This document shows positions 1 to 44,774 of a stretch of DNA of 44,774 bases, one piece after another (position 1 is the stretch's first letter; each line of letters opens with the position of its first letter). Source of the DNA: Bacillus sp. FJAT-27245 (lineage in GTDB: Bacteria > Bacillota > Bacilli > Bacillales > Cytobacillaceae). The stretch lies in NCBI RefSeq assembly GCF_001273955.1, contig NZ_LIGI01000001.1, positions 3,677,062-3,721,835 of the forward strand, in the 5' to 3' direction. The position numbers and the translations under genes are program-made. The notes under the pieces are model-generated. The model had not been told where the DNA came from. It ran no database searches and saw only the letters and a program-made list of their open reading frames with translations.

Positions 1-77
1 ATGAATATTAGGCTCTTCCTTTAAAAGTGAAACAGAGGGTCGTACCATGAGGGTTCAAAAGAGAGGGGTGAAATGAA

Positions 78-497
78 TTGAGTAGTGCGGGGAAATTAAT
101 CTTATTATTGCTCCTGGTGTTGGCGGTAATTAATATTTTTGGATACTTTATAAGGAAATTATTAGGCGTGGAGAGAAGGCATTGGTTTTCCTATAATCAT
201 ATAAACAAGCAGCATAGAATCGCGGATTGGACAGTTCGTATTATGTTTGTGGTTCTTTACATCATTTTTGCGTTTTACACACTTAGCAATGACATCATGG
301 AAATTCCCTGGTATTTCGAGTCGTGGTTCATTATACTAAGTTTTATTTTCGTGTCCGAAACCGTTCGCACAGTTATGGAATGGAAGTATGATGAAAACAG
401 AAAAGCCTATGTTGCGACAATAATTGAAATGCTATTTATGGGTTTTCTAGTAGTCGGCATGATTGCCGGTGATATTTTCAGCATTCTTTCTATTTAA
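78..497 (+). CDS. DUF4181 family membrane protein
   Basis: Small integral membrane protein of 139 aa. The early segment with FIRKLLGVERR and FSYNHIN, followed by an aromatic-rich helix, resembles the DUF4181 family of Bacillaceae, whose function is unknown. About four hydrophobic helices are visible (near residues 7-25, 52-70, 80-97 and 117-137). The start is TTG at 78, because the ATG at 73 runs into a stop at once; a GAGAGGGG ribosome site lies just upstream. The gene is monocistronic: a rho-independent terminator follows and the next gene has its own ribosome site. The family call is from memory of the motif pattern, so moderately sure. Confidence 0.75.
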   Translation: MSSAGKLILLLLLVLAVINIFGYFIRKLLGVERRHWFSYNHINKQHRIADWTVRIMFVVLYIIFAFYTLSNDIMEIPWYFESWFIILSFIFVSETVRTVMEWKYDENRKAYVATIIEMLFMGFLVVGMIAGDIFSILSI

Positions 498-523
498 AAT
501 TTATTCCCCAATCGCAACTAAAA

Positions 524-557
524 GCGTATTCGGCCTAAAAACCGAATACGTTTTTTG
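524..557 (+). terminator. Rho-independent terminator after the DUF4181 gene
   Basis: A perfect 9-bp stem (CGTATTCGG with CCGAATACG) and a short A-rich loop are followed by six T residues. It lies 27 nt after the stop codon. Confidence 0.9.
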
Positions 558-661
558 TTGAAATCTTCCTCCTCACTCGCTCTTTCCATTATTTACTCAA
601 TGAAACTATTTGTAAAAATCCGTAATATAGGAATTAACTTCAAGAAATGGAAAGGTGAATA

Positions 662-2401
662 ATGAAAAAGTTATTTTTCTCTTTGTGTATGATGGTCCTT
701 TTCCTTAATTTGGTCCCCTTTCATACTGGAGCGGCGGTTGCCTTTACCTATTCGCAGGCAGTTCAATCTGTGCAACAGGCGGAAAAGGCTGCGGCCCTCC
801 TAAAGCAAGAAACATCCTATGATTACAGGGTAAAAGCATATCCATCTAATCCTGTCTCACTCCCCAAAATGGAGTATTACAACGATGCCCGTGCCAAACT
901 TCAGCTAGCTCGAGACCGTGTCAGAACGCTCCCTCCTCAGAAAAGAAATGAGCTGGAAGCCAGACTGAATTCAACTGTTTCCCTTCCAATAGCTAGGGCC
1001 CAGGCTTATATTGATGCCATTAACCAGGGAACAAAAACCTTGGCCCTTACTGAAGATTTTAATAAGAAATATCTTGCAGGCCCAACAGAAAAAAATACCG
1101 AAGCTGCCTTCCATTTGCTCTCAAAAGAAATCAATAAGCAGGCGATTCTCCTATACAGGGTCTATGGCAAAACAACTAGGGACGCAATCTTAGCAAAATA
1201 TAAAGCACCCGGTGAGAAACTCTTAAACGAAACCAGGCCCTTTATTTCGCTTAAAATGGAGGTAGATAGTTTCATTTCGATTTATTTCACTGCCGACGGT
1301 GAACTTGTAAAAACTCGCTTAGAATCGCTCGAGAGGAAAATCTGGGATTTTAAAGACCGGCCCTTCCGAGTGAAATTAGCCAGGTATTTGGACGATTCCT
1401 TCGTCTGGGTACCGGGAAATACAATCAAAAAGCCGATTGCTGACCCTAATAGGCCGTTTGTTTACGGTTTCGATAATCAAAAAAATGTCATTCGATACAA
1501 TTACAAAACAAAGGAAAAGAAAGTACTGAAGCTGGACCTTAAAACGGAAAAGATGATGGTATCCGGGGATGTCCTCTATGTATTATTGATGACAAGGGAA
1601 GAACATGATCCTTATTGGTCTCACAATCAAAGTGGAGCAGTTGCCGTAATTGATACAAAGACATTCACACTTATCAAAGAATTCCCCATCAATATTGACC
1701 CCTATGACATTGCGGTTGACGATTCGTATATCTATTTAACTCCCGGATCTGGACAATCAACTCATGTCTATCGGTATTCTAGAAAAACCTACGAGTTTTT
1801 GGGGTCAGAATATGTAGTTGATTTCACCGACCAAAGCACGATTAAATTTTCAGAAGCGCTGAATAAGTTTTATACAGTTAGGGCTAAAGGCTTGATAAAA
1901 AAGATGTCCGGCTTTCAATATACCGATAATTTTTCCCGTGTGAACCATTTCCGTTCTCCCTATCATGGGGATTATCCGTTGACGCCACTATTTTACTTGT
2001 CTCCAGACGGAAAATATTTGTTTAACGGCTCTGGAAATGTTTTTTTAACAACGAATGACAAGGCAACAGATATGACCTTTTTCAAAAGGATTACAGGGGG
2101 TTCTCCTAACGCTTTTTACAGCCTGGGGTTCAATCTTGAGGATGGAAAGTTTTATACCGGTGGAACGATTGTCAGTGTCTATGATTACAGGACGCTGGAA
2201 CTGAAGGAAATATATTCAACCAAGATGTGGCATCATTATGTTTTCTATCATAATCATTTGTTAACGACAATCGGTGAAAAATACATGGACGATGAGAATA
2301 AGGTTTTAAAAGCTTCAATTAGCCATTACAGAACCGATGATGAAGGAAGCCCGCTAATTCCATTGCTTCCGACGTCCAACTATTACGAATTTTTTCAGTG
2401 A
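662..2401 (+). CDS. Secreted protein: SbsC-like helical region plus beta-propeller-like C-terminal half
   Basis: Predicted exported protein of 579 aa. Residues 1 to about 27 form a Sec signal peptide (two Lys, hydrophobic core, Ala-rich exit around AAVA). Residues about 28-240 are charged and helical; the stretch with the AxxYIDAINQGTKTL and YGKTTRDAILAKY patterns resembles the C-terminal domain of the S-layer protein SbsC. From about residue 250 the sequence becomes beta-rich, with repeating strands such as GAVAVIDTKTFTLIKEFPI, typical of a WD40/YVTN-like propeller. No LPxTG or SLH anchor is seen. ATG start with an AAAGGTG ribosome site. A cell-envelope role is inferred; the ligand is unknown. 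Confidence 0.7.
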   Translation: MKKLFFSLCMMVLFLNLVPFHTGAAVAFTYSQAVQSVQQAEKAAALLKQETSYDYRVKAYPSNPVSLPKMEYYNDARAKLQLARDRVRTLPPQKRNELEARLNSTVSLPIARAQAYIDAINQGTKTLALTEDFNKKYLAGPTEKNTEAAFHLLSKEINKQAILLYRVYGKTTRDAILAKYKAPGEKLLNETRPFISLKMEVDSFISIYFTADGELVKTRLESLERKIWDFKDRPFRVKLARYLDDSFVWVPGNTIKKPIADPNRPFVYGFDNQKNVIRYNYKTKEKKVLKLDLKTEKMMVSGDVLYVLLMTREEHDPYWSHNQSGAVAVIDTKTFTLIKEFPINIDPYDIAVDDSYIYLTPGSGQSTHVYRYSRKTYEFLGSEYVVDFTDQSTIKFSEALNKFYTVRAKGLIKKMSGFQYTDNFSRVNHFRSPYHGDYPLTPLFYLSPDGKYLFNGSGNVFLTTNDKATDMTFFKRITGGSPNAFYSLGFNLEDGKFYTGGTIVSVYDYRTLELKEIYSTKMWHHYVFYHNHLLTTIGEKYMDDENKVLKASISHYRTDDEGSPLIPLLPTSNYYEFFQ

Positions 2402-2415
2402 TAATAGATTTATTG

Positions 2416-2448
2416 GCTGTGCCTCCATTGGCTGGAGGCGCAGTTTTT
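2416..2448 (+). terminator. Rho-independent terminator after the secreted protein
   Basis: A 10-bp stem, CTGTGCCTCC with GGAGGCGCAG (one G-T pair), is followed by five T residues, 15 nt past the stop codon. Confidence 0.85.
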
Positions 2449-2541
2449 AATTATTGTGTCTGAAGTTTTCGCAGCAAAAAAGTTTTAGGCAGGGATGTTA
2501 GGGATTCCCTCGAATACTACTCTTTTGAGGGGAGGTTTTTT

Positions 2542-3081
2542 ATGAAAAAAACAGCGGTTGTGCTGTATCCTCAATTCAGTGAATACGAGTTGAGTGTGGC
2601 TTTATCAATTTTAATGCAAGGGGGCAAACCGATCGTCACGGTCGGGCTGAAACAGACGCCTATTATGGGAGAGTCCGGACTTACTTGTGTGGCGGATACG
2701 ACGGTTAATGAAGTGAATATGGGTGAAATCGACAGCCTCTTATTGCCGGGATGCATGGATATCGGGACGCTCCTGCATGAACAGGAACTTTTTGATTTCG
2801 TCGGGAAGATTGGTGCAGCCGGTCACATTATCGCAAGCATTTCAAGTTCACCCTTCCTTTTGGCAAAAGCAGGGGTTTTGAAAGGAAAGAAATATACCGT
2901 CGGACTGCCGATGGAAGGGATAATAAAGTCAGGGGTCTTTGAAATGGACAACTACTCCCCGGATATGGTCGTCCAGGACGGGAATATCATAACCGCCAGG
3001 GGCAGTGCCTTCGTACGGTTCGGAGTAACATTTGGAAAAGCGTTGAGTCTTGATTTTGATGGGCGCTGGTATCGGGAGTGA
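2542..3081 (+). CDS. DJ-1/PfpI superfamily protein without the nucleophilic cysteine
   Basis: A 179-aa protein with the flavodoxin-like DJ-1/PfpI fold: strand AVVLYPQFSEYE near residues 5-16 with the conserved acidic residue, DSLLLPGC near 64-71, and the nucleophile-elbow region near 97-105. In typical DJ-1/PfpI proteins the elbow carries a Cys; here the stretch reads IASISSSPF, with serines at 101-103, so classical Cys chemistry (chaperone/deglycase or protease-like) is not expected. The gene has a strong GGGGAGG site before ATG and its own terminator. It may be a ligand-binding or regulatory member; the substrate is unknown. Confidence 0.8.
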   Translation: MKKTAVVLYPQFSEYELSVALSILMQGGKPIVTVGLKQTPIMGESGLTCVADTTVNEVNMGEIDSLLLPGCMDIGTLLHEQELFDFVGKIGAAGHIIASISSSPFLLAKAGVLKGKKYTVGLPMEGIIKSGVFEMDNYSPDMVVQDGNIITARGSAFVRFGVTFGKALSLDFDGRWYRE

Positions 3082-3130
3082 TTTTTGAAAAATATAAAGC
3101 TGCCCTCATATTCGTTTCAGGCTGCAACAA

Positions 3131-3169
3131 AAAGCTGTCCGATGCTGGATACATCGGACAGCTTTTTTG
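3131..3169 (+). terminator. Strong rho-independent terminator after the DJ-1-like gene
   Basis: A perfect 13-bp stem (AAGCTGTCCGATG with CATCGGACAGCTT) and 7-nt loop run into a T tract. Confidence 0.92.
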
Positions 3170-3244
3170 TGCTTTAAGCGAGAAGTTGACAATAATAACG
3201 AACTGGTTTTCAAGAGTTATTTTTAACTTGTTTTCCCAAAAGGA

Positions 3245-3451
3245 TTACGCCGTTTCAGACGAAGATAAAATCATATAATTGGAATGCTTTACAACAGTTT
3301 TGGTTGTATCATAACCCAGACTATCCGCGGTTTCTTTTGAGACATCCACTATTACGCTGTTGTCTCTTACAATTTCAACAGTTCCTTCTAAAGAGTGATC
3401 CTTACGGGTAAATGATATTTGGTCACCAATTTTAGCTCTTTTTTTCGCCAT
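3245..3451 (-). CDS. DUF2187 family protein (YkvS-like)
   Basis: Small soluble protein of 68 aa. It opens with an AKIGDQISFTRKDHSLEGTV pattern and ends with a TVVKHSNYMIL strand, the layout of the DUF2187/YkvS family: a compact beta-barrel of the kind seen in KOW/SH3-like folds. ATG start with a GGGGGCATT ribosome site. It is a single gene on the minus strand; the preceding plus-strand gene has its own terminator. Function unknown. The family call rests on the G-D-x-I-x-F...G-T-V...NSVIVD spacing. Confidence 0.8.
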   Translation of the reverse strand: MAKKRAKIGDQISFTRKDHSLEGTVEIVRDNSVIVDVSKETADSLGYDTTKTVVKHSNYMILSSSETA

Positions 3452-3661
3452 ACCAATGCCCCCTAATCTTACTTACTAATTATGGGTCATGTCCCCATTT
3501 TTCTTGCATCCTAATTGTTATTCCCTATGGAAACCGGAAATAAACGCCTAAACTGTTGGTAGTTTATTGCTATTTTTCTCATTAAATGGACTGTTTCAAA
3601 AATGCGTTCATCCGGATTTGATTAACATTCCCCTACGACCAATGCGGCATGTGCAACTACC

Positions 3662-4090
3662 TTATTCCACAGTTGCCTTGATCCATTCCCCAATTACGGC
3701 TTTGAGCCTATCTTCCTTTTCTTTCACATCATCTTTATTAAAAAATTTCATCAAAGCCCTGTCATTCGTCTGCCATTCCAATAGTCCCGTGTAGTCAATA
3801 AACAAAGGTTCCTTTTGGGATTCCTGACTTTTCTTTGCCCCGCAATGAAAAACAAGGCGAAAAAAACCTTTTCCTTTCAGGTTGAACGTAATCCGATCGT
3901 CATTTTCGATGAGAAAACTCGGTGCATTCCATTTAATATGTTCTGTGATTCGGCCATCGCAGCTCAAGACTATTTTCCGGACCTCCTCTATCTCCTCTTT
4001 GAGCGGATGGTCAAGTTTATCCATGAATTCCGCAACCTGCTCGGGCCCAGTCAATTTCTTTTTCGCCAGTTTGTCCGATTCGTTTTTCAT
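3662..4090 (-). CDS. DUF1801 domain protein (YdhG-like)
   Basis: A 142-aa cytoplasmic protein. After a charged leader (residues 1-15) comes the DUF1801 core: VAEFMDKLDHPLKEEIEEVRKIV, then ITEHIKWNAPSFL, then DRITFNLKGKGFFRLVFHCG and a final DRLKAVIGEWIKATVE helix. The I-K-W-xx-P-S-F motif is the family hallmark. Structures of relatives show an alpha/beta fold, but no biochemical role is firmly established. AAAGGATG ribosome site before ATG; a monocistronic unit. Confidence 0.82.
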   Translation of the reverse strand: MKNESDKLAKKKLTGPEQVAEFMDKLDHPLKEEIEEVRKIVLSCDGRITEHIKWNAPSFLIENDDRITFNLKGKGFFRLVFHCGAKKSQESQKEPLFIDYTGLLEWQTNDRALMKFFNKDDVKEKEDRLKAVIGEWIKATVE

Positions 4091-4248
4091 TTAACCACAT
4101 CCTTTTTTATTAAAATCATAGCCGCTCGCCCAATTTTGTTTTGCCCGAGTTCCTACCATGTACTAAGCTTGGACTCTATCCTCATAGGGAATCAAAAATG
4201 GAGTTCTCTGCCCTTTTTTAATTTTGCTCCCTGCACTTCAAACCTTTT

Positions 4249-4698
4249 TTAATAACATGCCCACACTTTTCTAAACTCACACGAAAGTATCTCTTCAAGT
4301 TTCTCGGATATGACTTCAAAGTTATCAACAATGGGATTATAAAATTCTATTGAAAACCGGGCGAATCCTGCATTCCACTTATAGTTTAAATCATTTAATG
4401 AAGATTCCATATGGCAACAAGGAACAATTACTTGCAGATTAGTGAATTGAGATGTATCTGCTTCTGACATCGCTTCAACCCACCAATCAATACTTAAGTC
4501 ACTATGGCAAAATTGACAGCTGACAGTTTCAAAATTTTCGCCCAGGTCTATGAATCGGACCTCATCTGTTAGTAGTAATTGAATATCACTGAAGTAATTC
4601 GAAACTGATTTAACGAATAACTCGGCTTCTTTAATCGCGTCAAAACTCGGAATAAATTCAGGATGCCAAGGAAGTAATTTTATTACATAATCCGACAT
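4249..4698 (-). CDS. Hypothetical protein with CxxC and CC pairs
   Basis: A 149-aa protein that I do not recognise. It is acidic and aromatic-rich with no signal peptide. Notable are C-x2-C (CQFCHSD, near residues 61-64) and CC followed by His (PCCHME, near 93-96), which together could bind a zinc ion, and a W-rich stretch DWWVEAM between them. The start is supported by a TAGGAGGAAT ribosome site 6-8 nt upstream of ATG. Similar small proteins are scattered through Bacillaceae accessory regions, but I cannot assign a function. Confidence 0.6.
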   Translation of the reverse strand: MSDYVIKLLPWHPEFIPSFDAIKEAELFVKSVSNYFSDIQLLLTDEVRFIDLGENFETVSCQFCHSDLSIDWWVEAMSEADTSQFTNLQVIVPCCHMESSLNDLNYKWNAGFARFSIEFYNPIVDNFEVISEKLEEILSCEFRKVWACY

Positions 4699-4804
4699 GC
4701 ACCATTCCTCCTAAACTCCCCAGTTTGAACAATAACTGTTTTTCCACGACGTACATGTAAACAAATTCTGCTTCATCTAGCCTCCGCTCAATAAATAATT
4801 CCAT

Positions 4805-4836
4805 AAAAAAAGCGTTAATCCTCTTTGGACCAACGC
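4805..4836 (-). terminator. Minus-strand terminator of the DUF2975-Xre operon
   Basis: Read on the minus strand: GCGTTGGTCC, a 5-nt loop, then GGATTAACGC (10 bp with two G-T pairs) and seven T residues. It lies 55 nt after the Xre gene. Confidence 0.88.
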
Positions 4837-4891
4837 AATGGTAATTGAATATATTCATTTTCAACCTTCATGTTAAGGTAATTATCTTTCT

Positions 4892-5113
4892 TTATCCTTG
4901 AATTTCTCCGTCATGTTTGTATTCTAAAATATCCCCTGGCTGGCAGTCCAAAGCTTTGCAAATCGCGTCCAACGTTGAAAGTCGAATCGCTTTTGCCTTG
5001 CCATTTTTTAAAATGGAGAGGTTCGCCATTGTAATTCCCACTTTCTCCGATAACTCCGTTACGCTCATTTTCCTTTTTGCCAGCATCACATCAATATTGA
5101 TTATAATCGCCAT
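4892..5113 (-). CDS. Xre/Cro-type HTH regulator (YozG-like)
   Basis: Small DNA-binding regulator of about 73 aa. The helix-turn-helix occupies most of the protein: MLAKRKMSVTELSEKVGITM, then the recognition helix ANLSILKNGKAKAIRLSTL, then DAICKALDCQPGDILEY, the usual C-terminal signature of this short Xre class. I prefer the ATG at 5113 over the GTG at 5122, because GAGGTG lies six bases before that ATG and would serve as its ribosome site. It follows the DUF2975 gene by about 10 nt; such pairs are common in Firmicutes and are usually co-transcribed. A 25-bp palindrome upstream of the operon may be its operator (inference). Confidence 0.88.
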   Translation of the reverse strand: MAIIINIDVMLAKRKMSVTELSEKVGITMANLSILKNGKAKAIRLSTLDAICKALDCQPGDILEYKHDGEIQG

Positions 5114-5123
5114 TGTTTTCACC

Positions 5124-5600
5124 TCAGACCGTTAAATCATTTTCTGATTTTATATTAATCGCTTCTTGTAAAAGTCGTTGGAGAACAGCAGCAAAGACTG
5201 CGATTACCAGTGAAGCAAAGATTGGGACCATTCCAATTATGATGAGGCCCGGGGCATCGTCCAGCTCTGCTACGACATAAACAAATGGCAAAATCGCCAC
5301 ATACAAGCCACTGATTGTCATTGCGCACAATTTGATATTCTTCAGAGCTTTAACAGACAATTGTGAGAAAGCCTCGTTCCTGTCAATATAGCTTAGCAGT
5401 TTAAATGCTTGCACCAATGCAACGAAAAACGGAATCACCGACACATACATGCCGATTACAATAGGATACAGGATGTGGGCATAATCCGGATTTGGAGGAT
5501 TTCTCAATAACCAATACAACCCGAATATGCCTATCGCAAGAACGGGAATTCCCATAATCATAACAGCGATTTTTAAAAAAAGTGTTGAACCGCGTTTCAT
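5124..5600 (-). CDS. DUF2975 membrane protein
   Basis: Integral membrane protein of about 158 aa with four hydrophobic helices (near residues 7-26, 42-63, 92-110 and 121-143) and the R-N-E-A-F-S motif after the second helix, which marks the DUF2975 family. In Bacillus this family is paired with a short Xre regulator, as here. ATG at 5600 is chosen because GAGGTG lies just upstream; the extension to 5609 would use the GTG inside that site. The partnership suggests a membrane component acting with, or regulated by, the HTH protein, but no molecular function is proven. Confidence 0.85.
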   Translation of the reverse strand: MKRGSTLFLKIAVMIMGIPVLAIGIFGLYWLLRNPPNPDYAHILYPIVIGMYVSVIPFFVALVQAFKLLSYIDRNEAFSQLSVKALKNIKLCAMTISGLYVAILPFVYVVAELDDAPGLIIIGMVPIFASLVIAVFAAVLQRLLQEAINIKSENDLTV

Positions 5601-5656
5601 AAAAAGCACCTCACCTAATTGTTTTCAATTTATCTTACCAGGATATTTATCGATTT

Positions 5657-5681
5657 ACAATAAATAATTATCATTTATTGT
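5657..5681. promoter_or_regulatory. 25-bp palindrome upstream of the DUF2975-Xre operon
   Basis: Perfect 9-bp arms (ACAATAAAT and ATTTATTGT) flank a 7-bp centre. It lies 57-81 nt before the DUF2975 start codon, in an AT-rich stretch where a promoter would be expected. It is a candidate operator for the Xre protein; Fur-like AT hexamers are also present, so a metalloregulator is an alternative. Confidence 0.5.
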
Positions 5682-5718
5682 TATGTTATTATCGAAAAAC
5701 AAATTTTATGCACAAAAA

Positions 5719-5752
5719 TAAAAACATTCTTCGTTGCAGAGGAATGTTTTTT
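5719..5752 (-). terminator. Terminator after the 5801-6417 gene pair
   Basis: AAACATTC pairs with GAATGTTT around an 11-12-nt loop; on the minus strand the arm is followed by TTTTTATTTTTG. A T run is present on both sides, so it may work in both directions. Confidence 0.65.
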
Positions 5753-5800
5753 ATCTTTAAGCTATGAAATTGAAAAATTTGTTCAATGGCACTTAACTAA

Positions 5801-6220
5801 TTAAGTCATTTCTTTTTTATAGCAGCTTTCACATTCAAACTCCGTCCAAGAATTCAGCAATTTCCGCCCACAAACTTCACAGTCCCTGTCCCCTGCATAC
5901 CAATATCCTGTCTCGTGAAACAAATCAATACTTTCCTGCCATCGAATAAATTCTTCGTGTTCTGGAGGGTATACATCGCCATCTTCATCAACAGGAGGTG
6001 AAGGTTCGTTTCCGGATAAATATCCCTTTATCCAATACTTTGTTTCTTGGGGCATATTCACTATTTCCCCAAACGAAACATTAAAAAGCACATCCTTTTG
6101 AAGACAATAAGCAGATATTCTTCCGTTAAAAGTATGAGGATTGCCAATAATATAGTGCCTGCCTTCACAATGTCCTTTTAATTCAAACCAGAGTTCTTTT
6201 TCAAACTCAATATTTCTCAA
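5801..6220 (-). CDS. Hypothetical protein with C-terminal zinc-ribbon-like cysteines
   Basis: A 139-aa unrecognised protein. The body is aromatic-rich and contains an acidic insert near residues 74-90. The C-terminal part has CEVCGRK and, 12 residues later, CESC, a four-cysteine arrangement typical of a zinc knuckle. It starts at TTG (6220) behind a GGGGGG ribosome site, and its start overlaps the stop of the upstream small gene (TTGA), so the two are translationally coupled. No family assigned. Confidence 0.6.
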   Translation of the reverse strand: MRNIEFEKELWFELKGHCEGRHYIIGNPHTFNGRISAYCLQKDVLFNVSFGEIVNMPQETKYWIKGYLSGNEPSPPVDEDGDVYPPEHEEFIRWQESIDLFHETGYWYAGDRDCEVCGRKLLNSWTEFECESCYKKEMT

Positions 6221-6417
6221 GCAAATCCCCCCTTTTGATATTTTATGAAAACAAAATTCTTATTGAGTTCACTTTCATTGACCGATATCCTGCCCGACAG
6301 GTCAGTCGTTCTCAACACGAACTCCTTAACCCCGATGAATTCCGACTCCGCAATCAGGTAGAACTTTGTTCCTTTTTTATATCCATTAAACTCTGTCTTT
6401 AGTGTATATAACCTCAT
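6217..6417 (-). CDS. Hypothetical small protein, coupled to the downstream gene
   Basis: A 66-aa soluble protein, beta-rich by appearance (MRLYTLKTEFNGYKKGTKFY, then EFVLRTTDLSGRISVNESEL). It overlaps the downstream zinc-ribbon gene by 4 nt, which supports both as real genes in one operon. The ribosome site before ATG is weak (AGGCAGG). Function unknown. Confidence 0.55.
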   Translation of the reverse strand: MRLYTLKTEFNGYKKGTKFYLIAESEFIGVKEFVLRTTDLSGRISVNESELNKNFVFIKYQKGGFA

Positions 6418-6661
6418 TTAATAACCTGCCTAATCGCTTTAAGCTTTAAAGGGAAATTATATCATTATGCCGCACTGCAATTCGATTTATCTGTCATGAA
6501 AAAAGGACTGCCCCTTTTAAAAATGGATATTCCTAGTCAAAATCATATTTTGGGAATGACTGTAGCGGGTCTTTCAATTAACCATATGCAAAAAAATAAC
6601 TACAGAATAAAACTAATTTTAATTTTGGACAGACCTATGTTCTATTTTTATTTAATAGGAA

Positions 6662-7171
6662 TTACCAATAAGAAGTTTGGTATTGAACCAGACGGCTCTC
6701 TGCACCCATGTATTCCTCGTGGCCAATCCTGCTAATTTCTTTAAAGCCAATCTTTTCAAGCATTTTTTTGGAGCGAACATTTTCCTCATGTGTTTCAGCG
6801 GTAAAATTCGTGATGTCCAATTTTTTAAAACCGTACTCCATCATGCATTGGGCTGCCTTAACCCCAAGGCCTTTACCCCAATATGCAGTATCACCAATTG
6901 CAACGCCTAGTTCGGCGGAATGGCCATGAATACCGGCTAAATCCGCATACCCGATTAATTTTCCATCGAATTCAATTCCCATGCGAACAAAATCGTTGGT
7001 TTCATTTTTTACGCAGCGAAGCCACCACCGATATAGTTCGTCCTCGTTCCTGTTCGTCTCCCACCCATTTGCAAGGCAAAATTCTTCGTCACTGCTCCAG
7101 TTCAATACAAATTTAAAGTCATCAATGCGTATTGGCCTAATATTTACCGATTGGACATTGTTCACTTCCAT
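6662..7171 (-). CDS. GNAT family N-acetyltransferase (RimJ/RimL-like)
   Basis: A 169-aa acetyl-CoA-dependent acyltransferase. The order fits the GNAT fold: N-terminal strand NIRPIRIDDFKFVL, then IEFDGKLIGYADLAGI (beta 2-3), ELGVAIGDTAYWGKGLGVKAA (motif A with the acetyl-CoA pyrophosphate loop around residues 91-105) and NVRSKKMLEKIGFKE (motif B). The W-G-K-G-L-G pattern is characteristic of the ribosomal-protein/aminoglycoside acetyltransferase branch. ATG with a GGGGGATGAGGG site. The substrate cannot be read from sequence. Monocistronic by spacing. Confidence 0.88.
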   Translation of the reverse strand: MEVNNVQSVNIRPIRIDDFKFVLNWSSDEEFCLANGWETNRNEDELYRWWLRCVKNETNDFVRMGIEFDGKLIGYADLAGIHGHSAELGVAIGDTAYWGKGLGVKAAQCMMEYGFKKLDITNFTAETHEENVRSKKMLEKIGFKEISRIGHEEYMGAESRLVQYQTSYW

Positions 7172-7254
7172 CCCTCATCCCCCTAATAAATTTGTTGTAT
7201 TTTTATGCTATCACAAAAAATGGAAGGATTTTGTCGAATAATAATCCTACAGTT

Positions 7255-7743
7255 TTAGCAGTCTTCTATGCTGAGCCAGCTTTTTTGAAGCTTACGGATA
7301 TAGATAATCTGGCCGATGTGATATGCGTTGTGGGTTGTTAGATTCGCAATGATTCCCCACCACTTCGCATTTACAGAGAAGCCCACTACATCGCTTTCCA
7401 CTTTTTCCACTGTTAAAAGATCCTGCCATTGTAGCAACACCCCTACTAACCGGTTCTTTAAATCTATAAACGTTTTATTTTCTGGAATTATAAAGCTTTC
7501 TTCATTGCTTGAAAGTGCCGGCACAGCGTTTACATTACCGCTTTGATACCGGGTTTGCCACGATTGGTTCCAGTAAAGTAGATGCTGCACGATTTCAGCA
7601 ATACTGAAGCTTCCTTCATCCGGTTTCCAAAAGGCTTGTTCTTCAGTCAAATTTTCCACCGATTGTAAAAAAGGAATATACCAGCTCGGGTCATTCGCAT
7701 TTGCCAGGAGCTGATCGGCTAAAACATCTTTTGCATGAATCAC
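7255..7743 (-). CDS. DinB-family protein
   Basis: A 162-aa four-helix-bundle protein of the DinB/YfiT superfamily. The metal-binding histidines sit in the expected places: IVQHLLYWNQSW in the second helix and THNAYHIGQIIYIRK in the last long helix. Members bind a divalent metal; many act as thiol-dependent S-transferases, but this one cannot be placed more precisely. It starts at GTG (7743) with a GGATGGTGG site. It ends 84 nt from the GNAT gene without an obvious terminator between them, so co-transcription is possible. Confidence 0.87.
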   Translation of the reverse strand: MIHAKDVLADQLLANANDPSWYIPFLQSVENLTEEQAFWKPDEGSFSIAEIVQHLLYWNQSWQTRYQSGNVNAVPALSSNEESFIIPENKTFIDLKNRLVGVLLQWQDLLTVEKVESDVVGFSVNAKWWGIIANLTTHNAYHIGQIIYIRKLQKSWLSIEDC

Positions 7744-7964
7744 GGTTCCACCATCCTTCTAATGCTTTTCCTAATGGTTATCTATTCGAGATGAAAGGCA
7801 AATTCACCTTCCCTCTTCCCCAAAGTAAAAATACCGCACTGTAGCGGCCTCTAATTGTCCCACTTTTACAGAAAAGCCGTCAGAAGTCAGGGGCTCTTCT
7901 GACTCACAAGCCGGGAAACCACGGGCGCTGTCTGAATAGCCTCCAATAAACTTTTTCATTTTTA
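7744..7964. other. Non-coding gap with two small hairpins
   Basis: No gene is visible here. There is a short hairpin CCGC/GCGG at about 7833-7846 and a stronger one at about 7877-7901 (GTCAGAAG with CTTCTGAC, 9-nt loop). The surrounding bases are more GC-rich than the neighbouring intergenic DNA. It may be the remains of a structured repeat; nothing more can be supported. Confidence 0.35.
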
Positions 7965-8005
7965 AAATAAAAATGCGTCCCCACTTAATAAGTGGAAACG
8001 CATTT
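7965..8005 (-). terminator. Terminator of the MarR-FMN reductase operon
   Basis: AAATGCGT-CC-CCACTT pairs with AAGTGG-AA-ACGCATTT; on the minus strand a T-rich tail follows. It lies about 50 nt after the reductase stop codon. Confidence 0.85.
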
Positions 8006-8054
8006 CAACGGATAGACTATGTTTTTTCAAAAAGATCCTGTCTGAATTACTGGG

Positions 8055-8597
8055 TTACACCGATTTCATCAAGTCAATAAACACTTCCATTTTGCTGTCG
8101 AGGAAGCCGAGTGTCTGTTCATCGACCAAACGTCCTGTCCGAGCATCGAATTTCTGGTTGGCAAAGCCGATGAGCACTTCATTTCCTGCTGGCGGGAGCT
8201 GCTTCGCCTGAAGGGCAGTCAAAATTTCACGCAGGTGCAATTGCGCGCGGATGGTTCCGAGTGTCCCCATGGTGACTCCCATTGGGAATACCGGCTTGCC
8301 GATAAATACCTTGTCCACGCGGGATGCCCAATCGAGAGCATTTTTCAAAACACCGGGAATGGACCAGTTGAATTCAGGGGTAATGATGATAACCCCGTCC
8401 GCATTCGCAATTGATTGTTTAAAATCTTTAACTGACTGCGGAGGGTTGTTTTCCTCGTCCTGGTCGTAATGAGGCAGGGATCGGATGTCGGCGATTTCAA
8501 TATCCAGCTTGTCCTGGTAGCGTCCCTGCATTGTTTTTGCCAGATACATATTTAACGAATCTTTTCTGATGCTTCCTACTATTGCTACGATTTTCAT
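8055..8597 (-). CDS. NADPH-dependent FMN reductase family oxidoreductase
   Basis: A 180-aa flavodoxin-fold reductase. The FMN phosphate loop GSIRKDSLN is at residues 8-16; ADGVIIITPEFNWSIPGVLKNALDWASR (about 66-93) is the family signature that holds the isoalloxazine ring, and the pattern ends with P-V-F-P-M-G-V-T-M-G. Relatives (YieF/ChrR, azoreductase-like) reduce quinones, azo dyes or chromate with NAD(P)H. The ATG overlaps the stop of the upstream MarR gene by 4 nt, so the regulator and enzyme are coupled. An induced response to electrophiles or quinones is the likely role (inference). Confidence 0.93.
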   Translation of the reverse strand: MKIVAIVGSIRKDSLNMYLAKTMQGRYQDKLDIEIADIRSLPHYDQDEENNPPQSVKDFKQSIANADGVIIITPEFNWSIPGVLKNALDWASRVDKVFIGKPVFPMGVTMGTLGTIRAQLHLREILTALQAKQLPPAGNEVLIGFANQKFDARTGRLVDEQTLGFLDSKMEVFIDLMKSV

Positions 8598-9028
8598 GTT
8601 GCTTGTCCTCCAGTTATGTTGTGAATAATTTTTGTTAAAAGCTTTCGCAGCTGCACTGCTTGTTCGGGACTAATTCCGTTCATTACAGTGCGGCTGGCCT
8701 CTTCTAAAATGGGAGCCACACGACATTCAAGCTGTCTGCCCTCTTCCGTTAAGAGAACTTTGAATGTCCGCTTGTCGAGGGGATCAGCCATTCGTTTGAT
8801 GTAGCCTTTCTTCTCAAGGCTCACAATCATGCGGGCGATATTTGCCTTATCCTTTTTCAAATGCTGGGAGAGTTCATTCGGCGAAATCCCGTCCTTTTCC
8901 CAAAGCATCATCATAATCAAATTCTGCTCGGGAGCAAGGTTGAACGGCTCCAGCTGCTTCTTGACGTAATTCGCAATCGTCAAATCCGCGTTCCGGATTA
9001 AGAGTCCAATGTGTTTATTTTCATCCAA
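8594..9028 (-). CDS. MarR family transcriptional regulator
   Basis: A 144-aa winged-helix repressor. Helices around NADLTIANYVKKQLEPFNL dimerise; the DNA-binding part is ISPNELSQHLKKDKANIARMIVSLEKKGYIKR, with the wing MADPLDKRTFKVLLTEEGRQL (D-x-R-D-like salt bridge present as DPLDKR). TTG start with GGAGG nine bases upstream. It heads an operon with the FMN reductase. A perfect 14-bp palindrome lies 22-36 nt upstream, an arrangement typical of autorepression. There is no conserved N-terminal Cys of the OhrR type, so the inducer may not be a peroxide. Confidence 0.92.
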   Translation of the reverse strand: MDENKHIGLLIRNADLTIANYVKKQLEPFNLAPEQNLIMMMLWEKDGISPNELSQHLKKDKANIARMIVSLEKKGYIKRMADPLDKRTFKVLLTEEGRQLECRVAPILEEASRTVMNGISPEQAVQLRKLLTKIIHNITGGQAT

Positions 9029-9050
9029 TTGGCCCCGCCTCCTTTAGAAC

Positions 9051-9064
9051 GTTGATATATCAAC
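9051..9064. promoter_or_regulatory. Probable MarR operator (14-bp perfect palindrome)
   Basis: GTTGATATATCAAC is a perfect palindrome just upstream of the MarR ribosome site and of the size and symmetry MarR dimers bind. The assignment to this regulator is inferred from position. Confidence 0.65.
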
Positions 9065-9120
9065 AATAATAGCTGGATTAATTTACAAGGTCAAGCTTTG
9101 GGGCTTGAGAGTTCTTTATT

Positions 9121-9459
9121 TTAAAATACAGTAGTCTTCAACTCTTCGTTTTTCATTTTTAGAATATATTCTTTCACGACAAAATCCCTGCCGCCATGTG
9201 CTTCGTACCACTGGTTAATTCGCTCGACATGTTCTCGGTCGCCGCGGACATTCGCTTCAATTTCCTGGTATCTTTCGTAGCTGTCATACTCCCAAACCGC
9301 GAAAATTTCGGTTGTCTTTTCGTCGTTCGGCACCATCCAACGGCCGACTAGCCGGGCACCATGTTTTAATTGATTTGGAAAATTCGTTTCATTGAAGTGC
9401 CTATTAAAAACTTCTACAAACTCGTTTTTCACAATGTAAAATTTTCTACGATAAAACAT
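9121..9459 (-). CDS. NIPSNAP-like / dimeric alpha-beta barrel protein
   Basis: About 112 aa from the preferred ATG at 9459, which gives the usual family opening MFYRRKFYIVKNEFVEVFN; the GGGGAA ribosome site lies inside the longer version that would start at 9480. The pattern GARLVGRWMVPND...EIFAVWEYDSYERYQEIEANV is that of NIPSNAP-type dimeric ferredoxin-like barrels. The biochemical role of bacterial members is unclear. It is divergent from the next gene and next to the MarR gene, but separately transcribed. Confidence 0.8.
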   Translation of the reverse strand: MFYRRKFYIVKNEFVEVFNRHFNETNFPNQLKHGARLVGRWMVPNDEKTTEIFAVWEYDSYERYQEIEANVRGDREHVERINQWYEAHGGRDFVVKEYILKMKNEELKTTVF

Positions 9460-9531
9460 ACATTTTCGTTCCCCTTTCATCTTGGTAAGTAATCGATCTT
9501 AAAGTCCGTATTCTTGTGATTCAGAAAGTGA

Positions 9532-9560
9532 TTGAACTTTCAGTTAAATCACGTTACAAT
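9532..9560 (+). promoter_or_regulatory. SigA-type promoter of the 9591 membrane gene
   Basis: TTGAAC, a 17-bp spacer, then TACAAT. The -10 box touches the left arm of the palindrome that starts at 9559. Confidence 0.75.
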
Positions 9561-9580
9561 TAGTGTAAAATTACACTAAT
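9559..9580. promoter_or_regulatory. 22-bp inverted repeat over the transcription start
   Basis: Ten-bp arms, ATTAGTGTAA and TTACACTAAT, are separated by AA. The site runs from the -10 box to the ribosome site, the classic place for a repressor. The GTGTA/TACAC core is like sites of GntR regulators of the YtrA type (family knowledge, not proof). Confidence 0.75.
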
Positions 9581-9590
9581 GAGGTGCAGA

Positions 9591-9944
9591 GTGAAAAAGG
9601 TTTGGGTTTGTTTCATATTGATTTCTTATTGCTTTCCCTTTGGCTATTTTGCGATGTACCAGGATTATAAAGATGGCTCCATGTTTGGTTACCTGTTTTT
9701 GATTTTAGTTCCTGCCGTACTTGCTTTTTTCAGCAAATCAAAGGGCTATCCATTCCTGATTATAATCGGGAATCTTTTGTCGGTTGGCGTATCACTTTAT
9801 TTTTCAAGCCAAATGGCTGGGGGTGACCGATGGGGATATTATTTTAAACCTTTGACAGCCACTTCGCTTTTGCTCACCGTCAGCATGTTGAATTTAATCC
9901 CGCAGTATATCGCTGTAAAGCTGGCTGGGAAGAGAACAAACTAA
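9591..9944 (+). CDS. Hypothetical four-helix membrane protein under operator control
   Basis: About 117 aa with four hydrophobic helices (near residues 4-20, 30-46, 54-72 and 88-107) and short loops; no family recognised. I choose GTG at 9591, because GAGGTG at 9580-9585 is an ideal ribosome site for it; an upstream ATG at 9579 would leave no such site. Directly upstream are a SigA-type promoter and the 22-bp palindrome, so expression is probably switched by a dedicated repressor that is not next to it. Confidence 0.65.
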   Translation: MKKVWVCFILISYCFPFGYFAMYQDYKDGSMFGYLFLILVPAVLAFFSKSKGYPFLIIIGNLLSVGVSLYFSSQMAGGDRWGYYFKPLTATSLLLTVSMLNLIPQYIAVKLAGKRTN

Positions 9945-9965
9945 GCTGCTTTTTAAAAAGGTCCC

Positions 9966-10589
9966 TCACTCAGGAGGCAATTTGTAAATTACATTCCCGT
10001 CCCCATCCAGGAATTCCATTCTCGGGACATCATTGGAATCAACGACCATGCGGATTCTGGGCTGGCCTTTGCTGTCAGAGAGCTGAACCGTTACATCCCC
10101 GTTCGCAGTTTTCCCCATAAACGCACGGTGTGCATGGCCTTTCCACAGCTTGTCCAATTCCGCCTGCTTCTCGTTCTCTGGCATAGTTGAATGTTTGATT
10201 TCCAGGTCTTTTTTGACTTGATCCTTTAATGATGTATTGGGGCGATCCCAAATTGAAAAGCCATATGTATTGTTGCCATTTTCACCAGAGTAGTGCATTT
10301 GAACGACCTGGTCCTGTTTGTATTGGTCGAACGTCAAACTTGCGGAAGCCGTATAATTGCCATTTTCATCCCGCTCGCTTCCAAAAATAAGGCCGCCTGC
10401 CTCATCACCCTCCGCGTTATAAAACATGAGCCCCGCGATTGGGTCGCATTGCCGATGCCCCGGAAGGATGTCTTCCCCGTCAATTATTGCGGGAGGGATA
10501 TTCTGATTGTTGAATAGACTAAGCCTTACTGTCCCGTTTTCATCCACAATATTTATTTGCTCGACATCGATGCTTTTTTTCTCAACCAC
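9966..10589 (-). CDS. Hypothetical beta-rich protein
   Basis: A 207-aa protein with no signal peptide or membrane segment. It is built of repeated strand pairs with D-E-N-G/D-G-D-G turns: IVDENGTVRLSLFN, then GGLIFGSERDENGNYTASASL, then MGKTANGDVTVQLSDSKGQPRIRMVVD and MEFLDGDGNVIYKLP. Such proteins occur in Bacillus genomes and are unnamed as far as I know. GTG start behind GAAGGAGG. It converges with the 9591 gene, only 21 nt apart. Possible carbohydrate- or ligand-binding role; unproven. Confidence 0.65.
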   Translation of the reverse strand: MVEKKSIDVEQINIVDENGTVRLSLFNNQNIPPAIIDGEDILPGHRQCDPIAGLMFYNAEGDEAGGLIFGSERDENGNYTASASLTFDQYKQDQVVQMHYSGENGNNTYGFSIWDRPNTSLKDQVKKDLEIKHSTMPENEKQAELDKLWKGHAHRAFMGKTANGDVTVQLSDSKGQPRIRMVVDSNDVPRMEFLDGDGNVIYKLPPE

Positions 10590-10764
10590 GGTACGGCCTC
10601 CTTCATCGCGCTTCTTTTTATAAAAATTATGGGATCAAAAACTATTCCTACTAGTTCAAGTGGTACATCCTCTGACCCCGATCCATATTATCACTATTTT
10701 AACATTAAATAACATCTACCCTGCAATAGTTTAGTATAATTGATTTAATTAGGGTGGGGTTGGA

Positions 10765-10969
10765 ATGCGGAAGTATTTTTTGGCTAATTGGAATGGTGTT
10801 GATTGTTAGTCTGGTAAGACCCATGTTTTTAATGGCAGAGAAGAAGTGACCCATTCAAAAATAATATAAAATCGATTTTGCAAATTACGAACAAGGCTTT
10901 CCATGGCCTATTGATTCTCAGGAAATTGAACTTAACGGCCGTGTAATTGATGGGATAATGCACCTTTAA
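10765..10969 (+). pseudogene. Decayed small membrane/secreted gene
   Basis: From ATG at 10765 the frame fails within 13 codons, but if one T of the T6 run near 10775-10780 is removed, it reads MRKYFWLIGMVLIVSLVRP, an obvious hydrophobic N-terminus. The same frame continues through TGA and TAA into IDFANYEQGFPWPIDSQEI and a terminal stop at 10967-10969. So roughly 65 codons of a formerly coding gene are visible with one frameshift and two stops. Parent family not recognised. Confidence 0.55.
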
Positions 10970-11017
10970 CTCATGGGGTGCTGGAAGAAAGGGTATCAGA
11001 GCAGGGGTGAATTTGTA

Positions 11018-11331
11018 ATGAGTAAAGATAAGAAAAAGGGGATAATATTGGTAGGCGGAACGGGGTTCTTGACAATTTTAGGATCTTGGTTGTTTTTACA
11101 GAGAGAGATAGGAACGTTTAGCAATGATCAGTTAGCGGAAGATATTTTGCATCTTTTTGGATTTTACCAAGGACTTTACGTAGTTCCGTTAATCATATAT
11201 TTAAAAATCGGAACAAAGAATTTACAAAAGGTTTAGGAATAGGATTGGTTGGTGTGGTCGTCCTAAATGTGGGGTGGATTGGCTATTTGCTATGGGATTT
11301 ACACGTGAATGGATTTACACTTATGTTTTAA
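11018..11331 (+). pseudogene. Frameshifted small membrane protein gene
   Basis: ATG at 11018 follows a GGGGTGA ribosome site. The open frame (MSKDKKKGIILVGGTGFLTI and on) ends at 11236 just after LIIYLKIG, but the next frame continues in register with KEFTKGLGIGLVGVVVLNVG and two more hydrophobic stretches to a stop at 11329-11331. The original would be about 104 aa with three membrane helices. One indel near 11210-11222 explains it. Together with the preceding remnant this is a decayed two-gene unit. Confidence 0.6.
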
Positions 11332-11405
11332 GTAAGGGTCAATTTGCTAAAGACCTTGGGAGCATTTTATTGCATTGAAAATAATGGCTACTTTCGAATA
11401 CTTTT

Positions 11406-11474
11406 GGAAAAATAAACGGGAACCCAGTCAGATATCTTGGCTGATTAGGCCTTTTCTTCCGGTAATCCCGTTTA
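11406..11474 (-). terminator. Long branched hairpin, probable terminator of the DUF1835 gene
   Basis: TAAACGGGA pairs with TCCCGTTTA (9 bp), with ACC/GGT stacked inside across an AA bulge and a second small hairpin CAGTCA/TGGCTG within. On the minus strand the arm is followed by TTTATTTTT. It begins 10 nt after the DUF1835 gene stop. Confidence 0.6.
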
Positions 11475-11483
11475 CAAATAATG

Positions 11484-12518
11484 TTAACGGAGCTTCACAC
11501 TATAATAACGTAAAGCTTTCGTCGTGCCCCGGATCTCAAATACGCCCGCAGCGATTAGATGCCTCAGCCTGTATTCCAAAAAAGCATCCCCGGCATATTG
11601 TTCGATTTCGCCGATTGCCTCCCCAATAATTCTCGCAGCGACCAAGAATTCCTTTTTCTTTTGCTTCTTATGCAGCCTCTTGGCTATATTGATTAATGTT
11701 TCATCGAAAAAATCTTCCTCTACGTTGCGTACTTTTCCCGCTTCCCAAATTCTGAGGACAGCTTTTGCGGCTGATATCTCTATCCATTCGTTTTCCAGCT
11801 TAAGTCGGTCTTCCGGTGTGAGTGGGATGATGTTTCTATTTTCCACAAAAATTGACCAAAGTTTTTCAGGATGGAGTTCACCGGTATGCAGAGGATCGTA
11901 TTCTATTTCGGCAGTGTTAAATTGTTCTTTATACCGCGAAGTCGTGTTGAATACGGTAACATCATTCTTTTTCCCGCTTAACAGATGCATAGCAAAGCAG
12001 GCACCGGTTTGTTCGTGAGCGTTTTCTCCACTCCAGACATGAACTGGAATGCCTTCAGGTATAGCCTTAACCGTTTTAATCGCGTTTTTCATCTTTGCAT
12101 GATATTCATCGAGGTCGTCCTGGTCGTAGTGGATGTGATTATTTAACCACTCATCCCTCTTACTAAGACCCGCCTCCTCATCGAGCCTCGCCAATGGCCC
12201 AATGGCAAAAAGGTCCGGAAACCCGATAACTTGTTCCTTTTCAGCAAGTCCTTCCGTTTTCAACACATGCTTTAGCATGGAGAAAGTTGAATCGCCAAAC
12301 ACAATATGAACCGCAGACGGTTTTTGACTGTTCCATAGGTTGGGTTGGCCGGCTTTATTTTTAAAATCAGCATAAAGCTTTCTAAGATCCTCACTTAATT
12401 GTTCAGCAGGGATACCAGACTCCTCCGCCATTTCAATTCTCGCTAAAATGAGGAATAAAAGTGATTTCGCTTCTTCTTCGCTGCAATTGTTTACGAATCT
12501 TTTCAATTCATGGATCAA
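11484..12518 (-). CDS. DUF1835 / DUF3658 domain protein
   Basis: About 344 aa. Residues about 1-55 are a helical leader. The DUF1835 domain follows (HIVFGDSTFSMLKHVL, then VIGFPDLFAIGPLARL; V-F-G-D-S and D-x-x-x-I-G-P-L are its landmarks). The C-terminal part (LTPEDRLKLENEWIEISAAKAVLRIWEAGKV and LRHLIAAGVFEIRG) fits DUF3658. Both domains usually occur together in Bacillaceae proteins of unknown function. TTG at 12518 is preferred, because AGGGAG lies eight bases upstream; the GTG at 12527 would sit inside that site. Confidence 0.85.
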   Translation of the reverse strand: MIHELKRFVNNCSEEEAKSLLFLILARIEMAEESGIPAEQLSEDLRKLYADFKNKAGQPNLWNSQKPSAVHIVFGDSTFSMLKHVLKTEGLAEKEQVIGFPDLFAIGPLARLDEEAGLSKRDEWLNNHIHYDQDDLDEYHAKMKNAIKTVKAIPEGIPVHVWSGENAHEQTGACFAMHLLSGKKNDVTVFNTTSRYKEQFNTAEIEYDPLHTGELHPEKLWSIFVENRNIIPLTPEDRLKLENEWIEISAAKAVLRIWEAGKVRNVEEDFFDETLINIAKRLHKKQKKKEFLVAARIIGEAIGEIEQYAGDAFLEYRLRHLIAAGVFEIRGTTKALRYYSVKLR

Positions 12519-12606
12519 ACCAGCCACTCCCTCTTAAGCAGAAGCTATTTATCTTTTATCCAAATATCACCACGCAAAACGAGCAATTGTGGGATTAAAT
12601 TAACAC

Positions 12607-12646
12607 TGAAAAAGGCTTGGAGCATATCATTGATATTACTCCAAGC
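12607..12646 (-). terminator. Minus-strand hairpin with T tail
   Basis: GCTTGGAG pairs with CTCCAAGC, with an inner ATATC/GATAT stem; the minus-strand arm is followed by CTTTTTC. It stands about 460 nt downstream of the deaminase gene and ends any minus-strand transcript crossing the gap. Confidence 0.65.
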
Positions 12647-12825
12647 ATTCTGCAATCAGTAAGTGGCTATTGAGGATAAGCACCCGGTAAGTCATCATTT
12701 TAAAATATCTCTGCAAAATTGTCCCCTTCCAATGGACTTGTTCAGGATAATAAGGTATCTCACTATAACCATTTTATAGTAAAGTTAATATGTAATCCAA
12801 AATTTGTTAAGGGGGGGGGACTGGA

Positions 12826-12984
12826 ATGAATAAACATGATGAAAAAATTAAAAAAATAAAAATCTAAGCACTGTATAGAAAAATTTTACGAAAAGACAAG
12901 TCCACTGAAAACAAATACGCTACACTCGAGGCTATTTTAGTTATCTTTATAATAATTATGGTTATTTCTAGATGCAATGCTTAA
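12826..12984 (+). pseudogene. Small membrane peptide gene broken by one stop
   Basis: ATG at 12826 follows a run of nine G (12811-12819). After 13 codons a TAA (12865-12867) interrupts the frame. The same frame then runs open for 38 codons, ending in a hydrophobic helix (EAILVIFIIIMVISRC) and TAA at 12982-12984. One stop in an otherwise well-formed 51-residue single-pass membrane peptide suggests recent inactivation or a sequence error. No family recognised. Confidence 0.5.
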
Positions 12985-13103
12985 GGGTTATAAATGTGAT
13001 TATGGTTTAACTAACCTCCTATATATGCTCAATTAAGAGTTCACATAAGGGGTTAACCCTTATTGAATTTCAGCGCATATGGCCAAAGCATTGTTAAAAC
13101 CTG

Positions 13104-13616
13104 CTATTTCTTTGACTCTACTTCCCCAGCAATATCACTTACAAGATACTTAACCCCACGTCGCTCATCCCACTTTCGATGAAGTTCCTGGGAACGGATA
13201 GCCAAATCTCTATAAGGCATTGGTGTTATCGCTATTTTATCGAATTTATGCCTAAAATGTTTCCCCTCTTTCATAATTCTCAATGCTCCAAGATAATCAT
13301 CGCTTAACGCCCAAACAGCTCTTGAAATATCCGCTAGAATCAAAGCCCCGGAGCACATAGGACATGGTTCTACTGTCGAATATAGAGTACACCTATTCTT
13401 ATATTGTGGGTTCAACAACTTAACCCCAGCCTGCCTTATAACATCAATTTCAGCATGGCATGATGGATCCAATTTAGTGAATACGCGGTTTCTACCTTTA
13501 CTAATGATGTTACCCTCGTGGTCAACTAGGGTCGCGCCAATTGGGATTGTGCCTTCATTAAATGCAATTTCGGCCTCTTCTAAAGCAAGTTCCAAAAAGT
13601 AGCGGTCTAAATCCAT
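13104..13616 (-). CDS. Cytidine/deoxycytidylate-type zinc deaminase (nucleoside deaminase)
   Basis: About 170 aa. The catalytic zinc motif is complete: CHAEIDVI (His ligand and the Glu proton shuttle) and, about 30 residues later, TVEPCPMCSGALI (two Cys ligands). The layout with LALEEAEIAFNEGTIPIGA at the N-terminus matches the tRNA-adenosine/guanine/cytosine deaminase superfamily. Substrate not determinable; the housekeeping TadA normally lies elsewhere, so this is probably an accessory deaminase. I prefer the ATG at 13616 (AAAAAGG upstream) over 13646. It ends far from any terminator. Confidence 0.87.
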   Translation of the reverse strand: MDLDRYFLELALEEAEIAFNEGTIPIGATLVDHEGNIISKGRNRVFTKLDPSCHAEIDVIRQAGVKLLNPQYKNRCTLYSTVEPCPMCSGALILADISRAVWALSDDYLGALRIMKEGKHFRHKFDKIAITPMPYRDLAIRSQELHRKWDERRGVKYLVSDIAGEVESKK

Positions 13617-13688
13617 AGGAATTACCTTTTTATAAATTTTCATCAAAAGTGAATAACGCCTGGGCCATCCCCCAGCGCTTCTTCATCC

Positions 13689-14171
13689 TTAAACAGTCCG
13701 ATTGAGTTTCACAGCAAAATCCGGCCGGGTCACATATTCCATGTAGGTGGTTTTCCCATTGAAATCCAAATAAGCCTGGTAGCGGGTGCGGATTGCCGGC
13801 GTCTCGATATAATCGAGGGCGTTCTCCTTAGGAACCCATTTGCTGTCTGTTGTTTCATCCGATGTCCCCAATTCTCCGCCAACGAATTTGCAAACAAAAT
13901 CAAACATGACCTTAGTCGGCACATCCGTTACGCCATCGTACCATTTATAAATTGCCGTGTTTGAATACACTCCAATCAAGTGGGAGACTTCTATATCAAT
14001 GCCGCTTTCTTCCTTAACTTCCCTGATGACCGCATCAATCAGGTTTTCGCCGATTTCCACCTGCCCACCGGGAAATACCCATCCTTGATTGTGTGTTTTT
14101 ACCAAAAGGATTTCTCCTTGTTCGTTTTCGACGATTCCTCCCGCTGCCGCGATGTGTGTTGGCATTGCCAT
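13689..14171 (-). CDS. NUDIX hydrolase
   Basis: A 160-aa hydrolase of nucleoside-diphosphate-linked substrates. The Nudix box is intact near residues 36-58: GGQVEIGENLIDAVI followed by REVKEESGID, matching G-x5-E-x7-R-E-U-x-E-E-x-G-U, which binds Mg and provides the catalytic glutamates. An AAGGIVENEQGEILLVK strand precedes it. The substrate (oxidised nucleotide, ADP-ribose or other) cannot be read off. Located 42 nt downstream of the deaminase start in the minus-strand stack, but separated by its own ribosome site. Confident in the family. Confidence 0.92.
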   Translation of the reverse strand: MAMPTHIAAAGGIVENEQGEILLVKTHNQGWVFPGGQVEIGENLIDAVIREVKEESGIDIEVSHLIGVYSNTAIYKWYDGVTDVPTKVMFDFVCKFVGGELGTSDETTDSKWVPKENALDYIETPAIRTRYQAYLDFNGKTTYMEYVTRPDFAVKLNRTV

Positions 14172-14239
14172 GCTTTTTCCCCCAATTCGTTATTTAAAAA
14201 TGGAAAGGCATCAGCATCTGCCAACCCCTTTCCTAAAAG

Positions 14240-14854
14240 CTATTTTTTATAGTTTTTCTCTACCTCTTCATCAAACTTCTCAGCCAGCATTTCGTTGTTT
14301 GTTGTGTTATATTTCTTCTCGAGCTTCGGCTTTAATTTTTGCCAGATGACCGCTTTTTCATAAATGTCCCGGTCGAAGCCATGATTATACTCTTCCAGCG
14401 ACATATTCAACGTTGCAGCAATGGCAAGATGCTGCGGCAGGCCGCTTGTATCCGCCCCCTCCTCGATATAGCGATCGATTTCGGCATCACTGGCGATAAC
14501 CCCATATTTTTTCTTAGCGATTGATTTCCAAAGCTTATCCTTTTCCATCGCCTCTTTGGCGAGCGCCTTTACTTGTTTGTCGGATAAGTCTGTATCATAA
14601 AGCAATTTTTCCTCGGCCAATGTCCGGATCACCCATTTCTGCAAATCCTGATCCTTCTCCAGCCTGTTCGCCTCATCCGGTACATTTTCATAGATGGTTT
14701 TATAATCGTCGAGTGTGTACGTTTCTAAAATTTCTCTTTGTTCTTCAACGCTTTTCAGCTTGATGTGGGCTTGGCTGCCGGCTTGGGTCTCGCAGCCGGC
14801 CATCAGCAGTACGGCAGTTGCAATCAGTACTAGCGGCTTAATGCGCTTATTCAC
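14240..14854 (-). CDS. Predicted lipoprotein
   Basis: A 204-aa lipoprotein. The signal is MNKRIKPLVLIATAVLLMAGC with lipobox LMAG-C, so Cys21 would be lipidated and the protein anchored on the outer face of the membrane. The remainder is highly charged and helical (DKQVKALAKEAMEKDKLWKSIAKKKYG and others), vaguely like the N-terminal helical part of SurA/PrsA-type chaperones, but no PPIase domain is present. Function unknown. Transcribed toward the NUDIX gene with about 68 nt between them. Confidence 0.78.
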   Translation of the reverse strand: MNKRIKPLVLIATAVLLMAGCETQAGSQAHIKLKSVEEQREILETYTLDDYKTIYENVPDEANRLEKDQDLQKWVIRTLAEEKLLYDTDLSDKQVKALAKEAMEKDKLWKSIAKKKYGVIASDAEIDRYIEEGADTSGLPQHLAIAATLNMSLEEYNHGFDRDIYEKAVIWQKLKPKLEKKYNTTNNEMLAEKFDEEVEKNYKK

Positions 14855-14982
14855 ATCTCTGCCCCCTCTCCATCCTATAATTCCATTTTACCAGAAAGAG
14901 GGATTCTCGTGATAATGATTCCAATAATTCTGATAAAAGATTTTATCTTATACATTGAGATAACCCTATAGTTTGAGAAGCT

Positions 14983-15170
14983 GGTTGATTGGAGCTCAGG
15001 CATGTAGACTCCTCGAAAATGCTATCGCATTTCCTTCGTGCAAAGCCCATTCGAGGAAGCCAATTGTCCTGCGGGATTGAGCGGCAAGGGGAGACCCCGC
15101 AGGAGCAACGCGACGAGGAGGCTCCACTGACGCCCCGCGGAAAGCGAAATGCCCGGAGCGGAAATCAACC
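14983..15170. repeat. Bacillaceae-type structured intergenic repeat
   Basis: About 190 bp bounded by inverted termini GGTTGATT and AATCAACC. Inside are a GC-rich stem TCCTGCGGG/CCCCGCAGGA, a CTCCTCGA/TCGAGGA pair and the motif CCCCGCGGAAAGCGAAATGC near the right end. It closely resembles the GTTGATTGGAGC...GGAGCGGAAATCAAC element that I recall as recurrent between genes in Bacillus, Oceanobacillus and relatives. ORFs over it are not genes. Its function is unknown. Confidence 0.75.
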
Positions 15171-15266
15171 ACCTCGTTCACTTTTGGAACCCAATTTTTA
15201 TTTCAACCTATATAGATGGATTTTTTTCATAAAAATTCCGGATTAAAGATAGTGTTTTTGGCCTAT

Positions 15267-15295
15267 TTGCAATATCTTCCGATTACTGTTATGAT
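15267..15295 (+). promoter_or_regulatory. SigA promoter of the cold-shock gene, extended -10
   Basis: TTGCAA, 17 bp, then TATGAT preceded by TGT (extended -10). Transcription would start near 15302 and give a leader of about 114 nt. Confidence 0.75.
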
Positions 15296-15301
15296 AGAGA
15301 A

Positions 15302-15616
<315 letters not shown>

Positions 15617-15633
15617 TTATAAAATTTGATTTT

Positions 15634-15665
15634 AAAACAGGCTCCGTATCGGGCCTGTTTTTTTA
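15634..15665 (+). terminator. Rho-independent terminator of the csp gene
   Basis: AAACAGGC pairs with GCCTGTTT around a 9-nt loop and is followed by T residues, about 20 nt past the stop. Confidence 0.88.
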
Positions 15666-15688
15666 TGCTTTTTAAAAAAATGGTCAAT

Positions 15689-15717
15689 AAAAAACCCTAC
15701 TCAACGTTCGAGTAGGG
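15689..15717 (-). terminator. Minus-strand terminator of the NmrA-like gene
   Basis: CCCTACTC pairs with GAGTAGGG around a 7-nt loop; on the minus strand six T residues follow. Confidence 0.85.
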
Positions 15718-15864
15718 ACATGGTGCCGGTAATGTAAAAAATTTAAAGCTTAAAAGGTTATTTACAGTATACCATATCGATTGATAAGATACGATTCTTG
15801 GAACAAATTTTTTTCGGAATTTAAATGTTGCCTTGTCTCGCCACCCCAACTCAGTCCTTTCCGC

Positions 15865-16626
15865 TTAAATACCAGATTTTTTAAGATACTCGCCAAAAGT
15901 GGTTTTTCCTCTTTTTTGAGCCTTGTTTGTGTTTTTACCGTTAATAAAGGCGTTTGAGAGTTTCCCGGGGATCGGTATGCTAATGACTTTTGCTGGTTCA
16001 TTCATTGCTTTAGCCTTCATTAAAGCCATTTCCTTTAAGGTCAATAGTTCCGGGCCGCCAAAGTCATCACTTTTGCCTTGAGGACCTGCATTCAATATAT
16101 CAATTAAATGCCTAGCGAAATCAGATACATCGACACTCTGGAATTTAAACTTTCCCGGAAGGATGTATCTTTTTAAGAGAGGCTTTGATAAAAATAATTG
16201 ATCAACAAAATGGTGAAACTGTGTGCCCCTGACAATTGAATATGGAATTGGACTATTCTTCAACAAATCCTCGGCTTCACATTTTAATTTGTAGTATCTC
16301 ATCGGAATATCTTCAATTCCCACTATGGACGGGTATATAAAATGCTTTACATGCCCCGCTTCCTTCAAAAACCGTTCAAATCCGGTCACCTCGATGATAG
16401 TCGAATCCCTTAAAGGGCTTGTTGCTGCGTGCAGGACCACATCCACATCTTTTAGCGCATCAGTAATGCCTTCACCTGTTTTTAAATCGCAGTACACCCA
16501 TTCAAAGATTCCAGGATACTCCGGCCTTTTCCTGGAGGTTAACCTTATTTCATTATCCGATTCTCTTAAATGGTCTACTAAAGCGGATCCAAGTTTTCCT
16601 GTCGCACCCGTCACCAAAATTTTCAC
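15865..16626 (-). CDS. NmrA-like / SDR-family NAD(P)-binding protein
   Basis: About 253 aa. The N-terminal Rossmann loop VTGATGKLGSALVDHL (G-A-T-G-x-L-G) binds NAD(P); EIRLTSRKRPEY follows the second strand with basic residues that suggest NADP. There is no Y-x3-K catalytic pair in the usual place, as in atypical SDR/NmrA proteins, which often act as redox sensors or quinone reductases. I choose GTG at 16626 (GGAGGG seven bases before it) instead of the longer form. Own terminator downstream. Confidence 0.88.
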   Translation of the reverse strand: MKILVTGATGKLGSALVDHLRESDNEIRLTSRKRPEYPGIFEWVYCDLKTGEGITDALKDVDVVLHAATSPLRDSTIIEVTGFERFLKEAGHVKHFIYPSIVGIEDIPMRYYKLKCEAEDLLKNSPIPYSIVRGTQFHHFVDQLFLSKPLLKRYILPGKFKFQSVDVSDFARHLIDILNAGPQGKSDDFGGPELLTLKEMALMKAKAMNEPAKVISIPIPGKLSNAFINGKNTNKAQKRGKTTFGEYLKKSGI

Positions 16627-16683
16627 TGTATTTCCCTCCAATCCCAAACATCGTACCGATCACTTTATAAAGTATTATTCACC

Positions 16684-16713
16684 AAAAAAAGGCGTATTCC
16701 TTTTAGGAACGCC
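16684..16713 (-). terminator. Minus-strand terminator of the Cys-rich small gene
   Basis: GGCGTTCC pairs with GGAATACGCC around TAAAA; seven T residues follow on the minus strand. Confidence 0.88.
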
Positions 16714-16730
16714 CTTTCTCAAACGAATTC

Positions 16731-16919
16731 TTAACTGCCCGCCTGGCCCATATTTTTCTTGTTCATCAGCTCTTGTACATGCTCCTTTGGGGTCCAGCAG
16801 TTAAATTTATAGGTTGGTTTCGTTTTGTACCCAAGCCGGCTACAGTAGTAGTTCATTCCTGCAGCCATTTTCTCGGCCCGGAAATGCTGGCAGGTCGCAC
16901 AGCAGTGAAAATCTTTCAT
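16731..16919 (-). CDS. Small Cys-rich (zinc-binding-like) protein
   Basis: A 62-aa protein with CCATC (residues 6-10), CSRLG (about 26) and FNCWTPKEH (about 41). The conserved C-x2-C...C...N-C-W-x-P arrangement is one I associate with small unnamed Bacillus proteins and looks like a zinc site. ATG start; the upstream region is AT-rich. It ends 18 nt before its terminator, so it stands alone. Function unknown. Confidence 0.7.
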   Translation of the reverse strand: MKDFHCCATCQHFRAEKMAAGMNYYCSRLGYKTKPTYKFNCWTPKEHVQELMNKKNMGQAGS

Positions 16920-17028
16920 TATAATGCACCCATTTCTTTCGCCAATGAAACAGTAGATCCGTCCCCTGCTTCACTGCTTCAAAGGCCTTATTTAAAAATA
17001 TTAACTCATATCTCCGCATTTGTTGAGT

Positions 17029-17056
17029 ACAGGCACAAGGTTAATTCCATATAGTA
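17029..17056 (+). promoter_or_regulatory. SigK-like promoter of the Gly/Tyr-rich peptide gene
   Basis: CATATAGTA fits the -10 pattern CATAnnnTA; ACA lies 16 nt upstream as the -35 element. It implies late mother-cell expression; SigE cannot be excluded. Confidence 0.45.
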
Positions 17057-17117
17057 GGAGTAAGGTTGCTTGACCCATTCGGCGAAAGCAATGCTATCTA
17101 CTAAAGGAGTGAATGGA

Positions 17118-17288
17118 ATGGGTTATTATCGTTATGGGTACGGTCCTAGGTTCAGGGGATATCCTCCTTACCGTTACGGCCCTGGCTTCCGTGGCTATGG
17201 TTTCGGTCCGGGATTTGCGGGAGGATTTGCCGGAGGATTCCTCGGCGGCTTTACTGGCGCGGCGATTGCTCCACTTTTCTTTTATTAA
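17118..17288 (+). CDS. Small Gly/Tyr/Pro-rich protein, possibly a spore-coat component
   Basis: A 56-aa low-complexity protein. The N-terminal half repeats Y-R-Y-G-Y-G-P and F-R-G-Y; the C-terminal half is a glycine-zipper-like GGFAGGFLGGFTGAAIAP segment that could insert in a membrane. The start at 17118 has AAAGGAG upstream. A SigK-like box precedes it. By composition and promoter it resembles spore-coat and YjcZ-like peptides, but no family is certain. Confidence 0.6.
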   Translation: MGYYRYGYGPRFRGYPPYRYGPGFRGYGFGPGFAGGFAGGFLGGFTGAAIAPLFFY

Positions 17289-17310
17289 AAGAGAGACAGG
17301 AAAGTTTTCA

Positions 17311-17344
17311 AAAAATTGGTCCGCCCAGAATATTCCCGGCGGAC
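17311..17344 (-). terminator. Terminator of the 17358 membrane gene
   Basis: GTCCGCC pairs with GGCGGAC around a 12-nt loop; the minus-strand tail is CAATTTTTTG. It may also end the plus-strand peptide gene. Confidence 0.75.
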
Positions 17345-17357
17345 TTCTTACATACAT

Positions 17358-17771
17358 TCAATCAGGTTTTTTAAAGCTGTCCAACAAAACATATCCAAAA
17401 ATAATCCCTGCCGCTGTTGGGATGGCGGAATATTCCAAAATTGCGAACTCTTTTGCGAGGGGCAAATGCCCTCCAATTTGCGTGTAATATACATATGGCA
17501 GCATCGCAACATACAGTGCAGGGAGCCCTACAGCGACAATTTTAGCCCAATCAAACGTCCATCGCTTTCGTTCCAGAATCTCCAGAATCAGCTTAGGTAG
17601 CCGCAGCACCATCCCGATCACGATTGGAGAGACGACTGCAAAAAATAACAACGGAAGCATTTGATACGTCGCTTCAGCTTCTTTTTTAAGATGAAAGTGG
17701 TACTTCATTCCCATATATAAAATAATGCAGACGAAAAGGGTGCTACCCAGATAATGAAGGAATTTTTTCAT
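17358..17771 (-). CDS. Hypothetical four-helix membrane protein
   Basis: A 137-aa protein with four hydrophobic segments (near residues 5-21, 36-57, 76-93 and 110-130). Its topology, and the LPALYVAMLPYVYYTQIGG stretch, resembles the YVAILPFVYVVAELDD segment of the DUF2975 protein at 5124-5600, so the two may be distant relatives; here no Xre partner is adjacent. ATG with an AGGGGGG site. Function unknown. Confidence 0.65.
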   Translation of the reverse strand: MKKFLHYLGSTLFVCIILYMGMKYHFHLKKEAEATYQMLPLLFFAVVSPIVIGMVLRLPKLILEILERKRWTFDWAKIVAVGLPALYVAMLPYVYYTQIGGHLPLAKEFAILEYSAIPTAAGIIFGYVLLDSFKKPD

Positions 17772-17837
17772 AAAAACCCCCCTTTTTCTAACTATATACG
17801 GAAATGCAGCAATAATGTTCCACTATTTAAAAAGTGG

Positions 17838-18131
17838 TTAGACGGCTTTGTTTTTTGCCATTTTGCGTTTTGCAAATTCAAGTATATATATATTTATCCA
17901 AGCAAGGAGTGGGATTGATACTATCAACTGATAAACATTCGTGTGCCCAAAGCCAAATAACCTTACCTCGTCATTTGTTAGATAGAAAACCCACGTGGCA
18001 GTTCCTAGAAAAATTGTGTTTAAACAAAATGCAACAAACCATGCCAACCACTTCTTGCTTCTCTTTTTTAAAACGAGGACAGAGCCCGCCGCAGATAATA
18101 ATAAGGAAACAAAAATAAGAAAATAAATCAC
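17838..18131 (-). CDS. Hypothetical three-helix membrane protein
   Basis: A 97-aa protein with hydrophobic segments near residues 2-19, 29-50 and 67-85 and a strongly basic C-terminus (EFAKRKMAKNKAV), consistent with a cytoplasmic tail. It starts at GTG with GGGTGGTGGGG upstream. It follows the TPR-like gene by 27 nt on the same strand and may be its operon partner. No family recognised. Confidence 0.6.
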   Translation of the reverse strand: MIYFLIFVSLLLSAAGSVLVLKKRSKKWLAWFVAFCLNTIFLGTATWVFYLTNDEVRLFGFGHTNVYQLIVSIPLLAWINIYILEFAKRKMAKNKAV

Positions 18132-18158
18132 CGCCCCACCACCCTCTCGAAATTTCAG

Positions 18159-18644
18159 TTACTCCCACTTTGGAAGAGAAAGCGTGGCAACTGTATCTAC
18201 GTTTTTAAGCAGCCATGCCTTATCGCCTTCCTTTTGGACTTGTTCTGCAGCCCGCATTCCTAAAGAAATGTGTTCGTCACGCTGCCGCATGTCACCCTCG
18301 ACCGCATATGCACGGGCCAGTGCTTCATACGCGAAACCCAAATCAAAATCGCCAAGGTTATTGGACAAACAAAGGTCCAAGGACTTTTTTGCATGATACA
18401 GGGCAGGTTCAGCTCTGCCCATGAGCGAATAGACCCGTGAAGTTTGCCATTCACCTCTGGCAAACTGCAGGGGCGTTCCTGCTATTCCCCAATGAAACCG
18501 AGAAGCGTGGGCTGCGTTTATCATGTTTTCATCGTCTGCTTCGCTTCGAGTGGGTGTTTCAATTAAATCCCATGTGTAATTGAATAACTCGATTGCTAAT
18601 TTCTTATGTACTTCCTTGTCGACAGTGGTTTTAAATTCGGTCAT
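18159..18644 (-). CDS. TPR-like helical protein
   Basis: A 161-aa soluble protein made of paired helices. The repeats RVYSLMGRAEPALYHAKKSLDL and LGFAYEALARAYAVEGDMRQRDEHI follow the tetratricopeptide pattern (W/L-G-Y-A-F-A-P positions). The HWGIAGTPLQFARGEWQTSRVY segment before the repeats is characteristic of a small conserved group of unknown function. Its ATG directly abuts the stop of the alpha/beta hydrolase (TAA-ATG), so the two are co-translated. A protein-interaction role is likely; the partner is unknown. Confidence 0.75.
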   Translation of the reverse strand: MTEFKTTVDKEVHKKLAIELFNYTWDLIETPTRSEADDENMINAAHASRFHWGIAGTPLQFARGEWQTSRVYSLMGRAEPALYHAKKSLDLCLSNNLGDFDLGFAYEALARAYAVEGDMRQRDEHISLGMRAAEQVQKEGDKAWLLKNVDTVATLSLPKWE

Positions 18645-19607
18645 TTAATTGATAATCCTTTCAGTTTTTTTATAAAGGGCTGTTTTCCCCTCTTGATTCA
18701 CCTTAATCAACTTTTTAATGTTATCTATTACAATCCCTGGGTTTTCAAGATGCACGGAATGCCCTGTGTCTGCCTCAATGTGTTCGGTCGTTTTAGTTAA
18801 ATTCAATAATAATTGCTGTTGTTGTTTCCAACTGCCCGGCTGCTTTTTTGCACTTATCACAATAACCGGTAAATTTTTTCGCAAAGGATGGGCGTTTATA
18901 AGTTGTTTGGCTGACTTCTCTGAATCAAGGTATTCACGATAGGCTGATTGATAAGCGCCTAATGTATAGCCGATGTAGTTTAGCGAGCGGTCATACTTCT
19001 TTTCGAGAAATTTCCTGCCAATTTTCTGTTTAAACATTCTCGGAATACCGACCAGTGATGTAACATATCCCATCGCCACAAGTCGCCTGAATTTCCTGAT
19101 TCGCTTCTTATTTTCAAGTGTTATCACATACTGGCTTTCATGGACTGCATCTTCCAAAACAAGGCCAGCCACCTCATCCGGATACATGCTTGCAAACAAC
19201 CGCATTGAAAGGCCCCCATAGGAATGGCCCACCAAAATATAGGGCGGCTTGATGTTAAGATGAGCCAGCACTTCTCGTATTTCCTCGACGCTATCAAGGG
19301 AAGTCATGGTCTTCCGTCTTGTCCTGCTCCAGCCAAAATTCCCCCTATCGAAGGAAATGACACGGGCAACCTTGGAAATTTCCGGCTGAACATAGCACCA
19401 GTCAATTGAAACCGAGCTAAATCCGGCTTCCAATATTACCGTAATTGGTCCTTCCCCGGTTACAATTGCATGTATATCCGCGTTTTTCGTTTTTATAATC
19501 TGGCCTGGCGGTTCGACTCTGTTTTTTCGATCCATCGCCAAATTCCAGATTGTAAAAGGAAATCCTATCGTTCCTAAAGTATTTCGAAGAATTGTTGGGA
19601 AGATCAT
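18645..19607 (-). CDS. Alpha/beta hydrolase
   Basis: A 320-aa hydrolase. The nucleophile elbow is GHSYGG (Ser near residue 129), the acid lies in LVLEDAVH (about 150-157) and the catalytic His in DTGHSVHLENP (about 286-296). The oxyanion region reads VILEAGFSSVSIDW. A hydrophobic N-terminus (MIFPTILRNTLGTIGFPFTI) may be a membrane anchor. ATG with GGAGGCTAAAC. First gene of a unit with the TPR-like protein. The substrate (ester, peptide or other) is not decidable. Confidence 0.9.
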   Translation of the reverse strand: MIFPTILRNTLGTIGFPFTIWNLAMDRKNRVEPPGQIIKTKNADIHAIVTGEGPITVILEAGFSSVSIDWCYVQPEISKVARVISFDRGNFGWSRTRRKTMTSLDSVEEIREVLAHLNIKPPYILVGHSYGGLSMRLFASMYPDEVAGLVLEDAVHESQYVITLENKKRIRKFRRLVAMGYVTSLVGIPRMFKQKIGRKFLEKKYDRSLNYIGYTLGAYQSAYREYLDSEKSAKQLINAHPLRKNLPVIVISAKKQPGSWKQQQQLLLNLTKTTEHIEADTGHSVHLENPGIVIDNIKKLIKVNQEGKTALYKKTERIIN

Positions 19608-19673
19608 GTTTAGCCTCCATACTATTCAAAGAGTATCAGGAATTTTACTAAGCAAATTATCATGATTGAATCC

Positions 19674-20108
19674 TTACCTTCTGCTAAAATAAGGCCCGCA
19701 CAAACCGATTTCGTGCGTCATGACAAACGTCCAGCGAAACTGTTTATCTACTATGTACATATCATTATCCGTTTCATCAAGTAAATCTAAGGTGTTAAGC
19801 GTTGATGCATTCGCAAGTTGCAATGCGTAATCAGAGTCTTGAAAGAAGATATAACATTCATTTTTCCGCTCATCATTAAATGCAACTTCGGCCTTTTCAC
19901 CTTCAAGACAATCTTTCTTTTTATAACTAAATACATGCCATAAATAACCACAATACCCACCTTGATTAAATAGATAGATTGCCTTTTTTTCTTCGTTACT
20001 TAGATGATTGGCGAAATGGGTTTCCCATTCCTTCCGCAAATACCCTCCCCATTTCGGTAATTCTCTTACCTTAATGTTTTTGTTTTTAAGTATTTCTACT
20101 ATGTTCAT
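19674..20108 (-). CDS. DUF4275 family protein
   Basis: A 144-aa soluble protein. The patterns FNQGGYCGYLWHVFSYKKKDCL and MYIVDKQFRWTFVMTHEIGLCGPYF match the DUF4275 family of Bacillus proteins; its function is unknown. ATG with GGAGGATTGGG upstream. It lies between a metallophosphoesterase and the hydrolase unit, with no visible link to either. Family call from remembered motif; fairly confident. Confidence 0.82.
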   Translation of the reverse strand: MNIVEILKNKNIKVRELPKWGGYLRKEWETHFANHLSNEEKKAIYLFNQGGYCGYLWHVFSYKKKDCLEGEKAEVAFNDERKNECYIFFQDSDYALQLANASTLNTLDLLDETDNDMYIVDKQFRWTFVMTHEIGLCGPYFSRR

Positions 20109-20157
20109 CCCAATCCTCCGAGTTTACCTGGTTACCAGGTTCAATCACCACTCCAAT

Positions 20158-21252
20158 TTATCCAAGACACTCTCTCAAAATCCAGCCAGCCTTGCCGCCT
20201 TTTTTAATCAAGGCATACCCCGAGCATTCCTCATCTATGACAGACATTGTTTCCCCTTTGCTTACACTGATTTGGGCGCAGGATACATCTGCTTTAATCG
20301 TAAAATCTCCATTCTCTTTTTGAATAATATATTCGTTTTTCACATGAATGAGCTTGCCAGATTCCGGTTGCCGGCATAGAGTAAAGAACTCCCCTTTTTC
20401 GACAGGAATGATTGTGTAGAACGGATAATTAATCGAGCCCTTCATTGCTGAATCAGCGGCAAAATCCTTGGTGGCAGCCCTGGTCGGCAGCTTGTCTACA
20501 TACAGATGGGAAAACGAATCGCCTTCCGATGTCCGTTTGATGATAAAGGCGTTTAATTGCCCTGTTGGCTTTATGACGTTGCCGCCGTCAATGGCGATTA
20601 TCTTTTTCGCCTCATCAATAATAGGATTATCGGACGGAATGTCGGTTGAGTAATTCACAACTGGCCAATGCCCAACAACGACAAATTTGCCAGCGCGGTG
20701 CGATTTTTCCAAAAAAGAAGGCATCGCCAGCGCATTGCTTCGCTCGGTTTCCTTCCAATCCTCCCTGTCCTCCAAGCCCGCATGGACAAAGATGTAGCGG
20801 TCCGTTTCAATGGCTGTCGGCAAATTGGCCAACCACTCCAATTCTTTGGAATAGTGGCTGAGCAAAACTTCCTTCACTTCCTGGATGGTCGTTTTTTCAT
20901 CCAGTTGAAAACCGATTTCATCCAGCAACTCCTTGAAATGGGTATTGCCTCGTGCATTCATATAATCCAGCAGCTTCGGGTTTTCCTTTAGAAGATGCTC
21001 CACGAGCGCGTCACAATTCCCTTCAATAACATGCACATTCGGGTTGGTAGCGGCAAGCTTCATCACATGCCGGACAACTTCTTTGCTATTGGCACCTTTT
21101 TCGCATAGATCACCATTAATAATTAAGCAGTCCTCACTGCTAAATTCTGCTTTTTTCAAAAGATCTTTAAAATGGCCGATTTCCCCGTGAATATCAGAGA
21201 TAACAATTACCCTCCCGTTTTCCGGAAGCTTCAATTTTTTTATCTTATCCAA
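20158..21252 (-). CDS. Metallophosphoesterase with C-terminal SH3-like region
   Basis: A 364-aa protein. The calcineurin-like metal-binding blocks are in order: VISDIHGEIGHF (D-x-H-G), LIINGDLCEKG (G-D-x-x-x-x-G), IEGNCDAL (G-N-C-D), IFVHAGLED (V-H-A-G) and VVVGHWPVV (G-H). This is the PrpE/ApaH-like serine/threonine phosphatase layout. The last 100 residues are a separate beta-rich region (VSKGETMSVIDEECSGYALIKKGGKAGWIL) resembling a bacterial SH3 domain. The substrate may be a phosphoprotein or dinucleotide. ATG; monocistronic. Confidence 0.87.
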   Translation of the reverse strand: MDKIKKLKLPENGRVIVISDIHGEIGHFKDLLKKAEFSSEDCLIINGDLCEKGANSKEVVRHVMKLAATNPNVHVIEGNCDALVEHLLKENPKLLDYMNARGNTHFKELLDEIGFQLDEKTTIQEVKEVLLSHYSKELEWLANLPTAIETDRYIFVHAGLEDREDWKETERSNALAMPSFLEKSHRAGKFVVVGHWPVVNYSTDIPSDNPIIDEAKKIIAIDGGNVIKPTGQLNAFIIKRTSEGDSFSHLYVDKLPTRAATKDFAADSAMKGSINYPFYTIIPVEKGEFFTLCRQPESGKLIHVKNEYIIQKENGDFTIKADVSCAQISVSKGETMSVIDEECSGYALIKKGGKAGWILRECLG

Positions 21253-21332
21253 AGTGTTCTTCCCCTCATATGTATCCTTCTTTTTGTAAAAATAGTGTCG
21301 AAACTCAATACACCTTTGTTATAAAATTCCAC

Positions 21333-21364
21333 AAAAAAAGCGATAATCCTTTAATGGACTTCGC
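21333..21364 (-). terminator. Minus-strand terminator of the 21411 gene
   Basis: GCGAAGTCC pairs with GGATTATCGC around ATTAA with one bulge; seven T residues follow. The stem is like that at 4805-4836. Confidence 0.8.
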
Positions 21365-21410
21365 ATTTGAAAAAAAGCTTGTCATATTGGCTGCTCAGTA
21401 TTTCCTCCCG

Positions 21411-21713
21411 TTAAAAGTCTACTCCACTAAAGGTATTTAACAAATATAGGAGAACAAAATAACCACACGTCATAATTAAAACAACACCTACAAACAAGTC
21501 ACCAACTATTTCTAATTTGGCCGTTTTGCTTTGAATTCCTTTAATACCGTTTATGAAGCAAAAAACAGCATATAAAAATAGAGAAATGGCCAAGTCCAAA
21601 AATGTGTCAGAACTAAAGATGGCCCCTTTTATACCGAAGAACAAGATTAAAATGATAAGAAGCTTGTTCATGTATACAAGGGGGTTGTTCAAGTTGGAGT
21701 CCCACCGCGTCAT
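21411..21713 (-). CDS. Hypothetical three-helix membrane protein
   Basis: About 100 aa with hydrophobic stretches near residues 14-32, 38-53 and 68-92. I place the start at the ATG at 21713 (MTRWDSN), behind GGGAGGTG; the spacing of 12 is long, so a non-ATG start between is possible. The longer form to 21761 lacks a ribosome site. No family recognised; terminator downstream. Confidence 0.6.
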   Translation of the reverse strand: MTRWDSNLNNPLVYMNKLLIILILFFGIKGAIFSSDTFLDLAISLFLYAVFCFINGIKGIQSKTAKLEIVGDLFVGVVLIMTCGYFVLLYLLNTFSGVDF

Positions 21714-21821
21714 TACCAGCTTATTCACCTCCCGAAGACTTAAATCCTGTTTAATTCCCAATAACTACTTTTTCAAGCCATCTACGCTAAATCCCTCAAC
21801 ATAACTATGGCGATATCCTTT

Positions 21822-22097
21822 TCAAAAGCTTAAAAACACTTCATTCCGAATAATGCTTAACCCTTTCCCAGTTGGCTTCCGCATTGTCTGGTTTTTTCCA
21901 GATCTCCCGCTCCTTTTGTCATAGAGATAAAGCCAGCCCTCGTTAACGACCAATTCCAAGCTTCCCTCTGTGTTTTGGTCGACACTGATGTGTTGCGGAT
22001 AATTACTCGAAGAAGAGATAATTGCATTGGATAAATGCCAAATTGATAGAAGCACACAAACACCCAGGGCAATTATGGAAGCTGCTAACTGCTCCAT
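21822..22097 (-). CDS. Hypothetical single-pass membrane protein
   Basis: A 91-aa protein: one N-terminal helix (MEQLAASIIALGVCVLLSIW) that could be a signal-anchor, then a hydrophilic beta-like domain (GSLELVVNEGWLYLYDKRSGRSG). The ATG has a strong GGGGGGTC site. No family recognised. It lies alone between the NUDIX gene and the 21411 gene, all on the minus strand. Confidence 0.6.
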   Translation of the reverse strand: MEQLAASIIALGVCVLLSIWHLSNAIISSSSNYPQHISVDQNTEGSLELVVNEGWLYLYDKRSGRSGKNQTMRKPTGKGLSIIRNEVFLSF

Positions 22098-22195
22098 TTT
22101 GACCCCCCCTACAAAATTACTAAAATTCCTTTAGCATATTTTCGCCGTGGTCAACTTTTGCAACTTTTCCAAACTGAACCAACCAAAAATATTAA

Positions 22196-22636
22196 TTACA
22201 AAACCGGAGCAGGGTTCCCTCCGACCAATTTATCAGCAAGCCTAACATAATCCTTCAAATACATCGGTATATTGGGATGGCCCGCGATATCCTGAGTTGT
22301 CATCCAGACAATCTCATCCACTTCATCTGGACATTTCGCAAAAGCCTCACCAGATTTATAGTCGCAAAGGAACACGATATTTACGACAGCCAGCCCGTTA
22401 TCCGTTACAAAGGAAGTACTTGTAACGTATCGCAGATTATCGACTTCAACCCCCACTTCTTCAGCAATCTCCCGGTGAAGTGTTTTTTCCAAGATATCAA
22501 TTGAGGCACCTTCCTTCTCCACCTTGCCGCCGACAAGGGAAAGTGTGCCCCCGGCATGTTCCTCTTTCTCACTGCGTTTAATTAACAGCCATTTTCCACC
22601 CTTATTAATAGCGCCTTCTACATTTACGATAAACAT
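22196..22636 (-). CDS. NUDIX hydrolase
   Basis: About 146 aa. The Nudix box starts at GGKVEKEGASIDILEKTL and continues HREIAEEVGVE: the R-E-x2-E-E-x-G core is intact, with a loop slightly longer than the standard seven residues. The VNVEGAINKGGKWLLIKRSEKE strand pair precedes it. ATG at 22636 is preferred (GGAGGG upstream) over the one at 22651. It is distinct from the NUDIX protein at 13689-14171; the substrate is unknown. Confidence 0.88.
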   Translation of the reverse strand: MFIVNVEGAINKGGKWLLIKRSEKEEHAGGTLSLVGGKVEKEGASIDILEKTLHREIAEEVGVEVDNLRYVTSTSFVTDNGLAVVNIVFLCDYKSGEAFAKCPDEVDEIVWMTTQDIAGHPNIPMYLKDYVRLADKLVGGNPAPVL

Positions 22637-22679
22637 ACGGATACCCTCCATAAAATGTTTGGTTGCTAACTATTCAATT

Positions 22680-23612
22680 TTACTTGTTCAAATTATTTTC
22701 TAGTAAATACCCCTTGCTCCAGGTGCCAACAAGCATGTATTGATCATTCTGGCTGAACTCGGCAAAACAGGCATAAGGAATGTTTACCACCAAAATTGGT
22801 TCAAGGTCTTCAATCCTTAAAATAATCACCCCATTACTATACGCCACTATAATCCATTGCCCATCATTAGACTGGTGAATATGACAGAAGTACCCGAAGT
22901 TTTCACGTTTATCCTCATCCAGGATCTGCTTTTTCCTTACATCCTTAGTAAATGCCGAATCAACTATTGTTAGTTCAAAATCCATTATCAAGATGTAAAC
23001 TTGATGATTCGCGTCAAATAAAGCTGCATTCCAAACTAAGTTTAAGGGATTATCCATTAATTTTATTTCCGGCTTACTTTTAGCTGTTTCAACCCGTAAG
23101 AGTTTATATTCCCGGTAATCAGTCTGGCTATTAATATGACTCCACGTAAAGAGATGTGATTTTTCAAGCGGAAGCGACTGATTGTAATAAAACAAGGTAC
23201 CCGGTGCTTGATAGTCTGTAAGCAACTCGAATTTGCCGTTTTCAGGATTGATTAATGCCAGCTGGACTCCTCCTTCGGTTTGAACAGAATCAAGGATAAC
23301 CATCGACTCATCCACGGCTCCGAAGTCCCCTTCAACCAATTTAGGTGATTTAGTACTTTTTGGTTTAAAATCGGAAGTTTCATAAACATATAAAGTTCCA
23401 TTGGTGCTTTTTATGTATAGGCAATCCCCGTTTTGTGAGAACTGTATCGAACCAGGATGCTTAGGTTTAGTTAGTTCCGCTACTTTTTCCCATGATTCCG
23501 TTTTATAAATTACGGTTTTTCCTCCCATTATATGAGCAAGAAAACGAAGGTCATTTGATACTTTTATTTGATAGGACGTTTTAAATTCTTTCATTACTTT
23601 CATTTGAAACAT
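22680..23612 (-). CDS. WD40-like beta-propeller protein
   Basis: A 310-aa cytoplasmic protein without signal peptide. It has repeated blades of the type DLRFLAHIMGGKTVIYKTESWEKV, then GDCLYIKSTNGTLYVYETSDFK, and at the end QWIIVAYSNGVIILRIEDL and QYMLVGTWSKGYLLENN. No enzyme motif is visible. ATG with AAAGGAGC ten bases upstream. Likely a protein-interaction platform. It is divergent from the dioxygenase gene; the space between holds a small hairpin (CTTAAAAG/CTTTTAAG at about 23685-23712). Confidence 0.75.
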   Translation of the reverse strand: MFQMKVMKEFKTSYQIKVSNDLRFLAHIMGGKTVIYKTESWEKVAELTKPKHPGSIQFSQNGDCLYIKSTNGTLYVYETSDFKPKSTKSPKLVEGDFGAVDESMVILDSVQTEGGVQLALINPENGKFELLTDYQAPGTLFYYNQSLPLEKSHLFTWSHINSQTDYREYKLLRVETAKSKPEIKLMDNPLNLVWNAALFDANHQVYILIMDFELTIVDSAFTKDVRKKQILDEDKRENFGYFCHIHQSNDGQWIIVAYSNGVIILRIEDLEPILVVNIPYACFAEFSQNDQYMLVGTWSKGYLLENNLNK

Positions 23613-23749
23613 ACAGTCTGGCTCCTTTTTTATCCCATTATATGTTATTCGACTTACACTTCAATTTATCCTATTAAAATTACTTAAAAGAAGGATTCTC
23701 CCCCCTTTTAAGCAAATTAGTATTAAAACTCTTTAAGGTGGTTGTGTTG

Positions 23750-24559
23750 ATGAATCCATTTGTATTTGCGTGCATTACTCCGCACGGAGGCGAGATTATT
23801 CCCGAATTGCAAGGTGCCAAGCCTGAACGGATGGCGAAAACGAGAGAAAATATGGTGAGGCTCGGAGAATGGATGAGCAGTGCCAGGCCGGATAGTTTAG
23901 TCGTGTTGACACCGCACGGGACAAGAATTGACGGCCGATTTTCCATAGCCAATTCGGAAAGGATGGAAGGATTTTTAGAAGAAAATGAAGCAAGCTTTTC
24001 GATGGAAAAGAAGGTCGACCGGGAGCTTGCCAGAATGATTAACGAACAGGCGGCTGTAGACGGGGTGCCGGCATCGACAATCAATTATGGAACGTCCGCT
24101 GGTCCGATTTCCTGCCTTCCACTCGACTGGGGAGCAATGGTGCCGCTCCGTTTTATGCCGGATGTCCCGGTTATTGTGATTACGCCTTCAAGGGAAATGG
24201 CCTTCGAGCAACACCTTGCTTTTGGAAAAGCCTTACGGACAGCCGTGGAGAGATCGGGGAAGCGGGTTGGATTGATTGCAAGCTGTGATTGGGCACATGC
24301 CCATGACGCCGATGGCCCGTACGGCTTTGATCCTGCCGCGCGCAAATTCGATGGGGAAACGGTTGAATTGATCAAATCGAATAATCTTGAAAAAATGGCT
24401 GAATTCGAGGAGGACTTTATTGAAGCAGCCAAGCCGGACGGAATCTGGCAAACGTTGATTCTTGCCGGGGCCATTCCGTTTAAAGAGAGAAAAGCCGAGT
24501 TCCTTTCTTACGAAGTTCCAACTTATTTCGGGGTGATTTGTGCGGGTTACCGTGCCTGA
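23750..24559 (+). CDS. Class III extradiol dioxygenase (LigB superfamily) subunit B-like protein
   Basis: About 269 aa of the LigB/DODA superfamily, non-heme Fe(II) ring-cleavage dioxygenases. Candidate metal ligands: His in ITPHGGEI (near the N-terminus), His in VLTPHGTRID (about residue 57) and the acid in NEASF or DWAHAHD (about 184-191), which also carries conserved His. ATG at 23750 is preferred, because AAGGTGG lies eight bases before it. It stands alone, without obvious aromatic-catabolism partners, so an AMMECR1/MEMO-like role is also possible. Confidence 0.85.
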   Translation: MNPFVFACITPHGGEIIPELQGAKPERMAKTRENMVRLGEWMSSARPDSLVVLTPHGTRIDGRFSIANSERMEGFLEENEASFSMEKKVDRELARMINEQAAVDGVPASTINYGTSAGPISCLPLDWGAMVPLRFMPDVPVIVITPSREMAFEQHLAFGKALRTAVERSGKRVGLIASCDWAHAHDADGPYGFDPAARKFDGETVELIKSNNLEKMAEFEEDFIEAAKPDGIWQTLILAGAIPFKERKAEFLSYEVPTYFGVICAGYRA

Positions 24560-24569
24560 GAAAATGAAT

Positions 24570-24600
24570 GAGTGGCATTCGGAATATCCGATTGCCACTC
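24570..24600. terminator. Hairpin after the dioxygenase gene
   Basis: GAGTGGCA-TTCGG pairs with CCGA-TTGCCACTC around a 5-nt loop (about 12 bp). The T tract is weak on both sides. A second small hairpin (GGAGAGAT/ATCTCTCC) follows at about 24611-24636. Confidence 0.6.
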
Positions 24601-24665
24601 ACCTTTACGGAGAGATGACAGCTACAATCTCTCCTAAAGTTTGAGTTTTCAAAGCAAACTTATTC

Positions 24666-25103
24666 TTACTTCACATTAAAAATACCTTCCCCGGTTTCGC
24701 CGTTTATTGGAATTGAGGAATGTTCATGCGTAATGGCCCAGAAATCATTTTCTTTTTTACAACTATAGGTGAACCTATTGGTAATCTGCCGCAGTTTTTC
24801 TCCGGATTCTTCGTTATGAGCCTCGAAAGTAACAGCACAATGAATATATGCCAGATTTATATTTTCTTCCACTACTAAATCGGTAAACGTTACTTTAAGT
24901 ATAGCTCCCTCATCCCTTAAATCAGTAAACCACCTTGTCACCATTTCGCTTAATCCGGTGATGCCCTTAACCTCCCAGCTATCCCAGCAATCATACATAT
25001 GGATATCAGCAGAGTATCCGGATAAAAATTTCCCGACATCTCTTTCATAAACCGCAGTTTGATAATTTCCCAACAGATTTTTAACTCTGGTAAAACCCGT
25101 CAT
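24666..25103 (-). CDS. NTF2-like / SnoaL-like protein
   Basis: A 145-aa cone-shaped NTF2-fold protein. An N-terminal helix (VKNLLGNYQTAVYERDVGKFLSGY) is followed by SADIHMYDCWDSWEVKGITGL and the curved-sheet strands AYIHCAVTFEAHNEESGEKLRQ and FTYSCKKENDFWAITHEHSS. This is the DUF4440/SnoaL/ketosteroid-isomerase-like layout; such proteins act as isomerases or ligand-binding modules. AAAGGAG before ATG. It overlaps the upstream small ORF by 4 nt. Substrate unknown. Confidence 0.8.
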   Translation of the reverse strand: MTGFTRVKNLLGNYQTAVYERDVGKFLSGYSADIHMYDCWDSWEVKGITGLSEMVTRWFTDLRDEGAILKVTFTDLVVEENINLAYIHCAVTFEAHNEESGEKLRQITNRFTYSCKKENDFWAITHEHSSIPINGETGEGIFNVK

Positions 25104-25342
25104 GAGGAATTCAGCTCCTTTATCATATACTTGAATCCATATTTAATGTTTGCCATTAAAACATTCCTTGTCTGGAAATTTTCCCCTTCTAGGTTTACAG
25201 GGATTTGTAATCTGCTTTCCCGCTGAAAATGTTTAACGGTCATATTTAATATGAAGCAGTACAATCCCTCTGCGAATCGCCTGCCTTTTTGCAACATATC
25301 TTCTAACCCCACACCCAATACTATGCCTGTGCTATTATTCAA
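25100..25342 (-). CDS. Uncertain small ORF or gene fragment
   Basis: Eighty codons from a TTG without a visible ribosome site; the stop overlaps the start of the NTF2-like gene (ATGA), an arrangement typical of real coupled genes. The sequence (LEDMLQKGRRFAEGLYCFIL and NFQTRNVLMANIKYGFKYMI) is not low-complexity but matches nothing I know. It may be the C-terminal remnant of a truncated gene. Confidence 0.35.
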   Translation of the reverse strand: MNNSTGIVLGVGLEDMLQKGRRFAEGLYCFILNMTVKHFQRESRLQIPVNLEGENFQTRNVLMANIKYGFKYMIKELNSS

Positions 25343-25380
25343 GTAAAAAATTGATAGGACCTAAATCCAGGGGTTTGGAC

Positions 25381-25596
25381 CTAATCGCTTTTAATAATAT
25401 CGAAAACCTTCCTTGTCGTGGCTACCGAAGCAGGAATAAGAATAACAATGGTGATAAAAATCTGAAGCATCACTAAAATGTTGACATAGGACGAATCGAA
25501 CATCATTCCAATGCGTACGTACAAGAATCTGAAAAGTTTAAAGTAGATGACAAAAAAGATTCCAATAAAAAAGTAATAGATCAGTTGTTTTCCCAT
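25381..25596 (-). CDS. Hypothetical two-helix membrane protein
   Basis: About 71 aa. From ATG at 25596 (GGAGGG ten bases upstream) it reads MGKQLIYYFFIGIFFVIYFK, one membrane helix, then a second (YVNILVMLQIFITIVILIPA) and a basic tail. The longer version to 25662 lacks a ribosome site and is not preferred. It follows the 25659 gene on the same strand by about 60 nt. No family recognised. Confidence 0.6.
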   Translation of the reverse strand: MGKQLIYYFFIGIFFVIYFKLFRFLYVRIGMMFDSSYVNILVMLQIFITIVILIPASVATTRKVFDIIKSD

Positions 25597-25658
25597 TTGA
25601 ATTTCTAACCCTCCACATCTTTTTTGTCTAACAATCCCATGAACGGTGGCACCCAACT

Positions 25659-26240
25659 TCATAATTCCTCATTTATTTTGTGCCATTTAAGATCTTCCGG
25701 CGAAAAAATAGTTGTCCCTTTTGGGTACCCGTAATAATAGAGTGCATTTCCATTTTGATCATAGGCCTTAGCATTAAGGAAATCGATCTGCATACTATAT
25801 GGAAATAAAAATGAAATTCGCTCTCCTTTTTTCACTTTCTTTCTCTCAACATCAGGTTCTTCACCGGCCTCTATATAGGCAACTTTCTCATCGTTTGAAA
25901 CGATACTTAAAAAAGACACTTCCGTATTTTCAGTTGTAACGCTCATACCTCCAACGGTCTGAATTTTATCCGAATTATACGGGATAAAGGTAGATGAATA
26001 ACTTCGATAAAATAATAAGCCCGATTTCTCTGCTAAAACGGTACGATACGCCTTTTTAGCATCACTCTTAAATAAAAAAATAGTGGATGTACCACTTTTA
26101 TATCCATCAATCACGTCAAAGTCCCATGTAACAAATGAATTTGCCTTGGCTGCACTTAATGGAGTGAACCGATAGCCAGTTGTCATCATCAGAAAAATAA
26201 TAATGAGTAATACAGGAACAAGAGAAACCCACTTTTTAAT
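25659..26240 (-). CDS. Hypothetical membrane-anchored protein, apparently starting at ATT
   Basis: About 194 aa if started at 26240. The conventional ATG at 26189 lacks a ribosome site and lies inside a hydrophobic segment. Extending upstream in frame gives a basic-hydrophobic signal-anchor, (I/M)KKWVSLVPVLLIIIFLMM. An in-frame TGA stands two codons before ATT, and an ideal AGGAGGG lies 7 nt upstream of this ATT. The rest is a soluble extracellular domain with many Tyr/Ser (YRSYSSTFIPYNSDK) and a VERKKVKKGERISFLFPYSM strand. Function unknown. Either a rare ATT start (as in infC) or an ATG lost by mutation. Confidence 0.55.
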   Translation of the reverse strand: MKKWVSLVPVLLIIIFLMMTTGYRFTPLSAAKANSFVTWDFDVIDGYKSGTSTIFLFKSDAKKAYRTVLAEKSGLLFYRSYSSTFIPYNSDKIQTVGGMSVTTENTEVSFLSIVSNDEKVAYIEAGEEPDVERKKVKKGERISFLFPYSMQIDFLNAKAYDQNGNALYYYGYPKGTTIFSPEDLKWHKINEEL

Positions 26241-26331
26241 ACGTCATCCCTCCTATGGCCAGCCGCACTTTACATATAATTCCTTATATAACATATTCTG
26301 TTTCTATAACGTGAATCCCTTTTTAAAATGC

Positions 26332-26357
26332 AAAAAAAGCCGCCTTTGTAGGCAGCT
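26332..26357 (-). terminator. Minus-strand terminator of the 26407 lipoprotein gene
   Basis: GCTGCC pairs with GGCGGC (one mismatch) around TACAAA and is followed by seven T residues on the minus strand. Confidence 0.78.
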
Positions 26358-26406
26358 CTATCTGTATGTATAGTTATACAACTTTTCATCCTTTAGATCC
26401 TAAGAT

Positions 26407-27081
26407 TTAATCGAGGAGTGTCAATCTCAGAATTTCCATTTCTCCATTTCCAACATCCTTGTCCGCATCTACTGGTTTTTCAAGGGCTACCAAGACTTTT
26501 TTCCCTTCTGTAAAGTCCTCAATACCCAGGTAATTCCCAAATTCATCAGTAAATGTTGTGTTTTCTGTAATTTTTGCCGTACATGGTTTACCCTGTTGGT
26601 AGGTCCTAGAACAATCGACTTCTAAAAGGTCATCCTTAACTGCAGTAATTTTTCCATCAAAGGCTTTTGTTAATAAATTGGTGGTCACTCCAAGCCAAGC
26701 TGTTTTTGTTTCATCAAGGAACTTTACTTTTACTTTAACTTTTTTCCCATCCACCTCTACCACCTTAAGCGGTCTATCATCCCCAATTGTGCAATCAATT
26801 GTATTTTCTTCCATATCCATTTCATATAATGTTTGCATGTCATTGTTTGCTAGAGCTTCGAAGTATTTTTCAAGGTCCTCTTTTTCGTAAATCAAACAAG
26901 TGCCGCCCAATAAAACTGCCCTGTCGCCTGGTTTAAAAACGGGATCCAAATATCTCTCCTGGCTAATTTTATTATTTGTGACATTTGCATTCCCTTTAAC
27001 TATCTTTTCTTTGGTACCACATCCATACAAAAATAATGGTAAAACGAGCAATAAAGTAAGCAGCGAATAGTACTTTTTCAT
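26407..27081 (-). CDS. Predicted lipoprotein
   Basis: About 224 aa. The signal MKKYYSLLTLLLVLPLFLYGC has lipobox LYG-C (Cys21). The mature part contains two further Cys-bearing motifs (GGTCLIYEK and ENTIDCTIGDD) plus VDCSRTYQQGKPCTAKI, so disulfides are possible. Repeating strands like KVVEVDGKKVKVKVKFLDE and DDLLEVDC look like small beta-barrels, which fits a solute- or cell-wall-associated module. ATG at 27081 (GGGGGAAGTA upstream) rather than 27114. Function unknown. Confidence 0.75.
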   Translation of the reverse strand: MKKYYSLLTLLLVLPLFLYGCGTKEKIVKGNANVTNNKISQERYLDPVFKPGDRAVLLGGTCLIYEKEDLEKYFEALANNDMQTLYEMDMEENTIDCTIGDDRPLKVVEVDGKKVKVKVKFLDETKTAWLGVTTNLLTKAFDGKITAVKDDLLEVDCSRTYQQGKPCTAKITENTTFTDEFGNYLGIEDFTEGKKVLVALEKPVDADKDVGNGEMEILRLTLLD

Positions 27082-27179
27082 TACTTCCCCCAAAAAAAAT
27101 AAATTTATATTCATTTAATTCTCCGTTATTCCATATTATCCCTTCTGACTTGAATTATTAAGTGGAAAATTATTAAACC

Positions 27180-27507
27180 TTAGTTCATTTCGTACACCAG
27201 CCACTCAGATTGTTTCCCGCCCAATTTTTCCTACAGCGATTTGGCTGCAAGACTATCTTTTGCGGTTTCCCAAGTCGTGGATTCAAAGCCGTTTTTCCGT
27301 ATGTAGTCCAAACAGGCTTGGAACAACTTTTCACCAACTTTTCCCCTCTCATCCTTGAAACTACAAACAAATCATTCAGGATAGCCCGCCTTTTTACCCT
27401 AGGGGTGCTTAACGTAAAAACAAAGTTGCGAAGCCGATTAACTCACTATTTTCTTTCCCCACAAATTGAAGCCCGCTTGAACAGTTCTCAAGTGATGATT
27501 AAGGCTG
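27180..27507 (-). pseudogene. Broken GNAT acetyltransferase, paralogue of the gene at 30838-31293
   Basis: On the minus strand the region aligns with the C-terminal two-thirds of the intact GNAT gene: [20 protein letters not shown], then [19 protein letters not shown], then LFQACLDYIRKNG and [13 protein letters not shown] at the end. The frame is broken twice (near FATLF and after FVVSR) and a TAG replaces a Tyr codon before the C-terminus. The first 45 or so codons are missing. It is a dead, truncated duplicate. Confidence 0.85.
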
Positions 27508-27670
27508 GATGAGGAGCGGGAACAAAAGGCCGTAAAGTTGGAGGTACTATGGTTAATCAGCTAAAATTAAATCATGATATCACGTTGTGCTCGGAGAATG
27601 ACAGTTAAGACAATTGTATACTTGCCAAGATTTCGCCTGCCGAGTCGATAAAGGTCTTTTTAAAGAAGAG

Positions 27671-28513
27671 GTGAGGAAAGTTTCGATCTTGCGATTAATT
27701 CGGAAAATTTACCAATCTTTTATTGATAAACCTTTTAAAGAAGGGATGGTTTTAAACGGCCGCTACGTGGTTTTGAATATTATAGGGGCTGGAAGCTATG
27801 GGATTGTTTATCTTTGCAATGACTTGAAGACAGAAGAGAATAGAGTGGTTAAACAGCTCCGTCCAAGTAAACGGCGTAACAAAAAAGAGATTGGGCTGTT
27901 TGAAAATGAGACCTCTGTGTTGGGCAGGCTTAACCATCCAAATATGCCAAGCTTATATGAAGCTTTCTCAGATAACGAATATTTTTTTTATGTAATGAGT
28001 TTCATTGAAGGGGACAATTTGGAAGACCTAATTTTTTTCAAGAAGAAAACTTTTAATGAGAGAGAGTCTCTGCTCATTCTTGATCAGCTGCTCGAATTAG
28101 TCGATTATCTTCACAAAAAAGACATTTACCATCAAGATTTACGTATTCCAAACATTTTACTAAAAAATAATGAGCCTTTTTTAATCGATTTTGGGTTGTC
28201 TAAGAAGGGAGCCACAGCAGCCCCTATCCAATCCCCAGCTAGTTCTTTACAGAAGAAACAAGAAGGTATCTTGGAAATGAAACAACAGGACTACTATGAT
28301 TTAGGAGAAATACTTTTATATTTGCTTTATACGACGTACTCTTCAAAAAACAAGAAAGCCCTTCCTTGGACAGAAGAACTTTCTTTAGAAATGCAAACAG
28401 TATATTTGCTGAAACGGCTATTGGGCATTAACAAACATTATACGGATATTAGTGAGATTTCGGCTGATCTTCATGCAGCACTCAAAGCGAACGAAAAAGC
28501 ACATTCGCCATAG
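27671..28513 (+). CDS. ybdM: Hanks-type Ser/Thr protein kinase, YbdM-like
   Basis: About 280 aa without membrane segment or PASTA domains, so a cytoplasmic kinase. The glycine loop is IGAGSYGIVYL, the ATP-anchoring Lys is in RVVKQLRP, the catalytic loop is YHQDLRIPNILL (HQD where HRD is usual, and Arg instead of Lys at D+2), and IDFGLSKK is the DFG motif. It ends with an EEL..LLKRLLGI helix as in Bacillus subtilis YbdM, to which it is very similar in length and motif text. The start is uncertain: GTG 27671 or TTG 27689. The D-L-R-x-P-N loop, shared with YbdM, suggests an active enzyme. Convergent with the SR-rich gene. Confidence 0.87.
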   Translation: MRKVSILRLIRKIYQSFIDKPFKEGMVLNGRYVVLNIIGAGSYGIVYLCNDLKTEENRVVKQLRPSKRRNKKEIGLFENETSVLGRLNHPNMPSLYEAFSDNEYFFYVMSFIEGDNLEDLIFFKKKTFNERESLLILDQLLELVDYLHKKDIYHQDLRIPNILLKNNEPFLIDFGLSKKGATAAPIQSPASSLQKKQEGILEMKQQDYYDLGEILLYLLYTTYSSKNKKALPWTEELSLEMQTVYLLKRLLGINKHYTDISEISADLHAALKANEKAHSP

Positions 28514-28522
28514 AGAGGAAGG

Positions 28523-28687
28523 TTAGCTGCTGCTCCGGCCCTTCCGCTTGTAGCGGTTACTTCCACTCATTGGAGATCGTTTATACCGCCGGCTGCTGCT
28601 ACTGCTGCCTCCGCGATAATAACCATGTCTTCGCTCGCTGCTGCCTTGGGTGAGTTGTTTGATTTGCCTTATTATTTTTTTAAACAT
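28523..28687 (-). CDS. Small Ser/Arg/Lys/Tyr-rich basic protein next to the kinase
   Basis: A 54-aa protein below the usual length cut-off. It starts at ATG 28687 with AGAGGTAAAAA upstream. Residues 1-14 form an amphipathic basic helix (MFKKIIRQIKQLTQ). The rest is low-complexity: RHGYYRGG, a five-Ser run, RRYKRSP, NRYKRKGR and a final SSS. The codons are a mixture typical of real genes. It converges on the kinase gene, with stops only 9 nt apart. The Ser-Arg-Tyr content makes it a candidate kinase substrate or nucleic-acid binder; the role is inferred. Confidence 0.65.
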   Translation of the reverse strand: MFKKIIRQIKQLTQGSSERRHGYYRGGSSSSSRRYKRSPMSGSNRYKRKGRSSS

Positions 28688-28866
28688 TTTTTACCTCTTT
28701 TCATTGTTTATAGGTCTTGGTGTTTTGTTTAATCTAGCATAAATGAAGGACAAAATATAATAAGAACCACTAAGCAAAGTCTACCCAGCTTCACTTGTCT
28801 CCATCCTTCAGAATCAATAACGGTTATTCATATAGCGTCCAAACATGTACTTTTACGAACGAGTTT

Positions 28867-29253
28867 TTAGGTGATTTGAATGATATCTTGGTCTATACTT
28901 TCCAAACCTTCATTAAAAATAAGCTTTGTTTTAAAATGGTACGATATATCTTCTGTTGAAACCCTAATAGAGGCCGGCAGATTAAAAGTAAACGAAATTT
29001 TATTTAATTCTTCCGAAGGAATAAGCCTAGATGACAAGATCGTTACTGAATCTATTATTTTTTCTATACCCTTAGATTGATCAATCATGACCAAATCACA
29101 GTCGATTCTTTTGATTTTTTGTTCAATAGTACCTCCTCTGATTAAGAAATGCCCATAAATTTTTTCACCGGCACTATACGTTTTCTTAGGCAAGATAAGA
29201 TCAATTTGTGCTAAACCTATTCCTAAACGTGACATTAACTTCCTCAGTAACAA
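28867..29253 (-). CDS. Short Spo0M-like protein
   Basis: A 128-aa protein matching the N-terminal arrestin-like half of the sporulation-control protein Spo0M: LGIGLAQIDLILPKKTYSAGEKIYGHFLIRGG and IEQKIKRIDCDLVMI are the hallmark strands, then FTFNLPASIRVS. Bacillus subtilis Spo0M is about twice as long, so this is a half-size version that ends after the first beta-sandwich. TTG start with GAGGAGGGC. Probably a scaffolding protein of the spore/stress network; function inferred from the family. Confidence 0.8.
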   Translation of the reverse strand: MLLRKLMSRLGIGLAQIDLILPKKTYSAGEKIYGHFLIRGGTIEQKIKRIDCDLVMIDQSKGIEKIIDSVTILSSRLIPSEELNKISFTFNLPASIRVSTEDISYHFKTKLIFNEGLESIDQDIIQIT

Positions 29254-29405
29254 GGAATGCCCTCCTCATTCGTTTAAGTTTTCACATATTTCTTCATGTG
29301 GCTTTCTGTTCGAGATTTTAGAGGATTTTCTATCGGACTTACTCTACAGGGCGAGCCCCGTTTTACAGGCCCGTTCTATAACCCGGACTTATAAAATTTG
29401 GAGGG

Positions 29406-30194
29406 TTATACACCTTTAAATTCTTTTCCAGAATGCAACTCTTTTTTATCCTTTGATAGAAACCAGCCTCCCAATGAGATTAGAACGAGTACAACATAAA
29501 ATGTTATCTTCCATTCAGGTGAGTTAGCTAATCCTTCAGGCAATAAAGCCAGCTCCGGGTGTGATAATGTTAAAACAGACAACTTTACTCCAACCCTACC
29601 GACAATGAGGAAAGCGGCAATTTCCAAGCCAGGTTTCGTATGAAGCAATTTGACAAAGAAATTAGCGGCAAAGCGCATAATTACTAAACCTATCATTCCT
29701 CCAGCAAAAATAACGAGGAATTTCCCTCCATCTAGCCCGCCGATTTGGGGAAGTTTTGTATTAGGAAGTGTAACTGCCAGTGCTACCGCTGCTGGAATAG
29801 AGTCTACTGCAAATGCGGTATCGGCCAATTCTATCTTGAAAACAGTTCCCCAAAACCCTAATTGTTTCTTTTTCTCCTCTCCTATATTCATATCTTTTCC
29901 TTTATTTGCGACCAATTTTCTAACAATATGATTGATTGTAATAAATAAAAGATAAAGAGCACCTATTGCTTGGACCTGCCATACATCGACAAGGAAGGAA
30001 ATCGCAAATAATGAAGCAAAACGGAAAACAAATGCACCTGCGAGTCCATAAAACAGTGCTTTCTTTCTATCCTCTTCTAGAAGATGCTTGACCATAATCG
30101 CTAAAACCAGTGCGTTATCCGCTGCTAATAGTCCCTCAATGGCAATTAAAAGCAATAGTACCCAGCCGTATTATAATAAAATTGAAAGTTCCAC
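29406..30194 (-). pseudogene. ykoY: YkoY-type TerC membrane protein with a nonsense codon at position 8
   Basis: TerC-family integral membrane protein of the YkoY type, involved in manganese export or metal homeostasis. LLAADNALVLAIMVKHL, the IELADTAFAVDSIPAAVA block and VIFAGGMIGLVIMRFAANF are the TerC landmarks, with conserved acidic residues in D-N-A and D-x-x-F-A-V-D. The natural start is GTG at 30194 (AAGGGAG 11 bases upstream): GTG-GAA-CTT-TCA-ATT-TTA-TTA-TAA, then YGWVLLLIAIEG. Relatives have Glu at the TAA position as I recall, so GAA became TAA. A reading frame from the TTG at 30155 lacks a ribosome site. Either disabled or re-initiated; it sits in a manganese-riboswitch transcript. 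Confidence 0.78.
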
Positions 30195-30210
30195 GTAACT
30201 TAATTCTCCC

Positions 30211-30345
30211 TTAGTATCTTAATTGGTTGTTTATATATTTTTCCTCAATGCGCTTTTCAATTTTTTCAATTTGCGCCTTATCTTTTAGAAGCTCTTCTTT
30301 GTTTTTTCTGAGTAATTCAGAAAAGGATAATTTTGCTTTTCTCAT
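30211..30345 (-). CDS. fbpB: FbpB-like small basic protein
   Basis: A 44-aa highly charged helical protein: MRKAKLSFSELLRKNKEELL and then KDKAQIEKIEKRIEEKY. This opening is that of Bacillus FbpB, a small protein that helps the FsrA sRNA to spare iron. The true start is ATG 30345 (AAGGAGGAGATAAC upstream); the open frame to 30444 runs through a hairpin and is not translated. It stands between the manganese riboswitch and the TerC gene, 16 nt upstream of the latter. An iron or metal-sparing function is inferred from the family. Confidence 0.82.
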   Translation of the reverse strand: MRKAKLSFSELLRKNKEELLKDKAQIEKIEKRIEEKYINNQLRY

Positions 30346-30512
30346 AACGTTATCTCCTCCTTCTTTTATTGTTAATATGTTAAAGTGTGGCCGTCTAATT
30401 TCTTCCGTTGTATTTAACAAGCCGTTTTTGTTTAACGGCTTCATTTACTATGGCCACAAGTAAATGAAGTCTATTTTTCTATAGCCTTGCCTCCCACCGA
30501 AAATCACCAAAT

Positions 30513-30549
30513 AAAAAAACCCTTACCAGATCTGGTAAAGGTTTTTTTT
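30513..30549 (-). terminator. Strong intrinsic terminator behind the riboswitch
   Basis: AAACCTTTACCAGA pairs with TCTGGTAAGGGTTT and is followed by T residues on the minus strand; it is almost symmetric and could stop plus-strand transcripts too. It repeats the ACCTTTACC/GGTAAGGGT arm of the hairpin just upstream of it. Confidence 0.8.
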
Positions 30550-30556
30550 ACAAATA

Positions 30557-30584
30557 AAGACCCTTACCAACAGGTAAAGGTCTT
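30557..30584 (-). terminator. First expression-platform hairpin
   Basis: AGACCTTTACC pairs with GGTAAGGGTCT; its 5' arm contains the CCTTT that would otherwise close the aptamer's P1 helix with AAAGG at 30667. So metal binding and this hairpin are mutually exclusive. Its T tract is weak (TTATTTG). Confidence 0.75.
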
Positions 30585-30670
30585 GCTAACAACGTTATGT
30601 TGCCAACAAAGCCGGGAATGACAACACTCCGCAATGACGACTTTGTTGTAAAAGCTACTCCCCTTTAGGA
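30572..30670 (-). ncRNA. yybP-ykoY (manganese) riboswitch aptamer
   Basis: On the minus strand the order is AAAGGGGAGTAGC, GTCGTCATTGCGG, CATTCCCGGCTTTGTTGG and AGACCTTTACC, the conserved landmarks of the Mn-sensing yybP-ykoY aptamer (L1/L3 metal site and P1 AAAGG/CCTTT). It precedes a YkoY-type TerC gene, its usual partner. Manganese is expected to favour read-through. Confidence 0.92.
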
Positions 30671-30693
30671 GAACTATTCAACTATTTAAAGCA

Positions 30694-30723
30694 ACTATAT
30701 TATACTCCCTATATGCATGTCAA
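30694..30723 (-). promoter_or_regulatory. Promoter of the riboswitch transcript
   Basis: On the minus strand TTGACA, 18 bp, then TATAGT; the start of the aptamer follows about 20 nt later. A TATAAT overlaps but would give a spacer of only 13 bp. Confidence 0.65.
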
Positions 30724-30837
30724 ATATCTTACTCATACGTGGAAATCATGCTACGGATAAGTATTTGATCTTCCTATGACCCAGAGGATTTCGTAAATCA
30801 AAAAGGCACTGCCAATCAATTGCCATTTTACCTAACC

Positions 30838-31293
30838 TTAGTTAATTTCATAAACAAGCCACTCAGATTGCTTACCGCCCATTCTTTCATATAGTGATTG
30901 CGCTACTAGATTATCCTTTGCGGTTTCCCATGTCATGGAAGAGAAATCTTTTTTCCGGATGTATTCCAAACAGGCCTTGAATAGCATTTCTCCAACTTTT
31001 TTGCCTCTTGCCCTTGATGCCACAAACAAATCATTCAGGATTGCCTGTCTTTTCACCCTCAGGGTGCTGAATGTGAAATATAAAGTGGCGAATCCGATTA
31101 ACTCCCCGTTTTCCTCGGCCACAAACTGAAGTCCGCTTGAAGGCGCCTCCAGCAAATGAGTAATCAAGCCCTTTAACTTATCCTCTTCTGGTTCAGGCTG
31201 TCGATAAAAATCAACAATGTACAGTCTCATCAATTCGTACAGCTCACTTACATCTTTGGCTGCTGCCGGCCTAATTTCTATAGTTGGATTCAC
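30838..31293 (-). CDS. GNAT family acetyltransferase (intact paralogue)
   Basis: A 151-aa acetyltransferase. Motif order: [22 protein letters not shown] at the N-terminus, [19 protein letters not shown], then [27 protein letters not shown] (motif A; R-x2-G-x-G is degenerate, RGKKVG) and [20 protein letters not shown] at the C-terminus. Starts at GTG with AGGGAGAG upstream. The dead duplicate at 27180-27507 is of the same gene. Substrate unknown. Confidence 0.87.
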
Positions 31294-31415
31294 ACGTTTT
31301 CTCTCCCTACGGCACTTTTTTCATACAAGCGTACCTACTCTTATCTGCTTTTCCCACTTCTTATTGGGGCACTTATTTTATTAAAATATCGAATTCTCCG
31401 CTCCTGCCTATACCA

Positions 31416-31439
31416 GACCCAGAAACGTAACATATCGTA
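31416..31439 (+). promoter_or_regulatory. SigK-like promoter of the YjcZ-type gene
   Basis: CATATCGTA fits CATAnnnTA; ACC lies about 16 nt upstream. Transcription would start about 25 nt before the ATG. The pattern also overlaps SigE consensus. Confidence 0.5.
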
Positions 31440-31470
31440 TCGTATCTTCTTCCCAAAGGTGGTGGTGTTC

Positions 31471-31620
31471 ATGTTCGGTTATGGTGGCTTTGGTTACGGC
31501 GGCTGCTGTGGTTACGGTGGCTACGGTTACGGTGGTGGCTTTGGTTACGGCGGTGGTTTCGCCCTAATCATCGTCCTGTTCATTTTGCTAATTATCATCG
31601 GTGCAACAATTTGCTGGTAA
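31471..31620 (+). CDS. YjcZ family sporulation peptide
   Basis: A 49-aa peptide below the usual length limit. The N-terminal half is Gly/Tyr-rich ([25 protein letters not shown]) and is followed by one membrane helix, [20 protein letters not shown]. The ending F-A-L-I[12 protein letters not shown] matches the YjcZ/YhbE-like sporulation proteins of Bacillus, which are expressed late in the mother cell. AAAGGTGG precedes ATG. Located in its own transcript with a SigK-like promoter and a terminator. Confidence 0.9.
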
Positions 31621-31716
31621 TCTGTTTTCAAAAATTCATTGTTCAAGCCGTTCATCCAATCATAATCCGTAAACCGTATTAAAAGTGTTATCACCAACCT
31701 GACTATCTAAAAAATA

Positions 31717-31750
31717 GCGCCGAGACTCCTCCGCTTTCTCGGCGTTTTTT
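31717..31750 (+). terminator. Terminator of the YjcZ-type gene
   Basis: CGCCGAG pairs with CTCGGCG around a 13-nt loop and is followed by six T residues. It is about 100 nt past the stop. Confidence 0.85.
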
Positions 31751-31851
31751 CACATATCAATCTTTAATTCACCTAAAAACACGATTCCAAAATATCGCAT
31801 TTGTATAATTTTAACATACATCCAATTCGTAGTTAAAAATAAATTTATACC

Positions 31852-31880
31852 TTGACGTTTCAAACTCAATTTGTTACAAT
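31852..31880 (+). promoter_or_regulatory. SigA promoter of the ileS T-box transcript
   Basis: TTGACG, 17 bp, TACAAT. The leader begins near 31887. Confidence 0.8.
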
Positions 31881-31887
31881 TTATTCC

Positions 31888-32155
31888 AATAAAAGCATAC
31901 AAATTCGTTGATGAGAAAAAGTAGCGTTTCGTCTTGATCCACAGAGAGCCGGCATTTTGGTGCAAGCCGGCGTTCGAGTGTTGCGTGAATATCCTCTCTG
32001 AGAAGCCAGGCTGAAAATGTTGAGTAAGCCTGGACGGGAGTCTGCCGTTACAAGGAACGCGTATGATTGTACGTTGCTAAGTGCTATTGAGCGGATCAAT
32101 AGAATTAGGGTGGTATCGCGGCTAACCCCGTCCCTTGCTTGGGATGGGGTTTTTT
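31888..32155 (+). ncRNA. tRNA-Ile-sensing T-box leader
   Basis: A leader of about 268 nt. The T-box proper is AGGGTGGTATCGCGG at 32107-32121, with U at the variable bulge position, matching the A73 discriminator of tRNA-Ile. The specifier region reads GTGAAT-ATC-CTCTC with the Ile codon ATC at 31991-31993. The terminator is CCCCGTCCC/GGGATGGGG plus T run (about 32125-32155). Uncharged tRNA-Ile should favour the antiterminator. Confidence 0.93.
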
Positions 32156-32198
32156 GTGTGCTTTTAGAATACTTTTTTTAAAAAAAGGAGCGATATCA

Positions 32199-35100
32199 AT
32201 GAACTCTAATGACAAGCAGGAATCCGTTGTTCGGCGTGAGGAACGGATCCGGAATTACTGGACGGAAAGGAACACTTTCATGGAGTCGGTTCGGTTTAGG
32301 CAAAGCAACACCCCGTTCGTTTTTTACGAAGGGCCGCCGACAGCCAATGGCCTTCCCCATGTTGGCCACGCTTTTGGACGGACAATCAAGGATGTGGTCG
32401 CCCGGTACAAGACGATGCGGGGATTTCTCGTTGAACGAAAGGCGGGCTGGGATACGCACGGGCTGCCAGTCGAACTCGGAGTCGAAAAGCAGCTCGGCAT
32501 CTCCGGCAAGCAGGAAATCGAGAAGTACGGCGTTGAGGATTTTATCAAAAAATGCAAGGAGAGCGTGTTCACATACGAGAAAAAATGGCGTTCTTTTACA
32601 GAGGAATTGGGCTACTGGGTCGACATGGACCAGCCTTATTTAACTTTGAGCAACGAGTATATTGAAAGTGTTTGGAACATCCTCGCCAAAGTTCACCACG
32701 ACGGTCTTTTGTATAAAGGCCACCGGGTGTCACCCTACTGTCCGAGCTGCCAAACTTCGCTAAGCTCACATGAGGTTGCCCAGGGCTATAAGGATGTAAA
32801 GGACTTATCGGCAACCGTTAAATTCAAGCTGCAAGATCGGGAGAATGAATATTTCCTTGGCTGGACGACGACGCCATGGACGCTGCCGGCGAACGTCGCG
32901 CTGGCAATGAATCCTGACTTGCCGTATGTGCGGGCACGAAAGGATGACGAAGTTTATGTGGTCGCAAAATCGCTCGCTGAAAAGGTGCTAGGGGATTACG
33001 AGCTGTTGAGTGAACATAGCGGCCGTGACTTTGGAGGTACGCGTTATGTGCCGCCATTCAATTATGCCGCTGTCGGGAAAGGCCATGAGGTTGTAATGGC
33101 GGATTATGTGACGGAGGAGAGCGGGACAGGGATTGTCCATATCGCCCCTGCTTACGGCGAGGATGACTATAAAACCGTCCAGCAAAATGGGTTTTCGTTT
33201 GTCAATCTCGTTGATGCCCGCGGCTGCTATACGGCAGAGGTGACGGAGCTTGCGGGAAAATTTGTGAAGGATTGCGATGTCGAGATCATCAAAATGCTCG
33301 CTCAACAGGGAACGCTTTTTCATAAAGAAAAATACGAGCACAGCTACCCGCACTGCTGGCGCTGCGACTCTCCCCTGCTCTACTACGCGACCGACAGCTG
33401 GTTTATAAAGATGTCAGCGTTGAAAGAAAAAATGCTTTCCAACAATGCTGGGGTGAACTGGTATCCTGACCATATTAAAGAGGGCCGGTTCGGGAACTTC
33501 CTTGATAATCTCGTTGACTGGAACATCAGCCGGAATCGGTATTGGGGAACCCCCCTGAATGTTTGGGTTTGTTCATCTTGCGGGCATGAGGAAGCACCTG
33601 GCAGTATCGACGCCCTTCAAAAACTCGTGGCAACAGAAGTCCCGGACGATATCGAGCTTCATAAGCCGTATATTGACGCTGTCAAATGCACATGCGCGGA
33701 ATGCGGCGGGTCCATGGACCGGACGCCTGAAGTTATCGATGTCTGGTTCGATAGCGGTTCAATGCCATTTGCCCAGTACCATTTTCCTTTTGAAAATAAG
33801 GAAAAATTTCATTCTCAATTCCCTGCTGATGCGGTAATCGAGGGAATCGACCAGACGAGAGGATTTTTCTATAGCCTGCTGGCGGTTTCAACTCTTTTTA
33901 CAGGCAAGGCTCCTTATAAAAATGTGTTATCGCTTGGCCATGTCCTTGATGAGCACGGCCAGAAAATGTCCAAAAGCAAGGGGAATGCGCTCGACCCGGA
34001 TGAATTGATGAAGGAATACGGAGCGGATGCCCTGCGCTGGGCCTTCCTCGTCGATAGTTCTCCGTGGAATCCGAAGCGTTTTTCGAAAAAGATTGTCCAG
34101 GATGCCAAATCCAAGCTTGTTGATACATTGGACAATACGTATAAGTTCTATGCCATGTATGCGAAAATCGATGGCTTTGCCTATAACCCCCACCATACTG
34201 GCACGCGGACACTTTTGGATCGGTGGGTACTTTCACGGCTGAATCGGACAGTCAGGGAAGTTGAAGCCTACATGGACCGATTCCAATTCACTCAGGCTGC
34301 ACGCGAAATTGCCGCATTTGCCGATGAACTGAGCAATTGGTATGTACGGCGGTCGCGGACGAGATTTTGGGCGAGCGGACTTTCCGAGGATAAAGTTGCA
34401 GCCTATTCAACACTATTTGAGACGCTGAGCACACTTAGCCGCTTGCTGGCTCCGTTTGTCCCGTATGTTGCTGAGGATATCCATTTGAAGCTGCATCAGG
34501 AGAGCGTCCATCTGCAGGACTATCCTGGTGCGGAGCTTTCAATGATTCATCCGGAGCTGGAAGAAGATATGCAGGCTGTTTTGAAAATTGTCGAGCTTGG
34601 CCGCAGCATCCGCAATGCCAGCAATCTGAAGGTTAAGCAGCCATTAAAGCAGCTTATTGTGTGGCGCAAGGACGGGGTGCGCGATTTGGACGGCTATTCT
34701 AATATCATCAAAGATGAGCTTAATGTGAAGGACGTCTTTTATACGGAAAACCTGTCACAGTATGAATCGACCGTTTTCAAACTTAATTTTAAAACAGCGG
34801 GTTCGGCTTTTGGAAAACTGGTCAATTTCGTTAAGGAATCTGTTGAACATTTAACCGAAACAGAAAAGAAGACTCTATTGGAAAATGGCCAGCTTCAAAT
34901 TAGGGTAAGTGGGCAAACGGTGACATTGGATAAGGAACACGTCCATGTCGACCATACCGTTGCAACTGGGTTCGAAATGGCTGGCGATCAGCAATTGAAG
35001 GTCTTGTTGGATGTAAAACTAACCCCCGTACTCATGGAGGAAGGCCGGGTCCGGGATTTGATCCGGGCAATCCAGGATACCCGAAAAAAATTGGATTTGC

Positions 35101-35291
35101 CGGTTGAACGGTATATAGACATTGCCTTCTCGGCAACCGAAGCCACCAAGGAAATACTTCAAAGGTTTGAGGGGCTCATCAAAGAAAACGTACTAGTCCG
35201 GCAAATCACCTATGACTCGCTGACCGAACACAGAAACTGTTTTGAAATGAAGTTTGGGGATGAGGCAGTAAAAGTATCGTTGAATCATTAA
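32199..35291 (+). CDS. ileS: Isoleucyl-tRNA synthetase, eukaryote-like (type 2, IleS2)
   Basis: A 1030-aa class I synthetase that charges tRNA-Ile. HVGH (the HIGH motif) is at residues 54-57 within [25 protein letters not shown] is at 589-593. A Cys-rich segment (CWRCDSP, then CSSCGHEE and CTCAECGG) suggests metal binding. Length and the [10 protein letters not shown] sequence agree with the eukaryote-like IleS that is poorly inhibited by mupirocin, as in the Bacillus cereus group. ATG at 32199 has AAAAGGAGC upstream; the open frame to 32139 runs through the terminator. Regulated by the upstream T-box. A second, bacterial-type IleS is probably elsewhere in the chromosome (inference). Confidence 0.96.
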
Positions 35292-35297
35292 ACTTTA

Positions 35298-35349
35298 AAA
35301 AGCTCTGCAAACAGGGATCCTTTTCGCTCTGTTTTGCAGGGCTTTTTTG
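35298..35349 (+). terminator. Terminator after ileS
   Basis: AGCTCTGCAAACAG pairs with CTGTTTTGCAGGGCT (with one bulge) around a 12-nt loop; six T residues follow. Confidence 0.85.
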
Positions 35350-35370
35350 GGGGTTACCAAATTCCTTGGT

Positions 35371-35706
35371 TTAATAACCATTTATTGTAAATTGATATAC
35401 GTTAAAGATAAACCAAAACAAAAGAAGAAAATGTGCTAATAAGTTCAGTATGATTGAAGATTTTTTGAATAGCTTTTTTTTCAAAAAAATGAAAAAGAAA
35501 AGCAAGAAAAAAAATTGAATCACTAGCATTGGGATACCCATAAAAAGAAAAAGCTTAAATTCCTCAGCTTCGGTAATCATGTACCCTTTACTCTCGTCAA
35601 GCCTGCTTAGTGCAACAATCATTTCAGCGATTTTTGTAGAAACCAATATAAAGCAAAAGTTTATTATAAAAAATATCACACCTATTATTTTGTGAAATCC
35701 ATTCAA
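35371..35706 (-). CDS. Hypothetical three-helix membrane protein
   Basis: About 111 aa with three hydrophobic segments near residues 6-24, 51-77 and 87-105, rich in Phe (FLLFFFIFLKKKLFKK). I choose TTG at 35706, because AGGGGG lies seven bases upstream; the longer form to 35748 lacks a ribosome site. No family recognised. It stands between ileS and the VOC genes. Confidence 0.6.
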   Translation of the reverse strand: MNGFHKIIGVIFFIINFCFILVSTKIAEMIVALSRLDESKGYMITEAEEFKLFLFMGIPMLVIQFFFLLFFFIFLKKKLFKKSSIILNLLAHFLLLFWFIFNVYQFTINGY

Positions 35707-35794
35707 AGCATTGCCCCCTATGGACATTAAATATCTTATTTGGACCAAAGTTTTAAAAGGATTTTTAAAGCTGGAAATCCAATCATTTAAAGAT

Positions 35795-36232
35795 TTATCC
35801 GATCTTCTCCGCCAGCTCTAAAATAATGCCCTCTGGACCACGAACATAACATAGCTTATATCTTTCTTCATATTGCTGTATCTCGCTAAAGATTTCCGTA
35901 CCCCTCTTTTTCATTTTTGCGACAATAGCTTCAATATCTTCAACAGCAAAGCAAATATGCCGGATACCAAGCGTATTTGCAAAAGGTTTCTGAATGTCCT
36001 TTTCATCTGACGGCGTATAAAATTTGACTAGCTCTATCCATGCCTGGCCATCTGGCATCCCCAATGCTACACAAGCCGTTTTAACATCATTAAGCCCAAC
36101 AATTTTGTCCAGCTGTTCTCCATCCAATTCCCATTCTGCTTGCACTTCAAGTCCTAAATCAAGAAAAAACGCTTTAGCCTCTGAAAGATCATTTACGTTT
36201 ATGCTCACATGATCTATTCTATTAATCTTCAT
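35795..36232 (-). CDS. VOC (glyoxalase/bleomycin-resistance fold) protein
   Basis: A 145-aa protein with two beta-alpha-beta3 modules: RIDHVSINVNDLSEAKAFFLDLGLEV and TLGIRHICFAVEDIEAIVAKMKKRG, ending GPEGIILELAEKI. Candidate metal ligands are His8, Glu in IELVKF, His in IRHICF and Glu in LELAEK. Such proteins include methylmalonyl-CoA epimerase and antibiotic-binding proteins; the substrate is not readable. ATG with GGAGG. Monocistronic by spacing. Confidence 0.9.
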   Translation of the reverse strand: MKINRIDHVSINVNDLSEAKAFFLDLGLEVQAEWELDGEQLDKIVGLNDVKTACVALGMPDGQAWIELVKFYTPSDEKDIQKPFANTLGIRHICFAVEDIEAIVAKMKKRGTEIFSEIQQYEERYKLCYVRGPEGIILELAEKIG

Positions 36233-36310
36233 GCCTCATACCTCCTACATTCCTTCCAACTACTCCATTTATCCATACCAATAAGTAAACAATTCTTGTG
36301 TCTTGTTATG

Positions 36311-36433
36311 CTAACCCGCATCGTTGTTGAAGATGATATGAAGCAGTCGGAAGAGCATCGGAATTCCAAAATAACCTATAAAAATACCCACAAATAACAC
36401 CCATAAATAACTCCATTTCAAGAAACTTTTCAT
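36311..36433 (-). CDS. Small single-pass membrane peptide
   Basis: A 40-aa peptide below the usual length limit. ATG at 36433 has GAAGGGGGAATG upstream. MKSFLKWSYLWVLFVGIFIG and then YFGIPMLFRLLHIIFNNDAG make one or two short membrane helices. The strong ribosome site argues for a real gene; no family recognised. Confidence 0.5.
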   Translation of the reverse strand: MKSFLKWSYLWVLFVGIFIGYFGIPMLFRLLHIIFNNDAG

Positions 36434-36522
36434 ATCATTCCCCCTTCACATAATCCTCTTAAATTTTTTTCTGCTACAAAGCTGCCCATTTAGCTCAAAA
36501 TGGACTTCAACAAAAAGGCGCC

Positions 36523-36879
36523 TCAGTCATCCTTTTTCTCCCAAAACTCGACTCGTCGACCTTCAGGATCTTCAATCCAAATAAAATTTCCAAATTCACT
36601 AATCTCTTTTTCCTTCACAAGAGGTACACCAATTTTTTCTAGATGCTTTATAGTCTCGTTTAGGTTTTCAACTTGGAAATTTAACATTACTTGCTGGTCT
36701 GTTGGAAAATAACTGTCATCTTCAGCAAAGAATGAAAAGATCGTTTCATTTCCTGAATGGGGTTTAATCATCGTCCCATTCCAATTGCCTATTTCAATCT
36801 GCAACACTTCACTATACCATTTTTTCACTACTTCAAGATTCTTGGTTCTCCAAAATATTCCTCCGAGACCTTTTATCAT
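36523..36879 (-). CDS. VOC-fold protein
   Basis: A 118-aa VOC protein: GGIFWRTKNLEVVKKWYSEVLQIEIG at the N-terminus and FGNFIWIEDPEGRRVEFWEK at the C-terminus, the latter with the conserved D-P-E-G and final Glu ligand. The first ligand position (usually His) is Phe/Trp here, so catalysis is uncertain and a binding role is likelier. ATG with CAGGAG upstream. It lies near another VOC gene, but the two differ in sequence. Confidence 0.87.
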   Translation of the reverse strand: MIKGLGGIFWRTKNLEVVKKWYSEVLQIEIGNWNGTMIKPHSGNETIFSFFAEDDSYFPTDQQVMLNFQVENLNETIKHLEKIGVPLVKEKEISEFGNFIWIEDPEGRRVEFWEKKDD

Positions 36880-36942
36880 CGTATCTAACTCCTGTCCGTT
36901 ATTATTATTTGTTTTTCGATTATTGCTAAATCCTTCTTCCTC

Positions 36943-37133
36943 TTACCTATTAAAGAATTCAACAAAAATAGACTCTAATCCTGCATCGTCCTTTGCAAAT
37001 GGGTTTATCTTACCAATATAAATAGGAATCCCTGTCACAGTATTGTTTGTTACTTGGCAGTATGTCCTCCATTAGTAAAATCACTGGTTAGGTTAACGGA
37101 TCCTAAAATCCAGAACTGAAATAATGGCTTCAT
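36943..37133 (-). pseudogene. Decayed small gene with one frameshift
   Basis: On the minus strand ATG 37133 opens MKPLFQFWILGSVNL and DFTNGGHTAK before a stop. One base later, the frame continues as QVTNNTVTGIPIYIGKINPF and AKDDAGLESIFVEFFNR to a stop at 36943. A single missing base around 37050 would restore about 64 codons. No family recognised. Confidence 0.5.
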
Positions 37134-37266
37134 TCATATTTGATTTTTTCCTGTATATTTTTTCGTCTTCTCTACGTGTTTATCTATAAAAACAGGTACA
37201 ATTAATTAAATTGTATATTTCCATTACCTTGAACTTAGAAACAGGTTCTGGACGAGGGGAGATTTT

Positions 37267-38151
37267 ATGAAAAAAATTGTCTTAGCTGGCGGAACAGGGT
37301 TTATCGGTGAGTATCTTAAAAATAAATTCGTTAAATTAGGTTATGAGGTAATTATTATCTCAAGGCAAAATCATGCAGTTTCATGGGAAGATCGGCATGG
37401 CATTGTCGAAGCGTTGGAAGGTGCGGAGCTACTGATCAACCTCGCTGGAAAATCTGTCAATTGCCGATATAATGAAAAGAACAAAAAAGAAATAATGAAA
37501 TCAAGGATACTTACAACCTCAATCCTCGGAGAGTGTATACAATCATGCAAAAACCCGCCTAGAGTATGGATGAATTCGAGTACCGCAACCATTTATCGCC
37601 ACGCGGAGGACCGTCCTATGACAGAAGAGAACGGGGAAATTGGTACTGGTTTTTCTGTTGATGTCGCTACAAACTGGGAGAACACTTTTTTCTCTTTCAA
37701 CCTGCCTAATACCAGACAAATCGCACTGCGCATTGCGATTGTTCTCGGTAAAGATGGAGGCGTAATGGTACCTTATCGAAATTTAGTGAGATTCGGACTT
37801 GGGGGCATTCAAGGGAATGGAAACCAAATGTTCAGTTGGATTCATATTGAAGATTTGTTTCAGATTATCCTTTTCCTAATCGAAAGGAAGGATTTGGAGG
37901 GAGTATTTAATTGCTCTTCTCCAAACCCTGTTTCAAATCGTGAGTTTATGAAAGAGTTGAGGAATGCCATGAATGTCCCGTTTGGTCTTCCTTCGCCCAA
38001 ATGGTTGCTTGAAATGGGGTCAGTTTTCATAAACACGGAAACGGAATTGGTATTGAAGAGCCGATGGGTTATTCCAGAAAGGTTGCAAAAGGAAGGGTAC
38101 ACTTTCTCTTTTGAAAGTCTGAATAGCGCCCTGAATCAAATATTAAAGTAG
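37267..38151 (+). CDS. TIGR01777 family NAD-dependent epimerase/dehydratase
   Basis: A 294-aa extended-SDR-like protein. The Rossmann loop is AGGTGFIGEYLKNKF; LINLAGKSVNCRYNEKNKKEIMKSRI and WMNSSTATIYRHAEDRPMTEENGEIG are typical of the TIGR01777 (YfcH/SulA-like) group, with Y in the TIYRH position replacing the usual catalytic Tyr. The C-terminal segment (PNPVSNREFMKELRNAMNVPFGLPSPKWLLEMG) fits DUF1731. ATG with GGGGAG. Substrate unknown. It converges with the app operon. Confidence 0.9.
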   Translation: MKKIVLAGGTGFIGEYLKNKFVKLGYEVIIISRQNHAVSWEDRHGIVEALEGAELLINLAGKSVNCRYNEKNKKEIMKSRILTTSILGECIQSCKNPPRVWMNSSTATIYRHAEDRPMTEENGEIGTGFSVDVATNWENTFFSFNLPNTRQIALRIAIVLGKDGGVMVPYRNLVRFGLGGIQGNGNQMFSWIHIEDLFQIILFLIERKDLEGVFNCSSPNPVSNREFMKELRNAMNVPFGLPSPKWLLEMGSVFINTETELVLKSRWVIPERLQKEGYTFSFESLNSALNQILK

Positions 38152-38192
38152 ACTCGAACTTCCTTAATTTACATGCATTCTATTCATTGACC

Positions 38193-38229
38193 AAAAAAGG
38201 CATTATTCCTGTGTGGATAATGCCTTTTT
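38193..38229. terminator. Bidirectional terminator between the epimerase gene and appC
   Basis: AAGGCATTATTCC pairs with GGATAATGCCTT around a short loop, with A residues on the left and T residues on the right; it can terminate both converging transcripts. Confidence 0.88.
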
Positions 38230-38275
38230 CTTCTTTCTGTGAAGTTTTCGTATTATGCCGCCACTCTCTCAATAA

Positions 38276-39202
38276 TCATTCTGTTATCTTCGGATCAAAA
38301 GCATCACGGAGCCCGTCTCCAACAAAGTTGAACGCCAATACGGTAATTAAAATCATGATTCCCGGGAATAGGGTAAACCACCATGCTTCAACCATGATTT
38401 TCAAGCTTTGGGCGCTTTGAAGCATATTCCCCCAGCTCGGCCTTGGTGGTTGGATTCCCAGGCCAAGATAACTAAGGGCGGTTTCGGCTAATATAACCCC
38501 GCCAATCCCTAAGGTTGCAGAAACGACGATTGGGCCCATCGCATTGGGAAGGATATGCGAAAATATTATACGCGAGCTTTTGATACCCATTGTTTTCGCA
38601 GCGAGGACAAACTCACGTGACCGGAGAGTTAAAAACTCTCCCCTGACAAGCCTCGCAGTCCCGGTCCAGCCGAACAAAGCAAACACGAGTATTAATGTCA
38701 TCAGGCTTGGCTCAAAAATGGTGACGAGGGTAATCAATAAAAATATCGATGGGAAAGAAATAATGACATCTACAAATCGCATTAAAACGGCATCGATTTT
38801 CCCGCCGAAATAGCCTGCGATTGCCCCAACGACCGTTCCAATAAAAATTGAACCAGCGACAGAAGTAAATCCGACAAGCAGCGATACCTGTGCGCCATAT
38901 AGCAAACGGCTTAACGTGTCACGCCCTAAATCATCGGTTCCCAAAAGGTATTTTCCGCCAGGAGGGCTTAACGTTTCCAACAAATTTTGATCACTTGGAT
39001 GATATGGTGCGATCCATGGCGCAAAAATAGCGGCGTTAATGATGATGAACAGGATGACCGCGCTCACAACCGCCAGTTTATTTTTCATGTATTTCCGCAG
39101 CATAATTCTTCCGAGCGTCTCAGGTTTTTTCGTTCCTTTAGGGTTGTTATGAAGGGGTTTATAAGGTAAGTTTTCAAGCGCTTTTTGTTCTGGAAGCCCC
39201 AT
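38276..39202 (-). CDS. appC: Oligopeptide ABC transporter permease AppC
   Basis: A 308-aa inner-membrane permease of the OppC/DppC type. The N-terminal cytoplasmic segment (about 40 residues) precedes a first helix ([21 protein letters not shown]), then the [25 protein letters not shown] motif, and the EAA loop [23 protein letters not shown] that contacts the ATPases. A final SWGNMLQ and [16 protein letters not shown] are standard. Last gene of the app operon; pairs with AppB to form the pore. Confidence high for the family; the peptide-length preference is inferred. Confidence 0.95.
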
Positions 39203-39219
39203 ACCTATCCCGCCTTTCT

Positions 39220-40170
39220 TTAATACTCAATTCTCGGGTCAAAAATCGCATAGAGAATGTCAGCAAGCAGATTGCCAATGACGACCAAAGCTGAGGCTAT
39301 TACGGTAATTGCCATGATCACGGGGTAGTCCCTTTGGAAGGCCGCATCAAAAAATAGTAATCCAATCCCTGGCCATCCGAAAATCTTCTCAACAACCACC
39401 GAACCTCCAATAAACGACGGCAGCATTAGCCCAAAAATTGTAATGACAGGGATTAAACCGTTACGGAGCCCATGCTTGTAAACGACCTTCCGTTGGTTGA
39501 AGCCCTTTGCCCTGGCAGTCCGGATAAAATCCTGCCTTAACACTTCGAGCATACTCGAACGGATATACCTCGTTAATCCCGCTACATCAGCTGTTGCCAG
39601 TACGATGGCTGGCAATATTAAATGGTGGATCCGGTCCCAAATACTAAAAGGCTCATTCAAGGTCGCCACCCCGCCAGTTGGGAACCAGCCTAAATGGACA
39701 GACAGGAACATGATGAGAACTAGTCCAATCCAAAAGTTAGGTGTCGCAATCCCTAAAAACGAGAAGAAAGTCACTGTGTAATCTGTTAGAGAATTTGGTT
39801 TAGTGGCCGACAGGATTCCAATTGGGATGGAAATGAGAATGGCCAATATAGTAGAAACGAGCATTAAGAGCAATGTATTTGGCAATCGGGCCATGATCAA
39901 TTCATTTACGGCAACCCCCTGGCGAATCAATGAATCACCGAAGTTCCCTTGGAGCATGTTCCCTACCCATTTGAAATATTGGACATGGATAGGGTCATTC
40001 AGGCCATATAATTCTTTGTAGGCCTCCAGATCCTTTGACCGTATCATTGGATCGATCATTAATGCAGTCGGATCACCCGGAGCAATTTGAATGATTGCAA
40101 ACGATAATATCGTAATTCCAAACAGCAACGGTATCGCCATCAAGGTCCGCCGGACAATATATGTAATCAT
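39220..40170 (-). CDS. appB: Oligopeptide ABC transporter permease AppB
   Basis: A 316-aa permease of the OppB/DppB type with six helices. Landmarks: [23 protein letters not shown] at the N-terminus, [10 protein letters not shown], the EAA loop [23 protein letters not shown], and IEYF-type end (AIFDPRIEY). It lies 17 nt before appC and 129 nt after appA, on one transcript. ATG with GGAAGAGGAG. Same operon logic as in Bacillus subtilis, where app transports oligopeptides. Confident. Confidence 0.95.
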
Positions 40171-40231
40171 CTCCTCTTCCTCCTAAAAATCTGTTTTGGC
40201 AATCATCCCGGCCCAAGGTCAAGGATTGACA

Positions 40232-40250
40232 GGGAAGGTTTTACCCTCCC
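40232..40250 (-). other. Intercistronic hairpin between appA and appB
   Basis: GGGAGGGT and ACCTTCCC pair with one mismatch around a 3-nt loop on the minus strand, without a long T tract. Such structures often protect the highly expressed binding-protein mRNA. Confidence 0.45.
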
Positions 40251-40299
40251 CTATTGAAAATAGTTGTTTATTCAAAATGAACTATGAGAAGTAATAATT

Positions 40300-41955
40300 T
40301 TATTGCTCCATCCACCACTTATGAATTTCAAAGTAGCCGTTGGCTGGGGAAAATTTCGGCCCATGCAATTTAGGTGTATGTGCCAGATTGCCGCTCGGAT
40401 AGTACAGGAACGTATACGGCTGATCCTCCGCCACAATCGCATCCGCCTTTTGAATAAGCTCTTTTCGTTCCTCCTGGTCAACGATGCTCGTATTGATTTC
40501 GAGCAGCTTGTCAACTTCAGGATTGGAATAACCAAACCAGTTCAGCCCGGCTTTAATTTCGCTAGTATGCCAGAACCATGTTGGATCGGGGTCGCTTCCG
40601 ATTGACCAGCCTGATACAACTGCGTCAAAATTCCACTTTGGAGGGCCGATTTCTTCGTAAAACGCACTCCACTCTAGCACCTCGATTTTCACCTTTACAC
40701 CAATTTCCTTCCATTGCTGCTGGGCAATTTCGGCAATTTTTGTCCAAGACCCGTAGCCATTGGTCGTTTTAAGGGTGAATTCAAATTTCTTTCCATCTTT
40801 CTCGTAAACCTTGTCTTTCCCTAATTTCCAGCCAGCTTCCTCTAACAGCTTCTTGGCTTTTTCAGGGTCATAGTCATATTTGGGCATATTGGGGTTAAAC
40901 GCCCAGTTAGCCGGGCTTCCTGGTCCATGAGCAATTGTTGAATCCCCGCCGTGCACAGCATCAATGATTTTTTGCTTCGCGATTGCGTGTGTTAAGGCAT
41001 GCCTGACCTTTTTATCCTGGAATAATGGATTCCGCAGGTTATAGCCGATAAAATCCCATGAGTTGCTCGGTCCTGAAACGAGTTTAATAATTCCCTTATC
41101 CTCCAGCGATTTTGCTGTTGAAAGCTGTTCAGCGGTGATTCCCGTATAATTTATATCGCCCGCCTGCAGCTGTGCCATCAAGGCATTGACGTCAGGGACA
41201 ATTTTAAAAACGAATGAATCGAGATATGGCCTTCCATCATAGTAGTCTTCAAACGCGTCCAGCTTAATATATTGGCCGTCCTTCCATTCCGAAAACTTGA
41301 ACGGGCCAGTCCCAATCGGCTTTTTTGTATTGAATTCGTGTGTCGCCAATTCTTTCATCGGAACATTCCCTAAAATATGCTCCGGCAAAATTTCAAATTG
41401 GGCGGTGATTGTAATGAATGGCGCATATGGCTCGGACAATGTAATAGTCACCGTATAATCATCAACTTTTTTGATTTCAGTGACGGTTTCAAACGGCAAT
41501 GCCCTTGGTCCTGTATAGTCTTTGTGAAGCGGAATATTATAGGTGAAAACGACGTCATCCGCTGTGAAGTCTTCACCGTCATGCCACTTGACCCCTTTTC
41601 TTAAATAAAACGTGTACGTTTTGTCGTCATCTGAAACGTCCCATTTTTCCGCGAGATTCCCAACCGGGCTAAATTCCCTATCAATGGTAACCAGGCCGCT
41701 GAAAAGCATTGCTTCAATCGTTCCATCCGGGCCGCCTGTTGAAAAGTATGGATTGAATAAGGTCGGAGAAGCTGTATGGCCAAGAATGAGGCTGCCGCCT
41801 TTTTGAGGCTCCGTTGATGCCTTTGCCTCGTTTTTATTTTTGTTTTTTCCGGAATTGTTATCACTTCCATAATCGGATGTTGTAGTCGAACAGGCTGCCA
41901 GGAAAAGCGAAAATCCTAAAATCATTGTTAAAAACAAAATGAATGACCTTTTCAA
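40300..41955 (-). CDS. appA: Oligopeptide-binding lipoprotein AppA
   Basis: A 551-aa extracytoplasmic solute-binding lipoprotein (SBP family 5). From TTG 41955 (GGAGGGG upstream) the signal is MKRSFILFLTMILGFSLFLAAC with lipobox LAA-C (Cys22). A Ser/Asn/Lys-rich linker (about 25 residues) follows. The DppA/OppA landmarks are KWDVSDDDKTYTFYLRKGVKWHDGEDFTADDVVFTY and the IGTGPFKFSEW motif. It delivers peptides to AppBC. The longer frame to 41997 has no ribosome site. Gene order as in the B. subtilis app operon. Confidence 0.95.
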   Translation of the reverse strand: MKRSFILFLTMILGFSLFLAACSTTTSDYGSDNNSGKNKNKNEAKASTEPQKGGSLILGHTASPTLFNPYFSTGGPDGTIEAMLFSGLVTIDREFSPVGNLAEKWDVSDDDKTYTFYLRKGVKWHDGEDFTADDVVFTYNIPLHKDYTGPRALPFETVTEIKKVDDYTVTITLSEPYAPFITITAQFEILPEHILGNVPMKELATHEFNTKKPIGTGPFKFSEWKDGQYIKLDAFEDYYDGRPYLDSFVFKIVPDVNALMAQLQAGDINYTGITAEQLSTAKSLEDKGIIKLVSGPSNSWDFIGYNLRNPLFQDKKVRHALTHAIAKQKIIDAVHGGDSTIAHGPGSPANWAFNPNMPKYDYDPEKAKKLLEEAGWKLGKDKVYEKDGKKFEFTLKTTNGYGSWTKIAEIAQQQWKEIGVKVKIEVLEWSAFYEEIGPPKWNFDAVVSGWSIGSDPDPTWFWHTSEIKAGLNWFGYSNPEVDKLLEINTSIVDQEERKELIQKADAIVAEDQPYTFLYYPSGNLAHTPKLHGPKFSPANGYFEIHKWWMEQ

Positions 41956-42021
41956 AAGTACCCCTCCAAATTTTGTAATGAATATCCTAGCTTTCAATCT
42001 TTGTCGTTATTAAAACCTTGC

Positions 42022-43050
42022 CTAATCATAAAGATGGCAGGCAACAAAGTGGTTTGGCCCAACTTCTTTAAAAGCCGGTATGGTTTTACTGCAAATATCC
42101 ATTTTCACAGGGCATCGCGTATGGAATACACATCCGGCCGGCGGATTCGATGGACTCGGCAGGTCACCGCTAAGTACGATTCTTTCCCTCTTGGACAGCC
42201 CTCTTTTTTTTATGGCCGGCACGGCTGATAGCAATGCCTGCGTGTAAGGATGGAGCGGCTCTGCATAAATATCCTCTTTATCCGCAAGCTCCACCATGTT
42301 CCCGAGGTACATCACCCCTACCCGGTCTGAAATATGCCTGACGACACTTAAGTCATGGGAGATGAAAATGTAAGTCAGATTAAAATCCTTTTGCAGATCT
42401 TCCAACAGGTTCACAATTTGCGCCTGTATAGATACATCAAGCGCCGATACAGCTTCATCCGCGATAATAAGCTCAGGCTCCAAGGCCAAAGCCCTGGCAA
42501 TCCCGATCCTTTGCCGCTGCCCTCCCGAAAATTCATGTGGGTACCGGTTTACAAATGAACGATTAAGGCCTACTATTTCTAGCAGTTCTTCCACTCTCTC
42601 AAGCCGTTCCCTCTCGTTTGCAAAAAGCTGATGTGTTTTCAGTGGTTCGTATAGTGTACTTCTCAATGTCTTCCTTGGATTAAGGGAAGCAAAGGGATCT
42701 TGGAAAATCATTTGGATTTTCTTCCTCATGACCTTCCGCAACTCGCTTTCCGGCAGATGGGAAATATCCAGTCCATTGAACAGGATTTGGCCATCTGTTG
42801 GTTCATAAAGGCGGATCAGCGTCCGGCCCATCGTCGATTTCCCGCAACCCGATTCCCCGACAATCCCCAACGTTTCGCCTTTTTTCACCTTGAACGTAAG
42901 TCCATCAACCGCTTTTACGTAACCGGTTGTTTTTTGTAAAATACCTGTTTTAATCGGAAAATATTTTTTTAGATTCGAAACTTCAAGAATCATTTCTTCA
43001 GTCTTTGCCTCCGGAGCTTTTGGCCGTTCCAACTCTGTATAAGACTGCAT
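42022..43050 (-). CDS. appF: Oligopeptide ABC transporter ATPase AppF
   Basis: A 342-aa ATPase. Walker A is GESGCGKST, the ABC signature FSGGQRQRIGIARAL, Walker B LIIADEAVSALD, and the C-terminal oligopeptide-dimer domain carries GCVFHTRCPVKMDIC, a Cys pattern common in Opp/DppF. ATG 43050 overlaps the appD stop (TAATG), so translation is coupled; the ribosome site is the GAGGAGGCGG before it. Drives peptide import with AppD. Confidence 0.96.
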   Translation of the reverse strand: MQSYTELERPKAPEAKTEEMILEVSNLKKYFPIKTGILQKTTGYVKAVDGLTFKVKKGETLGIVGESGCGKSTMGRTLIRLYEPTDGQILFNGLDISHLPESELRKVMRKKIQMIFQDPFASLNPRKTLRSTLYEPLKTHQLFANERERLERVEELLEIVGLNRSFVNRYPHEFSGGQRQRIGIARALALEPELIIADEAVSALDVSIQAQIVNLLEDLQKDFNLTYIFISHDLSVVRHISDRVGVMYLGNMVELADKEDIYAEPLHPYTQALLSAVPAIKKRGLSKRERIVLSGDLPSPSNPPAGCVFHTRCPVKMDICSKTIPAFKEVGPNHFVACHLYD

Positions 43051-44027
43051 TATTCCGCCTCCTCTTCGTATAAAAAGCATCGGACGGAACGGGAGGAAGC
43101 CAGTTGCTTTAAAGCTGGCTGTTCATAGAAACAACGCTCCATCGCTTTCGGGCAGCGCGGGGAAAAACGGCATCCCATTGGCATCTCATCCGGCGATGGA
43201 ACATTTCCCGGAATTGAATTAAGCCTCGTTATTTCCCCATCGATGAGTGGAACGGATTCAATCAGCCCACTCGTATAGGGATGCAAGGGCCGGTCAAAAA
43301 TGTCATCGATCGCCGCTTCTTCAACGACCTGGCCTGCATACATAACGATGACCCTGTCGGCGAGCTCCGATACGACTCCTAAATCATGAGTGACCAATAG
43401 AATGGAAGTCTCAAATTTCTCGCTTAAATCCTTCATAAGCTCCAATACTTGCGCCTGGATTGTCACATCGAGGGCGGTCGTTGGTTCATCTGCGATTAAG
43501 AGCTTCGGATTGCAGCTCATTGCCATCGCGATCATAACCCTTTGCCTCATTCCTCCTGATAAACGATGGGGATATTCATTCAGCATTTTTTCCGCCCCTG
43601 AAAAGCCGACCATTTTTAATAGATGGATGGCCTTCTCGGCGGCCTCGCTTCGGCTGATTTTCAGGTGATACATGATCACTTCGATAATTTGTTCGCCAAT
43701 GGTTAATACGGGATTAAGCGAGGTCATTGGCTCTTGAAAAATCATAGCGATATCCCGCCCGCGAATTTTGCACATGCTGCTTTCCGATAACCCGACCAAA
43801 TCGACTCCATCAAGAAAAATTTTCCCGTCGACAATTTTGCCGCCCGGTGCCGGTACCAATCCTATAATCGAAAGGGAGGTAATACTTTTGCCGCAGCCTG
43901 ATTCTCCTACAAGCGCAACCGTTTCCCCTTTCCGTATCTTCAAATCGACTCCATCGACAGCAGGAATGGTTTGCCTTTTACTCACAAAATGGGTTTTAAG
44001 ATTTTTCACTTCCAATAATGCAGACAT
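43050..44027 (-). CDS. appD: Oligopeptide ABC transporter ATPase AppD
   Basis: A 325-aa ATPase and the first gene of the operon. Walker A is GESGCGKSITSLS, the signature LSGGMRQRVMIAMAM, Walker B LLIADEPTTALD, H-loop VTHDLGVV; the C-terminal domain has GCRFSPRCPKAMERC. The start at ATG 44027 has AAGGTGG 11 bases upstream; the GTG at 44042 lies within that site. About 106 nt of leader separate it from a full-consensus sigma-54 promoter. Gene order appDFABC equals that of B. subtilis. Confidence 0.96.
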   Translation of the reverse strand: MSALLEVKNLKTHFVSKRQTIPAVDGVDLKIRKGETVALVGESGCGKSITSLSIIGLVPAPGGKIVDGKIFLDGVDLVGLSESSMCKIRGRDIAMIFQEPMTSLNPVLTIGEQIIEVIMYHLKISRSEAAEKAIHLLKMVGFSGAEKMLNEYPHRLSGGMRQRVMIAMAMSCNPKLLIADEPTTALDVTIQAQVLELMKDLSEKFETSILLVTHDLGVVSELADRVIVMYAGQVVEEAAIDDIFDRPLHPYTSGLIESVPLIDGEITRLNSIPGNVPSPDEMPMGCRFSPRCPKAMERCFYEQPALKQLASSRSVRCFLYEEEAE

Positions 44028-44143
44028 ATCTCGCGTAACCACCTTACAATCATATAGTTGTATACACGCGGCCTAATTTTCCCAAAAGGCACAACTCGTT
44101 TTTCTCACTCAACACCTCTCTTGTCGTTTACTAATCTACTATT

Positions 44144-44163
44144 TGCAAGAACCGTGCCAACCT
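44144..44163 (-). promoter_or_regulatory. appD: Sigma-54 (SigL) promoter of the app operon
   Basis: On the minus strand AAGGT-TGGCACG-N4-TTGCA-AAT: every position of the mrNrYTGGCACG-N4-TTGCWNNw consensus fits, with GG (-24) at 44158/57 and GC (-12) at 44146/45. Transcription should begin near 44133. No SigA-type box is seen at an equal quality. The match is seen; use by SigL is inferred. Confidence 0.85.
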
Positions 44164-44246
44164 TTCGCACGCCGGGCATTTCATGGAAAATAAAGTATCT
44201 CCTCCATCCTTTGGGGCTATATTGAACATATCTGTTAAATTTTTTA

Positions 44247-44261
44247 TACACTTATAGTGTA
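44247..44261. promoter_or_regulatory. Palindrome between the divergent sigma-54 promoters
   Basis: TACACT-TAT-AGTGTA, perfect 6-bp arms. It lies about 90-130 bp upstream of both promoters, where a bacterial enhancer-binding protein would bind. The repeated ATCTGTTAA (44230 and 44294) stands on either side. Use as an enhancer is inferred. Confidence 0.45.
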
Positions 44262-44389
44262 AATGTATAAATATTTTGAATAGTCAGCCTTTAATCTGTT
44301 AATATGGTAAAAACCGACTCTATTAAATATGTAGCTACCCCTTCCTACATTGGAAAATGAAAGCTTTTCAGAACACACCGGCAAATGAT

Positions 44390-44405
44390 TGGCATAATAC
44401 TTGCA
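44390..44405 (+). promoter_or_regulatory. Sigma-54-like promoter of the prolyl oligopeptidase gene
   Basis: TGGCATA-N4-TTGCA: correct spacing and the invariant GG and GC, with C-to-T and G-to-A changes in the -24 block. GG at 44391/92, GC at 44403/04; the start would be near 44415, about 30 nt before the ATG. Confidence 0.7.
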
Positions 44406-44444
44406 TATTTTTAAAGAGATTGAATTGACTAGGAGGTTTGGAAA

Positions 44445-44774
44445 ATGGAAATTGTTAAACTGGAAGCTGAAGACAATTATCATGGAACGATTGTAAAAGA
44501 CCCTTTTCGCTGGCTTGAGGATTCCAGCCTTCCCGAAACTAAGGAATGGGAAGAAAGGCAGAAATTGAACACGGAGAGTTTTCTTGGTTCAATTCCAGGA
44601 AGGGAAGAAATTAAATCACGCTTGAGGGAGCGGTGGAATTACGCCAAATATTTTGTCCCAAAAAAGCATGGGGAGTATTACTATTACTTAAAAAATGACG
44701 GGTCCAAAAATCAGCCCGACCTTTATCGATCCAAGGCAGTAACAGGCAGCTTCGATACTGAAGAAATCATTCTC
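44445..44774 (+). CDS. Prolyl oligopeptidase (S9A), 5' part cut by the window edge
   Basis: The first 110 codons of a peptidase S9 prolyl oligopeptidase. The N-terminus (KLEAEDNYHGTIVKDPFRWLED) is the family entry motif (D-x-Y-H-G-x-x-V-x-D-P-F/Y-R-W-L-E-D), followed by the helical hairpin and propeller start; the Ser-Asp-His active site would lie beyond the window. No signal peptide, so cytoplasmic: it cleaves after Pro in short peptides. ATG with AGGAGG nine bases upstream. Divergent from the app importer and similarly preceded by a sigma-54 promoter, implying a shared peptide-use function. Confidence 0.93.
   Translation, partial: MEIVKLEAEDNYHGTIVKDPFRWLEDSSLPETKEWEERQKLNTESFLGSIPGREEIKSRLRERWNYAKYFVPKKHGEYYYYLKNDGSKNQPDLYRSKAVTGSFDTEEIIL

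Follow-up and report, generated by a model that had tools for sequence, protein, structure and literature searches.

In Bacillus sp. FJAT-27245, an activator of the SoxR type and the sigma factor SigL probably run the uptake, cleavage and degradation of hydroxyproline- or proline-containing peptides by way of a cluster of five promoters. We estimate the probability of this reading, which was derived from sequence, at roughly 0.8. Two of the five predicted promoters are located near the right end of the window, that is, the whole stretch of 44,774 nucleotides analyzed here, between the operon of an oligopeptide importer and the gene of a prolyl oligopeptidase (POP). The other three lie past the right edge. 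The original prediction, made from the window itself, had proposed a circuit of SigL and an enhancer-binding protein that turns on the import and intracellular cleavage of Pro-containing peptides. A sigL gene, an activator gene, conservation of the promoter elements across genera and a candidate enhancer were all found, which argues for a circuit of this kind. The proposal can be sharpened on two points: the imported peptides more likely contain hydroxyproline, and the importer-peptidase pair appears as one arm of the five-promoter cluster. Peptide import and proline-specific cleavage would here be joined to a breakdown of the hydroxyproline type under sigma-54-type control.

The -24/-12 element assigned to the app operon is located at positions 44144 to 44159 on the minus strand (TGGCACGGTTCTTGCA). 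Read from 44159 to 44144, it is TGGCACG-GTTC-TTGCA, which shows no mismatch to TGGCAC-N5-TTGCW and is the only perfect match in the window. The element assigned to the POP gene, at 44390 to 44405 on the plus strand (TGGCATAATACTTGCA), reads TGGCATA-ATAC-TTGCA and has one mismatch to the same pattern. In both, the GG at -24 and the GC at -12, which do not vary in such promoters, are present and separated by 10 bp, and both fit TGGCAY-N5-TTGCA. On rechecking the letters, the two elements were present as originally described, the minus-strand one perfect and the plus-strand one with a single substitution. The distances to the genes are also sensible, as had been claimed. The first T of the POP element lies 55 bp from the POP ATG, and the app element lies 117 bp from the GTG of appD at 44042. 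An alternative ATG start of appD is possible at 44027, and four relatives have shorter distances of 51-85 bp. The genome has a gene for the cognate sigma factor (rpoN/sigL; PF04552, one match, E 3e-60). On the basis of the strict matches and their conservation, we regard the two elements as probably genuine sigma-54 promoters that would depend on SigL, a judgment made jointly with that on the whole cluster.

The gene calls on both sides, i.e. the POP start at 44445 and the minus-strand operon appD-appF-appA-appB-appC, were confirmed. The first gene of the importer operon encodes an appD-like ATPase (43050-44042, minus strand), called as an open reading frame, for which the OppD/DppD families of NCBIfam scored under their cut-offs. 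It is followed on the same strand by genes for an appF-like ATPase (42022-43080; NCBIfam PRK11308, 430 bits, above the cut-off of 408), an appA-like peptide-binding lipoprotein of the SBP_bac_5 family (40300-41997; Pfam PF00496, 369.7 bits) with a lipobox-like LAAC seen by eye near its N-terminus, an appB-like permease (39220-40170; best model NCBIfam Opp4B, 323.7 bits, under the cut-off of 450) and an appC-like permease (38276-39202; NCBIfam Opp4C, 384.6 bits, above the cut-off of 350). Among the Opp4 models, Opp4C thus passes its cut-off, and Opp4A and Opp4B fall under theirs. The run of one binding protein, two permeases and two ATPases in a single series of genes is that of an App/Opp importer. 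A terminator-like stem-loop with a 15-pair stem and a T tail (38194-38229), near-palindromic and listed on the plus strand, is located at the 3' end of the operon. The POP gene begins at 44445 on the plus strand, leaves the window at 44774 and continues to G000:C1:3723548 on the contig. Its product of 680 residues belongs to family S9A and combines an S9_N propeller (PF02897) with an S9 catalytic domain (PF00326). The closest solved structure is a prolyl endopeptidase (3iuj, 593 bits); an identity as oligopeptidase B was rejected on scores (175 bits). Inspection by eye of the POP sequence showed no signal peptide. The protein is probably a cytoplasmic prolyl oligopeptidase, predicted to cut after Pro.

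Since short promoter patterns are readily matched by chance, we compared the matches with controls. In the window, 23 matches with up to two mismatches were found where 19.7 are expected, which is no excess, and in the genome the pattern with up to one mismatch matched 150 times, against 94 for the reversed-pattern control. Loose matching, being at or not far above the chance level, was excluded from the evidence. The strict pattern TGGYAY-N5-TTGCA behaved differently, with 25 matches in the 4.6-Mb genome against 2 for the reversed control, and 0.0007 matches expected per 400 bp. Six of the 25 strict matches fall within 12.6 kb beginning at the app promoter (P ~5e-6 after correction, for a cluster that was chosen after it had been seen), and five of these six are in promoter position. 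The sixth (G000:C1:3729348-3729363) runs antisense inside the activator gene; it is absent in all eight relatives compared and was dropped as a probable chance match. Single strict matches can therefore arise by chance. We examined the setting of all 25 sites, and several have the start of a long frame at promoter distance and no surrounding long frame. In the cluster these are the sites of POP, of the flavoprotein operon and of the Fe-S operon; elsewhere they number four, two by the activator gene of L003 and one each by L004 and L001. A further site of this kind precedes a trpE-like gene with no activator gene nearby. The starts of appD and of the M24 gene, 117 and 72 bp below their elements, were placed separately from the automatic start search.

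The elements are conserved among relatives. A search for POP in 193 genomes of the family gave matches at E <=1e-150 in 11. Among the seven copies of at least 64% identity, this genome's own included, six have a strict element 52-57 bp upstream. The exception is a copy in G073 (L095), which is broken by in-frame stops and has no element. The same genome has a second POP (~50% identity) followed by another importer operon, with a sigma-54 element 483 bp upstream. The appD orthologs of at least 67% identity have the element in all five cases seen, 51-117 bp upstream, and M24b genes of at least 78% identity have it in 7/7, 53-91 bp upstream. The element of the flavoprotein operon is present in 20/20 loci and that of the Fe-S operon in 18/20 (missing in G060 and G259). 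The original prediction was to be abandoned if close relatives had lost the GG/GC dinucleotides. Such a loss was looked for in the family, and the elements were kept (POP 6/7, appD 5/5).

Distant copies, on the other hand, differ. The background set, i.e. the best 80 POP loci from a contig scan (42-51% identity, G146 included), contained no element within 400 bp in any of the 80. Five POPs of 46-51% identity in the family or order (G146, G094, G196, G195 and G044) have none within 300 bp; judging from gene order, that of G146 may be transcribed along with the flavoprotein operon instead. The element is likewise absent from less similar copies of the other genes, namely appD of 55% identity in G101 and M24a of 58% in G541. 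Seven other members of the genus have neither POP nor activator at the cut-offs used.

Past the right edge, the POP gene (positions 3721506-3723548 of contig C1, plus strand) is followed on the minus strand, at 3723622-3727694, by genes for a DapA-family protein, a Cys-less protein of the proline-racemase family, a two-Cys protein of the same family and a DAO-family flavoprotein. The activator gene (G000:C1:3727870-3729528) is divergent from this flavoprotein operon. An activator gene had been expected just beyond the right edge; it is indeed present, at a distance of 6.4 kb from the POP start and not in the immediate vicinity. On the 3' side of the activator gene, up to 3731442, there are genes for a BFD-like Fe-S protein, a Fer2_4 protein and an FAD protein with a weak match to SoxA (89 bits, cut-off 1164). 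Two M24 peptidase genes follow on the minus strand (3731507-3733730); their products carry Creatinase_N domains and have Xaa-Pro dipeptidase and aminopeptidase as best models, both under the cut-off. Three further strict sigma-54 elements are placed as promoters would be, one each ahead of the flavoprotein operon, the Fe-S operon and the M24 pair. The activator gene is flanked by two predicted sigma-54 promoters, those of operons that are soxB-like and soxC-like.

The activator has PAS, AAA+, lid and HTH_8 domains. All 19 copies of its family show the Walker A sequence GESGVGK or GESGAGK and the loop GAFSGA, with Ser in place of Thr. The replacement of GAFTGA by GAFSGA was noted in this protein (L011:15871-17529) together with its 18 orthologs, and also in another activator of the genome, L004. 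The best NCBIfam model is PrdR, at 547 bits and under its cut-off of 795. Activator orthologs (67-74% identity) were found in 9 of the 12 genomes asked. These include all eight of the others asked whose POP is at least 49% identical; the activator there is 68-74% identical. In G195, G196 and G044, the POPs of which are 46-47% identical, neither an activator at 1e-100 nor a POP promoter was found. The POP and activator genes are ~5-23 kb apart on one contig in seven of the eight genomes; in G094 they are on two contigs.

In the order, the activator was found at 1e-185 in 12 of 397 genomes. The other activator stretches that were fetched contain no POP, the core standing there alone or beside a different importer. 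Activator and core are often seen there without POP and an importer of the app type, for example in G024, G095, G354 and G562. Since the core occurs without POP in these genomes, the peptide arm is an addition present in some lineages. Several arrangements in relatives are worth noting. In G072, G104, G073 and G071 (L211:17212, L212:19151, L214:16325 and L210:920), an extra sigma-54 element is directed away from the M24 promoter; the gene downstream of it encodes an oligopeptide-binding-protein-like product ~23% identical to appA. In L240 (G541, another family), M24 genes and a different importer of the peptide type come after the core, and one sigma-54 element stands 146 bp before the appB-like gene of this importer. 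Peptide modules may have joined this activator core more than once. Behind the more distant activators (46-48% identity) of L067 (G058) and L069 (G024) there is a sigma-54 element with an M24-family gene (33-39% identity); M24 enzymes are thus repeatedly found beside this kind of activator.

An activator of this kind would bind an enhancer. Between the app and POP promoters there is a 29-bp inverted repeat at 44243-44271 (TTTATACA-N13-TGTATAAA), ~120-160 bp upstream of each predicted start. A scan of 34 loci for the relaxed inverted-repeat pattern found it upstream of POP, in six genomes, and at no other place. The exact repeat occurs at two places in this genome, and with one mismatch allowed it is matched 11 times in the genome, the reversed control 5 times, which is a weak excess. 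Its half-site TTTWTACA was picked by eye before counting, so the following counts were not blind. In six app/POP regions it occurs 14 times (1.4 expected), in 6/6 regions; in 18 flavoprotein/activator regions 31 times (2.3 expected), in 18/18; and in seven M24 regions 6 times (0.7 expected), in 5/7. This genome lacks a TTTWTACA half-site upstream of its M24 genes. Three regions were left out of the count, those of the G101 POP, with neither the repeat nor a half-site, of G095, with one half-site, and of G094. A plain count of 7-mers in the flavoprotein/activator set ranked TGTATAA and TGTAAAA first, each in 16/18 regions. The arrangement of the half-sites at app/POP differs from that in the flavoprotein/activator region, where the inverted-repeat form is absent. 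We consider the repeat at 44243-44271 a likely candidate enhancer of the app and POP promoters.

The substrate was considered on the basis of the two-Cys protein of the proline-racemase family. It has both catalytic Cys residues, in MCGH and DRSPCG motifs. Among the sites reported to separate proline racemase from hydroxyproline epimerase, site 1 of the epimerase is a residue other than Phe and site 4 is His; at site 5, reported epimerases have Cys or Tyr and racemases Phe (PMC4364671). The present protein has Ser63 at site 1, where the four best solved relatives have Phe in three cases and Tyr in one, and His224 at site 4, where none of the four has His. Val244 at site 5 is the residue of neither group, the four solved relatives having Phe or Trp. 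The three letters are the same in 15/15 orthologs. Sites 1 and 4 favor an epimerase and site 5 is neutral. The protein misses both NCBIfam cut-offs, however, with 393.9 bits for proline racemase (cut-off 556) and 360.8 bits for 4-hydroxyproline 2-epimerase (cut-off 376), and the name 4-hydroxyproline 2-epimerase is therefore a prediction. The Cys-less paralog (L011:12533-13486, minus strand) adjoins this active-type epimerase. Both Cys residues are missing in 7/7 aligned copies, which are 46-59% identical to that of this genome, compared with 79-85% for the epimerase in the same genomes; the paralog was not seen in G323 and G265. It is perhaps a partner subunit.

The DapA-family protein of the same operon matches PF00701 and passes the cut-off of the DapA equivalog TIGR00674 (232.2 bits, cut-off 206.15). 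NCBIfam would thus name it DapA proper, and comparison with solved structures did not settle its substrate. Among solved structures, glycine and sarcosine oxidases come nearest to the flavoprotein. In the cluster itself, no semialdehyde dehydrogenase turned up. Bacillus cereus, according to the available text of PMC4113996, grows on trans-4-hydroxy-L-proline (t4Hyp) and induces genes for predicted 4HypE, D-Hyp oxidase, deaminase and semialdehyde dehydrogenase. Taken together, the epimerase residues, this precedent, the prolyl oligopeptidase, the M24 peptidases and the peptide importer suggest that peptides containing hydroxyproline or proline are the likely substrate, with hydroxyproline likelier than Pro peptides in general.

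The observed genes, promoter elements with their conservation, shared half-sites and epimerase residues lead us to infer a scheme of SigL dependence, activator binding, inducer, peptides and enzyme activities as follows. One PAS-domain enhancer-binding protein, the SoxR-type product of G000:C1:3727870-3729528, would drive all five promoters. It would sense an inducer, perhaps hydroxyproline or a breakdown product, and bind the TTTWTACA repeats in the app/POP and flavoprotein/activator intergenic regions. The SigL promoters opened in this way would supply the App-type oligopeptide importer (1) and the cytoplasmic prolyl oligopeptidase (2). Promoter (3) would supply a D-hydroxyproline-dehydrogenase-like flavoprotein, the 4-hydroxyproline 2-epimerase, its Cys-less paralog and a DapA-family deaminase, promoter (4) two small Fe-S proteins and the FAD protein of the same dehydrogenase, and promoter (5) the two M24 peptidases of the Xaa-Pro type. 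Peptides rich in Pro and hydroxyproline, from collagen, gelatin or plant hydroxyproline-rich proteins, could then be imported, cut after Pro and trimmed to free Pro and hydroxyproline, and the latter would be epimerised, oxidised and deaminated towards 2-oxoglutarate.

There are other possible interpretations of these results. The SigL promoters may be real and app and POP nevertheless answer another enhancer-binding protein, the SoxR-type activator serving only the flavoprotein/epimerase and Fe-S operons, like SoxR in B. thuringiensis. The genome does have further candidates, with 10 matches to the activator domain, four of them at E <=1.7e-69 (one being the SoxR-type gene itself) and one at 1.9e-35; the enhancer geometry at app/POP is unlike that at flavoprotein/activator, and the core occurs without app/POP in other genomes. 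The half-site is nevertheless enriched in both regions, and the activator accompanies POP in 8/8 of the other genomes asked in which POP identity reaches 49%, in 7/8 of them within ~5-23 kb, while it is missing from the three genomes with promoterless POPs of 46-47%. We consider separate activators unlikely. Still less probable, and in our judgment very much so, is that both elements are chance matches and that SigA promoters of the usual kind serve app and POP. A sigma-70 scan gave 11 matches where 12.8 are expected, which is the chance level; on the minus strand, 44302-44273 and 44160-44133 match weakly (9 of 12), within this background. The strict sigma-54 match inside the activator gene, conserved in 0/8 relatives, does show that such matches can be accidental, but accident hardly accounts for the conservation across genera at a fixed distance, the clustering of strict matches and the 0/80 among distant POP loci.

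The pathway could also be one for sarcosine or creatine, with the flavoprotein acting as a sarcosine oxidase and the M24 proteins on creatine-like compounds. Mutants of B. thuringiensis HD73 in soxB or soxR cannot use sarcosine as their only source of nitrogen (PMC4941409), and both the solved relatives of the flavoprotein and the weak SoxA match of the FAD protein are in keeping with this assignment. It leaves, however, a racemase-family enzyme, a DapA-family protein, POP and an oligopeptide importer without an obvious place, and the functions of soxI, soxH, soxG, soxF and soxE were left open by the B. thuringiensis authors in the text available (PMC4941409). The M24 proteins score best against Xaa-Pro peptidase and aminopeptidase models, under the cut-offs, sites 1 and 4 of the epimerase are occupied by Ser and His, and the corresponding enzyme types of B. 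cereus are induced on t4Hyp (PMC4113996). We regard sarcosine or creatine as an improbable substrate of the cluster and prefer hydroxyproline- or proline-containing peptides. A wider proposal, to which we lean with some reserve, is that a single sigma-54 activator of these Bacillales commands an entire "collagen-peptide" program of import, POP, Xaa-Pro peptidases and hydroxyproline degradation and senses a hydroxyproline-derived signal; the "sarcosine" locus of B. thuringiensis would then be its free-hydroxyproline core, named for a side activity. The cluster gives reason to reconsider that locus with hydroxyproline, and it points to a route by which some bacilli may draw on collagen or on hydroxyproline-rich protein of plants. 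The five promoters and the candidate enhancer are amenable to simple reporter work.

Several known systems share part of this design. The bacterial L-hydroxyproline pathway (4HypE, D-Hyp oxidase, Pyr4H2C deaminase and KGSADH; PMC4113996) likewise has an epimerase, a DAO-family flavoprotein and a DHDPS-family deaminase encoded together; unlike the present cluster, its description there, in the text available, includes neither sigma-54 control nor peptide uptake. The predicted "peptide degradation" regulons of Clostridiales (XcyR malY-pepT and YpdR pepABC; PMC6615313) also place peptidase genes under sigma-54 activators. The peptidases are others, and the terms oligopeptide and hydroxyproline are absent from the main text of that paper. 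A 2025 survey of the sigma-54 targets of Bacilli (PMC12316311) has proline racemase and proline dehydrogenase among the enriched genes, its main text containing none of the terms oligopeptide, prolyl, peptidase and hydroxyproline. The PrdR/proline reductase regulon of clostridia resembles the present one in that PrdR is the best model of the activator and concerns proline catabolism; it differs in that the score is under the PrdR cut-off of 795 and that no proline reductase genes were seen in this cluster. SigL targets named for Bacillus concern levanase/cellobiose, arginine, proline, acetoin, branched-chain compounds, GABA, lysine and "sarcosine" (PMC4941409, PMC4428206). The main text of the SigL regulon paper lists sigma-54 promoters of proline metabolism (HD73_1024-1025 and HD73_4161) and lacks the terms oligopeptide, prolyl and peptidase (PMC4428206). 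Among the literature matches listed, no paper describes sigma-54 control of an oligopeptide importer and a prolyl oligopeptidase together.

The closest likeness is to the sox locus of B. thuringiensis HD73, a link that rests on layout and domain content. There, soxB and soxC have -12/-24 promoters with mapped starts that depend on SigL and SoxR, and the footprint of the one SoxR site contains TTTTTACA (PMC4941409). The word hydroxyproline is absent from the available text of that paper. Both loci have a PAS-type activator gene between two sigma-54 promoters, and genes for a flavoprotein, proline-racemase-family and DapA-family proteins, two small Fe-S-type proteins and a second flavoprotein. 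Promoters of the TTGGCAYG type are likewise shared in kind, and the A/T-rich activator site holding TTTTTACA may have its counterpart here. An exact search of 397 genomes of the order for the published soxB promoter gave no match, and the string of the published SoxR site (an 11-bp inverted repeat with a 7-bp spacer) is absent from the loci scanned; the half-site contained in it is enriched. The activator loop is GAFSGA here, whereas GAFTGA is stated for all eight B. thuringiensis activators (PMC4428206). HD73 alone has an aldehyde dehydrogenase and an amino-acid carrier in its locus, and the present cluster adds the oligopeptide importer, the prolyl oligopeptidase and two M24 peptidases to the sox layout, with a sigma-54 element for each unit. 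Judged by gene content, the core resembles the known sox locus, and the peptide arm with its own predicted sigma-54 elements is the added part.
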